This document shows, in pieces, positions 1 to 64,000 of a stretch of 64,000 bases of DNA. Under the pieces are notes generated by a model. It was given only the letters and a program-made list of their open reading frames with translations, was not told the DNA's origin and searched no databases. Numbering within the stretch: position 1 is the stretch's first letter; every line of letters starts with the position of its first letter. A program made the position numbers and the translations under genes. Source of the stretch: Calothrix anomala FACHB-343 (GTDB lineage Bacteria > Cyanobacteriota > Cyanobacteriia > Cyanobacteriales > Nostocaceae); assembly GCF_014696435.1 (NCBI RefSeq), contig NZ_JACJQG010000005.1, forward strand, positions 1-64,000, written 5' to 3'.

Positions 1-107
1 TGACTGTTGACTGTTGACTGTTGACTGTTGACTGTTGACTGTTGACTGTTGACTGTTGACTGTTGACTGTTGACTGTTGACTGTTGACTGTTGACTGTTG
101 ACTGTTG
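1..107. repeat. Heptanucleotide tandem array (TGACTGT)n
   Basis: About fifteen head-to-tail copies of a 7-base unit fill the left edge of the window and probably continue outside it. Short heptameric arrays of this kind are typical of filamentous heterocystous cyanobacteria. Shorter, more degenerate copies recur at many gene borders in this window. Confidence 0.95.
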
Positions 108-165
108 GAAGCTTGGCAAAACTAAAGTTAAAATTGCAAGCAAAGTTAAAATCTGAGAGAGACTT

Positions 166-654
166 ATGAAGACTGCTGAAAAATTAGCTGCTGGTTGGCT
201 ACTCACACTCGGATTCATGTTTTTAACTCTATCAGTCTCAGCAGGAATTGAGAAACATAACTTATTAAAGCCAATCCCCGGCGCTAAAGAAGAAAGAGGT
301 GCAAGAGAATTCTTTAATAAAGATGCTCTTTATCTCCTTGATAATACGGCTAGGCAAGGTTTAATTTTTGGCGTTCCTACTTTAATTTTAGGGGGATGGC
401 TGAGTTTAGGATTATATTATCAAAGCAAACAAGAGAAAAAAGCTTTAAATCAACAAATGAGCAATCGCCTACAAGGGATTTTTTATCAAATGTTACAAGA
501 AAACAAAGGACGTATGACCCTTGTTGGCTTTGCAGTTAAATCAGAATTACCCGCAATCGCCGCCAGAGAATATTTAGACGAGAAAGCTAAAGAATTCAAT
601 GCTAATTTTCAAGTCAGCGAAGATGGGACTGTATCATATCATTTTGAGCTTTAA
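166..654 (+). CDS. Conserved hypothetical membrane protein, 162 aa
   Basis: The ATG follows a purine-rich GAGAGA ribosome site. The N-terminus (residues 9-27) is a hydrophobic segment that could be a signal or first membrane helix. A second hydrophobic segment lies at about residues 64-86. The remaining C-terminal half is charged and soluble-looking. I do not recognise a named domain; the composition and arrangement resemble small cyanobacterial conserved proteins of unknown role. It is followed after 30 bases by the DUF423 gene on the same strand, so the two may be co-transcribed. Confidence 0.75.
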   Translation: MKTAEKLAAGWLLTLGFMFLTLSVSAGIEKHNLLKPIPGAKEERGAREFFNKDALYLLDNTARQGLIFGVPTLILGGWLSLGLYYQSKQEKKALNQQMSNRLQGIFYQMLQENKGRMTLVGFAVKSELPAIAAREYLDEKAKEFNANFQVSEDGTVSYHFEL

Positions 655-684
655 ATCGAATCAACCAATCTACGCCTAAGTATA

Positions 685-1065
685 ATGACGCAGATTTTTT
701 TAAGTATAGCTGCTCTGTTTGGCGGTTTATCTGTTGCGGCAGGAGCCTTTGGCGCTCACGCTTTACGAGACAAAATCAGCGAGCGATCGCTAGAAATTTT
801 TGACACTGGCGCTAGGTATCAAATGTACCACGCTATCGCATTATTATTAGTAGGATTACTACTAAGTCGTACCGAGTCGCCACCTTCTACCCTCATAGTC
901 AGTGGTTGGCTATTTATTGTCGGTATTGCCATATTTTCAGGCAGTTTATACGCCTTAAGTTTAACTGGTATCAAATCTTTAGGAGCAATTGCACCCTTGG
1001 GAGGCGCAGCTTTTATCGCTGGTTGGGGTGCTTTAGCCTTCGCCGCTTGGAATTTAAAACTTTAA
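685..1065 (+). CDS. DUF423 family membrane protein, 126 aa
   Basis: The protein has the DUF423 layout: an N-terminal helix with the GAFGAHALRD signature (about residues 21-30), the motif TGARYQMYHAIALL near residues 41-54, and four predicted membrane helices in all. Length matches the family (about 120-130 aa; YgdD/YwdK type). The biochemical role of the family is unknown. A hairpin terminator 60 bases downstream ends the unit. Confidence 0.88.
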   Translation: MTQIFLSIAALFGGLSVAAGAFGAHALRDKISERSLEIFDTGARYQMYHAIALLLVGLLLSRTESPPSTLIVSGWLFIVGIAIFSGSLYALSLTGIKSLGAIAPLGGAAFIAGWGALAFAAWNLKL

Positions 1066-1125
1066 CTGTTGACGGTTGACGGTTGACGGTTGACCAATGA
1101 CCAATGACAAATGACAAATAAAAAT

Positions 1126-1146
1126 ACCCCCTGATAGGGGGTTTTT
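1126..1146 (+). terminator. Rho-independent terminator after the DUF423 gene
   Basis: The sequence shows a six-base-pair GC-rich stem (ACCCCC / GGGGGT) with a five-base loop followed directly by a run of T. It lies just after the repeat-rich tail of the DUF423 gene. Confidence 0.85.
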
Positions 1147-1177
1147 GCTGAGGTTCATGTTTTTGACAAAACACAAA

Positions 1178-1228
1178 AGGATAACTTAGGTTCGGTATAA
1201 CGAAAGAGGATAAGTAAGGTTCGGTATA
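1178..1228. repeat. Imperfect direct repeat, 22-base units 29 bases apart
   Basis: Two 22-base copies (1178-1199 and 1207-1228) differ at two positions and share the core GGTTCGGTATA. The rest of the 1147-1364 spacer shows no gene. Confidence 0.7.
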
Positions 1229-1364
1229 GAGTTTCTGTATATGCGCCCATATTAACAGCTAAATCAGTAAATGCAAGGGGCGATCGCGGATTCTTCAAAA
1301 TTACTTCATCAAAACTCAGCAAAGCTTACGAAAACGCTAAAAATCCCCTAGCAAAAGGTAACAG

Positions 1365-1769
1365 TTAAGGCTTTTGAGTAGCGATCGCTAATCTTGCACC
1401 CTTAACCTGACGCACTTGATCCATAACCGTGACAATCTCACCATGTTCCACTTTGCGATCGGCGTTAATTACCACAATTGTGTTTGAGTTAGAACCAACC
1501 ATACCCCGTAGCTGTTCAGCTAGTACATCAACTGTTGTCGCCTGTTTGTTCAAGCTAATGTTACCGTTAGCTTCTACTGTCACAGTAATTTTGGTTGGTA
1601 CTTGTGACTGTTGAGAAGTGGAAGCTTGGGGTAAGTTGACTGGTAATCCCTCTTGGCGCGTCAGAAATAGGGTGGACATGATGAAAAACGTCAAAATTGC
1701 AAAAATTACGTCAATCATCGGCACAATATTTATCTGTGCAGGAATATCCGCTTCATCTGGTAGACGCAT
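1365..1769 (-). CDS. exbD: ExbD/TolR-type biopolymer transport protein
   Basis: This is the small stator partner of a proton-motive-force motor. It has one N-terminal membrane helix (after INIVPMIDVIFAIL, where the Asp is the conserved proton-path residue) and a periplasmic C-terminal domain, 134 aa in all. The start is taken as the ATG at 1769 because a GGAGGAG ribosome site lies about nine bases before it. A possible upstream ATG at 1793 would overlap exbB by 41 bases and has no comparable site. The gene overlaps the end of exbB by 17 bases, so the two are one operon. It faces a divergent tonB-like gene and probably energises an outer-membrane receptor. Confidence 0.9.
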   Translation of the reverse strand: MRLPDEADIPAQINIVPMIDVIFAILTFFIMSTLFLTRQEGLPVNLPQASTSQQSQVPTKITVTVEANGNISLNKQATTVDVLAEQLRGMVGSNSNTIVVINADRKVEHGEIVTVMDQVRQVKGARLAIATQKP

Positions 1770-2409
1770 AAACCTTTTCTCCTCCTCGTTCATAACGACG
1801 GCGATACAACAGTTCTAATTGCCCACCATATTCCTGAATCAAGCCATTTTGACGTTGATACAATCCTCTAAAAGCATTGGAAAATAACAGCGTGAAAATC
1901 GCCACAACTAGCCCAGAAGCTGTAGACACTAGTGCTTCGCTGATCCCCGATGTCACATCTGCAGTTTTTGTCCCGCCCACATCACCCAAATTAAGAGACG
2001 CGAAGGAAACAATCAAACCTAGCACCGTTCCTAACAAGCCAAATAATGGCGAAAGTCCGATGATTGTTTCAAAAATCGTATTAAACCGCTTGAGAATTGG
2101 TAATTCAGCTTGCGCTTCACTTTCTAACGCCAAGCGAAACTCTTCTGGTGTGGGTTCTTCCAATTCCAAAGCAGCTAGGAAAATTCGGGGAATCGGTAAA
2201 TTTACATTTTGACGAGATTTTTCAATTGCACCCACCACATTATCCATGCGATAGAGATTGAGAATCTCTCGCACCACCTTAGCTTGGCGGGTATTGATTC
2301 GATACCAAAACCGCACGCGCTCAACAATTAAAGCTACTGCCACAACAGAAAACGCCAGCAGCGGCCACATTACCACGCCACCTGCGTTAAATAACTCTTT
2401 AATCCCCAT
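1753..2409 (-). CDS. exbB: ExbB/TolQ/MotA-family proton channel protein
   Basis: The 218-residue protein has three membrane segments (about residues 11-29, 115-140 and 155-180). The conserved core includes FETIIGLSPLFGLLGTVLGL and a second stretch ending LVSTASGLVVAIFTLL, both typical of MotA/TolQ/ExbB channels. It forms the inner-membrane motor with ExbD and transmits proton-motive force to a TonB-type protein. It is the first gene of an exbB-exbD operon, divergent from the tonB-like gene at 2716. Confidence 0.92.
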   Translation of the reverse strand: MGIKELFNAGGVVMWPLLAFSVVAVALIVERVRFWYRINTRQAKVVREILNLYRMDNVVGAIEKSRQNVNLPIPRIFLAALELEEPTPEEFRLALESEAQAELPILKRFNTIFETIIGLSPLFGLLGTVLGLIVSFASLNLGDVGGTKTADVTSGISEALVSTASGLVVAIFTLLFSNAFRGLYQRQNGLIQEYGGQLELLYRRRYERGGEKVYASTR

Positions 2410-2608
2410 ACATCCTTTGTTTTAGTTTCAATGAATATGCTGATACCGTAAGTTCTCAGGCAAATTGAGATAAGCTCTCAACTGAGAATTATAGAATACT
2501 GCGAATACTTCTCAACTTGATGTGAAAGTATCATGACAGAAAACGCATCGATTATTCAAGTAGCATTCATCCAATCGTTCTAGCTTGATGATTGACAGGA
2601 TGTCATAG

Positions 2609-2637
2609 TTGACAAACTGACCCAAAAGTAATATTCA
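2609..2637 (+). promoter_or_regulatory. Candidate sigma-70 promoter for the tonB-like gene
   Basis: TTGACA at 2609-2614 and TATTCA at 2632-2637 are separated by 17 bases, about 80 bases before the preferred tonB start. The divergent spacer 2410-2715 also holds short inverted repeats near 2485-2515, but I cannot assign a regulator. Confidence 0.45.
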
Positions 2638-2715
2638 GGATATTTACAGATATTAATTGACTTTTGCCCCAGGACAATTTAACCTTTGTTAGTGAGAATA
2701 TCTGGCAACATACTT

Positions 2716-4470
2716 ATGAGCTTCTCCGGCACTACTTTCGAGCAGCGCGAGAAAGAAACAAAGGCGCTTAAAGGTTTTTTGGTTCTAAGTCTAATTGGTT
2801 CCCTTGGCTTCCATGTAGCGGTACTCGCTTCTGGTGTTGGTAATTATTTTTCTAGAGTTTCCCCCCAGGAAGAGGAACCAATTGAGTTTACAGTTCTCGA
2901 CAATCCGGAAGAGAAAAAGGTAGAGGTAGAACCAAAGCCGGAGGAGTCTCCTAAAAAGCTGGAAGTTGAAGAAAAAACCGAGGTTATAACCAGTTCCCCA
3001 ACTAATCCGCCAACTGAAACTATTGTCAAACCCGAAAACCCAATACAGCCGATTCCCCTCCCAGCCAAGGTGGAATTACCACCCCCTAAGCAACCCATTG
3101 TCTCTGAACCACCTGTTCAAAAGTTGGTGGAAAACTTGAAGAAACCTATCGAGCAAGTTAAACCTCAAGTTCAACCAGAAAAACTCGCAGATAAGCCTGT
3201 TGCGGTACCTCAAACAAATTCCAGTAATTCTAGTAATTCTAGTAATTCCAGCAGTAATTTACGCGATACCCTACGGGGAATTAGAAATTCTCAAAGCAGT
3301 CAATCGGTTGCTACAAGTAATATCAGCAATTCTGCAACGCCAGGAAATGGTACGCCAGGAGGCGGTGGCGGCGGTGGCGGTGGCGGTGGAACATCCGTAT
3401 TAACTGGTAATGGTTCTGGTAGTATTGGCGGTTCTGGTACGGGTACTGGTACTGGTAACGGTTCTGGTGTTGGTAGCGGTAGCGGTTCCGGTGTTGGTAG
3501 CGGTAGCGGTTCCGGTGTCGGTAGTGGTAGCGGCTCTGGGATTGGTAGCGGTACTGGTTCCGGTGTCGGTAGTGGTAGCGGCTCTGGGATTGGTAGCGGT
3601 AGCGGTTCCGGTGTCGGTAATGGCGGATTACCTGTAGCTACTGCACCCACAACCCCAAAATTACCTAGTAATGGCGATGGAGAAGGTAATTCTCGGCGTG
3701 GCGGCGATGGTCGTGCTGCTTGTCAAGAATGTAATGTTAGATACTCAGATAGAGCCAGACGGCGGAAGGCAGAAGGCAGAGTAAATGTAGCTGTTGATAC
3801 AGATAGTAATGGTAATGTTACTAATGTGAGGTTACTTGGTTCCAGTGGCGATAGAGAATTAGATGAGGAACACCTACGCCAAGCTAGGAACTGGAAACTC
3901 AAGCCTTCTGAACAGGGTAGACAAGGCGTTCAGATAGCTACAGAGTATGCGATTCAAGGTTCGCGTCGCCACAGTCAAGTCAGAAAGCAGCAACAAGAAC
4001 GCCAAGAACGTGAAAGACAAAGAGAAATAGCAACTTCTACCAATAACACCAATAACAACAACTCTGGTACAGACACACCAAGACGCAGACGGCGTTTAGA
4101 AGCGGCGACTTCTGGAGGTAATGATGTACCTGTGACATCAACCAGACAAAGGGAGCAAAGCGCTACTACCAGTAGAGAATCTAGAATTAGCCGGAGATTG
4201 CGGCGCACCAATACCGCAGAATCTACTCCAACCAGGGTACAAAGTTCGGAAAATTCTTTAAATAATCGTCTGCGACGGCGATCGCGAGAAGTGACAGCAG
4301 ATGTGAGAACATCAGGAGAAACAACGCAAAATTTATTGCGAAGACGGCGACGGACTTTGAAACCATCTGCACCAGCATCGGATAGTGGTAGCCGTTTGCG
4401 TAATGCTTTGCGTCGCAGCCGTGAATCTACTCCTGCTGCTGCACCAACTCCGAGTACCACTACACCTTAG
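2716..4470 (+). CDS. TonB-like energy transducer with Gly/Ser repeats and Arg/Ser-rich tail
   Basis: The protein (584 aa from the ATG at 2716; an in-frame TTG at 2686 is the alternative) has a cytoplasmic lead, one membrane anchor (about 18-37), a Glu/Pro/Lys-rich periplasmic stretch, an Asn/Ser block, and a Gly-Ser-Gly-Val tandem-repeat region (about 215-305). A TonB C-terminal domain follows (about 355-400, motifs [19 protein letters not shown] and ARNWKLKP). TonB normally ends there. Here about 170 further residues rich in Arg, Ser, Thr and Asn follow, which is unusual. It lies divergent to exbB-exbD, so the three probably form one system for TonB-dependent uptake, for example of siderophores. 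The substrate is not shown. Confidence 0.85.
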
Positions 4471-4501
4471 ACGTTGCTATCGGCTGACGAAAACATTGGA
4501 T

Positions 4502-4582
4502 TTAATTACTAATTCGTAATTCGTAATACCCTACGGGAAGCCGCTCCGCGTCTACGTAATTCGTAATTCGTAATTCGTAATT
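4502..4582. repeat. AATTCGT tandem repeats around a dispersed palindromic module
   Basis: TAATTCG-type heptamers flank a GC-rich module at about 4528-4555. An inverted variant of this module appears inside the nifH-nifD spacer near 31568-31592, so it is a dispersed repeat. Confidence 0.75.
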
Positions 4583-4658
4583 ACATCCCCGTCGCTTGGG
4601 GCTTGTGGCGGGAAACGGTATGTTATTTCCCATGCCCCATGCCCAATTCCCAATGCCC

Positions 4659-4690
4659 AAAAACTCCATCCCCTTGTGGGTGGAGTTTTT
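4659..4690 (-). terminator. Bidirectional hairpin terminator at the end of the PRK-like gene
   Basis: A ten-base-pair perfect stem (AAAAACTCCA / TGGAGTTTTT) has a 12-base loop and T runs on both strands. It ends at the stop codon of the PRK-like gene and could also stop read-through from the plus strand. Confidence 0.75.
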
Positions 4691-5631
4691 CATAAATGTA
4701 TTTGCGTTGCCTTGAGCATGTGATAAGTAATAATCAACTGCGTCAGCGCTAAGGGATAGCTTTGCAATGTTTCCCCGGTTGTACCGGCAACTTTACCCAG
4801 TTCGGGGTTACTTTCGCGATCGCATATGCTCTTAAGATGTGGCATATCAGAGCAAATGATATGCTCTAGTTTATTCACTTGTTCTAAAGTTGCGTGACCG
4901 TCAACTTCTAACACATCCACAGGTTTACCCATATCCCGATCTAATCCCAGGCGAATCGCTGAATCAGAACTACCGTTAGTTGATTGAATAATCGAGGTAA
5001 AATCAGGATGGGGAATTGTAGGACGCAGTACCAGCCTGACATTTAAATGTCCGTTAGTTTCATCTTGTTCCCCTTCCGGTGGATAAAAACTAATGACAAT
5101 ATCAGACCATTGACGTTGAGGACGAATATATTGCTCTGAGTCTGGTTCGCGCTTTTCTAATTCTGCTAAGACTTGTTCGGGGGTGTAGCCGCGTTTTTGC
5201 GTGTCGCGTTTCACTTTCCACTGGGCGCGTAAATCTTCGGGGGGTGCAAGGTAAACTTTGACATCATAAGCATCACGGGCAGCCCTGGTGGAATAACCAA
5301 GTAATCCCTCAATAATCACGAATTTACTCGGTTTTATATAATGCGGTGGCTCAAATGTCCCAGTTTTGTGGCTGTATACTGGTTTGAGAATGGATTGTCC
5401 TGTACGCAGCAGTGATAAATGCTGCTGCATAATATCTAAATAGTTGCAATCTGGATGAAGGGCGGTAATTCCAATCTCTGCACGTTGTACGCGATCGTAG
5501 CGATGATAATCATCGGTACAAATAATCGTGACATTTTCGGGCCCAAGTACTTGAGCAATCCCTCTAGTTAATGTTGTTTTTCCTGCCGCACTGTCACCAA
5601 CAATACCAAGAATAATTGGACGGCTCATCAT
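4690..5631 (-). CDS. Phosphoribulokinase/uridine kinase-family protein, PRK paralogue
   Basis: The 313-residue protein has a P-loop GDSAAGKTT near residues 12-20, the ICTDDYHRYDR segment near 36-46 and the EGLLGY strand near 110, all matching the PRK fold. PRK phosphorylates ribulose 5-phosphate in the Calvin cycle. The classic cyanobacterial enzyme has redox-active cysteines in the P-loop (GDSGCGKST) and in ICLDDYH. Here these positions are Ala and Thr, so thiol switching and CP12 control through that disulphide are not expected. The C-terminal third also differs from classic PRK. Whether it still uses ribulose 5-phosphate is unknown. A G-rich ribosome site precedes ATGATG at the start. Confidence 0.85.
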   Translation of the reverse strand: MMSRPIILGIVGDSAAGKTTLTRGIAQVLGPENVTIICTDDYHRYDRVQRAEIGITALHPDCNYLDIMQQHLSLLRTGQSILKPVYSHKTGTFEPPHYIKPSKFVIIEGLLGYSTRAARDAYDVKVYLAPPEDLRAQWKVKRDTQKRGYTPEQVLAELEKREPDSEQYIRPQRQWSDIVISFYPPEGEQDETNGHLNVRLVLRPTIPHPDFTSIIQSTNGSSDSAIRLGLDRDMGKPVDVLEVDGHATLEQVNKLEHIICSDMPHLKSICDRESNPELGKVAGTTGETLQSYPLALTQLIITYHMLKATQIHL

Positions 5632-5764
5632 ACCCCCCCATAAAGAGTTAAGTAAATCTGTTCATGATTAACAATATTCTCAATTTTAAAAGGGAAATTG
5701 ACAATTAACTGAAATAAGAGCTTTTATGCAACATCTCTACACAATATTATTTCTTAGTTAATTT

Positions 5765-5968
5765 ATGGCAAAATATACAACTCTTGGTAAATGTGTCAGT
5801 GGCATATTTGATTTTGGAAATCAGTTTCGGCTGCACAATACTCACCATATCCAGGTTTTGATAGACATTGTCCATCGGACAGATACGGAAGTTTTAGCAA
5901 CAATTAAAATTGATTTTTACTCGTTTGTTGAATTAGATAATACGCTATTTTTCTATCAAATTAGTTAA
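5765..5968 (+). CDS. Small hypothetical ORF, 67 aa
   Basis: This ATG-initiated ORF of ordinary composition lies in a 600-base gap. No clear ribosome site precedes it and I recognise no domain. It may be a real small protein or a chance ORF. The rest of the gap 5632-6228 holds two repeat elements. Confidence 0.25.
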   Translation: MAKYTTLGKCVSGIFDFGNQFRLHNTHHIQVLIDIVHRTDTEVLATIKIDFYSFVELDNTLFFYQIS

Positions 5969-6052
5969 TTGCAGAGACTAAAAATTTGGTTTTGTTGTGA
6001 TTTTCTCACATAGCTTTTTTAGCAAAATAAGCGGCACATCAATATATTCTAG

Positions 6053-6075
6053 GGGGCATGGCAGTGCCATGCCCC
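6053..6075. repeat. Palindromic dispersed repeat (GGGGCATGGC family)
   Basis: A near-perfect palindrome is preceded by GGCACATCAATATATTCTAG. The same leader and palindrome recur in opposite orientation near 52080-52125 and 53050-53095, so this is a multicopy element. Confidence 0.8.
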
Positions 6076-6092
6076 TACCGCATTCTTTTTTT

Positions 6093-6206
6093 AGGGACTT
6101 CCAAATAAAAAAATATTCCAATCATTAACTTACCAAACCCGCAACTCGTAGGGGCGGGGTTACCCCGCCCCTACAATTTGGCATAATTTATTTTTTGGAG
6201 TTCCCT
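6093..6206. mobile_element. MITE-like element, about 114 bases
   Basis: The ends are inverted repeats (AGGGACTTCCAAATAAA at the left; the right end at 6188-6206 is its near-complement ending GGAGTTCCCT). An internal perfect hairpin (GTAGGGGCGGGG arms) lies at 6148-6174. It has no ORF. A partial copy of the left end occurs at about 8404-8430. Confidence 0.7.
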
Positions 6207-6228
6207 TAAATTGGTATCACAAAGGTGA

Positions 6229-8229
6229 TTACACTAATGTATACACCTTAGCTTCCCAAGGGAAGATACCTTCTCTACCTACCCATTCTTGAGGGACGAT
6301 GCGCTCTTGAGTAATTTCTTTCCACTGTTTACCTGCGGGAGTTGCAGGCCAATTGGGAACTCGGTATTCAGCGCCCCAAGGGGTACCATAATCAGAGAAA
6401 TTGGCGACGACAACAACTAAATTATCAGCTTGATTGCCACGTTGCCAAACTAAGACACGTTTACCATCGTTGAAATCAGTGTGAATGAATTGCGTATCAT
6501 TCACTGCTAAAGCATCAGAGTTTTTGCGGAAATGAACTAACCGCGCCACATATTGAAAAATACGTTGTCGCCAATCATCTTTAACACGACTGTAGTTTAC
6601 AGGGTCGATTTGTTTATGGCTACCATGTTCATCAGCGATGACTAAATCATGTTGATCTGCGAATTCATCACCAGCCAGAATCATGGGAATTCCCACCGCA
6701 GTGAGTAAGCAGACAAAGGCTAGTTTAATGCGCGGTTCAGTGCGATCGATACCATTATTTACTAAATAGTTAAAGAACCGTTCGTTACCATAACCGCCAA
6801 CATCATGGGATGTCAGGTAGTTTACTGCTTGAGAACCATCGCTAAAACCTAAGTTGCGACAGTCAATTAATTTGCGCACGCTCCATTCAAAACTTGGTTC
6901 ATCCCCAGCGTTTTTACCTAAAATGACTTGGCGGATGATTTGTTTAAACTTCTCATTCCACAGTCCATCTAAACGATTTTGATGTACTAAAGCTAAAGGT
7001 ACGCTTAATTCTTCGCCAATTACAACAAAGCGATCGCTCTTTCCTCCCCTTTTATCCCATAAAGTACGAGCAAAATCTTTAAATTCTTGCAAAAAGTCGT
7101 AATTAGCAACATTATTCACGCTATCTAAGCGCAACCCATCAACTCGATAGTATTCTATCCAATGAGCGATATGGGCTTTCAAATATTCTCGTGTGGGAAC
7201 CAACCAAGATTTTTTACCAGTGATGGGGTGATAACCTTCTACCCAATAGTTGTATTTAAATAAATCTCCACCAAAGCCATCTCGATTACCTTGTTCGGGA
7301 TCGCCGCTACCCCATTTGATGTAAAAATCGAGAAAATTCACGTTATGGTAAGGATTATTCCGCGAAAATGCCATCACAATGTCGATAAAAAAGCGTAAAC
7401 CTTGCTGATGGCAAACTTTAATTAAATTAGCTAGATCGGTAGAAGCTGTCGGTGCAGATTGTTCGTCTGGTCTTCCTAGATCGTAATCTGCGGCAAAATA
7501 ATTTGCAGTACCGTAGCCCCAATTCTCTACATCATCACTATCTTCTGGGGGAAGAAGTTCTAAAGCATTCACTCCCAGTTCTACAAGATGGGCGCGATTG
7601 TTTAAAGTCCTCAATGCGCGGAAGTTAGGCGCTGTTACTCCGGGAATTAATAGCGCGAGAATGTCGCGAAATGTACCATTACCAGCTTCAATTGCACCAT
7701 TAGGGTTAATTTTCGTCCAACGGGTAGGTAATTCATAGATTACCAAGCGATTATTAGTTGGTAGTTTATCTAAAGCTGCATCGCCTTCCCAATTCACAGT
7801 TTCGCCATCGGGATCGCAAGGAATCAACTGTCCATTTTGATAAAGCACCACGCTAGCGGGATCAAAGCTAGCAACTCCCCCTGGTTCTGATGGTGTGGGT
7901 GGATTTTTGCGCCGATCTATAGTTGTAGCTGTGGGATCGGTGCAATAGAGAATTTGGTTAGCATTGGCGATATCGTAGGGATCTGTGTTGCGGACTTTAA
8001 ACCAATAAAAGTAAACTTGTCCTTCAGTTAATCCGCAATCTTGGGCTGCAATTTCCCATAATTCGGGAAATTCGGGCGATTGTTGCAGTTGAAATTCGCC
8101 GAATTTATTGGTTTGGTTGGGATCTTGGGGATTTTCAGTGCCAATGTAGAGAGTCGGCGCTGTGGCAAAATAATTGGGACGCCATAAGACAAAGTGAGTC
8201 AGTTTACGGCTCAATAAATCAATAACCAT
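6229..8229 (-). CDS. GH13 alpha-amylase-family protein, atypical region I
   Basis: The 666-residue protein has an N-terminal beta-sandwich-like part (about 1-150) and a GH13 barrel. Conserved GH13 regions are visible: GLRLDS (catalytic Asp, about residue 367), VVIGEE (general acid Glu, about 401) and TSHD (transition-state Asp, about 474). Region I, usually DVVxNH, reads DIVMAF here, so the usual Asn and His are missing. The family acts on alpha-1,4/1,6-glucans such as glycogen; this could be a glycogen-active hydrolase or branching-type enzyme, but the altered region I makes substrate and even activity uncertain. No signal peptide is seen, so it is probably cytoplasmic. No operon partner is evident. 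Confidence 0.82.
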   Translation of the reverse strand: MVIDLLSRKLTHFVLWRPNYFATAPTLYIGTENPQDPNQTNKFGEFQLQQSPEFPELWEIAAQDCGLTEGQVYFYWFKVRNTDPYDIANANQILYCTDPTATTIDRRKNPPTPSEPGGVASFDPASVVLYQNGQLIPCDPDGETVNWEGDAALDKLPTNNRLVIYELPTRWTKINPNGAIEAGNGTFRDILALLIPGVTAPNFRALRTLNNRAHLVELGVNALELLPPEDSDDVENWGYGTANYFAADYDLGRPDEQSAPTASTDLANLIKVCHQQGLRFFIDIVMAFSRNNPYHNVNFLDFYIKWGSGDPEQGNRDGFGGDLFKYNYWVEGYHPITGKKSWLVPTREYLKAHIAHWIEYYRVDGLRLDSVNNVANYDFLQEFKDFARTLWDKRGGKSDRFVVIGEELSVPLALVHQNRLDGLWNEKFKQIIRQVILGKNAGDEPSFEWSVRKLIDCRNLGFSDGSQAVNYLTSHDVGGYGNERFFNYLVNNGIDRTEPRIKLAFVCLLTAVGIPMILAGDEFADQHDLVIADEHGSHKQIDPVNYSRVKDDWRQRIFQYVARLVHFRKNSDALAVNDTQFIHTDFNDGKRVLVWQRGNQADNLVVVVANFSDYGTPWGAEYRVPNWPATPAGKQWKEITQERIVPQEWVGREGIFPWEAKVYTLV

Positions 8230-8585
8230 GATAAAAACCTCTAATTGATCAAAGTCTGCTCAAGGATGAAATGTTAAATATGAGTACAGAAGTGGCAAAA
8301 TATTCATCCTTCCACTTTTTTTGGTCAGTTATGTATTGGTTACAACAGGGTTGATTGCTATTCCAGATAGGTGTGAGATTTTTTGGGATGAGGATGAAAT
8401 TAAGGGACTTCCAAGTAAATAAATATTCAATTGCAGGGGGACAAGGGGGACAAGGAGGACAAGGAGGACAAGGAACAAAGAAGTACTAGTACAGCACAGA
8501 GGAAATAAGGATACCATCTAAAATAGGTAAAAAGCTTACGAAATAAGCATTTTTACTTTTTACTTTTGCCTTATTGTACTAGCTA
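8230..8585. other. Repeat-containing spacer left of the IS element
   Basis: No gene is supported. A partial copy of the 6093 MITE end lies near 8404-8430 and a (GGGGGACAA)n-type array lies at about 8437-8475. The remainder is AT-rich. Confidence 0.6.
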
Positions 8586-8669
8586 TGAAAACAGTGTGGG
8601 AGCGTGAGAACCCCTACCTTTACATGAGTGGATGAAACGCGACTCAAGGGGATTTATCCCCGTGTTTCC

Positions 8670-9083
8670 TCATTTACCGCGCTGATTTTCAATGTACCTT
8701 TTAACTACCTCAGTGCTGACTTGACCAGTTGACGCTACAAAGTAGGTCGGTGTCCACAAAGCAGGTAGTTTTTTTAATTCTGGAAATTCTTTTCTTAAAT
8801 GGTGGGATGCTCTACCTTTAACCCATCTAGCAATATCTGCTGGCGCTTCGTGTGTTGGCGCGTTAATGAATAAATGAACGTGGTCGGGTTGAATTTCAAG
8901 CGCTATAAGTCGCCAGCCATGCTCGGTTACTAGTTCAAAAATAATCTCTTGTAACCTTTTGGCTATGTTGCTAACTAATACTGATTTTCTGCGTTTTGGC
9001 ACAAAAACAAAATGGTAATTGATTGAAGATACAGAATTTTCAGTACGTCTATACTCGTGGTCTTCACTAGATAATTTAGCCAT
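8670..9083 (-). CDS. tnpA: IS200/IS605 TnpA, Y1 HUH transposase
   Basis: The 137-residue length and motifs fit TnpA. The HUH metal site is PDHVHLF (about residues 69-75) and the catalytic Tyr is in VKRYIENQ near residue 129. It cuts and joins single-stranded DNA at the element's hairpin ends. No frameshift is seen, so it looks intact. It is divergent from tnpB with about 70 bases between the starts. Confidence 0.93.
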   Translation of the reverse strand: MAKLSSEDHEYRRTENSVSSINYHFVFVPKRRKSVLVSNIAKRLQEIIFELVTEHGWRLIALEIQPDHVHLFINAPTHEAPADIARWVKGRASHHLRKEFPELKKLPALWTPTYFVASTGQVSTEVVKRYIENQRGK

Positions 9084-9153
9084 ATTTTTTACGGAATATT
9101 GTTGTTAACTGCTGTAGCAGCAATTGTAATGAAATACAGGAGGTGATGACAAG

Positions 9154-10533
9154 TTGTACAGAACAATACCGCTAAAAGCTAAATTCACTGATGAAGAAAA
9201 AGCTTTTTGGATAGACCAATGCGAACACGCTAACAGCTTGATTAATTGCGCTATATATGCGACAAAACAATCTCATTATGCAAGTTTGCAAGAATCCGAA
9301 AATGCTTTTACTACTTATTGGCGTGATGATGAATTACGATATGGGTGGAAATGCTACCAATGCAAAACCACTTACCCAGAATTAGATAAAATTCTCAAAG
9401 ATAACCCACATTACAAAGCGATGGCTGCACAATCAGCACAACAAACGCTTAAAACTGTGGGAGAGTCCATAACTAGTTACAACGGATTGGTTAAAAAATA
9501 TTATCAGGGTGATGTTGATAGACCTTCTTTACCAAGATATAGAAAACGTGGTGGTCTTGCTGCGGTTACATTTCCCCGTCAAGCTTTAACTTACAAAAAC
9601 GGTTGTTTTTACCCATCAATTAGCAAAGAAACTAAACCACAATTACTGACTGAAATCACCTTGCACTTACCAGATTTCATTGATTCTGATTGGGTAAAAG
9701 AGGTTACAGTTAGACCGTATTTAGGTGAACTGTGGGTAGATTGGGTAATTGATGATGGGAAAGAACCAGTCGATATTAACCCTAGCCTTGATTACACCCA
9801 AGCATGGTCATTTGACCACGGCGGTACAAACTGGCTAACAGGTGTCTCAACCCGTGGTAAAAGTTTGATTATTGATGGTAGAAAACTAAAATCAATGAAT
9901 CAAGGTTACTGTCGTTTGGTTGCTAAATACAAACAAGGAAAATCAGATTTTTACTGGGATAGCAACTTAGACCAAGTACAACGTAAACGCAATAATCAGA
10001 TGCGTGATGCTGTTAACAAAGCAGCCAGATTCATTGTTAATCAGTGCCTTAATGACAGAGTTGGTAATCTGATTATTGGCTGGAATGATGAACAGAAAAA
10101 TGGTTCCAATATGGGCAAGCGTGGAAATCAAAACTTTGTGGTCATTCCCACAGGGCGATTGATTGAACGCTTAAAACAACTCTGTCCAGAGTATGGGATA
10201 AAACTAACAATTACCGAAGAAGCATACACATCAAAAGCGTCTTACCTAGATGGCGACAGCCTCCACAGACATGGTGAAAAACCCAACGGATGGAAACCGT
10301 CAGGACAACGGGTAAAACGTGGATTGTACAAAAGTCGTGATGGACATCTAATCAATGCAGATTGCAATGGTAGTGCCAACATCATCAGAAAAGTAGCCAC
10401 ACAGCTAGGATTAAACTTAGTCGAGGTGGGTAGGGCATCTTTGGCAGTGCCACAGCGATATGACTTGTTTACGCGATTAAATAAATCATATCGTAAAAGA
10501 AGTGAAGCCTTGTGTCTTCAGACCAAGGCGTAA
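9154..10533 (+). CDS. tnpB: TnpB-family RNA-guided nuclease of IS605 type, zinc-ribbon-less clade
   Basis: The start is a TTG, fixed by a very strong AGGAGGTGAT site six bases before it. The 459-residue protein has the TnpB N-terminal region, a RuvC-like first Asp in SFDHGGTN (about residue 223), the motif EEAYTSKASYLDGD (about 356-369) and a last Asp in INADCNGSANI (about 411). The CxxC zinc-ribbon cysteines of canonical TnpB between those two blocks are absent, and the usual RuvC Glu strand reads LIIGWNDEQ. Known TnpB proteins are guided by an RNA from the element's 3' end, which here would cover the end of the gene up to about 10576. Function of this sub-clade is inferred. Confidence 0.88.
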   Translation: MYRTIPLKAKFTDEEKAFWIDQCEHANSLINCAIYATKQSHYASLQESENAFTTYWRDDELRYGWKCYQCKTTYPELDKILKDNPHYKAMAAQSAQQTLKTVGESITSYNGLVKKYYQGDVDRPSLPRYRKRGGLAAVTFPRQALTYKNGCFYPSISKETKPQLLTEITLHLPDFIDSDWVKEVTVRPYLGELWVDWVIDDGKEPVDINPSLDYTQAWSFDHGGTNWLTGVSTRGKSLIIDGRKLKSMNQGYCRLVAKYKQGKSDFYWDSNLDQVQRKRNNQMRDAVNKAARFIVNQCLNDRVGNLIIGWNDEQKNGSNMGKRGNQNFVVIPTGRLIERLKQLCPEYGIKLTITEEAYTSKASYLDGDSLHRHGEKPNGWKPSGQRVKRGLYKSRDGHLINADCNGSANIIRKVATQLGLNLVEVGRASLAVPQRYDLFTRLNKSYRKRSEALCLQTKA

Positions 10534-10989
10534 CATCCTTTTAGAATCCCCCGCGCTTCTAGCCGGGGGAGATGTCAATCCCAACTGCAGATACTCAATT
10601 TTAATACAAGCATCCATAATGACGTTTAAGCCAACATCTAATGCTTGCTGTTCTGCTGCTTGGTTTGCTATACCTAATTGCGCCCAAACGGTTTTGGCAT
10701 TAATTGCGATCGCATCTTCAATAATCTCCCTTAAATACTCAGCCCGGCGAAAAATGTTGACAATATCTACAGTAGCGGGAATTTCTCTGAGTGATGCATA
10801 GCAAGGTTCTCCATCAATTTCTTTCACTAGGGGGTTGACAGGATACACTATGTAGCCTGCTTGCTGCAAAAACTGGGCGATTTGATAGCTAACGCGATTG
10901 GGTTTATCGGAATGTCCGACAACTGCGATCGCATTGGCTTGGGTGAACACCTCGCGTAAAGCATTGCGATCGTTTTTCAGGTTTGGCAT
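10486..10989 (-). CDS. CoA-binding domain protein with IS-derived C-terminus
   Basis: Residues 1 to about 138 form a complete Rossmann CoA-binding domain (VVGHSDKPNR near 23-32, VYPVNP near 48-53, MDACIKIEYLQLG near the end), the usual full length for this family. The last 30 or so residues are encoded by the right end of the IS605 element and by DNA antisense to tnpB, and look unlike the family. The insertion therefore removed the native stop and added a tail. The domain itself is whole, so the protein may still work. Its ligand is inferred from the family only. Confidence 0.85.
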   Translation of the reverse strand: MPNLKNDRNALREVFTQANAIAVVGHSDKPNRVSYQIAQFLQQAGYIVYPVNPLVKEIDGEPCYASLREIPATVDIVNIFRRAEYLREIIEDAIAINAKTVWAQLGIANQAAEQQALDVGLNVIMDACIKIEYLQLGLTSPPARSAGDSKRMLRLGLKTQGFTSFTI

Positions 10990-11040
10990 AGTATTTATAG
11001 GCAGAGTAAATATTAATATTGCCTTCTACACAACTAACCA

Positions 11041-11703
11041 TTGACAAACCAAACACTAGGACTGGAACCAAATCTTTATAATTATTTACTGTCTGTTTCT
11101 TTGCGAGAACCAGAAATATTAACGCAATTGCGTCAAGAAACAGCTCAACATCCAATGGCGATGATGCAAATTGCACCGGAACAAGGACAGTTTATGGCTT
11201 TGTTGGTGCAATTAATTGGTGCTCAAAAAACTTTAGAGTTAGGTGTATTTACAGGCTATAGCACGCTGATAGTGGCGTTGGCATTACCTAGCGACGGTAA
11301 AGTGGTAGCTTGTGATGTCAGTGAAGAGTTTACCGCGATCGCTCGTCGTTATTGGCAGCAAGCAGGGGTAGCCGATAAAATTGACCTACATATTGCCCCA
11401 GCTTTAGAAACTTTAGATAATTTACTCGCCACCGGAGAAGCGGAAACCTTTGATTTTGCGTTTATTGATGCAGATAAGAGCAACTACGATGCTTATTATG
11501 AGCGATCGCTGCAATTAATTCGTCCGGGTGGGCTAATTGCGATCGATAATGTTCTTTGGTCGGGTAGAGTTGCCGATGCGCAAGTAAAAGATAATAGAAC
11601 TCGCAAAATCCGCGCCTTTAATGAAAAGTTACATCAAGACCAACGGATTACCCTGAGTTTAGTCCCAATTGGTGATGGTTTGACATTAGCACGGAAGAAT
11701 TGA
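11041..11703 (+). CDS. SAM-dependent O-methyltransferase, caffeoyl-CoA OMT type
   Basis: The 220-residue protein has SAM motif I in LELGVFTGYST (about 61-71), the acidic strand VVACDVS (about 86-92) and FDFAFIDADKSNYDAYYE (about 141-158), which carries metal-binding residues typical of cation-dependent OMTs. The start is a TTG; the conserved N-terminus GLEPNLYNYLLSVSLREPEIL supports it. The natural acceptor is unknown. It stands alone, divergent from the CoA-binding-protein gene. Confidence 0.88.
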   Translation: MTNQTLGLEPNLYNYLLSVSLREPEILTQLRQETAQHPMAMMQIAPEQGQFMALLVQLIGAQKTLELGVFTGYSTLIVALALPSDGKVVACDVSEEFTAIARRYWQQAGVADKIDLHIAPALETLDNLLATGEAETFDFAFIDADKSNYDAYYERSLQLIRPGGLIAIDNVLWSGRVADAQVKDNRTRKIRAFNEKLHQDQRITLSLVPIGDGLTLARKN

Positions 11704-12413
11704 AAAAATAAGGTTTATATACTGCTAATCTAAAGATTTACTGTGCAATTAAATTTATGATTTTGGTATCTAAATAATTGCCAAAATATCTGTATTTACA
11801 GCAGATTGCAAGTTGGTGAGGTACAGATAATCGTTGATTGTAGGGGCACTGGCACTGCCATGCCCCGAAGCGCGTACTATATTAATTATTATCACAGCCT
11901 TTGCAAATTATATTTAATTACACCGACCTACTTACCATCAGGGAGCAAGATACTCCCACTACCCATGAAAAACTATAGTTTTCAAAATAGATGTGGTTTA
12001 TGTTTTTTTAAATAGATTTAAAAATCGGAAATAAAACAAACATAAAACTTGACATCTTAAATAAAAAATTAAGCAATAATTAAGATAGTCAAAATCTGCA
12101 GCAACGAAGAAAAAAGAAAATTGAAACACCAAGATAGAGAAGGTAAAATGCTTGCGCCTCAAGCATTGTCATGAATTCAAACTGAATCAAGATAATTTAC
12201 CTTTTACCTGTTCTCTGCCTCGGCGTTTCCTACTGTGCTAGATGTACACAATATATAGTTTTTATTTTTTGGCAAAAGTATTCTAAAGATCAGTTTTTAT
12301 GTATAATAATAAACTTCAAAGTATACAAGTCATACAAATAGGTTAATTCACGCTGATTCCTGCAATTATAGAAAAAATAAAAATTGTAAATTTAAATTAG
12401 AGAAAAGCTGAGA
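11704..12413. other. Non-coding spacer with palindromic repeat
   Basis: The 710-base spacer is AT-rich. A palindromic dispersed repeat (GTAGGGGCACTGGCACTGCC type) lies at 11840-11866. Around 12138-12205 complementary segments (AAGGTAAAATGC; later TTTACCTTTTACC) could form a long hairpin. No protein gene is supported. Confidence 0.55.
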
Positions 12414-12929
12414 GTGAATGTAAAAAGCTTGTGGGTAGGAATTGGTTGTCAGCGAGGGACATCAACACAGTTACTTGAAAAGGCAATTGCGCAAGTATTT
12501 TTAGAAAATCAACTCAATCAAAATGCGATCGCTGGTCTTGCTACTATCGACAATAAAGCTAAAGAACCAGCTTTACTTGAATTTTGTCAATTACATAATT
12601 TAGCCTTCAAAACCTTTCCCGCCGAAGTTTTGCGCCTTGTTTGTGTCCCCAATCCCGCAAAACTTATTGAGCAAACCGTGGGAACTCCCAGCGTAGCTGA
12701 AGCTGCGGCGATGCTTGCTGCTGCTGATATTAACTGGCTAACCCAGATAATAGATGAAATTCTCCCATTCAACCCAAATTCATCTCACCTTACTCCGACT
12801 TTGACGCCTGTAGGAGTAAGGTGCTTAGTTCCTAAACAAATTTTTCGCTTACCAGACGAACCAGGAGCCGTTACAATAGCTGTTGCTCAACAATTAACGA
12901 AGATAGCAAGTGTTATCCCAATTCACTAA
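12414..12929 (+). CDS. Cobalamin biosynthesis protein, CbiG C-terminal/CobE type
   Basis: The 171-residue protein begins at a GTG. It shows the CobE/CbiG C-terminal pattern: VGIGCQRGTS near residues 8-17, AGLATIDNKAKEPALLEF near 40-57 and GTPSVAEAAA near 90-99. In the anaerobic pathway CbiG opens the lactone ring of cobalt-precorrin-5A; this domain occurs alone or fused. A short free-standing copy suggests the N-terminal CbiG part is elsewhere or not needed. No cobalamin gene neighbours it here. Confidence 0.8.
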   Translation: MNVKSLWVGIGCQRGTSTQLLEKAIAQVFLENQLNQNAIAGLATIDNKAKEPALLEFCQLHNLAFKTFPAEVLRLVCVPNPAKLIEQTVGTPSVAEAAAMLAAADINWLTQIIDEILPFNPNSSHLTPTLTPVGVRCLVPKQIFRLPDEPGAVTIAVAQQLTKIASVIPIH

Positions 12930-12979
12930 AATCATGAAACAGATCCAAATCCAGAAACCCTAGCAAAATATGGATTTCT

Positions 12980-13015
12980 TAATTTTGAATTTTGAATTTT
13001 GAATTTTGAATTGGT
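12980..13015. repeat. ATTTTGA tandem repeat ending GGTATTA
   Basis: Four to five heptamers of TTTTGAA type precede GGTATTA. Near-identical blocks occur before nifH (30511-30549) and in the M16 spacer (15774-15805, inverted). Confidence 0.85.
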
Positions 13016-13016
13016 A

Positions 13017-13370
13017 TTATTCCACTACCCGCAGAAAATAGTTAATCACGCTAGAGACAATCGCTAACACAATCGATCCCAACAAAGCTGGGAAAAAGCC
13101 CTTGATTTCAAAACCCGAACCCGGAGTTAGCGCACTTGCTAACCAAAGAGCCAAGGCATTGATCACAAATGTAAATAACCCAAAGGTGAGTAAAGTAAGT
13201 GGAAAGGCAAAAAACCTTAAAATCGGGCGAATAAAGGCATTAACTAGCCCAATTACAATAGCAGCAACTAGCGCAGCCACAAAAGTTTCTATTACGAATC
13301 CAGAAACAATTCTTGAGGTGATCAATAAAGCCACCGCAGTACCCAGCCAAGTTAATAAAAAGTGTTTCAT
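13017..13370 (-). CDS. Phage-holin-family-4/YvlD-like membrane protein
   Basis: The 117-residue protein has four closely packed hydrophobic segments and the family signature GLVNAFIRPILRFFAFPLTLLTFGLFTFVINA (quoted in part: IRPILRFFAFPLTLLTFG). ATG at 13370 is chosen over a TTG at 13391 that lies in repeat DNA. Despite the family name these are ordinary cellular membrane proteins of unknown role, not phage lysis proteins. Confidence 0.85.
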   Translation of the reverse strand: MKHFLLTWLGTAVALLITSRIVSGFVIETFVAALVAAIVIGLVNAFIRPILRFFAFPLTLLTFGLFTFVINALALWLASALTPGSGFEIKGFFPALLGSIVLAIVSSVINYFLRVVE

Positions 13371-13383
13371 GAATGATTTGTCA

Positions 13384-13500
13384 ATGGTCAATAGTCATTT
13401 GTCATTTGTTAGAGACGCGATTAATCGCGTCTGTACAATAGTCATTTGTCATTTCCCTGCCCCCTGCTCCCTGCTCCCTGCTCCCCCTGCCTATCTATGA
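13384..13500. repeat. Mixed repeat cluster
   Basis: GTCATTTGT-type units flank a palindrome (GACGCGATTAATCGCGTC, about 13415-13432), then a CCCTGCTCC tandem array. A related TCGCGTCTCTAAC sequence lies at 17780-17795. Confidence 0.75.
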
Positions 13501-13502
13501 GT

Positions 13503-14399
13503 CTAGCGCTGACGCTGCGATCGCTCTAGCAGTACATACCAAGTACCACCACCTGCGACACCATCGGCTTCTAAGCCATAGCGACTTTGGGCGGCTTTGA
13601 CTGCGGCTTCGGTGGTGGGGCCAAAGTCTCCATCAACATCACCGCTTAAGAAACCTAGCCTTTTTAAAATTTCTTGCAATCTTCCAACTTCTGAGCCACG
13701 ATTGCCTAAACGTAAAATTGGTAATCCTTCTGGGGTGTATTGAATACCAGGAGTACGTTCAAAACGCGGAATTTGTGGAGTACGCGGTTGTGTAGTCCGA
13801 GTATTTGCAGGGCGGGTAGTTGCCGGACGGGTGGTACTTCTAGGTTGTGGCTTTGGTGTTGTATTCTGTCTCGGTTGGGCTGGTTTTGGCTCTGGTTGCG
13901 GGGTAGTTGCTCGCCTGATGTTACCTGCTTGGGCGGGCGCAACTGCTGTTGGTTTTGCAGGGGTTGGCTTTGGTGCAGGGCTGGGTGCTGTTGCTACTGC
14001 TTGTCCTGGAAACAATTTTTGCCAAGTCGCAGTATCAACAATCCCATCTGGATTTAAGCCGGCTGCTTGCTTAAAGCGAGAAACGGCACTAGCGGTATTA
14101 GCAGTATAATTGCCATCTACCGGGCCAGTATAAAAACCCAAGAGTTTTAGCGCTGCTTGCAGTTCAGATACACGCTCGCCTTGACTGCCAATACCTAAAG
14201 TCGGGCGGTTAATATTGACATTAGGATTTGCTTGGGCAATTTTCTGTGGGGCTGCATTTGTTACCACTGTAGAGGCAGCAATCAACATCGGCACAGAAGC
14301 AAGCACAAGTAGCCAGTTCAACTTGTGGGTACTGGAAGCAGGAGAAAATTTAATTGCATTTAAGTAGCTCAAGATACTGAATGATAAGCCGCCTTTCAT
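13503..14399 (-). CDS. Secreted protein with two peptidoglycan-binding domains
   Basis: The protein (298 aa from ATG 14399; a GTG at 14411 is possible) has a membrane/signal segment near residues 28-50 with a plausible cleavage after TNA. It then has a PG_binding_1 domain (about 70-130, LQAALKLLGFYTGPVDGNYT), a Pro/Thr/Ala-rich linker (about 135-220) and a second PG_binding_1 domain (about 232-295, LQEILKRLGFLSGDVDGDFG). It probably anchors to the cell wall. No catalytic domain is present. Confidence 0.88.
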   Translation of the reverse strand: MKGGLSFSILSYLNAIKFSPASSTHKLNWLLVLASVPMLIAASTVVTNAAPQKIAQANPNVNINRPTLGIGSQGERVSELQAALKLLGFYTGPVDGNYTANTASAVSRFKQAAGLNPDGIVDTATWQKLFPGQAVATAPSPAPKPTPAKPTAVAPAQAGNIRRATTPQPEPKPAQPRQNTTPKPQPRSTTRPATTRPANTRTTQPRTPQIPRFERTPGIQYTPEGLPILRLGNRGSEVGRLQEILKRLGFLSGDVDGDFGPTTEAAVKAAQSRYGLEADGVAGGGTWYVLLERSQRQR

Positions 14400-14486
14400 G
14401 GTATGTGCCACCGTAATCTTCTGATGCTAATAGTACGGCCGCTTGAGCGAAGAGGAAAGCTAGTGCATTTATTTTGTCACGACAAA

Positions 14487-15770
14487 TTAAGTAATTGCAC
14501 TATTAATTGCGGCTTCCGGGCCGACTAAAGATAAGTAGGGTTGCTGTAAATATCGGCGTGCAACTGCGATCGCATCTCCTACTTCTACATTAGTAATTAA
14601 CTCTTGGAATGTTTGGTCAAATTCAATTCCTAATCCCAAGGTTTCATACCATCCATAGATTTGCGCAATTTGTCCGTTGGTTTGTTTACCAAGGGCATAC
14701 TGTCCTAATATTTTATTTTTCGCTGCTTGCAGTGCGTTGGCAGATATTTCTGTTGTTGAAAGTAAGTCAACTTCTTTACACAACCCTTGCAAGGCAATAG
14801 TTGTATTTTCTGGTGCTGTACCCATATACACGACAAACGCGCCAGCATATAGCCTGGTGGGATACAGTGCAGAAACTTCATAAGCCAAACCTTGCTTTTC
14901 CCGCAATTCCACAAATAAGCGGCTAGAAAGCCCATTACCTAAATAAGTAGCCAATAATTTCAACGCCGCATAATCAGCAGAGTTCACAGCTGGCCCCAAA
15001 TACCCAAGCATGACAATAGATTGTTGTGTTTGTAGGGGCTGCAGCTTTTGCTGGGGTTGGACGGGAATTTCTGGTACATTTAAGCTGTGCGGTTTGCTAT
15101 TTGGCGATCGCCAATCACCAAATACCTGGGTAATTAATTTCACCGCTTCTTCTGGTTTAATTCTTCCCGCAATACTAATGACTACATTATCGGGACGAAA
15201 ATGAGTTTGGTGATAATCGACTAAATCCGCTTGAGTCAAGCTGCTCATCGTGGTTTCATCACCTAATACAGACATGGCATAGGGATGATTTTGATACATT
15301 GCTTGCCGCAATTGATCGTAAGCAATAGTAAACGGCTGCTCTTTTTGCGAGCGAATATCTTGGAGTGCTAAACGCCGTTCTAATTCTACTTGGGTTTCGG
15401 GGAATGTAGGCGATCGCAAAATCAACCCTGCTAATTCCAATATCTCCGGAAAATCTGCTGTTACCGTCTTCAGCGACAGCAGAAAATAATCATTAGCAGT
15501 ATCAGTACTTAAACTCGCCCCGACAGATTCCACCCTTTCCGCAATTTCTAAGCTAGAAAGTCCAGCACAGCCTTTTGTCATCACAGCCGACAATAAATGT
15601 GCTAATCCGGCTTGTTCCCGGCTTTCAGCACAACTACCAGCACGAACAAAAATCCGTGCTGCCACAATATCAGCAGCCGGATTTTCTGCCATCAAAACCA
15701 CAATACCATTGCTTAATACAGTCCGGTGGATCGGGGAATTAGAGATAGATTTGTTCACAGTTTGAGTCAT
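14487..15770 (-). CDS. M16 peptidase homologue, non-catalytic partner type
   Basis: The protein is 427 aa from ATG 15770; the frame is open to a TTG at 15788 inside repeat DNA. It has the M16 fold with N- and C-terminal halves. The zinc motif HxxEH is replaced by HLLSA, so metal and acid residues are missing. Such proteins pair with an active M16 subunit, as in bacterial processing-peptidase-like heterodimers. The active partner lies just upstream at 16336-17643 on the same strand, separated by a mobile remnant. Confidence 0.88.
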   Translation of the reverse strand: MTQTVNKSISNSPIHRTVLSNGIVVLMAENPAADIVAARIFVRAGSCAESREQAGLAHLLSAVMTKGCAGLSSLEIAERVESVGASLSTDTANDYFLLSLKTVTADFPEILELAGLILRSPTFPETQVELERRLALQDIRSQKEQPFTIAYDQLRQAMYQNHPYAMSVLGDETTMSSLTQADLVDYHQTHFRPDNVVISIAGRIKPEEAVKLITQVFGDWRSPNSKPHSLNVPEIPVQPQQKLQPLQTQQSIVMLGYLGPAVNSADYAALKLLATYLGNGLSSRLFVELREKQGLAYEVSALYPTRLYAGAFVVYMGTAPENTTIALQGLCKEVDLLSTTEISANALQAAKNKILGQYALGKQTNGQIAQIYGWYETLGLGIEFDQTFQELITNVEVGDAIAVARRYLQQPYLSLVGPEAAINSAIT

Positions 15771-15773
15771 TAA

Positions 15774-15805
15774 CAATTCAAAATTCAAAATTCAAAATTC
15801 AAAAT
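15774..15805. repeat. AATTCAA tandem heptamers
   Basis: Four copies of an AATTCAAAATTCAAA-type unit lie directly before the M16 homologue start and form part of its leader. Confidence 0.85.
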
Positions 15806-15814
15806 TTATCGAAA

Positions 15815-16226
15815 AACTGGGTCTAAAACCCCGTCCTTGTAGGACGGCTTTTGGTAAAATCAGGGATGTGGAAGGGTAATTAACCACATGAAAAACCCTA
15901 TTGCTACCTAACAAGTAGACGAGGCAGTGCGGTCTTGGGGTCTCCCCAAATGGAGCAACTGCCGTGCTGCACCTTGACAACTGAATCTAGAGGGTTCTAC
16001 TTCTTTGTTCTAGTATCACCTGGAAGTAGGTAAAAGATTCACAGGTACTAGACGAACAGCATTTAACTTCAAACAAAAAATTGCAAGCTTTGCAAGTACG
16101 GTAGGGCATACCGGAACTTAACGCTTGGGGAGAGAACCACCTATGGCTTAGATACCGCAAGGGGTCTAAGTTAAGTGGACTCGTAGAACCAAGAATCTCC
16201 GCACTTTTAGGGCGGAGAGTGTCAAA
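15815..16226 (+). mobile_element. Non-autonomous IS200/IS605-like remnant
   Basis: The left part has a hairpin at 15831-15847 (CCGTCC / GGACGG). The right part ends in AAGAATCTCCGC, a stem of CTCCGC / GCGGAG at 16197-16216, and AGTGTCAA. That layout parallels the right end after tnpB at 10548-10576. No transposase gene is inside. Several nested short inverted repeats fill the roughly 350-base interior, as in the guide-RNA-coding ends of TnpB elements. It splits the two M16 genes. Confidence 0.6.
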
Positions 16227-16291
16227 TATCATCATCCCTCACATAAAAGCACCAAATTGATGTTTACTATTAATTGCCCAGTAAATTTTAA

Positions 16292-16328
16292 TTACGAATT
16301 ACGAATTACGAATTACGAATTACGAATT
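16292..16328. repeat. ATTACGA tandem heptamers
   Basis: Five copies of AATTACG lie just after the end of the catalytic M16 gene. Confidence 0.85.
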
Positions 16329-16335
16329 AATATAA

Positions 16336-17643
16336 CTAGCGGGGTTTCAGAACAGTAATAGCGTAATTTTCTGGTTGTAGATACTTTTTAGCTAATTGTT
16401 GCAGTTCTTCGCCATCAAAAGATAGAACTTGTTGCGGATAGGTAACTGCTAATTCTGCCTTGGCAATTGTATTGTAGTAACCATACAGCCCAGTCAGTTG
16501 ATTTGGCGTTTCTGTAGAAAAAGCATACTCATTACATAGTAGCCTGCGGGTACGCGCCAGTTCTTGCTGGGTGATTGGGGTATTTTGTAATTCTTCCAAA
16601 TGATTGCGAATCAAGAACTCTACCTTTTCTAGGTGTTCTGGTTCCACCCAAGCAGTAATGGTAAATAAACTCGATTTTTGTTGTAAAGAAAAATTACTGC
16701 AAATCCCTTGGACTAATTGTTGTTCTTCCCGCAAATCCCGCACCAAACGCGAAGTTCTGCCTTCTGCAAGTAACACAGATAACATATCTAACCCATAGGC
16801 GGTACGGAGTTGTTCTACTCCTGGAGCGAGCCAAGCCATGAGTAAGCGCCCTTGTTCCAATCTGGGTAAATGCAGTTCTCGACGGTGAATTCCCTGGATA
16901 ACTGGCTCTTGGCTAGGTTGAGATATGGGACAATCTAAGCGATCGGCAAAATTTCCAAAAGAACTATTAACTAAATCTAAGGCGGAATCTCGATCAATTC
17001 CGCCCACGATTACCACAGTCATATTTTCTGGTTGATAATGAGCGCGGTGAAAACAGCGCATAGCTTCTGGGGAATGTAGCATCAGTTCTTGCTCTGTACC
17101 CAGCACCGAACGCCCATAAGGGTGATTTTTATAAATACTTTGAATTAGAGATTGAAATCCTAACCAATCGGGATCGTCATGGTAAGAGCGGATTTCCTCT
17201 AAGACTACATCCCGTTCGCGGCTAAATTCATCTTCAGGAATCGCTGCATTCAGCAACATTTCCCCTAAATGGGGCAAAGTATCTTTCAGGTAAGCAGCAG
17301 CCGTTGTCAGGGAATAATGAGCATAATCGTAACTTGTCGCCGCATTACTCACGCCACCTTGATTTTCGATGTTATAATCAAAGACCCCAGGTGGTAAGTT
17401 TGTTGTCCCTTTAAAGATCATGTGTTCGAGAAAGTGAGCCATGCCAAACCAAGGTTCAGGCTCGCGGGTTGCTCCAGCACGCACCCACACATCCGCCACA
17501 ACTACAGGGGTAGTTGGAATCTCTTGATGAATCAACGTTAAACCATTGTCTAGATTGACAACCGAGGCTGGAAACACGGTATAAGTGAGTTGTTGTTGTG
17601 ACAATTTCTGTAGCTTTAACCACAATTTAACGCAATTTTGCAA
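16336..17643 (-). CDS. M16 zinc peptidase, catalytic subunit
   Basis: The 435-residue protein has the inverted zinc motif HFLEH (about residues 71-75) with the downstream Glu region RERDVVLEEI (about 143-152), so the active site looks complete. The start is a TTG in an AT-rich leader and is uncertain by some codons. M16 enzymes cleave peptides and signal sequences in an internal chamber. The degenerate homologue downstream is its likely partner. Confidence 0.9.
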   Translation of the reverse strand: MQNCVKLWLKLQKLSQQQLTYTVFPASVVNLDNGLTLIHQEIPTTPVVVADVWVRAGATREPEPWFGMAHFLEHMIFKGTTNLPPGVFDYNIENQGGVSNAATSYDYAHYSLTTAAAYLKDTLPHLGEMLLNAAIPEDEFSRERDVVLEEIRSYHDDPDWLGFQSLIQSIYKNHPYGRSVLGTEQELMLHSPEAMRCFHRAHYQPENMTVVIVGGIDRDSALDLVNSSFGNFADRLDCPISQPSQEPVIQGIHRRELHLPRLEQGRLLMAWLAPGVEQLRTAYGLDMLSVLLAEGRTSRLVRDLREEQQLVQGICSNFSLQQKSSLFTITAWVEPEHLEKVEFLIRNHLEELQNTPITQQELARTRRLLCNEYAFSTETPNQLTGLYGYYNTIAKAELAVTYPQQVLSFDGEELQQLAKKYLQPENYAITVLKPR

Positions 17644-17695
17644 TCTTAACTCTGAAAGGGGCCTAATTCAGAATCAATTTATACAGAATTGGGTT

Positions 17696-17818
17696 TTTGG
17701 GCATTGGGCATGGGGCATTGGGCATGGGGCATTGGGCATTGGGCATGGGGACAAGGAGGACAATTGTACAGACAAGGGTTATCGCGTCTCTAACAAATGA
17801 CAAATGACCAATGACAAA
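17696..17818. repeat. GGGCATT arrays and related spacer repeats
   Basis: Several GGGCATTGGGCATGG units are followed by GGACAAGGAGGACAA and ATGACAAATGACC-type units. The same unit types recur at 4625-4660, 22660-22692 and 35243-35272. Confidence 0.85.
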
Positions 17819-17825
17819 TGACAAA

Positions 17826-17866
17826 TAAATTAAAGCTCCCAAGGTTGAAATTTGACTTTGGGAGCT
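17826..17866 (-). terminator. Hairpin terminator after the 6S RNA
   Basis: A nine-base-pair stem (AGCTCCCAA / TTGGGAGCT) at 17834-17842 and 17858-17866 is followed on the minus strand by a T-rich stretch. It lies just beyond the 3' end of the predicted 6S RNA. Confidence 0.6.
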
Positions 17867-17879
17867 AAAAATTTTTAAG

Positions 17880-18058
17880 TTCACCGCGACGCCGTTTTAC
17901 CTAAGTTTATGACCTGGTAAAACCAGGTGGGTATCTTTTGCCTCGTTTAAAGTTTCCGGGTACTTGCCCGGTCTACTGCCACGAGAACTGTCGATGCCCT
18001 TTTCTTTAAAGACATAGATCAAAAAACTTGATGGCAGTCACCAACGTCGTAGTGCAAC
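17880..18058 (-). ncRNA. ssaA: 6S RNA (SsaA)
   Basis: The minus-strand RNA of about 179 nt starts GTTGCAC seven bases after a perfect TATAAT. Its two ends form a closing stem (GTT, CAC and CGACG pair with the 3' strand CGTCG, GTG and AAC). The interior is a long imperfect hairpin with a CCGGG / CCCGG terminal arm, as expected for a 6S RNA that mimics an open promoter and binds RNA polymerase. In cyanobacteria the ssaA gene is known to lie next to purK, and purK ends 60 bases upstream here. Identification rests on structure, size and synteny, not on a covariance search. Confidence 0.78.
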
Positions 18059-18064
18059 TCACTC

Positions 18065-18070
18065 ATTATA
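18065..18070 (-). promoter_or_regulatory. -10 box for 6S RNA
   Basis: TATAAT on the minus strand lies seven bases before the predicted first base of the RNA, inside the purK-6S spacer. No good -35 box is visible. Confidence 0.65.
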
Positions 18071-18117
18071 ACCTTCAAAAGTTGTTGTGTGTTTCCTATA
18101 AAAATTTTCTCGTAAAT

Positions 18118-19278
18118 TTACTCGGGATACCAGATAGACTCTATGGTACGAGCGATCGCTATTACCTCATCTCGGTCTTGACTATCAACTAAAACGGTTA
18201 CGTGTCCTAGCTTTCGCCCCGGACGCGATTCTGTTTTCCCGTACCAGTGAATGTGAGCTTGGGGAATGGCGGCGATTTGTTGGCGTTGGCTTTGGTAGTC
18301 GCTGTGGGAGGTTTCGTAACCTAGCAGGTTTACCATCACAGCGCCTTGACTTTGCAGTGCGGTATCGCCTAAAGGTAAACCACAAACAGCCCTCAGGAGT
18401 TGTTCAAATTGGGAGGTTTCACAAGCATCTAGAGAAAAATGCCCCGAATTGTGGGTACGGGGAGCAATTTCGTTGACGAGGACTTTACCATCTGGGGTGA
18501 GAAATAGCTCAATGCCAAATACACCGACGACTTCGAGATTATTTAATAACGTGCGAGCGATCGCTTCTATTTCATCTGCTAAATTAGCTGTAATCTCTGC
18601 TGGTGCGATTACCCGGCGACATACCTGTTGTTCTTGTTGGGTTTCCACAACTGGATATGTCACCACCTCGCCATCTACAGAACGGGCGGCGATAATTGCC
18701 AATTCTCGCTCAAAGGGGATAAATTCTTCTATTAAATAAAGTTGGTTCTTGCTAGCTAGCTTTTGCTGTAAACTCTCCCAATCCTTAATAATAAAGGTAC
18801 CCTGACCGTCATAACCGTGACGCCGAGATTTCAGCACTATTGGGTTTTTCTGGGGAAAACCTAAATGCGCAATTTTCCCTTGTAATTCTGTCGGTTGCTG
18901 AATTAAAGACTCATCCACAGCAAAAAACTGGGGAACAGGTAAGCCCAATTCTTGTAAATAGCAACGCTGGTGATATTTATCTAATAGGGGAGCTAAAGCC
19001 GCTAATCTGGGGCGAAAACACACACCTTGCTTTTCTAAGACAGATAAAGCTTCGAGATTGACAAATTCATTTTCAAAAGTAATGACATCACATTTTTGAG
19101 CTAACACCTCTGTAGCCTTCGCGTCATCCACCACAGCAAAAACTGTTTCTTGGGCAATATTGACGGCGGGATCTTGTTGACTGGGAGTTTGTACGATTAA
19201 TTCTATCCCTAACTTCCTTGCACCATCCGCCATCATCCAGGCAAGTTGCCCGCCACCAATTATACCAACACGCTTCAT
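18118..19278 (-). CDS. purK: N5-carboxyaminoimidazole ribonucleotide synthase
   Basis: The 386-residue ATP-grasp enzyme converts AIR plus bicarbonate to N5-CAIR in purine synthesis. It begins GIIGGGQLAWM (about residues 4-14), has the ATP-grasp segment LKSRRHGYDGQGTF (about 149-162) and the metal/ATP loop VNEIAPRTHNSGH (about 267-279). Length is normal. It overlaps the end of the upstream pentapeptide gene by four bases, and the 6S RNA gene follows. Confidence 0.95.
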   Translation of the reverse strand: MKRVGIIGGGQLAWMMADGARKLGIELIVQTPSQQDPAVNIAQETVFAVVDDAKATEVLAQKCDVITFENEFVNLEALSVLEKQGVCFRPRLAALAPLLDKYHQRCYLQELGLPVPQFFAVDESLIQQPTELQGKIAHLGFPQKNPIVLKSRRHGYDGQGTFIIKDWESLQQKLASKNQLYLIEEFIPFERELAIIAARSVDGEVVTYPVVETQQEQQVCRRVIAPAEITANLADEIEAIARTLLNNLEVVGVFGIELFLTPDGKVLVNEIAPRTHNSGHFSLDACETSQFEQLLRAVCGLPLGDTALQSQGAVMVNLLGYETSHSDYQSQRQQIAAIPQAHIHWYGKTESRPGRKLGHVTVLVDSQDRDEVIAIARTIESIWYPE

Positions 19279-19763
19279 TTACATCCTAGAGAATAACGAG
19301 TTTCGACACCAGTGTGAGAATTAACACCACTGGCTTTTTTGCAGAGTTCTTTAACCTGTGCCCCATCTAAAACTGCATCAGTGAAATCTGCATTGCTGAT
19401 GTTCGCATCAGTAAATATGGTACGTAATAAAAGACTTTCTTTTAAAACGGCATCGCTCAGATCAGCTCCAGATAAGTTTACCTGATCCATTAATGCATTT
19501 GTTAAATCTGCCCCGTGCAAATTTGATTTTGTCATCGTCGAAGCGCTCAAAACTGCTCCGCGCAAATCTGCACCTGTAAAATTAGTCAATTCTAAATTGG
19601 CATTAGAAAACTCTGCTGCTTGCAAACTTTGTCCCGAAAAATCCCGTCTGGTTAATTGTGCATTGCTAAAAGACAGGGGATGAGTCCAGTCTGCGAGTGC
19701 AGGGGAAGCTGTGAATAGTACAACAATCCCCAAAATTAATGCCAACCCTTGCCGCCAAAACAT
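19275..19763 (-). CDS. Thylakoid-lumen-type pentapeptide-repeat protein
   Basis: The 162-residue protein has a signal peptide (hydrophobic residues 7-22, cleavage after ALA about 24). About fifteen A(D/N)LxX repeats follow (about 34-134), and two Cys lie near the C-terminus in ELCKKASG and SLGCK. The layout matches the lumenal pentapeptide proteins conserved from cyanobacteria to plant thylakoids (TL17 type), whose role is not settled. It overlaps purK by four bases and so is probably translated with it. Confidence 0.88.
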   Translation of the reverse strand: MFWRQGLALILGIVVLFTASPALADWTHPLSFSNAQLTRRDFSGQSLQAAEFSNANLELTNFTGADLRGAVLSASTMTKSNLHGADLTNALMDQVNLSGADLSDAVLKESLLLRTIFTDANISNADFTDAVLDGAQVKELCKKASGVNSHTGVETRYSLGCK

Positions 19764-19892
19764 ATTTACTTAGCTCAATGTAGTGTCTAGGTCACTGCCT
19801 TTTAGCTTATCCCATTTTCTTGAAGAAGACAGAAGACAGGGGGCAGGAGGCAGAAGGTATTTTTCTTGGGGACTTTCAAACAAGTTCTTAAG

Positions 19893-20058
19893 GCTGACTG
19901 TTGGATGATTACAGCTATTTTCAGGTAAATAGACCACGCTGTAGGGGCACGGCACCAGTAAAATTATTGTATGTACCAAAATATTGTCGGTGCCGTGCCC
20001 CTACGACAGATGTAGTTTAAATAGGTGAAAACTGCTGTAAAGCTGACTGTTGGATGAT
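19893..20058. repeat. MITE-like hairpin between 17-base direct repeats
   Basis: A 64-base element (19941-20004) has 16-base perfect inverted ends (GTAGGGGCACGGCACC). It lies between two identical 17-base copies of GCTGACTGTTGGATGAT (19893-19909 and 20042-20058). The direct repeats are too far from the hairpin to be a simple target duplication and may mark a larger insertion unit. Confidence 0.7.
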
Positions 20059-20099
20059 CAAGGCTTATTGTACGATGGTGAAGACTTAGGGAACTACAA

Positions 20100-20325
20100 A
20101 AAATGAATCAATTCAAAATTCAAAATTCGCGTATTAAAGATAGCCACCAACGCTTGCGCGACTTGTGGGAGTATGTCACGGTTTCTACCGTTCGGCTGAC
20201 GCTCTAGGCGTTGCCTACCTTGGAAAACAATGATTCTTTCACCCACCATTCCACTCGGTTTTGAACCTAGCTTTTTCCGATAAATACGCAGCCTGCAAAA
20301 GCAGGCTCTGTTCGTCAATTTGTAT
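20100..20325. mobile_element. Possible IS605-type remnant in the DUF3172 3' spacer
   Basis: Short hairpins are present: ACGGT / ACCGT near 20178-20192 and AGCCTGC / GCAGGCT near 20291-20308. Text resembling IS605 ends (minus strand GTGACATACTCCCAC) is also seen. No ORF is supported. The assignment is weak. Confidence 0.3.
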
Positions 20326-20345
20326 GGTAAATGAACAAATTTAAA

Positions 20346-20885
20346 CTAAAATCTATCCGTTTCTTGTGTTGGCGCAACTGCTCCTGGCTGAGACATAAAG
20401 AAGTTTTGCGCAGCTTCATTTTGATAAATACATCTAATATCAGGTTTATCAGTATCTAAGTTACCTGTGAAACCAAAAGTATTCAAACGATTCTTACATT
20501 CTCTTACCTGATCGGATGTTACTAGCTTACGTTGTTCTAAAAGTGCCCAGTTATTTTGACGGAGAACGCATCCAGGACGCATACTAGGTTGAGCAACGTA
20601 GACATTAAATGGGTTAAGAGTTACAAACAGTCTTGCATCCATCACCATTGCGCTGGCTCCGTATTGTACGCAAATTTCAGGGTTTGGTGCTTTGGTATCA
20701 ATAAATTCACGGGAAGCCACGTTAGATGGAGATAAAGTGGTTGTCGAGCTAAAAGCGATGCCAATTCCAATTCCCAACACAAACACACCCCCCAAAATTG
20801 CTATGGTGGTGAAGTTAAATATTGAAGATTGAAATGAAGATGATCGAGAACTATTAGCCGATCTACTAGTGGTTGTACGTCTCAT
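20346..20885 (-). CDS. DUF3172 family membrane-anchored protein
   Basis: The 179-residue protein has a Ser/Thr-rich N-terminus and one membrane segment (about 27-47). An extracytoplasmic domain with conserved Cys follows (PEICVQYGASAMVMDARLFVTLNPFNVYV, quoted in part as GASAMVMDARLFVTLNPF; later CVLRQNNWALLE and RECKNRLNTFGF). This pattern is the cyanobacterial DUF3172 family; function unknown. Confidence 0.85.
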   Translation of the reverse strand: MRRTTTSRSANSSRSSSFQSSIFNFTTIAILGGVFVLGIGIGIAFSSTTTLSPSNVASREFIDTKAPNPEICVQYGASAMVMDARLFVTLNPFNVYVAQPSMRPGCVLRQNNWALLEQRKLVTSDQVRECKNRLNTFGFTGNLDTDKPDIRCIYQNEAAQNFFMSQPGAVAPTQETDRF

Positions 20886-21238
20886 TGTCGCTGGTTTACC
20901 TTCACGCCTCAGATAGCAGAGAGATGTTTATAGCGATCTCCCTCTTTAAGTATGCCGATTATTGGCAAGAATTGCCTGCAACTGCTCAAGTAAATTATTT
21001 CGTAAGTAAGATTTTAGCCTGTCATTGCAGCCCTAGAGCCAGTAACGACAGTTGCAGATTTTTGTTGATGTTTTTCCCATACAACCGAATAACGCCAAAA
21101 CAAATGCTTTTTAAGTTGCGATCGCGTGAAAAAATGCTGGTAGATTTGTTTTGCTGGCGATCGCGTAATACCAATTTTATGTGAGGCTGCGCAGGCTAGA
21201 TTATATGCATCTTCATAACCTCCATCGCGTGGAGCTAT
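20886..21238. other. Spacer without a supported gene
   Basis: The 353-base spacer has two HIP1-like GCGATCGC sites near 21120-21165. An open frame across its left half has no ribosome site or family character. Nothing else was recognised. Confidence 0.5.
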
Positions 21239-22591
21239 TCACTTGAAATTATAGTAATTATTTTTACCTCTATGCTGGGTTTTAATCCAGCGCGATCTCT
21301 GTTTTTGCACGCACATTCTTAAGGTAACTACCATCATCACTGGTATCCAATGCACCATGTAGAGGGAACCTTGAATAGTTGCCCATAATAAGGACAAGCC
21401 GCGTAAATTTTGGTATTGGTAAAGTCCAGCGATGAACGCTGATGTTAAAATTAAGCTCAGTATTGTCTGGAGCGGCCACAGCACGGGGCGATCGCTATAA
21501 AATATTGACCATAGTAAATCTGGGATTAAGGCTATTGGTAAGAGAAATTGTAATAGAAAAAATAATAATAAATCGATTTCTTTTTTCCAACCTAAAGTTA
21601 AAATTTGGGGAAAATAATCTAAGAAACGCTGATAGCCACCTTCCGCCCAACGACAATGTTGATGCCATAGTTGTTTCCAGGTAATGACTCCTTCTTCTTG
21701 AATCACTAAAGATGTGACAAACTCAATTTCACTACCTACTAAATAAAGTTTAAAACAGAAATCTAAATCATCAGTAACAGTGTCTTCATTCCAACCCTGA
21801 CACTTTTCTATTAATTCTCGCCGCAATAACATACCATTTCCCCGTAACTCAGACATTCCGCCGACTGCAATGCGATGACTTTGCAGGAAACTATCACAAA
21901 TCATTTCCATTTGTTGACAGCGAGTTAAAAAATTAGTATGTAAGTTAAATATTGATTTTCTCACTTGCACTGCACCAATACTTTTATTTTTAAATAAAGG
22001 TATTGTTCGCCGGAGAATATTTACAGGTAACTGGGCATCAGCATCACAAATTAATAGAATCTCGCCTTTTGTACAGGGAAAAACTGCGTTCAGTGCTGCT
22101 GATTTCCCATTGGTTAATTGGCGGCTAAAAACTTGTAAATTGGGAAATTGAGTTTGTAAATTGCTCAAAATAGCTGGCGTGTCATCAATACTACCATCAT
22201 CAACAATCCAAATATCTAAGCGATCGCTAGGATAGTCTACATTAAATAAGCTGTGAACTAAATCTTCTAAAACTACACTTTCATTTTTTGCTGGAACTAC
22301 AATTGATACTGGCGGTAGATAAGTATCGTTTTCCATGACTGGATTTGCTGGTTTTGTCATCAGCATTCGGAACATTTGCACAGTTAGCACCAGCGTTAAT
22401 CCGACTAGTAGCCATTGCAACTCTGGTACTAAATGCAACAAACTTACTAAAGCAAAAATAAGTATAACTACTAAACTCGCTTGCAAACGGCGATCGCGAT
22501 GAATGCCGATATCCTTACCATAGTGATAGATATTTCTTGACAATTTACACCAATTCTCCCAGTTAATGCCCAGATATAGTCTGAAAAACAT
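21239..22591 (-). CDS. Processive family 2 glycosyltransferase, membrane protein
   Basis: The 450-residue protein has two membrane helices (about 38-78), a GT-A domain and a C-terminal membrane bundle (about 340-430). Motifs are VSIVVPAKNE (about 97-106), VDDGS, the DxD equivalent CDADA (about 178-182), TDDLD (about 270-274) and QHCRW (about 309-313), which is the QxxRW of cellulose/hyaluronan-synthase-like enzymes. It probably makes or extends an extracellular polysaccharide. Its product is not shown. Confidence 0.9.
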   Translation of the reverse strand: MFFRLYLGINWENWCKLSRNIYHYGKDIGIHRDRRLQASLVVILIFALVSLLHLVPELQWLLVGLTLVLTVQMFRMLMTKPANPVMENDTYLPPVSIVVPAKNESVVLEDLVHSLFNVDYPSDRLDIWIVDDGSIDDTPAILSNLQTQFPNLQVFSRQLTNGKSAALNAVFPCTKGEILLICDADAQLPVNILRRTIPLFKNKSIGAVQVRKSIFNLHTNFLTRCQQMEMICDSFLQSHRIAVGGMSELRGNGMLLRRELIEKCQGWNEDTVTDDLDFCFKLYLVGSEIEFVTSLVIQEEGVITWKQLWHQHCRWAEGGYQRFLDYFPQILTLGWKKEIDLLLFFLLQFLLPIALIPDLLWSIFYSDRPVLWPLQTILSLILTSAFIAGLYQYQNLRGLSLLWATIQGSLYMVHWIPVMMVVTLRMCVQKQRSRWIKTQHRGKNNYYNFK

Positions 22592-22614
22592 GACATATTC
22601 TTAAAATACACGAG

Positions 22615-22640
22615 TAGGGGTGCAAAGCTTTGCACCCCTA
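22615..22640. repeat. Perfect 26-base palindrome
   Basis: TAGGGGTGCAAAG and its exact complement lie in the leader of the glycosyltransferase gene. It is probably a dispersed cyanobacterial hairpin repeat, and could act as a terminator after nifT-side read-through. Confidence 0.8.
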
Positions 22641-22733
22641 AAGATGATTTTTTATTGGGCATGGGGCATTGGGCATTGGGCATTGGGCATTGATAGTTAC
22701 TTATCTCTAGCCTCTAGCCCCTAGCCTCTGTTT

Positions 22734-22937
22734 TCAAGCTAATCTTTTAGCCTCGATAGTCTGGGGTAAACGTAAGGGTTCTGCTAAATCTGGAATTGCT
22801 AATTCCCAACCATTTGCTAAGGTGAAAATCTTTCCTTCATCTCCTATTGTTTGACTAACAACTTCTTCTTCTAAATCTTTTTTGGCAACATACACTACTA
22901 ACTGTCCAGTAGCATTTTGACGCAGCATTACTTTCAT
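22734..22937 (-). CDS. nifT: NifT/FixU family protein
   Basis: The 67-residue protein begins MKVMLRQNATGQLVVYVAKKD (quoted in part), the NifT signature, and ends with a short basic tail. NifT is a small protein common in nif operons; no essential function is known. Its ATG overlaps the nifZ stop (ATGA), so translation is coupled. It is the last gene of the minus-strand nifV-nifZ-nifT unit. Confidence 0.92.
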   Translation of the reverse strand: MKVMLRQNATGQLVVYVAKKDLEEEVVSQTIGDEGKIFTLANGWELAIPDLAEPLRLPQTIEAKRLA

Positions 22938-23200
22938 TTAATTTCCTCTACAGCTTCTAATTCTTTTTTGCGACAACCAACAATCAAACCCTTTTCAATA
23001 AAATGCACTGCATATATATAGGAGTTTTGTAAAAATGTACCAATACTGATGATGTAGCCAATATCTCCTTTTTTTGCTAATGTTGCCCCAATTTCTTGCC
23101 CTGGGTATGTGCCATCATTACGGATTAACTTACGAGTTTTGACTTTAGTACCAATTTCAAAGGCTGGTGGTAAATCTAGTTCTAATTCATCTAATTGCAT
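22934..23200 (-). CDS. nifZ: Nitrogenase maturation protein NifZ
   Basis: The 88-residue protein has the NifZ core: FEIGTKVKTRKLIRNDGTYPG near residues 14-34 (quoted in part) and GDIGYIISIGTFLQNSYIYAVHF near 45-67 (partial). NifZ helps P-cluster formation on the MoFe protein. It sits between nifV and nifT and overlaps nifT. Confidence 0.92.
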   Translation of the reverse strand: MQLDELELDLPPAFEIGTKVKTRKLIRNDGTYPGQEIGATLAKKGDIGYIISIGTFLQNSYIYAVHFIEKGLIVGCRKKELEAVEEIK

Positions 23201-23269
23201 ATCAAGCTAGCTTATTTAGGTTAACAATTGAAGTATTTCTTCAGCAAACAAACACATTAAACACTTTCT

Positions 23270-23316
23270 TCCCAGTCAACAGTCAACAGTCAACCGTCAA
23301 CCGTCAACCGTCAACT
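23270..23316. repeat. GTCAACA/GTCAACC heptamers between nifV and nifZ
   Basis: About six degenerate heptamers fill the nifV-nifZ spacer. Confidence 0.85.
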
Positions 23317-23320
23317 GGTA

Positions 23321-24436
23321 TTACTTTTGAGATGAAACTAAACTCAAAAGTTCTTCCATATCAAGGCTGCGTTTTTTCTCTACTGAATGTTGTCTGACTG
23401 CGTCTAAGACAGATTGGGTTTGTTCTGGATTTAAATCAATACCTTGTTGCTGTAACAACTTAGCTACCAAGTGTCTACCTGAATGTTTACCCACAACTAA
23501 GCGCCTTTCCCAACCGACTTCTTCCGGTGCAAAGGGTTCGTAAGTCACGGGGTTTTGCAATACGCCATGAGCGTGAATCCCCGATTCATGAGCGAAGGTA
23601 TTTTCCCCAACAATCGCTTTCCAAGGCGGTACGTGACAACCGGATGCGGTAGCTACCATGCGAGATAGTTCTAACAAGCGGGTTGTATCAATTCCTAAAT
23701 CAATACCTTGAATGCGTTTGAGCGCCATAACAACTTCTTCTAAGGCGGCGTTACCGGCTCTTTCCCCTAAGCCATTCACGGTGGTATTCACCGATAAAGC
23801 TCCCGCTTGTAATCCGGCTAAGGCGTTGGCTGTAGCTAATCCAAAATCATTATGGGTGTGCATTTCTAGGGGAATCGATAAATACGTCACCAATTGCTGA
23901 ACTTTGGTATAGGTAGTAAAGGGATCGAGAATGCCGACAGTGTCGCAAAAGCGAAATCTGGAAGCACCCCATTCTTGAGCATTTAAGGCGACTTCTAAGA
24001 GAAAGCTGTCAGTGGCTCTGGAAGAATCTTCACCGCCTACTGCTACCCAAAGACCGCGATCGCGTGCAAAGCTAATAGCATCTTTGAGTTTGTCTAACAT
24101 ACAGCGCCATTGTCCGTGAAACTTCGCAGCAATTTGAATTTCTGAGACAGGCACAGATATATGTACGCGCTGTAAACCACAGTTAATAGAAGCCTGAATA
24201 TCGCCAATATTTGCCCGATTCCAGCCTAATAGTTCTGCTTTTAAACCTAAGTTAGCAATTGCAGCGATCGCTTTTGTTTCTACTTCTCCCATTGCTGGGA
24301 TACCAATTTCTAATTCAGCAATACCAATAGCATCTAATAATTGCGCGATCGCAACTTTTTCTTGAATATTAAAAGCAACACCCGCAGCTTGTTCCCCATC
24401 CCTTAGTGTAGTGTCATTAATCACGATCGCATTCAT
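23321..24436 (-). CDS. nifV: Homocitrate synthase
   Basis: The 371-residue enzyme condenses acetyl-CoA and 2-oxoglutarate to homocitrate, the organic ligand of FeMo-co. The N-terminal active-site motif [16 protein letters not shown], the metal-binding [14 protein letters not shown] and the [14 protein letters not shown] stretch are clear. ATG 24436 is chosen because AAGGGG lies ahead of it; an in-frame TTG at 24460 precedes that site and is unlikely. It is transcribed away from nifB, with a 31-codon ORF 99 bases upstream. Confidence 0.95.
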
Positions 24437-24535
24437 AATACACAACCCCTTGAGTCGCAATTTAGATTTTCGCTGAGTTCCTGAGTTTAATCATAGGTGT
24501 GTTGCTGGGTATTGGTATAGTGAATTAACTACAAT

Positions 24536-24631
24536 TTACTTTTTGGCTTTGACCAACAAATAGCCAAAATAAGTATTTACCATTGCCGGAATAACTATCA
24601 AACTTATACCTGCCATTAATATTGTCAGCAT
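24536..24631 (-). CDS. Unnamed 31-aa single-helix membrane peptide upstream of nifV
   Basis: An ATG with a well-placed GAGGAAA ribosome site starts a 31-residue ORF. It is almost entirely one hydrophobic helix (residues 1-27, core ISLIVIPAMVNTYFGYLLV) ending in the basic tail KAKK. The size and pattern resemble small subunits of membrane complexes, but it matches none I recognise (not PetG, PetL, PetM, PetN, PsaM or PsbX by eye). It is the first reading frame on the nifV strand, 99 bases before nifV, so it may head the nifVZT transcript. Confidence 0.5.
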   Translation of the reverse strand: MLTILMAGISLIVIPAMVNTYFGYLLVKAKK

Positions 24632-24967
24632 CGTAGTTTCCTCACAAGGGATAGGTGATGAAAAAGTCTCTGAGCGGGAAAATTAAAATTGCCAAACTGA
24701 AACATCTTTTAATTAGTTCTTAACTATCAACTGATACAAAAAATGCTTGATGAACAATTATGAATTACCATTGCATATTTGCAATAGTAGTTAACAAATC
24801 TAGATGCTGAGATCATTTTGGGTGAAAGAGCGATCGTCAAGGCAACAGGAGGGAAGGGAAAGGGGGCACAGAAGAACAGAGGACAAGTAACTATTGATTA
24901 TTGACAACTGACAGATTCCCAATGCCCATATTACTTATATCAGGTGCTTCTAACAACACCAGTACCT

Positions 24968-25007
24968 GTATTAGCTTGTACTCAATTCTTATAAATTCCG
25001 ATAGGAT
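24968..25007 (+). promoter_or_regulatory. Candidate NtcA-activated promoter, distal to nifB
   Basis: GTA-N8-TAC at 24968-24981 matches the NtcA consensus exactly. It is followed after 20 bases by TAGGAT at 25002-25007, which fits the TAN3T -10 box of NtcA-type promoters. It points toward nifB, about 1.1 kb away. NtcA is the global nitrogen activator of cyanobacteria; binding here is predicted only. Confidence 0.6.
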
Positions 25008-25045
25008 CAGAATTTACACATTGAAAAAACTTTTTTCCATCTGAG

Positions 25046-25064
25046 GGTACTAGTATTTTCTAAT
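25046..25064 (+). promoter_or_regulatory. GGTACTAGTATTT motif, copy 1 (nifV-nifB region)
   Basis: The 13-base core plus CTAAT three bases later, together with the preceding T-rich stretch and TCTGAGG, matches a block at 56666-56685 beside cnfR and cox. I regard it as a candidate site for a shared nif regulator such as CnfR. That is inference. Confidence 0.5.
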
Positions 25065-25178
25065 TATGCGTACCGTATCTTAGAGGCGATAAATTGGTGG
25101 TGATTGACTCCAAAGAAAGCTTTACACCAAGTGCTTTTTGCAGTTATCTCTGTCATGAGTTTTTGAATATTTTTATAT

Positions 25179-25192
25179 GTACTCATCTGTAC
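25179..25192. promoter_or_regulatory. Second GTA-N8-TAC NtcA-type site
   Basis: The site is formed by two tandem copies of GTACTCAT(C/T)T. No perfect -10 box is seen at the standard distance in either direction, although TTTTAT lies about 22 bases downstream on the plus strand. Confidence 0.45.
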
Positions 25193-25692
25193 TCATTTGT
25201 AATTGCAGAGATTTTTTATGGAAAAGTTTTTGTCTGTATATCCAGCTACAATCTAATATTTTTTGGCTAAGTTTTGGCAAAAAAATCGCCTTCTCTGTGC
25301 TGATATGAAACTTCAATGCTCGTATATCAAGTTCTATGAGCTTCTATTTCCTGTCTTTGTCCTAATTTAGGGGTCAGACCCATCATTTAACCAAGCTAGC
25401 TCGTCTGTATATGGAAACACAATTTTCGATAAAGTTATTTTAAGGATAGTTTTTTCCAGAGAAAAAGTGTTATTTTAGATACGGAATTGAATTTCGCTTA
25501 GCCACTGGGGTAGTGTTTGCTTACTGCTCCAGTTATTTCTCTCAAAAGAACGTAAGTAAGTAGCTCTCAAAAGAGCGATCGCAGACAATCTGAGTACAGA
25601 TTGAACAACAGCAAAAAACAACTTAAATTACACTCAAACTCAAGCTAGTATTGAGTTACAGGCGAGTACAAAAATACTTGAACCCCTTCGTT

Positions 25693-25729
25693 ATAAATAC
25701 TCGTACCCCAGGGAATAAATACTAGTACC
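25693..25729 (-). promoter_or_regulatory. Tandem GGTAC(T/G)AGTATTTAT pair
   Basis: On the minus strand two copies of the motif begin 22 bases apart, about two helical turns, suggesting a protein bound to one DNA face. The first copy shares all 13 bases of the 25046 motif. GAGTAC words also occur at 25592, 25664, 25790 and 26061. Apart from these sites the 24632-26150 region shows no gene. Confidence 0.5.
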
Positions 25730-26150
25730 TATACCTAAAAAGTTTTTTAAAATCTCCATAAACCTTACTAATTCTGCGTTACAGATTTTGAGTACAAGAG
25801 TAATAAATTTAATAAATTATAAAAAACACCAGCAATTTCCGCCTTTCAAGTGACTGGTATAAATAAGACATGTATCGCTCAACACTTAAAGCACTAACAC
25901 AAATGTATTGCTAAACACTTAAAAGCGATCGCTATCCAAGTTTGTAGCAATCATCTCTATGAATCAAAGTCGCCGCTTTAAACCCCAATTTACCCCAATC
26001 CCCTAGCTGGACAAATTAGCCGAAAGTCTAAGTTTATCCAACTAGAGTAGGCAATTTTCAGAGTACAACGCGACTTTAATTTCTGACTGAGAGCGAACAA
26101 AAGCATCTTGTATAACGCCAGTCCTTTATCCCCAAGGTAAGCGAAATTCA

Positions 26151-27611
26151 ATGACACCACCACCTACAGGACTCCTAACATCAGCTCCCACGGAAACTAA
26201 AGCTAAATCTAGTAGTTGTGGTTGCAGTAGCAAAACTGATACCACAACTAGTTTAGATGAAAAAATGAAAGCGCGGATTGAAAAACATCCTTGCTATAGC
26301 GAAGAAGCACACCACCACTACGCTAGGATGCACGTTGCAGTTGCACCAGCTTGCAATATCCAATGCAACTATTGCAACCGCAAATATGATTGTGCTAACG
26401 AAAGCCGTCCTGGAGTGGTTAGCGAATTGCTCACACCAGAAGAAGCAGCACACAAGGTTTTAGTGATTGCTGGGAAAATTCCCCAAATGACAGTTTTGGG
26501 AATTGCAGGCCCCGGAGATCCCCTAGCGAATCCAGAGAAAACCTTCCGCACCTTTGAGTTAATTGCCGAGAAAGCGCCAGATATCAAACTTTGCCTATCA
26601 ACCAACGGATTGATGCTTCCCGATTATGTAGATCGGATTAAACAACTTAATATCGATCATGTCACCATCACTATTAATATGGTAGACCCAGAAATCGGCG
26701 CGAAAATTTATCCTTGGGTTCACTACAACCGCAAACGCTACAGAGGGATTGAAGGTGTCCGCATTCTGCATGAAAAGCAGATGGAAGGATTGCAAGCTCT
26801 CAAAGAAGCAGATATTCTCTGCAAAGTTAACTCGGTGATGATTCCGGGAATTAACGACGAACATTTGGTAGAGGTTAACGAAGTTATTCGTTCCAAGGGC
26901 GCGTTTCTGCATAATATTATGCCCTTGATTTCTGCCCCAGAACACGGTACTCACTTTGGTTTAACTGGTCAACGCGGCCCCAATCCTAAAGAACTGAAGG
27001 CAGTACAAGATAAATGTTCTGGTAATATGAAAATGATGCGCCATTGTCGTCAATGTCGCGCTGATGCGGTAGGTTTATTAGGTGAAGACCGCAGTCAAGA
27101 ATTTACCAAAGATAAATTCATGGAAATGGCTCCAGAATATAATTTGGAGCAACGCCAAGAAGTACATGCACAGATAGAGAAATCGCAACAAGAAATCAAA
27201 GCTACCAAACAAAAAGCTGTAGAGACGTTGCAAACAACAACTCTCAAGAACAGACCCAAAATCTTAGTTGCAGTCGCTACCAAAGGCGGCGGTTTAGTTA
27301 ACCAGCACTTCGGTCACGCGAAAGAGTTTATGGTTTACGAAGTAGATGGTAGCAGCGCTAAATTTGTTGGTCATCGCAAAATTGACCACTATTGTCAAAG
27401 CGGATATGGTGAGGAAGCGACTTTAGACAACATTATTCAAGCTATCTCCGATTGTAAAGCAGTTCTAGTTTCTAAAATCGGTCACTGTCCTCAAGAAGAA
27501 TTGCAGAAAGCTGGTTTACAGACAGTTGAAGCTTACGACGTAATCGAAAAAGTGGCTTTGGAATTTTACGACCAGTATATCAAGGGGTTAGAGAAAACTG
27601 TTGACTGTTGA
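26151..27611 (+). CDS. nifB: FeMo-cofactor biosynthesis radical SAM protein
   Basis: The 486-residue protein has the radical-SAM cluster motif CNIQCNYC near residues 63-70, further Cys in [11 protein letters not shown], and a C-terminal NifX-like domain (about 373-480, [12 protein letters not shown]). NifB builds NifB-co, the 8Fe-9S-C core of the cofactor. It is the first gene of the plus-strand nif array, preceded by a 1.5-kb regulatory region. Heptamer repeats follow, then fdxN. Confidence 0.97.
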
Positions 27612-27638
27612 CTGTTGACCGTTGACTGTTGACTGCTT
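27598..27638. repeat. TTGACTG heptamers at the nifB-fdxN junction
   Basis: About five heptamers overlap the last nifB codons and the short spacer before fdxN. Confidence 0.9.
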
Positions 27639-27653
27639 AAAAAGAGAATCATC

Positions 27654-28013
27654 ATGGTTTACAAGATTACTAACCAATGTATTTCCTGTGGTCGCTGTGA
27701 ATCTTCATGTCCCACTGGTGCTATTAAAATTATCGCAGGCGATCGCTACTGGATTGACTCTAGCCTTTGTACAAACTGTGTTGGTGCATATAGTGTAGCC
27801 CAATGTGCCGCCGAATGTCCGATACAAGATGGTTGCGTAAAAGCACTGACTGATTACTGGGAATCCTGGTTTGCTACTCACGACCGTTTAGTGGCGAAGT
27901 TAAAAGGAACTTACCAAGCAGATTACTGGGAACGCTGGTTTAATCTGTACTCTCAAAAACTTTCCGAGCAATTTTCTAAGCGTAAACAAGATGTGGTGAG
28001 TCTGGAAGCATGA
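27654..28013 (+). CDS. fdxN: nif-linked 2[4Fe-4S] ferredoxin FdxN
   Basis: The first cluster motif is CISCGRCESSCP (about residues 9-20). The second is the longer CTNCVGAYSVAQCAAECP type (about 38-55). A roughly 60-residue C-terminal extension with DYWE repeats follows; total 119 aa. FdxN supplies electrons for cofactor assembly, probably to NifB. Its stop overlaps the nifS start by four bases. Confidence 0.94.
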   Translation: MVYKITNQCISCGRCESSCPTGAIKIIAGDRYWIDSSLCTNCVGAYSVAQCAAECPIQDGCVKALTDYWESWFATHDRLVAKLKGTYQADYWERWFNLYSQKLSEQFSKRKQDVVSLEA

Positions 28014-29206
28014 ATGTAATTTATTTAGATAATAATGCTACAACCAAGGTAGATGAACAAGTTATACAGGCAATGCTGCCCTACCTCACCGAGTTTTACG
28101 GTAATCCTTCTTCGATGCACAGCTTTGGCGGACAAGTAGGAAAAGCAGTTAGAGAAGCGAGAGCGCAAGTTGCAGCTTTGTTGGGTGCAGAAGATTCGGA
28201 AATTATCTTCACCAGTTGCGGTACTGAAGGTAATAATGCAGCTATCAAAGCAGCTTTAGCCGCCCAACCTGAAAAGCGCCACATCATTACCACACAAGTA
28301 GAACACGCAGCGATTCTCAATGTCTGCAAACAACTGGAAAAACAAGGTTATACAGTTACCTACCTCTCTGTAGACCGCAAGGGTCAAATTGATTTGATGG
28401 AACTAGAAGCCGCCTTAACTGGGAATACTGCTTTAGTTTCTACCATGTACGCCAACAATGAAACCGGTGTAGTCTTCCCCATTGAGCAGATTGGGTTGCG
28501 GGCGAAGGATGCAGGTGCTATCTTCCATGTAGATGCAGTGCAAGCTGTAGGTAAAATTCCCCTCAACCTCAAAACCAGCAGCATTGATATGCTCACCCTC
28601 TCCGGTCACAAACTCCATGCTCCCAAAGGTATGGGTGCGTTGTACGTCAGACGCGGTGTGAGGTTCCGTCCCCTGTTAATCGGCGGACATCAAGAACGGG
28701 GACGCAGAGCAGGTACAGAGAATGTTCCCGGTATTATTGGTTTAGGCAAAGCTGCGGAATTGGCACAGGTACATTTAAAAGATGTACAACGGGAAAAAGC
28801 ATTACGCGATCGCCTAGAAAAAGGCTTACTATCTGCAATTCATGATACTGAAGTTAACGGTGATATTACGCAAAGATTGCCCAACACCACCAGCATCGGT
28901 TTCAAATATATCGAAGGCGAAGCGATTTTATTATCCCTCAACCAATACGGTATCTGTGCGTCTTCTGGCTCCGCTTGTACTTCTGGTTCTTTGGAACCCT
29001 CCCATGTTTTGCGGGCTATGGGCTTACCCTACACCACTTTACACGGTTCGATTCGCTTCAGTCTTTCACGTTACACCACTGAAGCCGAGATAGACCGAGT
29101 TTTAGAAGTAATGCCGCCAATTGTTGAACGTTTACGCGCTATTTCTCCCTTTAATAACGACCAAGCTGATTGGCTGCAAGGAAGGGAAGAGGCTTTGGCT
29201 CACTAA
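28010..29206 (+). CDS. nifS: Cysteine desulfurase NifS
   Basis: The 398-residue PLP enzyme takes sulphur from cysteine for nitrogenase Fe-S clusters. Seen are DNNATT at the N-terminus, the Schiff-base Lys in SGHKLHAPKG (about residue 203) and the catalytic Cys in SSGSACTSGSLEPSH (about 326). Length is normal. It overlaps fdxN by four bases. Purine-rich GCAGAGG repeats separate it from nifU. Confidence 0.97.
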   Translation: MNVIYLDNNATTKVDEQVIQAMLPYLTEFYGNPSSMHSFGGQVGKAVREARAQVAALLGAEDSEIIFTSCGTEGNNAAIKAALAAQPEKRHIITTQVEHAAILNVCKQLEKQGYTVTYLSVDRKGQIDLMELEAALTGNTALVSTMYANNETGVVFPIEQIGLRAKDAGAIFHVDAVQAVGKIPLNLKTSSIDMLTLSGHKLHAPKGMGALYVRRGVRFRPLLIGGHQERGRRAGTENVPGIIGLGKAAELAQVHLKDVQREKALRDRLEKGLLSAIHDTEVNGDITQRLPNTTSIGFKYIEGEAILLSLNQYGICASSGSACTSGSLEPSHVLRAMGLPYTTLHGSIRFSLSRYTTEAEIDRVLEVMPPIVERLRAISPFNNDQADWLQGREEALAH

Positions 29207-29307
29207 GAGAGCAGAGGGAGCAGAGGAAGCAGAGGGGCAGAGGGGGAAGTTTTACTTTATACCTAATGTCGAATATTCAATAATTCATACACAATCTAAA
29301 AGCGGTC

Positions 29308-30243
29308 ATGTGGGATTATACAGATAAGGTACTAGAACTTTTTTACAACCCCAAAAACCAAGGTGCAATTGAAAATAGCGATGAGTCAGGTGTAGCGGTG
29401 GTTTTTGGAGAAGTGGGCAGTATTGCTTGCGGAGATGCTTTAAGACTGCACCTAAAAATAGAAGTAGACAGCGATAAGATTCTTGATGCTCGGTTTCAAA
29501 CTTTTGGCTGTACCAGTGCGATCGCATCTTCTTCGGCTTTGACTGAGTTAATCAAAGGTCTGACCTTAGATGCAGCGCTAAAAGTCACCAATAAAGAGAT
29601 TGCTGAATACTTAGGCGGATTACCAGAAGCTAAGATGCACTGTTCAGTGATGGGACAAGAAGCTTTAGAAGCAGCGATTTTCAAATACCGAGGTATTCCT
29701 GTAGTTGCCCATGACGATGATGAAGGTGCTTTAGTTTGTAGTTGCTTTGGCATCAGCGAAGCCAAGGTTCGCCGGGTGATTCAAGAAAACAACCTCACCA
29801 CTGCGGAACAGGTAACAAGCTATATCAAGGCTGGTGGCGGCTGCGGTTCTTGCCTTGCTAATATCGATGACCTAATCGCTGCGGTGAAACAGGAATCAGC
29901 TGTTGGTACTAGCTATAAATTAAGTAACCAAATTGTGGCAAATATTGCCACTAATCAAGAGCAATCCCCAAGACCACTAACCACAGTCCAAAAAATTGCC
30001 TTGATTCAAAAAGTTCTCGATGAAGAAGTTAGACCACTGCTAATTGCTGATGGCGGAGATATTGAACTTTACGATGTAGATGGCGATCGCGTTCAGGTAG
30101 TATTGCAAGGTGCTTGTGGTTCCTGTCCTAGCAGTACCGCCACCCTGAAAGTTGCCGTTGAAGCCAAATTACAAGAGCGTGTTAGCCCAAGCTTACGAGT
30201 AGAAGCTGTTGACCCATTATTCAGCCTTGCTAAGGGTCGATAA
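29308..30243 (+). CDS. nifU: Fe-S cluster scaffold NifU
   Basis: The 311-residue protein has all three NifU parts. These are an IscU-like scaffold (about 1-125, Cys in GSIACGDAL, FGCTSA and KMHCSVMG), a central [2Fe-2S] domain (about 135-190, VCSCFGIS and GGGCGSCL) and a C-terminal NfU domain (about 225-310, GACGSCPSS). It assembles clusters with NifS for NifH and NifB. Confidence 0.97.
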   Translation: MWDYTDKVLELFYNPKNQGAIENSDESGVAVVFGEVGSIACGDALRLHLKIEVDSDKILDARFQTFGCTSAIASSSALTELIKGLTLDAALKVTNKEIAEYLGGLPEAKMHCSVMGQEALEAAIFKYRGIPVVAHDDDEGALVCSCFGISEAKVRRVIQENNLTTAEQVTSYIKAGGGCGSCLANIDDLIAAVKQESAVGTSYKLSNQIVANIATNQEQSPRPLTTVQKIALIQKVLDEEVRPLLIADGGDIELYDVDGDRVQVVLQGACGSCPSSTATLKVAVEAKLQERVSPSLRVEAVDPLFSLAKGR

Positions 30244-31510
<1,267 letters not shown>

Positions 31511-31544
31511 TTGCAGCAATCTCAGTTGTCAAAAATCAAAATTT

Positions 31545-31644
31545 GTAGGTTGGGTTGAGGAACGTAGACGCGAAGCGGCTTCCCGAAGGGTAACCCAACA
31601 AATCCCGAAGAATGTTGGGTTTCACTGCGTTCTACCCAACCTAC
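31545..31644. mobile_element. MITE-like element between nifH and nifD
   Basis: The 100-base element has 11-base inverted ends (GTAGGTTGGGT / ACCCAACCTAC) and holds the dispersed module also found at 4528-4555. On RNA it would fold into a stem between the nifH and nifD messages and might protect nifH mRNA; that is a guess. Confidence 0.75.
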
Positions 31645-31699
31645 TCAGTCTCTTCCATTGCAACTCCCTCATCCCCACTAAAGAGGCAGATATAGAATT

Positions 31700-33187
31700 A
31701 TGTCACCTACCGAATCCCCAACTTTAACAGAAGCAACATCAGTTGCTGATAAAAAAGAACTTATAAAAGAGGCTCTAGAAGCCTACCCCGAAAAATCGCG
31801 CAAAAAGCGCGAAAAACACTTAAACGTTTACGAAGAAGGTAAATCTGATTGCGGCGTTAAGTCCAATATCAAATCCATTCCTGGTACAATGACCACCCGT
31901 GGTTGCGCCTATGCAGGCTCAAAAGGTGTGGTTTGGGGCCCCATCAAAGACATGGTTCACATCAGCCACGGCCCCGTTGGTTGCGGTTACTACTCTTGGT
32001 CAGGTCGGCGTAACTACTACATCGGTACTACTGGTATCGATTCCTTCGGCACCATGCAGTTCACTTCCGACTTCCAAGAACGGGACATTGTATTTGGTGG
32101 AGACAAAAAGCTTGCTAAATTAATCGATGAGATTGAAGAACTGTTCCCCCTCAATCGCGGTATCTCCATACAATCCGAATGTCCTATTGGTCTAATTGGC
32201 GACGATATCGAAGCTGTAGCCAAGAAGAAATCTAAGGAAACTGGTAAAACTGTTGTTCCTGTACGTTGCGAAGGCTTCCGGGGCGTATCCCAATCCCTCG
32301 GACACCACATTGCCAACGACACCATCCGGGACTGGGTATTCCCCAAAGCTGACAAAGCCAAGAAAGAAGGCACCCTCGGATTTGAACCCGGCCCCTACGA
32401 TGTAGCAATTATCGGGGACTATAACATTGGTGGTGATGCTTGGTCTAGCCGCATTCTGTTAGAAGAAATCGGCTTGCGGGTTGTCGCTCAATGGTCTGGC
32501 GACGGTACACTACACGAGATGATGCTCACCCCTAGCGTGAAACTGAACCTAGTTCACTGCTACCGCTCCATGAACTACATCTCGCGCCACATGGAAGAAG
32601 CTTATGGTATTCCCTGGTTAGAATATAACTTCTTCGGCCCCACCAAGATTGCGGCCTCTCTGCGAGAAATTGCTGCCAAGTTTGACGAGACTATTCAAGC
32701 GAAAGCAGAAGAAGTCATCGCTAAGTACGAAGCGCAAACCAAAGCTGTACTCGAAAAATATCGCTCTCGCTTAGAAGGAAAAACAGTTGCTCTCATGGTG
32801 GGCGGTTTACGTCCCCGTCACGTTGTTCCCGCCTTTGAAGACCTGGGTATGAAGTTGATTGGCACAGGTTATGAATTCGGTCACAACGACGACTACAAAC
32901 GTACTTCTAACTATGTCGAGAACGGGACATTGATTTACGATGACGTATCTGCCTATGAATTTGAGCATTTCGTCAAAGCACTTAAGCCAGATTTAATCGC
33001 TTCCGGGATTAAAGAGAAGTACGTCTTCCAGAAAATGGCGCTTCCCTTCCGGCAAATGCACTCATGGGATTATTCTGGGCCGTACCACGGCTACGACGGA
33101 TTCGCCATCTTCGCCCGTGACATGGATCTCGCTCTCAACAGCCCGACTTGGAGCTTAATCGGCGCACCTTGGAAAAAAAGTGAGTGA
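31700..33187 (+). CDS. nifD: Nitrogenase MoFe protein alpha chain
   Basis: The 495-residue protein is uninterrupted. P-cluster Cys lie in [19 protein letters not shown] and [11 protein letters not shown]. FeMo-co ligands are the Cys in [12 protein letters not shown] (about 286) and the His in [16 protein letters not shown] (about 454). No excision element (xisA type) is present, unlike the heterocyst nif1 nifD of several Anabaena and Nostoc strains. Confidence 0.98.
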
Positions 33188-33231
33188 AAAAGCTATGAGT
33201 TTTGAATTTTCTAGCATTCAAAACTCATCGG

Positions 33232-33629
33232 ATTCCTCGCCCCGTGGAAACCCCTGCATTCATGCATGAAGGTAAGGGGCAGGCGATTTTAAGACGCTCG
33301 CAAGCTCGCTAACGCTACGCTATCGCAGTCCCCCAATAGGGGATAGATAAGCATAGGAGTAGTACTTATCTATTTCCCTGTATGCCGGGAATTGCCTTGC
33401 TACTCCAGTAAAGTGAGCTTCGACAATGTTAGAGGTCGGTAACTATCCAAACGACACTGGTTTAACCCCTTTAAGCCTGTTTAATCGTTCGGTTCTAGAG
33501 CAAGGAACTAGCTACGCATTCCTTGGTAGGTCTTTAACTCTTACCTCTAACGTAGTTCAGTTAAGAACTTAGTCTGGTCAGGTCAAGGCTTTTTTAAGCC
33601 CACAGCTAAAGCCGGGGGGTTCCTGACAA
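33232..33629 (+). mobile_element. IS605-like non-autonomous element between nifD and nifK
   Basis: This roughly 400-base element starts with a hairpin (CCCCT at 33251 to AGGGG at 33279) and ends with CCGGGGGGTTCCTGACAA, echoing the right ends at 10576 and 16226. The inside holds paired arms such as CTAGAGCAAGGAAC / GTTCCTTG-like segments and GTTAGAGG / CCTCTAAC, a pattern typical of structured guide-RNA regions of TnpB elements. No ORF is present. The remaining nifD-nifK spacer without it would be about 110 bases. Confidence 0.6.
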
Positions 33630-33698
33630 CTAGACATCAAAATTGTTGTTTTCTCAGACCTTGAACTGATTACTTTCAAAGCTTGAAGAACTAATATT

Positions 33699-35237
33699 AT
33701 GGCACAAAACGACATCAACAAAATCAAAGATCACGCCGAACTTTTTCAGCAACCGGAATACCAAGAGCTATTTCAAGCCAAGAAAGAGTTTGAATGTGGG
33801 CATGAATCTGAAGAAGTTACCCAGATGGCTGATTGGACAAAAACCTGGGAATACCGCGAAAAGAACTTTGCCCGCCAAGCGTTGACTGTTAACCCAGCGA
33901 AAGCTTGCCAACCTCTAGGCGCAATTTTAGCTGCTGTTGGTTTTGAAGGTACGCTACCTTTTGTACATGGTTCTCAAGGTTGCGTTGCTTACTTCCGCAG
34001 CCACTTCACCCGCCACTTTAAAGAACCGTTTTCTGCCGTATCTTCCTCGATGACAGAAGATGCAGCCGTATTCGGTGGTTTGAAGAACTTAATTGAAGGT
34101 TTGGCAGTTTCTTACAACCTGTATAAGCCCAAAATGATCGCTGTCTGTACTACCTGTATGGCAGAGGTAATAGGGGATGACTTGCAAGCTTTTATTAGAA
34201 CTTCTAAAGAAGAAGGTGCGGTTCCCGAAGAATTCCCCGTTCCCTATGCTCATACCCCCAGCTTTGTCGGTTCCCACATATTGGGATATGACAATATGAT
34301 GAAGGGAATTTTGTCGAATTTGACAGCAGGTAAGAAGAAAGAAACCACTAACGGCAAAATTAACTTTATTCCTGGGTTTGAAACCTACATTGGTAACCTG
34401 CGGGAAATTAAGCGGATTGCTAATGTGATGGGAATTGAGTACACCTTGTTAGCAGATAACTCCGAATACCTGGATTCTCCGAATAACGGTACATATAATA
34501 TGTATCCAGGTGGAACTAAGCTAGAAGATGCGGCTGATTCGATTAATGCTGAAGCGACGATCGCACTCCAAGCTTACGCTACTACCAAAACTCGCGAATA
34601 CATCGAACACGAATGGCATCAAAAGACTTACGTTAACCGTCCTGTGGGCATTCGCGGTACTGATGAATTTTTGATGAAACTGTCGGCGTTAACTGGTAAG
34701 CCAATTCCCCAAGAATTAGAAGACGAACGGGGACGCGCAGTGGATGCGTTAACCGATTCGCAAGCATGGTTACATGGTAAACGGGTGGCAATGTATGGCG
34801 ATCCCGATTTGGTAATTGGTTTGACACAATTCTTATTAGAAGTTGGTGCGGAACCAGTTCACATCCTTGTCAGCAATAGCAACGAACATTTTGAGGCAGA
34901 ACTAAGAGCATTACTCGACTCTAGCCCATTTGGTCAAGGTGCAACAATTCACGGCGGACGCGACTTATGGCACATGCGATCGCTCCTCTTTACTGAACCT
35001 GTAGACTTGCTCATCGGCAATTCCTACGGTAAGTATCTCTGGCGCGACACCAAAACCCCATTTGTGCGGATTGGCTACCCCATCTTTGATCGCCACCACC
35101 TGCACCGCTACGCTACCTACGGCTACCAAGGTACAATCAACCTCCTCAACTGGATTGTTAACACACTTCTAGACGAGTTGGATCGCAACACCATTATTCC
35201 ATCTAAGACCGATATTTCTTACGACTTGATTCGATGA
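33699..35237 (+). CDS. nifK: Nitrogenase MoFe protein beta chain
   Basis: The 512-residue protein has P-cluster Cys in NPAKACQPLGA (about 70), GSQGCVAYFRSHF (about 95) and TTCMAEVIGDD (about 153), plus the Ser-rich AVSSSMTED segment. Length is normal. It is separated from nifD by an unusually long 511-base spacer holding a mobile remnant. Promoter activity there has not been shown. Confidence 0.97.
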   Translation: MAQNDINKIKDHAELFQQPEYQELFQAKKEFECGHESEEVTQMADWTKTWEYREKNFARQALTVNPAKACQPLGAILAAVGFEGTLPFVHGSQGCVAYFRSHFTRHFKEPFSAVSSSMTEDAAVFGGLKNLIEGLAVSYNLYKPKMIAVCTTCMAEVIGDDLQAFIRTSKEEGAVPEEFPVPYAHTPSFVGSHILGYDNMMKGILSNLTAGKKKETTNGKINFIPGFETYIGNLREIKRIANVMGIEYTLLADNSEYLDSPNNGTYNMYPGGTKLEDAADSINAEATIALQAYATTKTREYIEHEWHQKTYVNRPVGIRGTDEFLMKLSALTGKPIPQELEDERGRAVDALTDSQAWLHGKRVAMYGDPDLVIGLTQFLLEVGAEPVHILVSNSNEHFEAELRALLDSSPFGQGATIHGGRDLWHMRSLLFTEPVDLLIGNSYGKYLWRDTKTPFVRIGYPIFDRHHLHRYATYGYQGTINLLNWIVNTLLDELDRNTIIPSKTDISYDLIR

Positions 35238-35333
35238 TAACTGGGCATGGGGCATGGGGCATTGGGCATTGATACTAATTATTCTGTTTGTCCCCCTTCC
35301 CTTGTCCTCCTTGTCTCCTTTATACCAGCCGCT

Positions 35334-35624
35334 ATGAGTACAATCATCCACAGCCGCGATCGCTTTTTTGATGTTCTCTCTCCCTTACGCCGATGGGTGG
35401 ATCGATTTCAAATATGCGATCGCCGTATCGCCCATCTCATTTGTCAAGTTATTCCCTGTTGTTGTCCTTTTGAACGCGACGTTAAATTCCTCGGACACAC
35501 TTTCCACATTCCCCCACTCTGCAAATTAAATCCGCTCTACAACGAGTTTGTGGGTTTACGCTTTCGCAGTCTGTCTTATCTCTCAGATGAGTGTGGTGAA
35601 GATATCACGAAATATATTTGCTAA
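35334..35624 (+). CDS. Mo-dependent nitrogenase C-terminal-domain protein
   Basis: The 96-residue protein carries the small nif-linked domain seen in cyanobacteria (LSPLRRWVDRFQICDRRIAHLICQVIPCCCPFERD, quoted in part: RRIAHLICQVIPCCCPFERD). Start ATG 35334 is used; the frame upstream is repeat DNA. The domain holds a CCC cluster and a basic N-terminus. Its job is unknown. The position between nifK and nifE is usual for it. Confidence 0.8.
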   Translation: MSTIIHSRDRFFDVLSPLRRWVDRFQICDRRIAHLICQVIPCCCPFERDVKFLGHTFHIPPLCKLNPLYNEFVGLRFRSLSYLSDECGEDITKYIC

Positions 35625-35756
35625 TTCTCCGCGTACCTTTGCGTTTACCTTTGTGTTCCTCTGCGTTAAGAAATATTCTTGAAAACGAACCGCGAAGACG
35701 CGAAGTACACGAAGGAAGAAAAACAAGAAATTTGATTGCCAATCACCCATCAAGTC

Positions 35757-38537
35757 ATGAAAATCACCCAAGGCAAAATTAACGAGCTGCTGAGTGAACC
35801 AGGATGCGAACACAATCACCACAAGCATGGGCAGAAGAAAAACAAGTCTTGTCACCAACAAGCCCAACCCGGTGCGGCTCAAGGAGGCTGTGCTTTCGAT
35901 GGTGCATCCATCGCCCTAGTCCCGATTACCGATGCTGCTCATTTAGTCCACGGGCCGATCGCGTGCGCTGGTAATTCTTGGGGTGGTCGTGGTAGTCTTT
36001 CCTCTGATTCCCATCTCTACAAAATGGGTTTCACGACTGATTTAAGTGAGAATGATATCATCTTCGGTGGCGAAAAGAAGCTGTACAAGGCAATTTTGGA
36101 AGTACAGCAACGCTATCAGCCTGCGGCGGTGTTTGTTTACTCCACTTGCGTAACGGCGTTGATTGGCGATGATTTGGATACAGTCTGTGAAGCGGCAGCT
36201 AAGAAAACAGGTATACCTGTTATCCCCGTAAATTCACCTGGTTTTATTGGCAGTAAAAATCTGGGTAATCGCGTCGGTGGGGAAGCTTTACTAGAATATG
36301 TTATCGGTACTGCTGAACCAGAATATACCACCACTTATGATATTAATTTGATTGGTGAGTACAATATTGCTGGCGAATTGTGGGGTGTTCTGCCCTTATT
36401 TGCAAAATTAGGTATTCGCGTTCTCGCTAAAATTACGGGTGATGCTAAGTATAATGAAGTGCGTTATGCTCACCGTGCCAAGCTGAATGTGATGATTTGC
36501 TCCAGAGCTTTGATTAATGTGGCGCGAAAGATGGAGGAGCGTTATGGTATCCCTTATATTGAAGAATCTTTCTACGGTGTAGATGATATGAATCGCTGTT
36601 TGCGGAATATTGCCGCAAAATTAGGCGATCGCGCTTTACAAGAAAGAGTAGAAAAATTAATTACAGAAGAAACTACTGCGCTAGATATTGCTTTAGCTCG
36701 TTACCGCGATCGCCTCAAAGATAAGCGGGTTGTCCTTTATACCGGGGGTGTGAAAAGTTGGTCGATTATCTCGGCGGCGAAGGACTTAGGCATGGAAGTT
36801 GTGGCTACCAGTACCAAGAAAAGTACTGAAGAAGATAAAGCGAGGATCAAAGAATTACTAGGAAAAGATGGCATTGCTATGGAAAAAGGCAACGCCCAAG
36901 AATTACTCCGGGTGATTGCCCAGACAAAAGCAGATATGCTGATTGCTGGTGGTCGCAATCAATACACTGCCCTCAAAGCCCGCATCCCATTTTTAGATAT
37001 TAATCAAGAACGCCATCATCCCTATGCTGGATATGTGGGTATGGTGGAAATGGCGCGAGAATTGGATGAGGCTTTGCATAGTCCGGTATGGGCGCAGGTG
37101 CGGAAGCCGGCATTGTGGGAGGAGAAAGCAGAGGGAGCAGAGGAAGCAGAGGAGCCAGTGCGTTGCGGAGGTTCCCTCCGTTGTAGCAACTGGCGTGAGC
37201 AGAGGGGGAAAACTGTAGTTAGAAATTCGCAGAAATCTGTTGCGGTGAATCCTCTCAAGCAAAGTCAACCTTTAGGTGCAGCTTTAGCATTTTTAGGATT
37301 GAAGGGTGTAATGCCTTTGTTTCACGGTTCTCAGGGTTGTACTGCTTTTGCAAAAGTTATGTTAGTGCGGCATTTTCGGGAAGCTATTCCCCTATCCACC
37401 ACTGCCATGACAGAAGTTAGCACTATTTTAGGTGGCGAGGATAATATTGAGCAAGCAATCCTGACGCTGGTAGAGAAATCCAAGCCGGAAATTATCGGTT
37501 TGTTAACTACCGGACTCACGGAAACTAGAGGGGATGACATGGAAGGAATCCTCAGAAGTATTCGCAAGCGTCACCCAGAATTATATGATTTGCCGATTGT
37601 CTTTGCTTCTACACCTGATTTTAAAGGTGCGTTACAAGATGGTTTTGCCGCCGCCGTGGAAAGTATAGTTAAGGAATTGCCACAACCGGGAGAAACCAGA
37701 TTAGACCAAGTCAATATTTTGGTAAGTTCTGCATTTACTCCTGGGGATGTACAGGAAATTAAAGAGATTGTCTCAGCTTTTGGGCTAAAACCCATTGTAG
37801 TACCTGACCTTTCCGCCTCCCTTGACGGTCACTTGGATGATTCCTACAGTGCGGTGACAGGTGGTGGGACAACTTTACCAGAACTGCGAGAAATGGGTAG
37901 TTCGGTGTTTACCCTTGCACTAGGCGAGAGTATGCGCGGTGCAGCCGAAAGTTTGCAAACTCAGTTTGATATACCTTTTGAGGTGTTTCCCCAACTGACT
38001 GGGTTAGGCGCAGTCGATAATTTCTTGCAAGGATTGGTAGATATTAGCGGGAATGCAGTTCCAGAAAAATATTGCCACCAACGCCGCCAGTTGCAAGATG
38101 CGATGCTTGATACTCACTTTTATTTTGGGTGTAAGCGGGTGTCGTTAGCGCTGGAACCTGATTTATTGTGGTCAACAGCTTGGTTTTTGCAATCGATGGG
38201 TGCGGAAATTCACGCTGCCGTCACAACTACAAAGTCGCCACTGTTAGAGAATTTGCCAGTAGAAAGCGTGACTATTGGGGATTTGGAAGATTTTGAGCGA
38301 TTAGCAGTAGGTTCTGATTTGGTTATTGCTAATTCTCATGGTAAAGCGATCGCTCGCCGTCTGCATACTCCTCACTATCGTCTCGGTTTCCCGGTTTTTG
38401 ACCGCTTGGGTAATGGACAGCGTTGTACTGTCGGTTACCGAGGAACTATTCAACTGTTATTTGATATTGGCAATTTATTTTTGGACATAGAAGAAGAAAA
38501 AGCTCACGCATTCGGCGAAGCCGTTCTCGCAGAGTAG
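35757..38537 (+). CDS. nifEN: Fused NifE-NifN cofactor scaffold protein
   Basis: The protein is 926 residues from ATG 35757; a TTG at 35736 is unlikely. Residues 1 to about 452 are NifE (Cys in QGGCAFDGA, GPIACAGNSW and STCVTALIGDD). Residues about 486-926 are NifN (SQPLGAALAFLGL, HGSQGCTAFAKVML, TTGLTETRGDD). NifEN matures NifB-co into FeMo-co. In many diazotrophs NifE and NifN are separate; a fused gene is known in the nif2 cluster of Anabaena variabilis. The linker, about 30 residues, is coded by spacer-type repeats and reads AEGAEEAEEPVRCGG then SNWREQRG. Confidence 0.95.
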   Translation: MKITQGKINELLSEPGCEHNHHKHGQKKNKSCHQQAQPGAAQGGCAFDGASIALVPITDAAHLVHGPIACAGNSWGGRGSLSSDSHLYKMGFTTDLSENDIIFGGEKKLYKAILEVQQRYQPAAVFVYSTCVTALIGDDLDTVCEAAAKKTGIPVIPVNSPGFIGSKNLGNRVGGEALLEYVIGTAEPEYTTTYDINLIGEYNIAGELWGVLPLFAKLGIRVLAKITGDAKYNEVRYAHRAKLNVMICSRALINVARKMEERYGIPYIEESFYGVDDMNRCLRNIAAKLGDRALQERVEKLITEETTALDIALARYRDRLKDKRVVLYTGGVKSWSIISAAKDLGMEVVATSTKKSTEEDKARIKELLGKDGIAMEKGNAQELLRVIAQTKADMLIAGGRNQYTALKARIPFLDINQERHHPYAGYVGMVEMARELDEALHSPVWAQVRKPALWEEKAEGAEEAEEPVRCGGSLRCSNWREQRGKTVVRNSQKSVAVNPLKQSQPLGAALAFLGLKGVMPLFHGSQGCTAFAKVMLVRHFREAIPLSTTAMTEVSTILGGEDNIEQAILTLVEKSKPEIIGLLTTGLTETRGDDMEGILRSIRKRHPELYDLPIVFASTPDFKGALQDGFAAAVESIVKELPQPGETRLDQVNILVSSAFTPGDVQEIKEIVSAFGLKPIVVPDLSASLDGHLDDSYSAVTGGGTTLPELREMGSSVFTLALGESMRGAAESLQTQFDIPFEVFPQLTGLGAVDNFLQGLVDISGNAVPEKYCHQRRQLQDAMLDTHFYFGCKRVSLALEPDLLWSTAWFLQSMGAEIHAAVTTTKSPLLENLPVESVTIGDLEDFERLAVGSDLVIANSHGKAIARRLHTPHYRLGFPVFDRLGNGQRCTVGYRGTIQLLFDIGNLFLDIEEEKAHAFGEAVLAE
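37125..37212. repeat. Spacer-type repeats inside the nifEN linker
   Basis: GCAGAGG-type units of the kind seen after nifS (29209-29246) flank a palindrome at 37154-37194 (GCCAGT arms, GTTGC / GCAAC inner arms). A second copy of the palindrome lies at 52906-52946 in a cox spacer. All of it is in frame with no stop. Confidence 0.85.
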
Positions 38538-38596
38538 ACGCAAAGGCGCAAAGAAGAAAATAAGGTTTAAAGTTTGTAGTTTGTGGAGGATAAATT

Positions 38597-39001
38597 ATGA
38601 AAATTGCTTTTACAACTAGCGACCAAATTCATATTAATGCTCATTTTGGTTGGGCGAAAAAAATAGATGTTTATGAGGTTTCCACGGAGGGTTATCAGTT
38701 TCTCAATACTTTAAAATTTGATGGCGACCTTAAGGAAGATGGGAATGAGGATAAATTAGTTCCCAAAATTGAAGCTTTAGCTGATTGCACGATTGTTTAT
38801 GTCTCAGCAATTGGTGGTAGTGCGGCTGCTCGGTTAATTAAGAAACGCATTACACCAATCAAAGCGAGGTCTGAGGATGATAAAATTACTGACCTTTTAG
38901 AGCAGTTAGTCCAAACTTTAAAAGGCAGCCCTCCCCCTTGGTTGCGAAAAGCTTTACAACAAAAATCACCAAGTTTTGAAGAAGAGGAAGTAACCGTATG
39001 A
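38597..39001 (+). CDS. nifX: Cofactor carrier protein NifX
   Basis: The 134-residue protein has the NifX/NafY fold signature INAHFGWAKKIDVYEV (about 12-27) and the TIVYVSAIGGSAAARLI core. NifX binds NifB-co and the VK-cluster during transfer to NifEN. It follows nifEN after 59 bases and overlaps the next gene by four bases. Confidence 0.95.
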   Translation: MKIAFTTSDQIHINAHFGWAKKIDVYEVSTEGYQFLNTLKFDGDLKEDGNEDKLVPKIEALADCTIVYVSAIGGSAAARLIKKRITPIKARSEDDKITDLLEQLVQTLKGSPPPWLRKALQQKSPSFEEEEVTV

Positions 39002-39474
39002 GTTCAACGGAAATTGTTAATCAAAACACTAGCAGCGAAGCGTTAAATTCTCCATTTGTCCAAGAGTTAGTTAGACAAATTCGCGCCCAAGATTCCTATG
39101 GATTTTATCGCAATTGGTCGGATGAATTAATTCTCAAACCTTATATTGTCAGCAAGCAAGCGAAACGCCAAATTTCTGTAGAGGGTGATGTGGAAGCGGC
39201 TACCAAAGCCAGAATTATGTCATTCTATCGCGCGATCGCAGCCCAAATTGAACAAAAAACTGGTTCATTATCCCAGGTGGTAATTGATTTGAGTCATGAG
39301 GGTTTTGGCTGGGTGCTGGTGTTTTCCGGTCGTTTATTACTAGTCGCCAGAACCTTACGCGATGCTCAACGTTTTGGCTTTGATTCTCTAGAAAAATTAG
39401 CAGAAGAGGGCGAAAAACTAACTCAAAAGGGTATTGAGTTAGCAGAGAAATACACTGAAGTTGCCAAGTTATAA
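38998..39474 (+). CDS. NifX-associated protein, DUF269 family
   Basis: The 158-residue protein has the DUF269 signature FVQELVRQIRAQDSYGFYRNW (quoted in part) and VVIDLSHEGFGWVLVFSGRLL (partial). It is nearly always next to nifX in diazotrophs; exact role unknown. It is translationally coupled to nifX. Confidence 0.93.
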   Translation: MSSTEIVNQNTSSEALNSPFVQELVRQIRAQDSYGFYRNWSDELILKPYIVSKQAKRQISVEGDVEAATKARIMSFYRAIAAQIEQKTGSLSQVVIDLSHEGFGWVLVFSGRLLLVARTLRDAQRFGFDSLEKLAEEGEKLTQKGIELAEKYTEVAKL

Positions 39475-39691
39475 GCAGGTGAGGCAGATGGCAGAAGGCA
39501 GATGGCAGAAGGGAACATCATCAATTTAGGAATTTCAAGATTATACGCTCTATATTTCGAGCAAATTACTTCAATTAAACCTTTGTTTATATCCATGAAT
39601 TCTGAGTGTTTCACTTTTATGCCAAAGGATAAAAATTTATTCCTTCTGCCTCCTTCCCTCTGCCCTCTGCCTTCATTCAAAGGAGAAAATT

Positions 39692-39928
39692 ATGGTGCCA
39701 GCAGCAGAAACAGATTGCGAAAATCAAAAAGCTATTGAAGATTTAAAACTACAAATTAAACGGCTGAATAGTAAGGCAGGTCAAATGAAGATGGATCTGC
39801 ATGATTTAGCGGAAGGCTTGCCAACAGATTACCAAAACTTGACAGCAGTAGCAGCCGAAACTTATGAAATTTACCGTCATTTAGATGAATTGAAATCTCA
39901 ACTGAAGAATTTGGAGCAGAAATCATGA
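39692..39928 (+). CDS. CCE_0567-type small coiled-coil protein, DUF683 family
   Basis: The 78-residue protein is almost wholly helical with heptads (EDLKLQIKRLNSKAGQMKMDLHDLAEGLP, quoted in part as QIKRLNSKAGQMKMDLHDL). This matches the small nif-cluster metalloprotein solved from Cyanothece. Function is unclear. An AAGGAGAAA ribosome site precedes it and its stop overlaps nifW by four bases. The 217-base spacer before it holds GGCAGATGGCAGAAG repeats. Confidence 0.88.
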   Translation: MVPAAETDCENQKAIEDLKLQIKRLNSKAGQMKMDLHDLAEGLPTDYQNLTAVAAETYEIYRHLDELKSQLKNLEQKS

Positions 39929-40242
39929 CATGGGATGTTGCAAAGTTTAATCAAATTGTTGATGCTGAGGAATACTTTGAATTTTTTAAACTTGATTACG
40001 ATCCTCAAGTTGTCCATGTTAATCGCTTACATATTTTGAAGCTGTTTTCTCAATACATTCGCGAAATTGATAATAATAATTCCGCAGTCAGTCAAGCAGA
40101 AAAACTCGATTTATACTGCACAGCACTCAAACAAGCTTACGAAGTTTTTCTCAGTTCCACACCTCTACAACAAAAGCTGTTCAAGGTGTTTAAACAGAAG
40201 CCAAACAATATTGTCATGCTAACAGAAATTGCCACCAGCTAA
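39925..40242 (+). CDS. nifW: Nitrogenase-stabilising protein NifW
   Basis: The 105-residue protein has the NifW pattern FNQIVDAEEYFEFFKLDYD (about 6-24), RLHILKLFSQYI and a Lys-rich end. NifW protects or helps mature the MoFe protein. It is coupled to the DUF683 gene. After it, spacer 40243-40417 has an inverted repeat (CTCTGCGGTTATATAA / AACCGCAGAG). Confidence 0.94.
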   Translation: MTWDVAKFNQIVDAEEYFEFFKLDYDPQVVHVNRLHILKLFSQYIREIDNNNSAVSQAEKLDLYCTALKQAYEVFLSSTPLQQKLFKVFKQKPNNIVMLTEIATS

Positions 40243-40417
40243 ATCTCTTTCTCTGTGTTCTCCGCGCTCTCTGCGGTTATATAAATTATTTTTTAACCGC
40301 AGAGTTCATAGAGGCGCAGAGTGAAGAAGTTAGGACTTATGCACACTCTACACATTCTTGGCGTCTTGGCGGTTCGATAAATTCAGCCTAGCCCCTTCAA
40401 AACAGGAGAAATCAACA

Positions 40418-41215
40418 GTGGTAAATCTCTCGCCTACTGAATTAGAACGTTACCGTCGCCAAATCATGCTCCCTGGTTTTGGCAAAGAAGCACAGCAGCG
40501 ACTCAAGTCAGCAACGGTGCTAGTTACAGGTGTGGGAGGATTGGGCGGTACAGCAGCGCTTTACTTGGCGGTAGCTGGTGTTGGGCGGCTGATTCTGGTT
40601 CGAGGCGGTGAGTTGCGGCTAGATGACATGAATCGTCAGATTCTCATGAGTGACGATTGGGTAGGTAAGCCGCGCGTATTTAAAGCGAAAGAACGGCTAG
40701 CGGATATCAACCCAGATGTGGAAGTCGAAGCCATATTTGATTATGTTACGCCAGATAATGTAGATTTTTTGGTTAAATCCGCCGATGTGGCGCTTGACTG
40801 CGCCCATAATTTTACCGAACGCGATTTATTAAATGCAGCTTGTGTGCGTTGGCGTAAACCAATGGTAGAAGCGGCGATGGATGGGATGGAAGCTTACTTA
40901 ACCACAATTATCCCTGGCGTGACACCTTGCTTGTCTTGCTTATTTCCCGAAAAACCCGAATGGGATCGGCGTGGTTTTGGCGTACTGGGTGCGGTTTCGG
41001 GTACTCTGGCTTGTTTGACAGCGCTAGAAGCAATTAAGGTGATTACTGGATGTAGTCAACCATTGTTATCGCAACTATTAACGATGGATTTACACCAGAT
41101 GAATTTTGCTAAACGTCGTTCATATCGCGATCGCAATTGTCCAGTCTGCGGTACTCATTCTCACCAATATTCTACTCCCCAACAACTAAGTCGCGTTTTA
41201 GTCAATAGTCAATAG
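40418..41215 (+). CDS. hesA: HesA, ThiF/MoeB-like E1 adenylating protein
   Basis: The 265-residue protein has the nucleotide loop GVGGLGGTAALYLA, the Arg/Asp pair in LDDMNRQILMSD and zinc Cys in CLSCLFPEKP and CPVCG. GTG 40418 is chosen because AGGAGA lies eight bases ahead; an upstream ATG at 40358 lies in spacer repeat. hesA and hesB are conserved in cyanobacterial nif clusters; HesA may serve sulphur or molybdenum-cofactor steps. Confidence 0.92.
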   Translation: MVNLSPTELERYRRQIMLPGFGKEAQQRLKSATVLVTGVGGLGGTAALYLAVAGVGRLILVRGGELRLDDMNRQILMSDDWVGKPRVFKAKERLADINPDVEVEAIFDYVTPDNVDFLVKSADVALDCAHNFTERDLLNAACVRWRKPMVEAAMDGMEAYLTTIIPGVTPCLSCLFPEKPEWDRRGFGVLGAVSGTLACLTALEAIKVITGCSQPLLSQLLTMDLHQMNFAKRRSYRDRNCPVCGTHSHQYSTPQQLSRVLVNSQ

Positions 41216-41245
41216 TCAACGGTCAATGGTCAAAAGGTATATTTT

Positions 41246-41617
41246 ATGACGTTAACTTTAACAGAAGCAGCAGAATTCCGGCTGCGGACTTTTCTTTTAG
41301 CCTCAAGCAAAGATGAAAATGCTACTCAGAAAGGCATCCGTGTTGCGGTTGAGGATGGCGGTTGCAGTGGCTATCAGTATTCCATCAAAGTTATTAACAC
41401 CCCGCAAGCCGATGACATAGTTTTGCAACAAGGAAAGTTACGCATCTACGTCGATTCCCAAAGCGCACCATTACTAGAAGGCGTGGTTGTGGATTTTGTC
41501 GATGGCTTACTGGAAAGCGGATTTAAGTTTAGCAATCCCAATGCTACTGATACCTGTGGCTGTGGGAAATCATTCCAAGCAGGTAATTGCTCTCCTGCTG
41601 GCGTACCTTGTAGCTGA
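41246..41617 (+). CDS. hesB: HesB, IscA-type Fe-S carrier
   Basis: The 123-residue A-type carrier has the three cluster Cys: one in EDGGCSGYQYS (about 35) and two in TDTCGCGKSF (about 100 and 102). A further CSPAGVPCS tail follows. It delivers Fe-S clusters during nitrogenase assembly. Confidence 0.95.
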   Translation: MTLTLTEAAEFRLRTFLLASSKDENATQKGIRVAVEDGGCSGYQYSIKVINTPQADDIVLQQGKLRIYVDSQSAPLLEGVVVDFVDGLLESGFKFSNPNATDTCGCGKSFQAGNCSPAGVPCS

Positions 41618-41653
41618 TATCCGAAACCTGATTTTATTTTGGAGGACATGAAG

Positions 41654-41953
41654 ATGACAACTTATCAAGTCAGACTAATCAATAAAAAGCGATCGCTCGA
41701 TATCACCATCCCTGTTGAAGAAAATACCAGTATTCTCGATGCCGCAGAACAACAAGATATAGAATTACCCTTTTCCTGTCAATCTGGCTCTTGCTCTAGT
41801 TGTGTCGCCAAAGTCGTTGAAGGTGAAGTAGATCAAACTGAACAAGTATTTCTCGATGACGAGCAGATGGCTAAAGGCTTCATTGTTCTTTGTGTCTCCT
41901 ATCCCCGTTCTGACTGCACAATTCGCACTCACCAAGAACCCTATTTGGTTTAA
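41654..41953 (+). CDS. fdxH: Heterocyst-type [2Fe-2S] ferredoxin FdxH
   Basis: The protein is 99 residues, the normal FdxH length, from ATG 41654 with GGAGG nine bases ahead. Cluster Cys lie in [10 protein letters not shown] (about 41-49) and VLCVSYP (about 81). The basic N-terminal stretch NKKRSLD, typical of FdxH, contacts NifH. It donates electrons to nitrogenase reductase. Despite the name it also occurs in nif2 clusters and in non-heterocystous strains. Confidence 0.95.
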
Positions 41954-41998
41954 CTGTTGACGGTTGACTGTTGACGGTTGACTGTTGACGGTTGACAG
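41954..41998. repeat. TTGACGG/TTGACTG heptamers between fdxH and fdxB
   Basis: Six alternating heptamers directly follow the fdxH stop codon. Confidence 0.92.
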
Positions 41999-42053
41999 AA
42001 AAATCATTCCCTAGCCCGTAGCTCCTAACCTCATAATTCAAGAAAATTACACT

Positions 42054-42350
42054 ATGGCGATACTCACTGGTTTAACTTTTGGGGGAGAAGTCTGGACACC
42101 CCAATTTGTTCAAGAAATTAACCAGGACAAATGCATTGGCTGTGGTAGATGTTTTAAAGCGTGTGGTCGGAATGTACTAGTACTACGTGCATTAAATGAA
42201 GATGGCGAGTTTGTCGAAGATGAGGAGAATGAAGAAATCGAGCGTAAAGTCATGTCTATTATCCATCCAGAATACTGTATTGGTTGTCAGGCTTGCGCTC
42301 GAACTTGCCCCAAAAATTGTTATAGCCATAGCCCACTCGAACAGAATTAG
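42054..42350 (+). CDS. fdxB: nif-specific 2[4Fe-4S] ferredoxin FdxB (ferredoxin III)
   Basis: The 98-residue protein has [14 protein letters not shown] (about 27-40) and [14 protein letters not shown] (about 78-91), with an acidic insert DEENEEIE between the motifs, as in nif-linked ferredoxin III. It is the last gene of the plus-strand nif array and is followed by a terminator. Confidence 0.95.
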
Positions 42351-42403
42351 CACAATCGATTGATCTTAAGCCCCAGTAATCAAATCCTCTCTTTTGCTTG
42401 ATT

Positions 42404-42438
42404 AGGCATTACCGTTGTTAATGGTGATGCCTATTTTT
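42404..42438 (+). terminator. Terminator of the nif array
   Basis: A ten-base stem with one G-T pair (AGGCATTACC / GGTGATGCCT) and a loop of eight bases is followed by ATTTTT, 54 bases after the fdxB stop. Confidence 0.82.
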
Positions 42439-42951
42439 GCGATCGCTCTTGGGAAAGATTGCAGACATTTCTCCTAGAAGGTAAAACTTGGCTTGTTAGA
42501 GAGCAAAAATCTTTTAATGGTAAATATCTTACTTAAATTAATAATAACAACCACTAATATTAACTGTTGAAGCTGAATTCAGTCATTGACGATATCAATA
42601 TCTACAATCTGTGATTTTACGCTAAAATTATAGATTTTCAAGAAATTATAGCATCATAAATACAGAAAAACCTATTTTCTTGAGAATTAATCCGATAATC
42701 TCAAGGATATAGCCATATATTCACCGAACTCATCATTAATAATTAAGATGATTGGTGATGTAGTAGCACTGCAAAACATTATGGAATATTAAGTTATTTA
42801 TTGTTTGTTTACGACTTGTTTGTCTTATGTATTGCAAGGGAACGCTTGCAGTGACAAGGTATTTTATCTGCCTTGATATCTGTCTGTTGTTTACAGAAAC
42901 TGTCTAAATTTAACAAAATACTTTTGCATTATTTGAGGGAAAAATAACTAT
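42439..42951. other. AT-rich spacer before the chemoreceptor gene
   Basis: About 510 bases without a supported gene, repeat array or recognised operator. It presumably holds the chemoreceptor promoter, which I could not place. Confidence 0.5.
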
Positions 42952-44577
42952 ATGAACCAAGGTTTAAGACTTAACCAATTTGTGATGGCTGGATGTGGCA
43001 TAATAATTGGTTTAGCAAGTATTACAACTTATTTTACAAAAGTAACCAAGCAACAATTAGTAGCTAATACCAACCTAGTCACTAAAGCTTACAATCTGAA
43101 AGGCAATCTCAAAGAAATTGAAAAACTTATAGTAAATTCTGAAACTGGACAAAGAGGATTTATTATTACTAAAAATGATGACTATTTAGAGCCTTTTTAT
43201 CAAGCTAAAGAAAGAATTGAGCATGTTTTCAATGAAATGAACCGAGAGTTTAAAGATGATGACTTAAAACTGATTAACTTAAACAAGCTTGAAGATTTAG
43301 CAGAAAGTAAAATTCAATTATCTGAGGAAACTATTCAGCTTAAACGGCTAGGTAAAGAAAAAGAAGTACTAAGTTTCTTTGCGGCAGATAAAGGTAAAAA
43401 TCTGATGGATGAAATCAGGCAAGAAATTAATAAAATGTTACAAATAGAAGATGAAAAATTAAAAGACCAGCAAAAGCAAGTTAATCAAATTCAAGATTTT
43501 TATGACTTATTTATTTTGTCAAGTCTTTTAATTATTATCTTCACAGTGATTTCAGTTTGCCTGGCTATTATTCTCATTCCTGGTAGAGCTTTAAATAACT
43601 CTTTACAAAATGCCTTTGCTTTAGCTAAAAGAGTATCTGCTGGTGATTTAACAGTTGAAATCGAAGCAAATTCAACAGATGTGATTGGTAAGCTCATGGC
43701 TACTTTAAAAGATATGGCGCATAGCCTGAGTAATCTGATTTGCCAAGTCCAAAAATCTGGTATGCAGGCGACTTCTTCGGCAACACAAATAGCCGCATCA
43801 GGTAAACAATTAGAAGCTACACTTGCAGAGCAGGTAGCATCAACAAATCAGGTAGCGATCGCGGCTAAAGAAATTTCGGCAACTGCTAAAGAACTAGTAA
43901 AAACAATGGAAGAAGTGGCAGCTATGTCACAAACTACAACAATTGCCGCTAGTAAGAGCCAAAAAGATTTATTGCGGATGGAAACAAAGATGCGTCAACT
44001 AGCAGAAGCGACAAATTCTATTGGTTCTAGATTAGGAGTAATTAGTGAAAAGGCTAACAATATTAATAATATTGTCGTGACAATTAATAAAGTTGCCGAT
44101 CAAACCAATTTACTATCTTTGAACGCTGCTATTGAAGCCGAAAAAGCTGGGGAATATGGCTTAGGTTTTAGTGTGGTTGCTAGAGAAATTCGCCGTTTAG
44201 CAGACCAAACTGCAGTAGCAACTTTAGATATTGAGCAGATGGTTAAACAAATGCAATCTTCTGTATCTACAGGCGTGATGGAAATGGATAAATTCACCAC
44301 AGAAGTAGGACACAGTATGGAAGATGTAGCCAGTATTAGCAATCAGGTAGGACAAATTATTGAGCAAGTACAGGATTTAACTCCTAGATTTGAAGTTGTG
44401 AGTCAAGGGATGGAAATGCAATCTCAAGGCGCACAACAAATTAGTGAAGCAATGACACAGTTAAGCAGTACTTCTAGACAAACTGCTGATTCATTGAAAG
44501 AAATTAATCAGACTATTTCCCAAATGAATCAAGTAGCTCAAGGTTTGCGACAGGAGATTTCTCGCTTCAAGCTCTAA
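42952..44577 (+). CDS. Methyl-accepting chemotaxis protein with CHASE3 sensor
   Basis: The 541-residue receptor has a first membrane helix (about 12-30), a CHASE3-like extracytoplasmic four-helix domain (about 38-180, [19 protein letters not shown]), a second membrane helix (about 182-205), HAMP (about 206-260) and a signalling coiled coil. The tip motif [20 protein letters not shown] (about 384-403) contacts CheA/CheW. It may control twitching or gliding. No chemotaxis genes adjoin it; the nif cluster does. Confidence 0.93.
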
Positions 44578-44602
44578 TTTTGAAATCTAGGCGAGCAGAT
44601 TT

Positions 44603-45346
44603 TTAGACTTTCTGTAAAGTAGTAGAAATAATATTCTCTTCTATTGTTTGTCTCCTGAATTCCTCACAAATTTGACGCTCAATTCCATTAAAAAATTGAT
44701 AACGAGCTTCCATTGCTTCCACAATAGCTAGTTTAATTTGAAGATAAATATCTTCATTACTGAGCCGCAGATAAGGTTCGATGACTGCTCCTAATTTCGC
44801 AGCATGACTATCATCCACATCAATATGGACTTCAAAAAATTTCAGCGCTTCTTTGGGTAAGGGAGTAGAACCAATAATTCCTCTATATAGTTGGGTATAT
44901 AACGAATTAACGATACCTTCAGAAGCATAACAAACTACAGCCAAACCCGCTAAATAACCATATTTAGCAGGAATTTGCAAATAAGTTTCAATTAAAGCAC
45001 GAGTTTCTGGTGCGGTTGGTAATGCTGCTAGGGTGGTGTCATCAATCCCAATTGCACGAGTAAAGCGCCGAAATAATTCTGGATGGGACTGATTTATATC
45101 TCCTTGTCCCATTTCATCAAATAAGTTTTCTACTATCGCTAACTGAGCAGCTTCATCGGGACAGCAAGATAAAATACTTGCAAGAATTCGATTAAATTCT
45201 TTTGAGAATTTATACATTTGCACAGCTAATATTTGGATATCTGAAAGTGATAAATTTTCAGTACGGCAACGTTTAAGAAATTCATGGTTCCATAGTTGAT
45301 GATTAACTGCGATTTCCTGTAAACAATGTTTTTTTAAATGTGACAT
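44603..45346 (-). CDS. Iron-containing redox enzyme, haem-oxygenase-like diiron oxidase (TenA/PqqC fold)
   Basis: The 247-residue all-helical protein has spaced putative metal ligands: ENLFDEMGQGD with SHPELF (about 71-90), EG in CYASEG (about 148-149) and HIDVDDSHAAKLG (about 175-187). This is the pattern of haem-oxygenase-like diiron oxidases (UndA, CADD and SznF relatives), which oxidise or cleave small substrates with oxygen. The substrate cannot be read from the sequence. It starts six bases after the methyltransferase stop, so the two form an operon. Confidence 0.82.
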   Translation of the reverse strand: MSHLKKHCLQEIAVNHQLWNHEFLKRCRTENLSLSDIQILAVQMYKFSKEFNRILASILSCCPDEAAQLAIVENLFDEMGQGDINQSHPELFRRFTRAIGIDDTTLAALPTAPETRALIETYLQIPAKYGYLAGLAVVCYASEGIVNSLYTQLYRGIIGSTPLPKEALKFFEVHIDVDDSHAAKLGAVIEPYLRLSNEDIYLQIKLAIVEAMEARYQFFNGIERQICEEFRRQTIEENIISTTLQKV

Positions 45347-45352
45347 ACAATA

Positions 45353-46138
45353 TTATTTTGAGACTTGAATTGCTAAATGTAGTGGTAAATCAACTAATGG
45401 ACTAAAAAATGCTTCATCTAAAGCTACATGCTCTGAGGTAACACGCAATTCTTTAAAGATGGGCATAGTGTTGAAATTAGCTATCTTCAAACAATTAAAG
45501 TAATCTTCCAAAGTCTTATGAATCAGTTGAACGTTGAGCCAAGAACCATCTCGTTTCCAAATCTGTCCAGGAAATAAGCGATCGCGCTGACTAAAGTAGC
45601 CTTTATCTTCAACCTGAAAATAGAAAGGATATCCTGGTTCGCGCATATATGGAAAGCATGGATGAGGAACGCTAAAGATAAATCTCCCCTCAGGATGAAG
45701 TACGCGAGAAATTTCTTTCATGCATTCCTGGGTTTGAGCAATTGTTAAATAGTTAAACAGAAATACTGCAACTACTAAATCTATTTCGCCATCACCAAAT
45801 TGTTGCAGATTTGTGGCGCATCCCACTGCATATTTAATCCCTAGAGGATTTGCTAATTCTTGTGCCTGCGCTGCTTCAATCATCCCTTGAGAAACATCTA
45901 TTCCATATACTTGCGCCGCACCTCGTCGGTGTAATTCTCGCGTGCAATAACCTTCACCACAGCCTAAATCAAGCACTCGCAGTTGATGAATCGGCTCGCA
46001 CATTTCTAGTATGAAAGGACGCGCTGTAAAATCTGAGAGAGAAAGGGGGTGTTTTCTTACCCACTCTGATGCAGTTTGATTATATAAATTTACAGTTGAA
46101 TTTGTGTTATTTACCATTGAATTGTTTAAATCGTTCAT
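45353..46138 (-). CDS. Class I SAM-dependent methyltransferase
   Basis: The 261-residue protein has motif I VLDLGCGEGYCTREL (about 54-68), the acidic strand YGIDVSQGMIEAA (about 77-89) and motif IV EIDLVVAVFLFNYL (about 116-129). It resembles small-molecule methyltransferases of the UbiE/type 11 group. With the diiron oxidase directly downstream it may modify one metabolite, but neither product is known. Confidence 0.85.
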   Translation of the reverse strand: MNDLNNSMVNNTNSTVNLYNQTASEWVRKHPLSLSDFTARPFILEMCEPIHQLRVLDLGCGEGYCTRELHRRGAAQVYGIDVSQGMIEAAQAQELANPLGIKYAVGCATNLQQFGDGEIDLVVAVFLFNYLTIAQTQECMKEISRVLHPEGRFIFSVPHPCFPYMREPGYPFYFQVEDKGYFSQRDRLFPGQIWKRDGSWLNVQLIHKTLEDYFNCLKIANFNTMPIFKELRVTSEHVALDEAFFSPLVDLPLHLAIQVSK

Positions 46139-46739
46139 ATTTTGAAATGGAATTTGAGGAAGATATCTGATAATTATTTAATATCTGCTTGGTTCTCTCC
46201 TAACCCCTAGCAAGGGTAGAAAGTATCTCATAGTCACCCTTTTTAAAGAAGATTTAGGAGGAGCTATGAGTCTTAAATACAAGACAAAAACTTTTCATAA
46301 ATCCTCTAAAATTTGATAATTAATCATCTAATAGCAAGAATGCTTATCTGTTTGCGCTAGTAATTACCAAGAATCGAATTGTAATCAATGAAATATTTTA
46401 AACCGAGAATCTTTACAAGCTTTTTTTCTTAAATTTCTTTGCCAAATCACATAAAGATTATTTAGAAACAAAATTATTTTATGATTGGCATTGCCTACCT
46501 AATATTTTTGTTGATTTACTACTTATATAGTAAAGTTCTTAGCTAAAAAAAATTATTTTTGTCTAAGTTTCTCCCAAATTTTTTAACACACTTAAATGAA
46601 TATTAATAGATATAACCATGCTGAATACTTCCCGTTTTAACATTAATAGTTGAATATCTTGAGAGTATTATCACTGATTTTTGAATCTGCATATATTTAC
46701 GTTAGTCACAATTTATTTTTTCGAGATATTCTTCACAAT
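46139..46739. other. AT-rich spacer with a possible 16-codon ORF
   Basis: About 600 bases, very AT-rich. A weak stem (AAGGGT / ACCCTT then TTTT) lies near 46212-46242. An AGGAGGA ribosome site at 46257-46263 precedes a 16-codon basic ORF at 46266-46316. No other gene was seen. Confidence 0.45.
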
Positions 46740-47564
46740 TCATCTACGAACTTTAGCTAAAGCGATTATTTTTCTACGCTGTAAAATTTCCTTTCTCACA
46801 GCTAATCCTCCTTGATATTCGTGTTTGAGTAAAGGTAAACAACGTTCATACTCTTGATCTGCTGCTACTAATTCACCTTGGCGAAAATGATCCATAATTT
46901 GCAGTAGATGTTCGGGGTAAGCATAACCTGTCATCAACCCATGACTACCTGCTTGTAGTTCTGGGAGACAATGTACACCGCCTAATGCACCAAAAATACC
47001 TAAGCGATCGCCTAAACTATTACGTAAATGCCGAATTTTCTCAAAGGTAGGTTCTTCTTCTAGTTTAATCGCCTGTACCTGCTCTACTTCTTCTACCAAA
47101 CTTGCTAGAAAACTCACCGATAATTTTCCTGTTAAAGCCGGATAATCTAGAACTACTAAAGGCATTTGAGTGGCAATACCAATTTTCTGATAGTGTTGTT
47201 TTACTTGTTGTGTATCAGAAAAGCTAGGCGGTACAACTAACAAACCTTTAGCACCTAATGCAGACATTTGTAACCCAAATTTTGCGGCTGATTCTGCTGT
47301 TCCGCTTACTCCTACCACTACAGGAACGCGATTTTTCACCTGCTTAAAGACAATTTGTGCTACTCGCAAACGTTCTTTAGGTGTTAATTTAGCTTCTTCT
47401 CCTAATACAGTTAATATTGCTAGTCCATGTACTTTTTTTTGAATATAAAACTCTACTAAACGTTCTAAACTAGCTTCATCTAATTCACCTTCAGCCTGAA
47501 ATGGTGTGACGAGAACTGCGTAAAGATGGGGTAGTAAAGGACTTTGGGTAAAAAAATTTTCCAT
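46740..47564 (-). CDS. Dihydrodipicolinate synthase/N-acetylneuraminate lyase-family aldolase
   Basis: The 274-residue TIM-barrel protein has the family entry TPFQAEGELDEASLERLVEFY (quoted in part) and the Tyr of VVLDYPA (about 140). The Schiff-base Lys lies in AIKLEEE (about 167). The usual GxxGE loop reads LTVLGEEAKLT. The family condenses or cleaves pyruvate-containing acids. The main cyanobacterial dapA product is somewhat longer and this copy looks like a paralogue, so lysine synthesis should not be assumed. Confidence 0.85.
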   Translation of the reverse strand: MENFFTQSPLLPHLYAVLVTPFQAEGELDEASLERLVEFYIQKKVHGLAILTVLGEEAKLTPKERLRVAQIVFKQVKNRVPVVVGVSGTAESAAKFGLQMSALGAKGLLVVPPSFSDTQQVKQHYQKIGIATQMPLVVLDYPALTGKLSVSFLASLVEEVEQVQAIKLEEEPTFEKIRHLRNSLGDRLGIFGALGGVHCLPELQAGSHGLMTGYAYPEHLLQIMDHFRQGELVAADQEYERCLPLLKHEYQGGLAVRKEILQRRKIIALAKVRR

Positions 47565-47619
47565 GCGCTAGATAAAATTGTTAAATCACAGATTGTTTAT
47601 CCTAGCTCATGCTCATGAT

Positions 47620-47772
47620 TTTTCCACGCGATCGCTACATCACACTTAGTATCAACCGCAACTAAATAAATGCGTGTAAACCATGAAATACATTCATCAA
47701 GTAAAATTCAGTTGGTAAATACGTTAGTGGTTAACTTATATCCCAGTATCGGATACTCCTATACTTGGCTAT
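47620..47772 (-). pseudogene. Degenerate coxC fragment
   Basis: About 150 bases align with the intact coxC at about 52355-52495, shared in the same orientation. Matching words include GCGTGTAAACCATGAAA versus ACGTGTAAACCATGAAA, TCATCAAGTAAAA, CAGTTGG, and TATCCCAGT. The copy has many substitutions and small indels and no open frame. It lies upstream of the P450 gene. Confidence 0.82.
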
Positions 47773-47895
47773 TCTCGCGATCGCTGCTCAAGAATTAACT
47801 CGCGTCTGACTGCAAGCTTGTCGGGGTTAACGGGCTTTGAGTCATCAGTTACCTTCATAGCAAAAATAAATAAATGAGGAGTACTCACATTTTTG

Positions 47896-47936
47896 TTGAC
47901 AAACATGAATGATGCTCATATTATCAAAATATGAGC
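47896..47936 (+). promoter_or_regulatory. P450 promoter with overlapping palindromic operator
   Basis: TTGACA (47896-47901) and TATTAT (47919-47924) are 17 bases apart. A perfect nine-base inverted repeat (GCTCATATT / AATATGAGC, 47914-47936) covers the -10 box. A closely similar promoter with a weaker palindrome lies at 51861-51901 next to tetR, so TetR is the likely repressor. Confidence 0.75.
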
Positions 47937-47977
47937 TTCGCTCACATAAACCAGCAACTGAAAAGGAGTCTCTGACA

Positions 47978-49348
47978 ATGAGCCAAGATTTACTGAACCT
48001 ACCCCATCCCAATCCTGTAACTGCTTTAGAAGAATACGGAAGCGATCGCTTGGGATTTATGCAACGCTGTACCCAAGACTATGAAGGCATCGTACCTTTG
48101 AAATTTGGCGATGAATGGTTTTGTCTGTTGTCTAATCCTGACTACATCACTCAAGTGTTAAAAGACCGGATGTTGTTTATCAAAGCTGCAGAAACACAAC
48201 AACTGAGCGGTATTTTAGGTAATGGCTTGTTGAACAGTGAAGGCGATTTTTGGTTGCGACAAAGACGACTTGCCCAACCCGTCTTCCATCAGCAGCAAAT
48301 TAACAGTTATGCTGCCATGATGGTGGGCTACACCCAACGAATGTTAGAAACTTGGCAAGATGGAGAAGTGCATGATGTCCATGAAGCCATGATGCGCTTG
48401 ACGCTGAACATCGTGATGAAAACCATCTTTGACCAGGATGTAGAGGATACTGCCGCCGGAAGCATTGCCCATACCCTAGATGTAGCCATGAACTGGGTTG
48501 AATATCAAGAAGCGAAGAATGTGATGGGGGCATTAACGGAAATTGGGGAACTGCGATCGCCCAGTGCAGATATGCCTTCTGAGGATATAGATCAACGCTT
48601 GCAAGAAGCGATCGCTCTATTGGATGAAACAGTATATGCCATCATTCAGCAGCGTCGCGCCAGTGGTAAAACAGGCAAAGATTTATTAGGAATGCTGATG
48701 CAGGTCGAAGACGCAGATGATGGTAGCCGCATGACCGATAAACAATTGCGAGATGAAGCTGCAACCTTAATTTTGGCAGGACACGAAACCACCGCCAATG
48801 CCCTGTCTTGGACATGGATGCTATTAGCCCAAAATCCCGATGTCCGGGAAAAACTCAATGCAGAACTGAAAACAGTTCTGAACGGACGCACACCAACCCT
48901 GGCGGATTTACCCCAGTTAACCTACACCAATTGGGTAATTAAAGAATCCATGCGGCTGTATCCCCCTGCCACCGATGTCTCACGGGAAGCAACCCAAGAT
49001 TGCGAAATTGGCGGCTATTTGATTCCCAAAGGGACAACCTTAATTGCTAGTCAATGGGCTATGCACCGGAACCCGCGTTATTTTTCCGAACCAGAATTGT
49101 TTCAGCCAGAACGCTGGGCTAATGACCTAGAAAAACAGTTACCCCGTGGCGTGTATTTCCCCTTCGGTGATGGGCCTCGCGTTTGTATTGGTAAGAGTTT
49201 TGCTGTGATGGAGGCGGTGTTATTACTAGCAACTATCGCCCAAAAATTCCAACTGGATCTCGTTGCCGATCAAAACATCGAACTTCAGCCCTCAATTACC
49301 CTCCGCGCCAGACACGGCATTCAAGTTGTCTTGAAAGCAGTTGCATAG
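47978..49348 (+). CDS. Cytochrome P450
   Basis: The protein has 456 residues from ATG 47978, which follows AAGGAG; a further in-frame start at 47909 lies in the operator. P450 motifs are the I-helix AGHETT (about 268-273), ESMR (about 329-332), the PERW segment and the haem loop FGDGPRVCIGKSF (about 399-411) with the Cys ligand. It has no membrane anchor, so it is soluble. Redox partner and substrate are unknown. It leads a cassette with a TMEM175-like channel, an acetyltransferase and a TetR regulator. Confidence 0.93.
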   Translation: MSQDLLNLPHPNPVTALEEYGSDRLGFMQRCTQDYEGIVPLKFGDEWFCLLSNPDYITQVLKDRMLFIKAAETQQLSGILGNGLLNSEGDFWLRQRRLAQPVFHQQQINSYAAMMVGYTQRMLETWQDGEVHDVHEAMMRLTLNIVMKTIFDQDVEDTAAGSIAHTLDVAMNWVEYQEAKNVMGALTEIGELRSPSADMPSEDIDQRLQEAIALLDETVYAIIQQRRASGKTGKDLLGMLMQVEDADDGSRMTDKQLRDEAATLILAGHETTANALSWTWMLLAQNPDVREKLNAELKTVLNGRTPTLADLPQLTYTNWVIKESMRLYPPATDVSREATQDCEIGGYLIPKGTTLIASQWAMHRNPRYFSEPELFQPERWANDLEKQLPRGVYFPFGDGPRVCIGKSFAVMEAVLLLATIAQKFQLDLVADQNIELQPSITLRARHGIQVVLKAVA

Positions 49349-49383
49349 AATTTGCTTCAAGTTATGAGAAGTTGGTTCCCATC

Positions 49384-49416
49384 AGATCCCCGACTTCTTC
49401 AAGAAGTCAGGGATCT
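49384..49416 (+). terminator. Hairpin after P450
   Basis: A 16-base stem with one mismatch (AGATCCCCGACTTCTT / AAGAAGTCAGGGATCT) is followed by ATTT. It may attenuate rather than stop transcription into the next gene, which starts 34 bases later. Confidence 0.6.
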
Positions 49417-49449
49417 ATTTAACTCTAATGTTGTGCAGGAGATGAAATT

Positions 49450-50112
49450 ATGAAGGAATTAATAGAGCAAGATAAGATTATTCAAAGCAATCAAAATAAT
49501 TCCGAAAACATTTTGTCTTTAGCACGTTTGAGTGATTCTATTTTTGCCTTTGCAATGGCTTTAATGATAATTGCCTTTGATTTACCAGAAGATGCTAAAG
49601 CAATGACTGATGGTGATATCAATGCCTTTTTGTTTAGTCAGTTAAAGCCTTTAGGAACCTATGCTATCACTTTTATTTTAGTAGCGAATTATTGGATTTC
49701 CCATTCCCGCCAGTTCAAATATCTGCGAAGAACTGATGAAACCCATATGTGGATTTCTGTAGGGTATTTAATAGGCTTGTTTTTAGTGCCTTTATCTAAT
49801 GATTTAATCATCACATTTCCAGAAAATTTTATGGTCGAAGTTTGGTTTAGTTTAAATATTGCCGCAATTGGGTTTGTTTCTTGGATAAATTGGTCTTATG
49901 CGACAGGCGATCGCAAATTAGTAGACAGTGATTTGGATGATGGGACAATTCGCTCAATGAAAATCAAAGCTTTAATTGAACCGATAGGTGCATTGATTTC
50001 CATTGGCGTGGCATATCTTAATCAAGAGTTATGGGACTATTTTTGGGTTTTGCTCTTCTTTGCCTATTCTCCCTTAGAAAAATACTTCAATAAATCGGCT
50101 GAATTAGTGTGA
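49450..50112 (+). CDS. TMEM175/DUF1211-family potassium-channel-like protein
   Basis: The 220-residue protein has the family signature RLSDSIFAFAMALMI (about 23-37) followed by more membrane segments (about 65-85, 95-115, 127-145 and 180-205). Bacterial members form tetrameric potassium channels. An AGGAG site precedes the ATG. It follows the P450 gene on the same strand. Confidence 0.86.
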   Translation: MKELIEQDKIIQSNQNNSENILSLARLSDSIFAFAMALMIIAFDLPEDAKAMTDGDINAFLFSQLKPLGTYAITFILVANYWISHSRQFKYLRRTDETHMWISVGYLIGLFLVPLSNDLIITFPENFMVEVWFSLNIAAIGFVSWINWSYATGDRKLVDSDLDDGTIRSMKIKALIEPIGALISIGVAYLNQELWDYFWVLLFFAYSPLEKYFNKSAELV

Positions 50113-50215
50113 TAAATCTGTCAGCTTGAGGCAATCATCACCACATCAATAGACAATTCTCATCAAGATGGAATTACGCAAGTCAGGCATTAAGTGAATT
50201 TTGTAGGAGTTTTTT

Positions 50216-50905
50216 ATGACAACTCACAGAAATACATCTCAAGATTTTTCAACCATTAACAACAATCTGCCAGACGATACCATAATTAAACTCAATCAAA
50301 ATCAGATCCAAGATAGCGCACGCGTATTAGGTCAAGCATTTATTCAAGACCCATTTTTATCATACTTTCTCCCAAAAAAACATCAGCAAAGAATAGATGC
50401 AGTTGAGTGGATTTCGCGCACAGTATTATGTTATTATCAACGCTCCGAAGAAATTTATATAACCAATAATTGCATTAAAGGAGTTGCAGTTTGGACACCA
50501 CCAGAATACTCCAGCGATAGTATATTACATTGGTTGCAAGCTGGACTAATTTCTCTACCACAAAAAATCGGGGTTCGCAAAATGGTAGAGTTTTTATCCG
50601 CCAATCAAAAAGTAGATGAATACCATCAAAAAATTATGAAAAAACCACATTGGTATTTGAGGATGCTTGGTGTTTCTCCAGATTTTCAAAATCAAGGTGT
50701 GGGACAAAAGCTGCTGCAACCTGTACTCAATCGAGCAGATAAAGCAGGTTTTCCTTGTTATTTAGAAACTTCTACACCATCAGGAGTACGTTTTTATCAA
50801 AGACAGGGATTTGTCGTTGTGGATAGTGACAAACTATTACAAGATAGTCGGCAATTATGGTTCATGAAGCGCGAACCACAATCAGACTATAGCAATCCTA
50901 AATGA
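50216..50905 (+). CDS. GNAT-family N-acetyltransferase
   Basis: The 229-residue protein has the acetyl-CoA loop LRMLGVSPDFQNQGVGQKLL (about 140-159) and the C-terminal GNAT strand GVRFYQRQGFVVV (about 194-206). AGGAG precedes the ATG. The acceptor is unknown. In the P450 cassette it could detoxify or modify a small molecule. Confidence 0.88.
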   Translation: MTTHRNTSQDFSTINNNLPDDTIIKLNQNQIQDSARVLGQAFIQDPFLSYFLPKKHQQRIDAVEWISRTVLCYYQRSEEIYITNNCIKGVAVWTPPEYSSDSILHWLQAGLISLPQKIGVRKMVEFLSANQKVDEYHQKIMKKPHWYLRMLGVSPDFQNQGVGQKLLQPVLNRADKAGFPCYLETSTPSGVRFYQRQGFVVVDSDKLLQDSRQLWFMKREPQSDYSNPK

Positions 50906-51137
50906 TTTGTGAAATCTGATCTCAAGGATTGTTGACTGTTAACAGTTGACAGTCAACAATCAACAGCCAAAACCGATATTTTTCACAACCTTTTCGCGTG
51001 ATAAAATAGCAAGACTGTGGGAATTATTGCAAAAACGCATCAAAATCAGCCATGTGAAAGTTTCACACTTCCTCTATTCTTCTGTAGGTAAATTATCGTT
51101 AAATTACTTGGGTGAATATATTCAAAGATAAAACAAG

Positions 51138-51812
51138 TCAATTTTTTCTCCCCAAATTCTCATCTGGTAAGTTGCTAGATGAGAAGTGACTTTGCAGGTA
51201 ACTTAAGCTGAAACGCTTCATTTCTGCTACCAGTCGCTGCCGAAACTGTTGCTCTTGATTGAGGGAAAGCCACATTAAGGTACTGATTGTTTTTACCAAC
51301 ACAAAGGCGATCGCTTCGTAGTCTACTGTCTCTAACCCTGCTTCCCTTTGCGCGAGCAAGGTGGCGAAATCTCTAATCAGTTCAGCATCAGCAGCATCTC
51401 CAACTGCTTGCACTTCAGGTATAACACTCTGAACTTCCATAAAAATTGCAAAGTAGCCGGGATTTTCAGAGAAATGCTGCTCGGTGATATCAATCAACTG
51501 CTCAACCAGGACAGATAAGGGCAATTTTACCAAATCGGGATTATTGAGTATTGCCAATTTTTGATGCAGACGTTCTTCATACCGCAAGGCCAAAGCCTGC
51601 ATAATCGCTGTTTTATCGGGAAAAAATTGGTATAGTGAGCCGATGGGTATCTTTGCACCAGCCGCGATCGCATTGGTTGTAGTTGCAGCATAGCCCTGAG
51701 AAATAAACAGTTCTTCTGCTACATCAATAATGCGGTTAACTCGCTCCTGGCTGCGGGCTTGGCGTGGTTTGCGGCGCATTCCGCCTGCGCTTGATGGGCT
51801 TTCGTTGGTCAT
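51138..51812 (-). CDS. TetR-family transcriptional regulator
   Basis: The 224-residue protein has an N-terminal TetR helix-turn-helix (about 16-75; RIIDVAEELFISQGYAATTT and IPIGSLYQFFPDKTAIMQAL, both at the 20-residue limit) and a helical ligand domain. A strong GGGAGGT ribosome site precedes the ATG. Promoter-operator sequences with shared arms lie beside it (51861-51901) and before the P450 (47896-47936), so it probably represses both. Confidence 0.92.
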   Translation of the reverse strand: MTNESPSSAGGMRRKPRQARSQERVNRIIDVAEELFISQGYAATTTNAIAAGAKIPIGSLYQFFPDKTAIMQALALRYEERLHQKLAILNNPDLVKLPLSVLVEQLIDITEQHFSENPGYFAIFMEVQSVIPEVQAVGDAADAELIRDFATLLAQREAGLETVDYEAIAFVLVKTISTLMWLSLNQEQQFRQRLVAEMKRFSLSYLQSHFSSSNLPDENLGRKN

Positions 51813-51860
51813 ATTACCTCCCTGGCTTGAGGGAATAAATGAGGATTAATCACATTTATC

Positions 51861-51901
51861 TTGACATAACATGAGTAATTGTCATATTTTAAAAAGTGAG
51901 C
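51861..51901 (+). promoter_or_regulatory. P450-remnant promoter and TetR-type operator
   Basis: TTGACA (51861-51866) and TATTTT (51885-51890) are 18 bases apart. GTCATATTTT and AAGTGAGC form an imperfect palindrome over the -10. The flanks match the P450 upstream sequence from AAATGAGGA to the start codon, so the two are duplicates. The short distance to the tetR start suggests autoregulation. Confidence 0.65.
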
Positions 51902-51943
51902 TTTACTCGTATTTTATCTTAGTTCTTAATGGAGAATCTTTCC

Positions 51944-52144
51944 ATGAGTCAGAATTTAATTTCCCTGTCTCGTCGCGAAAGGGCGATCGCTCTGCTTGAT
52001 GACACAATACATGCCATGATCGACCATCACCGCTTGAGCCAGAAAATAACCAGCAAATTAAAAAAGAATCTGACAGATGGTAGGGGCATGGCATTGCCTC
52101 TAGAATATATTGATGTGCCGCAAAAGCTATTTAAATTGGTATGA
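51944..52144 (+). pseudogene. P450 gene remnant with internal deletion
   Basis: The frame begins MSQNLISL, like the P450 start MSQDLLNL. It then jumps to RAIALLDDTIHAMIDHHR, which matches P450 residues about 210-228 (QEAIALLDETVYAIIQQRR). Everything after that is missing, and the last 25 codons are dispersed-repeat DNA (GGTAGGGGCATGGC family). The P450 haem loop is absent, so this cannot be a working P450. Confidence 0.8.
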
Positions 52145-52164
52145 AGTGGGATACATAAATTCAA

Positions 52165-52198
52165 AAAGGGTATTTCTGAATGTACAGAAATACCCTTT
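52165..52198 (-). terminator. Terminator of the cox operon
   Basis: A perfect 14-base-pair stem (AAAGGGTATTTCTG / CAGAAATACCCTTT) with a six-base loop lies 31 bases beyond the coxC stop and is followed on the minus strand by TTTTTGAATT. Confidence 0.85.
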
Positions 52199-52229
52199 AA
52201 AGCTGATTATTTTTACATTTCGCGGCAAT

Positions 52230-52841
52230 TTAGAGCAAAGTTAGGAGATACAGCAGCGAAAATAGAATAATCCAGATGATATCTACAAAATGCCAGTAGA
52301 TTTCCGCCATTTCAATGCCAGTGTGTTTAGTTGCAGAGTAATGACCGAGACGGCGCGATCGCCACAGCACACCAAGTATTAACAATAACCCAATAAATAC
52401 GTGTAAACCATGAAAACCAGTCATCAAGTAAAAGCAGTTGGCAAACACGTTGGTAGTTAATCCATATCCCAGTGTCAAATACTCATATACTTGACCGCCT
52501 AAGAAAATTGCTCCCATTAGCGCCGTAATTCCATACCATAAACGCATTCCGGCGACATTGTTCTTTTTAATCGCTGTATCGCCTAAATGAATGACAAAGC
52601 TGCTAGAAACCAGGATGATTGTGTTAATCGTGGGTACGAGTAATTCTACCTCTGTACCTTCTGGCGGCCAGACTTCCGCACCACCACGCAAAATCAGGTA
52701 CGTGGCAAAAAAGCCAGCAAACATTAAAGACTCGGAAACCAGAAACGTCAGCAGCCCAAACACCCGCAAGTCTGGATGGTGTTCGTGAGAAGCGGTTGAC
52801 GCTAAGGCTATTTCTGGGGCGTTTAAAGTTGAATCCTGCAT
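52230..52841 (-). CDS. coxC: Cytochrome c oxidase subunit III
   Basis: The 203-residue protein has five membrane segments. Family blocks seen are FLVSESLMFAGFFATYLILR (about 30-49), TGFHGLHVFIGLLLILGVL (about 140-158) and EIYWHFVDIIWIILF (about 180-194). The ATG at 52841 is used; the TTG nine bases upstream is unlikely. It is the last gene of coxB-coxA-coxC. A degraded copy lies at 47620-47772. Confidence 0.94.
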   Translation of the reverse strand: MQDSTLNAPEIALASTASHEHHPDLRVFGLLTFLVSESLMFAGFFATYLILRGGAEVWPPEGTEVELLVPTINTIILVSSSFVIHLGDTAIKKNNVAGMRLWYGITALMGAIFLGGQVYEYLTLGYGLTTNVFANCFYLMTGFHGLHVFIGLLLILGVLWRSRRLGHYSATKHTGIEMAEIYWHFVDIIWIILFSLLYLLTLL

Positions 52842-52905
52842 AAATTCCAATTTCTAGATAAATAATTGGACGGTGTACTTTCAAGACTTTTTCTCTCTGT
52901 GTCAC

Positions 52906-52946
52906 GCCAGTTGCTACAACGTGGGGAACCCGCGCAACGCACTGGC
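52906..52946. repeat. Palindromic GCCAGT...ACTGGC repeat, second copy
   Basis: The same palindrome (opposite orientation) lies in the NifEN linker at 37154-37194. Here it is flanked by CTCTGCGTTCTCTGCGG spacer text, between coxC and coxA. Confidence 0.85.
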
Positions 52947-53025
52947 TTCTCTGCGTTCTCTGCGGTTAAATAATAAAACCACAGAGACACAGAGAACGCA
53001 GAGTCAATGAGATTTCTAATACCAA

Positions 53026-53110
53026 TTTGAAAAAAGAAGGGGACAGATGGTAGGGGCATGGCATTGCCATGCCCTCTAGAATATATTGATGTACCGCAAA
53101 GACTGTTTAA
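53026..53110. repeat. Dispersed repeat copy after coxA
   Basis: GACAGATGGTAGGGGCATGG, a palindrome, then AATATATTGATGT(A/G)CCGCAAA match the tail of the P450 remnant (52072-52140) and, inverted, 6030-6075. It fills the end of the coxA-coxC spacer. Confidence 0.85.
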
Positions 53111-53112
53111 AT

Positions 53113-54765
53113 CTAAGCTGCGGTTTGGGCTGTTTCTGGAATTTCAATATTGCGCCCATAATCATAGGGGCCGTGAGTGACTACAGGTAATACTTCCCAA
53201 TTTTCAATCGCTGGTGGGGAAGCGGTTGTCCATTCTAAAGTCAGCGCCTCCCAAGGATTATCTGTGGCTTTGGTACCATACATCCAACTCCAAATGGCGT
53301 TGAAGAAAAAGGGTAATACAGATATGCCAAGAATCATCGCGCCAATGGTACAAATATGATTGATTCCGGCAAATTGCGGGTCATACATGGCGACTCTACG
53401 GGGCATTCCTTGTAATCCCAACTGGTGCATGGGTAGGAAGGTGAGGTGAGTACCCACAAAAGTGAGGGCGAAGTGAACTCTTCCCCAAGTTTCATTCATC
53501 ATTCTGCCGGTAATTTTGGGAAACCAATGATAGATTCCGGCATAGATGCCAAATACGGAACCGCCAAATAAGACGTAATGAAAATGACCGACGACATAAT
53601 AGGTATCGTGAACGTGGATATCAAAAGGGGCTGTGCCTAAAGTTACACCGCCCAATCCACCAACTACAAACATGGATAGCAAGCCAATGGCAAATAGCAT
53701 GGCGCTGGTGAAGCGGATTTTACCACCCCATAGAGTTGCTACCCAACCAAAAATTTTCACGCCGGTGGGAACGGCAACAATGAGAGTAGAGATGGTGAAG
53801 AACATCCGCATCCAAGGGGGTGTACCACTGGTAAACATGTGGTGTACCCATACGAATAAACCGATAATGCAAATTGCCAAGCTGGAATAAGCGATCGCTT
53901 TATAGCCAAATATTGGTTTACGGGCGTGAACGGGAATCACCTCGGACATAATGCCGAAGATGGGCAAAATCATTAAATATACGGCAGGATGGGAATAAAA
54001 CCAGAATAAATGCTGATAAAGCACCACGTTTCCGCCTGCGTCTGGCTTAAAGAAAGAAGTGCCAAAGTTGATATCAAATAATAACAGCACTAATCCCGCC
54101 GCTAGCACTGGGGTAGACAGCAGGGCTAAAACGGAAGTTGCTAAAATTGCCCAGCAAAATAATGGCATTTGTGTCCATTGCATACTGGGGACTTTCATTT
54201 TCAAAATGGTGACGACAAAGTTTAACGCCCCCAAAATTGAGGAAGTTCCCACCAAAACGATCGCTAAAATCCACATTGTTTGGGCAGTATTAGCGGTGAT
54301 TAAACTCAATGGCGGGTAAGCAGTCCAGCCGCTTTGAGAACCACCAAAAAAGAAACTGCCTAAAAGTAATGCGCCGGCTGGGGGATTCAACCAAAAGGCG
54401 ATCGCATTTAATTTCGGAAACGCCATATCTCGCGCCCCCACCATCAACGGAATCAGGAAGTTACCAAATCCACCAATGGCGGCGGGTACAATCCACATAA
54501 AAATCATCAATGTGCCGTGATTCGTCATGAAGGCGTTATACAGATTGGGGTCGAGAAAATCTGCATCTGGCGTATTTAACTCGATGCGAATAGCCATAGC
54601 CATCAATCCCCCAATCAGGTAAAAGATAAAGGCTGTTACCAGATATTGAATGCCAATGACTTTGTGGTCGATATTAAATGTAAAGTAGTCGTACCATTTC
54701 CAACTCTGGGGTAGTTCGTGGGCGGTAACAACTGCTGTAGTTTGCGAATTTTGTAACTGTGTCAT
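53113..54765 (-). CDS. coxA: Cytochrome c oxidase subunit I, A2-type
   Basis: The 550-residue haem-copper oxidase core has about 12 membrane helices. Haem and copper ligands lie in MTNHGTLMIFMW, WFYSHPAVYLMILP (Cu-B His), VWVHHMFTSG and VVGHFHYVLFGG. The position that is Glu in A1-type enzymes (GHPEVY) reads YSHPAVY, so the proton channel is of the A2 Tyr-Ser type. It reduces oxygen to water with cytochrome c electrons, probably in the cytoplasmic or thylakoid membrane. Confidence 0.96.
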   Translation of the reverse strand: MTQLQNSQTTAVVTAHELPQSWKWYDYFTFNIDHKVIGIQYLVTAFIFYLIGGLMAMAIRIELNTPDADFLDPNLYNAFMTNHGTLMIFMWIVPAAIGGFGNFLIPLMVGARDMAFPKLNAIAFWLNPPAGALLLGSFFFGGSQSGWTAYPPLSLITANTAQTMWILAIVLVGTSSILGALNFVVTILKMKVPSMQWTQMPLFCWAILATSVLALLSTPVLAAGLVLLLFDINFGTSFFKPDAGGNVVLYQHLFWFYSHPAVYLMILPIFGIMSEVIPVHARKPIFGYKAIAYSSLAICIIGLFVWVHHMFTSGTPPWMRMFFTISTLIVAVPTGVKIFGWVATLWGGKIRFTSAMLFAIGLLSMFVVGGLGGVTLGTAPFDIHVHDTYYVVGHFHYVLFGGSVFGIYAGIYHWFPKITGRMMNETWGRVHFALTFVGTHLTFLPMHQLGLQGMPRRVAMYDPQFAGINHICTIGAMILGISVLPFFFNAIWSWMYGTKATDNPWEALTLEWTTASPPAIENWEVLPVVTHGPYDYGRNIEIPETAQTAA

Positions 54766-54773
54766 AGAAACAG

Positions 54774-54895
54774 GGGCTAGGGGCTAGGGGCTAGAGGCTA
54801 GGGAAGGAGGACAAGGGGGACAAGGGGGACAAGGGGGACAAGGGGGACAAGGAGGACAAATGACAAATGACTATTGACTATTGACTACTGACTAC
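54774..54895. repeat. GGGGCTA and GGGGGACAA arrays between coxB and coxA
   Basis: Three to four GGGGCTA heptamers, six GGGGGACAA nonamers and several TGACTAT/TGACTAC heptamers fill the spacer and overlap the last coxB codons. Confidence 0.9.
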
Positions 54896-55701
54896 TGACT
54901 GACTTGATTTTCTGCTAACCAGCGATCGTATTCTTCGGGGGTGTGGACAACTACGGAACTACGCATACTACCGTGATAGCCACCACAAAGTTCGGCACAA
55001 ACTATGGGGTAGGTTCCGGTTTTGGTGGCGGTGAAGCGTAATTGTGTGGCTTGTCCAGGAATTGCATCTTGCTTCAAGCGAAACTGGGGTACCCAAAATG
55101 AGTGAATCACATCATTTGCAGAGATGTTTAGTAATACATCTTGATCTACAGGAACGTGCAATTCGCCAGTATCAACATTTTTATCGGGATAGTTGAACAG
55201 CCAAGCATATTGCATTCCCGTGACGTTGACTACTAAAGCAGGTGGTTTTCCTTCGTTTACAGGTGTGGAACCAATACCAATCGGGTTAGATTTTGTTTCT
55301 GTCATCATCGATTCGTGACTCATTCCATGATGGGATATGGCATCCATCCCGCCCATTTCTGTGTAAACATCTACACTGTAGATTCCTAAGCCAATAACGA
55401 TGATTCCGGGAATGATAGTCCACAAAATTTCTAAAGGAAAGCTACCTTCCATTGGTTCGCCATCGCTGTTATCGCCACGACGGCGGCGAAACTTAATTAC
55501 AGCAATGAGTATCGCCCCTTGTACTACTAAAAATAAAGCAGTCCCAATGGCTACCATCACGTTAAAAAAATTATCTACTAAAGGCGCTTGTAAAGAAGCT
55601 TGTTCTGGAAGCAGATGATTATTTTGTCCTACCCACAAGCTAATGAGAGTAATTAAAATACCTGCGATTAAAGTTACGATGCCAACGGGTATTTGTTTCA
55701 T
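54892..55701 (-). CDS. coxB: Cytochrome c oxidase subunit II with CuA site
   Basis: The 269-residue protein has two membrane helices (about 7-27 and 48-70) and a periplasmic/lumenal cupredoxin domain. CuA ligands are present: CAELCGGYHGSM (about 234-245) and the upstream His in DVIHSFWVP. It is thus a cytochrome c oxidase, not a quinol oxidase. ATG 55701 is chosen on a GAGGAAA site; it overlaps the upstream gene stop (ATGA). Confidence 0.95.
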   Translation of the reverse strand: MKQIPVGIVTLIAGILITLISLWVGQNNHLLPEQASLQAPLVDNFFNVMVAIGTALFLVVQGAILIAVIKFRRRRGDNSDGEPMEGSFPLEILWTIIPGIIVIGLGIYSVDVYTEMGGMDAISHHGMSHESMMTETKSNPIGIGSTPVNEGKPPALVVNVTGMQYAWLFNYPDKNVDTGELHVPVDQDVLLNISANDVIHSFWVPQFRLKQDAIPGQATQLRFTATKTGTYPIVCAELCGGYHGSMRSSVVVHTPEEYDRWLAENQVSQ

Positions 55702-56066
55702 AAAATAATTTCCTCTGGATAAGGATTCTGCTGCCACATTCTTTGCAATATTTTGATTTTTCTTTGTCTCATCGCCGCTCGATAAGCAACATAGCTATTA
55801 TGTAAATTAACTCCTAAACAAAAACCTATAGGAGCTAAAATGATCGCCCATAATAATCCATAAATCCGGGGATTTATTCCATAATTCATTAATTGCTGAC
55901 TGTTTTTTATGTCTGACAATAAATTTTCTCTTGCCAGAAAATTTAGATGTTCTTGCCAAACTACTATTATGGCTACTAAAGCTGGAGAAAGCACTACTAA
56001 GGTTAATAAAATTACTGTGATAATTTTTAATGTCTTCGGTTGCATAAGCATCACGCTAAACCGCAT
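55698..56066 (-). CDS. Unnamed two-helix membrane protein at the head of the cox operon
   Basis: The protein is about 122 residues (start ATG 56066; 56099, 56051 and 56045 are alternatives with no better ribosome site). It has two membrane helices (about 10-33 and 65-86), a basic C-terminal segment (RAAMRQRKIKILQRMW) and an acidic end. I do not recognise a family. Its stop overlaps the coxB start, so it belongs to the operon and may assist oxidase assembly; that is inferred from position only. Confidence 0.65.
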   Translation of the reverse strand: MRFSVMLMQPKTLKIITVILLTLVVLSPALVAIIVVWQEHLNFLARENLLSDIKNSQQLMNYGINPRIYGLLWAIILAPIGFCLGVNLHNSYVAYRAAMRQRKIKILQRMWQQNPYPEEIIL

Positions 56067-56609
56067 ATTCTCGTGAATGCGGCGGTATAAGTACTGCATT
56101 TTCAAATCCGGTTAATTCCATCTGTAAACGCCAATAATCTTGACAAATTACAGCGAATCTCTTTGATATATGAAAATCTGCTTTAATCTGCTTCTGAGCA
56201 ATTGGGATATGAAGATGAAAAAGTAAAGTCAGCCAATACCGAGACAATCTTACAACCAAGGAATAAAAATCTTTCTTCCTTTGTTACTTATATTTTGTTA
56301 CCTATATTTTGTGTATATATCACGAAAAAAGATTATCTGGGTAAACTCCCCTCAGTTCGGCAGCATTTTTTAGGATTTCTTAATAGTTGAGAATGCCTAA
56401 ATATTTTAGATTTTCTTAACTATTGATAGAAAAATTTTTCAACTATCGCCCATCGGTCTTCGCCCAATCCTCCTGATGCTTTTTGTGTATTTATTGGTTC
56501 ATATATCAAAAGAGAACTGCTAGAGAATATTCAGAACACTCCTATTCGACCTGTATATCAGAAGTGTTATATCAGCTACTTGATTTCTTCATCGCGGATA
56601 ATTAAGAAT

Positions 56610-56726
56610 GTACTCAACTGTGTAAATCCTTACACCATAAGAGCTTCAAAGTATTTTTCTGTTGGGGTACTAGTATTTCTCTAATGTTAAGAATATTTAC
56701 TGACAGTTATAGGTACTAGGGTTTTT
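56610..56726 (+). promoter_or_regulatory. GGTACTAGTATTT block in the cox-cnfR region
   Basis: GTACTCAA (56610), a T-rich stretch, GGTACTAGTATTT (56666-56678) with CTAAT (56681-56685), and a second GGTACTAGGGTTTTT (56712-56726) occur in series. The first two parts repeat the order in the nifB leader (GTACTCAA at 24978, motif at 25046). It lies 600 bases before the cox unit and 1.04 kb before cnfR. Confidence 0.5.
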
Positions 56727-56854
56727 CTCCGCCATACCCAGCTCTACTGAGGTAATTTAGGCAGTTATTTGTTAATTTATTTAAGGAAATCCATCTCATT
56801 GATTCATCAGCGAAGCTTAATTTTATTAACACACCTTCATGAATAAAATTATTT

Positions 56855-56996
56855 ATACCAATTTAATATAAAGTTGCATATATCTAGATCCCCCTAAATC
56901 CCCCTTTTTAAGGGGGGAATTTGATTCTTTTCCCCCCCTTTTTTAAGGGGGGCTAGGGGGGATCGAATTCTATGCAGCCTCATAAAAAATTGGTAT
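56855..56996. mobile_element. MITE-like element, 142 bases
   Basis: Inverted ends are ATACCAATTT / AAATTGGTAT, continuing with similarity for about 24 bases. Inside is a long imperfect hairpin of CCCCC- and GGGGG-rich arms. No ORF is present. Confidence 0.8.
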
Positions 56997-57285
56997 TAAA
57001 AAATTAATGAGATAAACAGCGTCTATTCTTACGGCTACGAGCTAGATTTATCTCGCGAATATAATGTCAAGATTTCATAATTTTATAGTTGATAAACTCT
57101 TGTCAAGCTGGAATTTTGCCGCTTTGGTTTAATTCTTAAAAAACTAATGTTTTTATAGCAGTTAATTAGATTTTGTGCTGTTACTCAAATCCCATAAGCA
57201 TAAGGGGTAATTTTGTTACACTCATGTTAAAATTGCTAACTAAAGTTTAGAGTTAGCGAATCTAGATAATAATTTTTTGGGAAAT

Positions 57286-57393
57286 ATGAAGATTCATATA
57301 ATGGTTCAAGACGAACAAAAATCCCATGAGTTTTTGGTTAAAAAAGTTACTAATGTAAAGCTGGAGGAATGCGGATATTCCCAGAATTATTGA
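57286..57393 (+). CDS. Possible 35-aa small protein upstream of cnfR
   Basis: The ATG ORF is hydrophilic (MVQDEQKSHEF, VKKVTNVKLEECGY). It has a weak GGGAAAT ribosome site and lies outside the repeats. No family is recognised. It might be translated or be chance. Confidence 0.25.
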   Translation: MKIHIMVQDEQKSHEFLVKKVTNVKLEECGYSQNY

Positions 57394-57460
57394 ATCCTGC
57401 GCAATCAGTTTTAATTAATAGAAATTTTTAGCGATCGCTTATTAACAAAGTCTAGTAAAT

Positions 57461-57598
57461 AAGACTTACGCACCGAACACAAAAACCCTCACTAGGGTGG
57501 TCAAAAGTCAAAAGTCAATGGTCAAAATTCAGGTTTTTGGACTATGGACTATTGACCATTGACAAAAAGCATGAAAAATATCTGACACTGCGTAAGTC
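57461..57598. mobile_element. MITE with 9-base target duplication
   Basis: Inverted ends GACTTACGCA / TGCGTAAGTC enclose GTCAAAAGTCAATGG-type repeats. The flanks are an exact CTAGTAAAT direct repeat (57452-57460 and 57599-57607), the signature of a transposase-made insertion. It sits about 100 bases upstream of cnfR. Confidence 0.85.
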
Positions 57599-57707
57599 CT
57601 AGTAAATTCGGCATCTTTGCCAGCAAGAGTAATCAATAGAAGCTGTAATTAGGAGATATTTACAGCTTTATTTAGTATTTCCATCTAAAAACAACTCTGA
57701 CAAAACC

Positions 57708-59327
57708 ATGCCCTACGCCATTACTAAGCGCTGTATTCAGTGTGATAATTGCCTTCCTCATTGTCCTAAAGGCGCTATCCAAGTGATAGATGGTGATTAC
57801 TGGATTGACCCGACTGTGTGTAATGACTGTGAAGGTTATATGACACCACAGTGCGTGCTTTCCTGTCCTGTTGATTCACCTATACCTTATCAGGCGAAAA
57901 AGGGCAGATGCAAGATTGACGCCAAAACTGTTGCGAGTCCGAAGCTGTTTACTAACGGAAACAGCCATCCTTTTGCTTCAGCGATTGTGATTTGGGAATT
58001 GTGCAACGTTTTAGCGCAACGCCAATCTCTTGTGTGGGATATGGATGCAGAGGGAGAGTTATATTATCAACGACAAATTAATGGCGGTAAAGGTGCGATC
58101 GCTTTTCGGGTGACAGATAGTGTTGATTCTACCGCAGCAGTAGCGCTTAAAGGTGCAGAAGCTGTCTCTGCCATTGAGAACTTCGATTTGAGATCTGCTT
58201 GTTTGCACTTAATCTATGCTGCTTATGCGACTAATTTAGAGCAGCCTTGGGCAGAAGAGTTTATCATTAATGACAAACAAATTGAAGATTATTTAGGCTT
58301 AGATAAGCGCAAAGATTTAAATAAATCTACCAAACTGGCTTTAATTAAAGAATTAGTACAGCAACCATGTCAACTGATAGCTTCAATTAATTTACCTGCA
58401 AAAGGTAAAATTCAGGAAGTGAAATTAGAAAACAGTCGAGTCTGGCATTTATTAGAAATTCAACACCATTTTCAAGAAGATGATTTAGGCTGTAAACATC
58501 TAGTAGGATTAACTTTTAAAATTCAAGCTGGGGAATGGGCACAGTATTTTTTAAATCGCCAAGCTTGCAAAGAAAGGAAAGCTTTTTATCAATATGGTAC
58601 TTTACCCAAGGTTTTACTGAATACAGTCATGAGTATTTGGCAACAGCATGAAGGTGCAGCCAGGATGATGCTGTGGTTATTATTTAAAACCAAAATGGGT
58701 AAAGAACAGCGCGTAACTATTCCTACTTTGATGAGAGTAGCTTATGGTGAGGTAAAATTAAGCCATGTAGCCTTGCAACCAGAACATCGCCAACGGTTAT
58801 TAAGAATATTTGAAAGCGATTTAGAAGTACTCCATCATTATGGACTAAAACCAATATTCGATCCCGTTACTTACCCTGAAGAAATTCAACCTTTATGGGC
58901 GAAATTAGTAAATATTCCCGAAGATGCAGAAGCAGCATTAGAATTCTGGATTGATGATGGTAGTAATAGTAAGCGATTAACTGATGCAGCGCCACGTGGT
59001 AAATGGACTAGATTAATGAATGCGCGGATTTTAGATTTTGAAATGCCTTCAGATTGGAAAAAACAATTGAGCAAATCAAAGCAGAAAAAATCGCGAACTA
59101 CTAAAAGTAAGACTCAGATGAAACAGCAAATAGTTCTTTCTACCGAATATATTCTTGAAGCGAGGAAAAAACTCGGATTAAGTCAAAGAGATTTGGCTCA
59201 ATTAACAGGTAAAAGTCAGAGTTGGATTCGAGATATTGAAAACGGGCGGTTTCAAGCTAAGTTAGAAGACCAAATATTATTAAGAAAAGCATTAGGTATC
59301 AATTCTAATTCTGTGGGTGGAAGTTAG
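57708..59327 (+). CDS. cnfR: CnfR (PatB-type) transcriptional activator of nif genes
   Basis: The 539-residue protein has an N-terminal ferredoxin domain with CIQCDNCLPHCPKG (about 9-22) and a second, looser CNDCEGYMTPQCVLSCP motif (about 43-59). A long middle region follows, then a C-terminal Cro/C1-type helix-turn-helix (about 478-535, RKKLGLSQRDLAQLTGKSQS). This domain order is that of CnfR/PatB, which turns on nif genes under low oxygen in Leptolyngbya boryana and Anabaena variabilis (CnfR1/CnfR2). The Fe-S clusters presumably sense oxygen. It lies 15 kb from the nif array and faces the cox operon. Confidence 0.94.
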   Translation: MPYAITKRCIQCDNCLPHCPKGAIQVIDGDYWIDPTVCNDCEGYMTPQCVLSCPVDSPIPYQAKKGRCKIDAKTVASPKLFTNGNSHPFASAIVIWELCNVLAQRQSLVWDMDAEGELYYQRQINGGKGAIAFRVTDSVDSTAAVALKGAEAVSAIENFDLRSACLHLIYAAYATNLEQPWAEEFIINDKQIEDYLGLDKRKDLNKSTKLALIKELVQQPCQLIASINLPAKGKIQEVKLENSRVWHLLEIQHHFQEDDLGCKHLVGLTFKIQAGEWAQYFLNRQACKERKAFYQYGTLPKVLLNTVMSIWQQHEGAARMMLWLLFKTKMGKEQRVTIPTLMRVAYGEVKLSHVALQPEHRQRLLRIFESDLEVLHHYGLKPIFDPVTYPEEIQPLWAKLVNIPEDAEAALEFWIDDGSNSKRLTDAAPRGKWTRLMNARILDFEMPSDWKKQLSKSKQKKSRTTKSKTQMKQQIVLSTEYILEARKKLGLSQRDLAQLTGKSQSWIRDIENGRFQAKLEDQILLRKALGINSNSVGGS

Positions 59328-59770
59328 GGAATTGGTCAATGGTCAATGGTCAATAGTCAATGGTCAATGGTCAATAGTCAATGGTTAATGGTCAATGGTT
59401 ATGCGTTTATAATATATCGCGAAGTGTAGGGACTGGACAGTGCCCATAGGTGTTAACTTATCGTGAAACCCTGTTACCGCAAGGAACTGAAGTTCCTTGC
59501 TAATAGCCAAAGTCATCTCAAGATGACTAAATATCCTCACAATCTTGAGTCTACTTCAGTAGGGGCGGGTTCACAAATATGCTCCAATAATTCACAACTA
59601 TCTCGCTTAACCCGCCCCTACTTGAACTTTTTCCCTGAAAATTCATTCTCAGATGGGCGAAAAAGCTAAGACAGAGGCGATTTTTAGCTGAAGTTGATAC
59701 CAATGAAATGCTACAAGAAACCTGACAATTGACCATTGACAAATGACAATTGACCAATGACCAGTTATCT
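59328..59770. repeat. Spacer with GGTCAAT arrays and an inverted-end element
   Basis: About nine GGTCAAT(A/G) units lie at 59335-59402. A 63-base element with 13-base inverted ends (GTAGGGGCGGGTT) lies at 59559-59621. Hairpin GGAACTGAAGTTCC lies near 59480-59493. No gene was supported. Confidence 0.75.
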
Positions 59771-60655
59771 TTAATACAAAGCAGAGGGTATAAATACTCC
59801 TGTTGGCTCGTTATACAAGCCGATACTCATCAAGGTTTCGGGTTGGATAAAACGCAAGCCACGATCTAAACACCAACGGAACAAGTCGCCGTTACGCATG
59901 GGAACGTAAAAGCCTGAACCGGCAAAGGCTGGTGCTGCGCCAATTAGTGCTTTTAAGTCTTCATTATTTTCGCCTACGGCATGACCAAAAAAGCCAATTT
60001 CGGTGGCGTAACCGGAGATACGTCCATCATACTCAACTAAAGTGGCTGTACCGCGCTCAAAGGCGGTTTTGAGTTCGCCTGCGCGGTTATGTCCGTGAAT
60101 GCGATCGCATAGTTGATTACATCTAGCAATGTCGGCTGCTGTTACCGGACGCACAATTCGCCCTGGTATTGTAACAAAAAATGGCTGTCCTTGCAAGTTC
60201 GCCAAGGGTTCGCGGACATTAAAGCCGAGTTTGGTATACAAGGAAAGGGAACGGCTGTTATATGCAGCTTGCACGAGTCGCACGCCAGGATAGCCTTTTT
60301 CCTGGGTTCGCTGTAATACATGTTCCATCAACCGACGACCTACAGACAAGTTTTGGGCGGCTGGATCGACTGTAGTGGGGCCGATTCCGGCGATCGCATC
60401 GCCTTCCCATAAAAAATTGCTACCGACAACGCGCCCATCTGCTGTCTCTGCGACGACTGAGTAAATATTGGGATCTGCTAATAGTTCGCTCAACATCTCC
60501 GCTCCAAACTCCGCAGAAGGAAAGTCTGGTGTATAACCATACTGTTCCGCAATTGCACTGAAGGCTTGATACACAATAGTGCCACAATGTAGCGCGTCTT
60601 CAGGGCGTCCCCCACGCAGTGTCACCGAAGATGTTTTTTCTAATACTTTATCCAT
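59771..60655 (-). CDS. Tandem GNAT-domain acetyltransferase
   Basis: The 294-residue protein has a first GNAT domain (about 10-150) with the acetyl-CoA loop VDPAAQNLSVGRRLMEHVL (about 96-114) and YTKLGFNVREP. A second, more degenerate half (about 165-290) follows. The acceptor is unknown. It follows the hybrid kinase on the same strand after a 54-base spacer. Confidence 0.86.
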   Translation of the reverse strand: MDKVLEKTSSVTLRGGRPEDALHCGTIVYQAFSAIAEQYGYTPDFPSAEFGAEMLSELLADPNIYSVVAETADGRVVGSNFLWEGDAIAGIGPTTVDPAAQNLSVGRRLMEHVLQRTQEKGYPGVRLVQAAYNSRSLSLYTKLGFNVREPLANLQGQPFFVTIPGRIVRPVTAADIARCNQLCDRIHGHNRAGELKTAFERGTATLVEYDGRISGYATEIGFFGHAVGENNEDLKALIGAAPAFAGSGFYVPMRNGDLFRWCLDRGLRFIQPETLMSIGLYNEPTGVFIPSALY

Positions 60656-60709
60656 AATAAAAAACCTGCTGATTTCTTCCTTCTGCCCTCTGCCGTCTGC
60701 CTTCTTCTC

Positions 60710-63700
60710 TCAAGCACGCCCAACCAAGCTCGCAACGACTGTGGCTAACTCTGCTGGTTCAATAGGTTTGGGTAAATGTAACTGATAACCTTCTTGAATA
60801 GCGCGCATTCTGTCTTCTGCTCTAGCATAAGCTGTCAGGGCGGCGGCGGGAATATCTCCGCCTTGCTCTGGTGGAAGCGATCGCACTTTGCGAATGAATG
60901 AGTAACCGTCTTCGATTGGCATACCAATGTCGCTGACAATGACATCTGGTTTCCACTGTGGAATTATTTCTAAGGCTTCTTTAACCGATGCGGCGGCTTG
61001 TACTTCGGCTTGGGCTTGTTGCAGTACAGTTGTGATAAAGTCTCGGCTGTCGGCTTCATCATCCACAACTAGCACCCTTGTACCTAATAAGGAAGGCAAT
61101 AAAACTGGGGCGGAATCTTCTTCCTGAGTAACTTGGGGAATATTTGTCTGTGTGGGCGACAACAAAGGTAGGTTGACTGTAAATGTTGAGCCTTGTTCCT
61201 CGCCGGGGCTATCGACTTGCACCGTACCGCCATGTAATTCGACTAAATGACGGACAATTGCTAATCCTAAGCCGAGTCCGCCATGTTTTCTGGTACTAGA
61301 ACTATCTGCTTGGCGAAAGCGGTCAAAAACGTAGGGAAGAAACTCAGAACTAATGCCGATACCAGTGTCAGTTATTTGAATTTGAGCGTAGCTAGTAAGA
61401 TTACCTTTGAATTTTTCGACGGTTTTAGCCAGTCTAATTTCTATTCTCCCACGAGGTGAGGTAAATTTGATGGCGTTGGATAATAAATTCCAAATAATTT
61501 GTTGCAAGCGTTCGGCATCGCCAGAAACTAAAAAGTCACTATTGCCATAATTTGCTAGATGAAATTGCATCTCAATTTCTTTGACTTGGGCGGCGAGATG
61601 CACGGTTTCCAAGGCTGAGTTAATAATCGAAATCAGATTGCAGGTAGCGACATTTAAACGCAATTTTCCTCGGATCATCCGGGAGATATCGAGTAAGTCT
61701 TCAATCAGTTGGGTTTGGATTCTAGCGTTGCGTTCGATTGTTTCTAAACCCTTACTAGCTTGAGCTTCGCTGAGATTGCGCGATCGCAGTAATTGTGCCC
61801 AACCTAAGATGGCGTTGAGGGGCGATCGCAATTCATGGGACAATATCGCCAAGAATTCATCTTTCATCCGGTTGGCTTCTTGCAATTGCTCGGTTTGTTG
61901 CTGCAAAGAATTAATTAACTGCGCTCGTTCCATGGCGATCGCAATTTGATCGCAAACTGCTTGCATCATTCCCTTTTGATTTTCAGTAAACCGCGTGCGG
62001 GTGCGGCTGCCGAAGGAAAGTGTACCTAAAAGCTGTCCTTGGGTGATTAACGGGTAACTATAATAAGCTGTAATACCAATTGAGCGAATTAAGGCTGTTT
62101 TGGGATCGGTAGATTCCTGCACGTTATCTACAGTAATCTGACATTTGGTTTGCGCTGTCGTTCCGCATACCGCCGTACCCACAGCTAGATATTCAATTTC
62201 TTTGGCTAGTTCTGCGGAAATACCTGTAGATGAGGCGAGATGCATTACTTGAGAGTTATCTTCTATCAAGTAATTTAGATACATATCTAGCCCAATCTGT
62301 TCAGCAAGTTTACGGAATAAGCTATCAACTAAAGCCACAGGATTTTGACTGGATAACAATTCGCTAGCCGTGTCAAATAGTAGTTTTAGCCGCTTATAAC
62401 CTAAGGAAATGGCTTTTTCTACTTCTTTGATATTGCTAATATCTTGAAAAACTAATACACAGGTAGCCGGATAGCCATGCATTGCTGGTAAGGTATCGGC
62501 GAAGATTAAGAGCGATCGCACGCCTTGATTTGTATGCCAATCTACCTCTAAGCCATCCAAACGTTCGCCACGAGCTACCCTAACTGCGGGGATTTGGTCG
62601 TTTGCTAGGCGATCGCCATTGGCATCGGTGAAATAATAAAATTTATTGTAATCTTCTATTGCTATGCCTTTGGGAAATTCCCCTCCCGCCGCTTCATCGG
62701 CAGCACGATTAGCAAAAGTTACCTTTGCTGTTCCCGGTTCAATAAATAAGAGTGGCTTGGGCATTAAGTTGAGGACATCTTCTAGCCATTTTTGCTGATT
62801 GCGGAGCAATTCCTCAGCTTGCTTGCGTTCTGTAATATTTAAAAATACGCCGATACAACCTCTAGTTTTACCTTCCTCATCAAATAGCGGTGCTACATAT
62901 TCCAGCAGTTTGACGATGTTGCCATTATCTTGCACAACATCTACTTCAAAATCCATAACTTCCACACCATGCGCCGCAGCATACTGCATGGGGAGTTCTT
63001 CTCCAGATATTTCTCTACCTTCACGGTAGACTTTAAAATTCGGTTTCTCTTGAATTGGCGCGCTTAGGGAAGCATTGTGATTCGGAGAAATTCCTAAATG
63101 TTTAGCAAAAGCAGGGTTAACACGGATTGTTTGACATTCGGGATCTTCTGCGATTCCAATCCCGACAGGAATAACATCAAGCAAAGTTTGTAACTCAGTA
63201 ACGCGCCGTTGTAAATCCTTGTTGAGTTGGATAATTTGCTGTTTTGCCTGTTGACGTTCGCTTAAGTTGATAATAAATGCTACTGACTCTTGGCGCTGTT
63301 CCCCTAATAATACGTAACCTACTAAAACCGGGATGCGGCTGCCATCTTTGCGGATATATTCTTTTTCATAAGGCGTACAAGCACCGTTAGCACTGGCTTG
63401 GGCTTCAGCGATTCCTTTCTCATCTAAATATAAGTATTCTGGGGGTGTGATTTCACTCCAACTAATTCTTCCTGCTAATAAATCTTCTCGCGTGTAGCCA
63501 ATTAAAGATAAAAATTCGTTATTAGCTTGTTGGATACCGCCATAGATATCACCAAACAAAATGCCGATTAAATTCGCATCTACAAGACTTCTGAGTTTGG
63601 CTTCATAGGCTTTGAGTTCATCTTGCACGCGATCGCGCTGTTTGCTGAGACGTTCGACTACACTGGTACTTTGCCATATAATCGTGGCAAAAATCACCAT

Positions 63701-64000
63701 AACGATAATCGCAAATAATGATATAGCAAACGCCGTATCATAACCACCGATTTTTTGACCGAGAACAATTAACCATCCTACAACAAACGGAACTGCGATC
63801 GCTGCTAATAATAATCTGCGAGACAACAAACCGCTATCGGTATTGCTAGTAATTATTCGCATTAATCCCTGGCTTGGATTTGTCCACATAATTCCTATAC
63901 ACAACACTATAAAAGTAATAGCTGTGTGTAACGCCATTGAAGTTGAATAAGGTTGTGCGCCATAGAGAGTACTTACGTGATAGGTATAACCAATTAAGGC
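60710..64000 (-). CDS. Hybrid sensor histidine kinase, 5' end beyond the window
   Basis: The frame stays open to base 64000, so the true start lies outside; an internal Met codes from 63937. From that Met the order is membrane helices (about 1-75), three PAS/PAC domains (about 108-225, 245-370 and 380-505), GAF (about 530-680), HisKA with LSHELRSPLNAILGW (about 700), HATPase (about 800-915; DTGIGISSEFLPYVF, GGLGLGLAIVRHLVELHGG) and a receiver domain (about 955-1070; VVDDEADSRD, phospho-acceptor in VSDIGMP, LPKP). It senses signals by PAS/GAF and phosphorylates His then Asp. The target is unknown. Confidence 0.93.
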   Translation of the reverse strand, partial: ALIGYTYHVSTLYGAQPYSTSMALHTAITFIVLCIGIMWTNPSQGLMRIITSNTDSGLLSRRLLLAAIAVPFVVGWLIVLGQKIGGYDTAFAISLFAIIVMVIFATIIWQSTSVVERLSKQRDRVQDELKAYEAKLRSLVDANLIGILFGDIYGGIQQANNEFLSLIGYTREDLLAGRISWSEITPPEYLYLDEKGIAEAQASANGACTPYEKEYIRKDGSRIPVLVGYVLLGEQRQESVAFIINLSERQQAKQQIIQLNKDLQRRVTELQTLLDVIPVGIGIAEDPECQTIRVNPAFAKHLGISPNHNASLSAPIQEKPNFKVYREGREISGEELPMQYAAAHGVEVMDFEVDVVQDNGNIVKLLEYVAPLFDEEGKTRGCIGVFLNITERKQAEELLRNQQKWLEDVLNLMPKPLLFIEPGTAKVTFANRAADEAAGGEFPKGIAIEDYNKFYYFTDANGDRLANDQIPAVRVARGERLDGLEVDWHTNQGVRSLLIFADTLPAMHGYPATCVLVFQDISNIKEVEKAISLGYKRLKLLFDTASELLSSQNPVALVDSLFRKLAEQIGLDMYLNYLIEDNSQVMHLASSTGISAELAKEIEYLAVGTAVCGTTAQTKCQITVDNVQESTDPKTALIRSIGITAYYSYPLITQGQLLGTLSFGSRTRTRFTENQKGMMQAVCDQIAIAMERAQLINSLQQQTEQLQEANRMKDEFLAILSHELRSPLNAILGWAQLLRSRNLSEAQASKGLETIERNARIQTQLIEDLLDISRMIRGKLRLNVATCNLISIINSALETVHLAAQVKEIEMQFHLANYGNSDFLVSGDAERLQQIIWNLLSNAIKFTSPRGRIEIRLAKTVEKFKGNLTSYAQIQITDTGIGISSEFLPYVFDRFRQADSSSTRKHGGLGLGLAIVRHLVELHGGTVQVDSPGEEQGSTFTVNLPLLSPTQTNIPQVTQEEDSAPVLLPSLLGTRVLVVDDEADSRDFITTVLQQAQAEVQAAASVKEALEIIPQWKPDVIVSDIGMPIEDGYSFIRKVRSLPPEQGGDIPAAALTAYARAEDRMRAIQEGYQLHLPKPIEPAELATVVASLVGRA

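Follow-up and report, generated by a model that had tools for sequence, protein, structure and literature searches.

A conserved array of 22-bp-spaced repeats lies ahead of nitrogenase genes and, in some cyanobacteria, of cytochrome oxidase genes, and is a probable CnfR-responsive element

Nitrogen-fixing cyanobacteria carry, as far as their sequences tell, a conserved switch of repeats spaced 22 bp apart ahead of their nitrogenase genes, and in some species, the one analysed here among them, a copy of it lies ahead of genes for oxygen-consuming respiration. The copy at the cytochrome oxidase (cox) genes probably ties oxygen removal to nitrogen fixation. The starting point was a 13-mer, GGTACTAGTATTT, which had been proposed as a block joining nitrogenase and oxidase genes in the 64-kb stretch of DNA analysed here (the window). 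The block is indeed part of a conserved element linked to nif, copies of which are also found ahead of cox genes. It is one repeat of a composite of about 94 bp, and we are strongly inclined to regard it as one repeat of the cis-element to which CnfR responds; arrays of this element would then put oxidase and nitrogenase under the same low-oxygen signal.

Results

As originally predicted, GGTACTAGTATTT occurs exactly three times in the window, at 25046-25058 (+), 25717-25729 (-) and 56666-56678 (+), against an expectation of 0.01 from 100 dinucleotide shuffles. Allowing up to two mismatches raises the count to nine (1.53 expected) and brings in 25695 (-), 25672 (-) and 56712 (+). A second string, GTACTCAA, had been noted upstream at two loci and is present at both (24978 and 56610). 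The inverted copy had been taken for a tandem pair at 25693-25729; inverted repeats do exist there, but they form a triplet at 25672/25695/25717 with steps of 23 and 22 bp. CTAAT, which had been counted as part of the block, falls in spacer that is unconserved in relatives and is probably there by chance. A box, TTGTACTCA, lies at 24976 (+) and at 25789 (-), the latter flanking the inverted group, and TGTACTCA lies at 56609 (+); two further copies of TTGTACTCA in the window, at 35335 and 36356, are both within coding sequence. The 13-mer put forward as the unit is a real repeat, but the full unit comprises the repeats and the boxes on either side of them, in the order TTGTACTCA, A/T tract, up to three repeats of GGnnCnAGTATTT at 22 bp, and TTGTACTCA. 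The window's arrays and the genes around them are listed here, each array being assigned to its gene by the orientation rule set out below.

23321..24460, minus: nifV, homocitrate synthase (TIGR02660, 542.3 bits, above cut-off)
24976..25058, plus: worn array assigned to nifV; box TTGTACTCA 24976-24984, A/T tract about 25021-25038, one full repeat 25046-25058
25664..25797, minus: array assigned to nifB, with repeats and boxes, matched by profile R1 and of the same architecture as in relatives' nifB leaders; box TTGTACTCA 25789-25797, A/T tract about 25736-25755, repeats (minus) 25717-25729, 25695-25707 and 25672-25684, box TTGTACTC 25664-25671
26151..27611, plus: nifB (TIGR01290, 673.7 bits, above cut-off)
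52230..52850, minus: coxC (NCBIfam subunit III models below cut-off; neighbours and homologues beside relatives' coxA agree)
53113..54765, minus: coxA (TIGR02891, above cut-off)
54892..55737, minus: coxB (TIGR02866, above cut-off)
55698..56105, minus: orf135, which opens the cox operon and is a homologue of the leading gene of the C39 operon described below
56609..56724, plus: worn array assigned to the orf135-coxBAC operon; box TGTACTCA 56609-56616, short T tract about 56653-56659, full repeat 56666-56678 and partial repeat 56712-56724 (both plus)
57708..59327, plus: cnfR-type regulator with an N-terminal ferredoxin-like region and a C-terminal XRE/HipB-like HTH

The best of the three arrays is 25664-25797, whose first repeat lies about 420 bp ahead of the nifB start; R1 matches it at 25663-25751 with 64.4 bits (E 4.8e-17, 9.24 Mb searched). 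The two weakest are those at the two places compared in the original prediction: 24976-25058, in which the second and third repeats and the distal box are unrecognisable and which R1 does not return at E 0.01 in a search of the whole genome, and 56609-56724, which it returns at 20.9 bits (E 0.0019). The regulator at 57708-59327 is called CnfR on account of its domain order, which is that described for CnfR, and of its cox/nif neighbours: the N-terminal 4Fe-4S region (NF033683, residues 1-63) and the C-terminal XRE HTH (TIGR03070, residues 481-531) are both there, below the curated cut-offs. The orf135 product has no Pfam match up to E 0.1, and comparison with relatives puts the true start of the gene probably near 56054. 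Short CoxC-like fragments (67-70%) at 47626-47773 (-) are perhaps a coxC remnant.

The genome that contains the window has a second nifB (contig C108, 84% identical) and a second cnfR (C71, 63% identical); this second nif set consists of nifB on C108, nifP-nifV on C59 and, on C71, cnfR1-cox2 without an array (L092, L093, L091). Two nifB and two cnfR are likewise present in each of Nostoc carneum NIES-2107 and Calothrix membranacea FACHB-236. If such two-set genomes are set aside, the cnfR closest to that of the window, among the genomes searched, is the one in G067, of family f18.

Comparison of nifB leaders, which the original prediction had proposed as a check, showed that the architecture is kept. 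Within a sample of the order, the core (up to two mismatches) was found at 25 of 30 nifB loci, and at 22 of the 30 tandem copies lay 22, 23 or 44 bp apart (counted by eye). A weight matrix was trained on 76 sites from those 25 loci, the other five having no site within two mismatches. Across 80 named nifB loci, sites of at least 16 bits numbered 171 per 150.7 kb of leaders vs 21 per 1,334 kb elsewhere. Some of the named genomes are also sampled ones (for example G142 and G098, with the same cnfR place), and counts in the nifB leaders are not independent tests.

Orientation and spacing were counted in the 78 leaders with at least 700 bp upstream, two shorter ones being dropped. A minus-strand site lay within 760 bp of nifB in 71 of the 78, and seven had no proximal site. 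Within that distance 135 sites were minus and 4 plus; farther upstream none was minus and 32 were plus. The proximal array is thus antisense to nifB, and the distal one antisense to the divergent gene. Neighbouring sites were exactly 22 bp apart in 93 of 99 cases, and the arrays lay mostly at -430 to -560. Of 71 arrays, 65 had a box ahead of repeat 1, at a distance of 66-69 bp in 51, of 57-59 bp in 13 and of 90 bp in one; matches to TG(T/C)ACTCA or T(A/G)CACTCA were accepted. Likewise, 65 of 71 had TG(T/C)ACTC after the repeats, which in 63 lay 57-59 bp from where repeat 1 starts. In the sequence downstream of the nifB start, TG(T/C)ACTCA had a background frequency of 0.003 per 100 bp and strand. 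The consensus of about 94 bp runs A/T tract, GGGTAGG, three repeats, box.

Orientation is a count at nifB; at other loci it is the rule by which we assigned targets. By this rule 25664-25797 serves nifB, 24976-25058 serves nifV and 56609-56724 serves cox. The block at 25046 had been read as part of the nifB leader: it is nif-linked, but by its orientation it would serve nifV, and nifB has an array of its own.

A single core is not specific enough to find such arrays. The complete genome of 9.24 Mb contains five exact cores, and the 37 with up to one mismatch compare with 11 for a reversed-pattern control, implying that one core is weakly specific and that the array discriminates; on those numbers we rejected the single-core search and used array searches. 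A tandem-pair pattern was too strict, with three matches, all within the two nifB arrays. The R1 profile was built from 63 of 97 arrays from named nifB leaders, the 34 omitted being mostly near-copies. Neither training set included cox or C39-type arrays; nifP and nifV arrays were in where they share a nifB leader. In the window's own genome R1 gave five matches: nifB (C108), nifP-nifV (C59), nifB (C90:25663), the operon on C39 and, weakly, cox (C90:56650). The predicted genome-wide restriction of the motif accordingly holds for arrays, all five matches lying at nif, cox or nif-associated genes.

The same specificity was seen in other genomes. Among 35 whole genomes searched with R1, each of the 26 that bear nif had two to five matches (E 0.01). 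The nine controls that lack canonical nifB yielded a single weak match (E 0.004), in G033, and none in the other eight. In the order sample (120 genomes, array E 1e-4) arrays were present in 31 of 32 genomes with canonical nifB and 1 of 88 without, and in none of the eight with divergent nifB. In a sample of the class (194 genomes, nifB at E 1e-100 or better) the figures were 60 of 68 and 2 of 126. These counts are not independent, the genomes being related and partly common to the samples (nine array-bearing genomes are in both), and both searches used stricter filters that lose weak matches. The two class genomes with arrays and no canonical nifB are G203 and G274, the arrays of the latter lying at a contig edge.

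The eight class-sample nifB genomes without an array at E 1e-4 are six of genus g89 (G176, G207, G220, G241, G251 and G260), plus G012 and G201. In g89 the array and CnfR have diverged together: the CnfR matches of all six are partial and 34-40% identical, and regulator and site possibly co-evolved. G012 and G201 have canonical nifB and CnfR that is 53% and 51% identical. The leaders of G241, G260 and G012 nevertheless contain a pair scoring above all 100 shuffles, and the other g89 leaders keep boxes with no clear pair; the G201 nifB leader showed no box and no pair above shuffled sequence.

In the order sample every array-bearing genome but G103 (31 of 32) also has a cnfR match. Conversely, arrays are missing in 12 of 43 genomes with a cnfR match when partial matches are counted; most of the 12 are partial or broken, and those of G005, G012, G018 and G028 are nearly full-length. 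Array presence tracks nif more tightly than it tracks cnfR. In G103, which has neither a nifB nor a cnfR match, an array with box and repeat (E 4.5e-9; L295, L325) lies between znuA-like and esterase-like genes. G102 (L109) has a broken cnfR, and neither nifB nor an array was found in it; this looks like a relic of lost nitrogen fixation.

To see what the arrays serve, we surveyed 50 array rows, omitting most nifB leaders of the R1 search and adding the window genome's own rows, L096 and L103. The served-side genes were nifP in 15 rows, a C39-type operon in 13 plus one partial (L272), nifB in 7, cox in 5, nifV without nifP in 2 and a luciferase-like gene alone in 1. Six rows fitted no family (L271, L276, L281, L283, L286, L287), although in L281 and L287 a gene related to the C39 123-aa gene lies farther along. 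By the orientation rule the G103 array and one on contig C44 of G091 fit no target. Elsewhere a single strong repeat stands ahead of an HSDR_N-domain gene in G075 and G101 (L302 5001-6083, L303 4502-5906), and in G075 (L307 4649-6110) a repeat beside cnfR heads cupin and CBS-CP12 genes (Pfam); gene pairs like the latter, recognised by eye or size only, are present in L283 and L303.

Cox arrays were found in seven genomes, a tally for which the cox neighbourhood was viewed in a minority of the named genomes. They are full in N. carneum, C. membranacea, G067, Phormidium LEGE 05292 and G091, and partial in the window and in G122, which has one repeat only; those of G091 and G122 lay outside the 50-row survey. 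The N. carneum and C. membranacea arrays score 48.8 and 46.9 bits vs 20.9 for the window copy, with three repeats, both boxes and steps of 20 and 26 bp (by eye). At eight cnfR-adjacent cox loci (the C71 locus of the window's genome, G065, G111, G077, G035, G003, G094 and G058) there was no site of at least 14 bits at cox or cnfR; in G065 and G035 sites lie farther off, ahead of C39-type genes. In a CoxA tree of 14 rows, from which G122 was dropped as too short, the six rows of family f1, to which the window belongs, are cnfR-adjacent cox loci and form a separate, array-free clade (100/99). On the best tree the array label needs two changes, one not being excluded, and G091 stands apart on a long branch. 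The neighbourhood of these loci, a cox operon beside cnfR, is that of Anabaena cox2 (coxB2A2C2), which we take to lie beside patB/cnfR in that heterocyst-forming genus.

The array on C39 heads an operon of small genes.

C39 (L094) 392-3560, minus: uncharacterised six-gene operon on a contig of the window's genome, with its own array

Its products are proteins of 142, 96, 103 and 122 aa, a luciferase-like monooxygenase (PF00296) and a protein of 123 aa; the five other than the monooxygenase have no Pfam match up to E 0.1. The 142-aa first protein is homologous to orf135 (26% identity, BLASTP E 2e-17 in a single comparison). In G067 one array heads orf135-coxB-coxA-coxC-96-103-122 in a row, and the 122-aa gene was found in 17 genomes out of 120, each of which also has nifB and cnfR matches. 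We infer that coxBAC and the small genes once formed one CnfR-controlled unit that was split later in the window's family.

Discussion

The nifB array is very probably the published CnfR cis-element (motifs I-IX or CS1-3), and so already known; the identity with motifs I-IX is drawn from position, conservation and description, not letter by letter. The element lies upstream of nifB, with a proximal site in 71 of 78 leaders, is conserved in 60 of 68 class genomes with canonical nifB, has nifP as the first served gene in 15 of 50 array rows, and is accompanied by a cnfR match in 31 of the 32 order-sample genomes that have arrays. The predicted link to CnfR fits the literature on nifB (PMC8510180, PMC5943405). 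CnfR1 and CnfR2 activate nifB1 and nifB2; three conserved stretches upstream are regarded as CnfR sites, and removing them cuts nifB1 transcription by 50-75%, the removal of two reducing expression by 75% (PMC8510180). These elements, CS1-CS3 of Anabaena variabilis nifB1 and nifB2, resemble ours by description, and the nifB1 start at -328, reported with conserved motifs in a figure legend (PMC4284476), is compatible with arrays at -430 to -560. The same legend prints a motif, TGAGTATA, that we could not reconcile with our repeat: it occurs twice in the leaders vs 173 times for the dominant TGAGTACA. In Leptolyngbya boryana, motifs I-IX of the nifB promoter are likewise upstream of nifB and for recognition by CnfR, which activates nifB and nifP from one intergenic region; cox lies beside cnfR, and some genes of the cluster are expressed less without cnfR (PMC5943405). 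The element is described here as a 22-bp array with boxes and an antisense preference, standing also ahead of cox and of another operon.

We propose that CnfR, an iron-sulphur XRE-type activator, would act in micro-oxic cells by binding the 22-bp-phased array (two helical turns, hence one face of the helix) together with the flanking TTGTACTCA boxes. Once bound upstream of the transcription start, the array would activate the gene to which it is antisense. In the window's genome the candidate targets would be two nifB, nifP-nifV and the accessory operon, with worn arrays at nifV and orf135-coxBAC, such that the same low-oxygen signal may switch on oxidase and nitrogenase.

Several other readings deserve weighing. 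The arrays might bind another nitrogen-fixation regulator or a sigma factor, with CnfR acting only indirectly. The array does follow nif more tightly than cnfR, and the A. variabilis nifB start is described as an extended -10 promoter without a -35 (PMC8510180). Against this, CnfR with the nifB promoter is reported to work in the non-diazotrophic Synechocystis 6803 (PMC5943405), and genus g89, which lacks an R1 array, also has strongly diverged CnfR. The NtcA site pattern, GTAN8TAC, occurs 15 times vs 10.2 expected, close to chance, never overlapping a repeat and once overlapping the box at 24976; the window's two copies of the DIF+ motif TCCGGA (given in an abstract), at 2904 and 15445, both fall outside these leaders. 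We consider binding by another regulator unlikely. Tandem repeats of 22 bp are superficially like plasmid iterons, but chance repeats, iterons or the end of a mobile element would hardly be concentrated in nif- and cox-type leaders with near-fixed orientation and spacing, or be found in 60 of 68 nif-bearing vs 2 of 126 other genomes. We rejected this very improbable reading on leader concentration, R1 genome specificity and the orientation and spacing counts.

The binding of CnfR itself thus preferred, its target at the cox-cnfR spacer and the activity of the worn copies have to be considered. The spacer copy might serve cnfR autoregulation instead of cox, since five genomes (that of the window, N. 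carneum, C. membranacea, G122 and G067) have it between divergent cox and cnfR genes. Its orientation, however, is that of an element serving a minus-strand gene, and in the draft assemblies of Phormidium LEGE 05292 and G091 array and cox lie on another contig than cnfR, the roughly 4 kb and 10 kb beyond the array being without a cnfR match; in addition, L. boryana cnfR is stated to be independent of CnfR (PMC5943405, legend). Autoregulation therefore seems improbable to us, and because of those array-cox pairs on separate contigs we assign the copy at 56666 to cox. Of the block predicted for the cox-cnfR region as a whole, its place ahead of cox stands, and by orientation it would serve cox and not cnfR. 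A more serious possibility, though one that we doubt on balance, is that the single-repeat copies at 25046 and 56666 are non-functional relics, the nifB array alone being active here. Each has one full repeat and has lost the distal box, R1 detects the one at cox no better than E 0.0019 and misses the one at nifV, and a second nifP-nifV operon has a full array on C59. The nifV copies of the window, N. carneum and C. membranacea are worn alike. But at either locus N. carneum and C. membranacea have an identical core repeat, and most of the proximal box survives. This retention of core and box suggests remaining constraint, and both worn copies may still be active, that at cox contributing to co-activation with nitrogenase.

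The CnfR element is reportedly conserved in diazotrophic cyanobacteria, as Tsujimoto is said to have found in 2016. Two findings appear to be new: seven genomes have an array ahead of cox (a partial one in two of the seven), but none of the eight cnfR-adjacent cox loci examined has one; and there is an unannotated operon whose first gene is homologous to that of the cox operon. Among the matches listed, the titles and abstract openings of open-licence papers mention no CnfR array before cox, although the Tsujimoto papers of 2014 and 2016 may say more. The term cox is absent from the available portions of PMC8510180, as are motif and cox from those of PMC5745016 and PMC8307165.

How the cox and accessory operons are related can be put more speculatively, in a scenario for which we see the chances as about even. 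The ancestral CnfR regulon would have held a complete oxygen-removal operon on one array (the small membrane protein, coxBAC and three unnamed small proteins), as kept in G067. In the window's family, which we take from named relatives to be the heterocystous Nostocaceae, coxBAC would have left the array for array-free control, since heterocyst respiration must lower oxygen ahead of CnfR action; the cnfR-adjacent cox would thus have been freed, and the small genes would have kept the CnfR array beside the luciferase-like monooxygenase. If true, these genes together would form an unannotated, CnfR-controlled operon for nitrogenase protection.

Array, period, orientation and boxes together give a searchable definition of a probable CnfR target, through which the CnfR regulon might be read from cyanobacterial genomes; this is relevant to the choice of genes that a transfer of nitrogenase to new hosts requires. 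The definition predicts that cytochrome oxidase would be directly coupled to nitrogenase in second-set and some other nif clusters, that no such coupling would exist at the cnfR-adjacent cox of the window's family, and that the C39-type operon is a likely accessory of nitrogen fixation.
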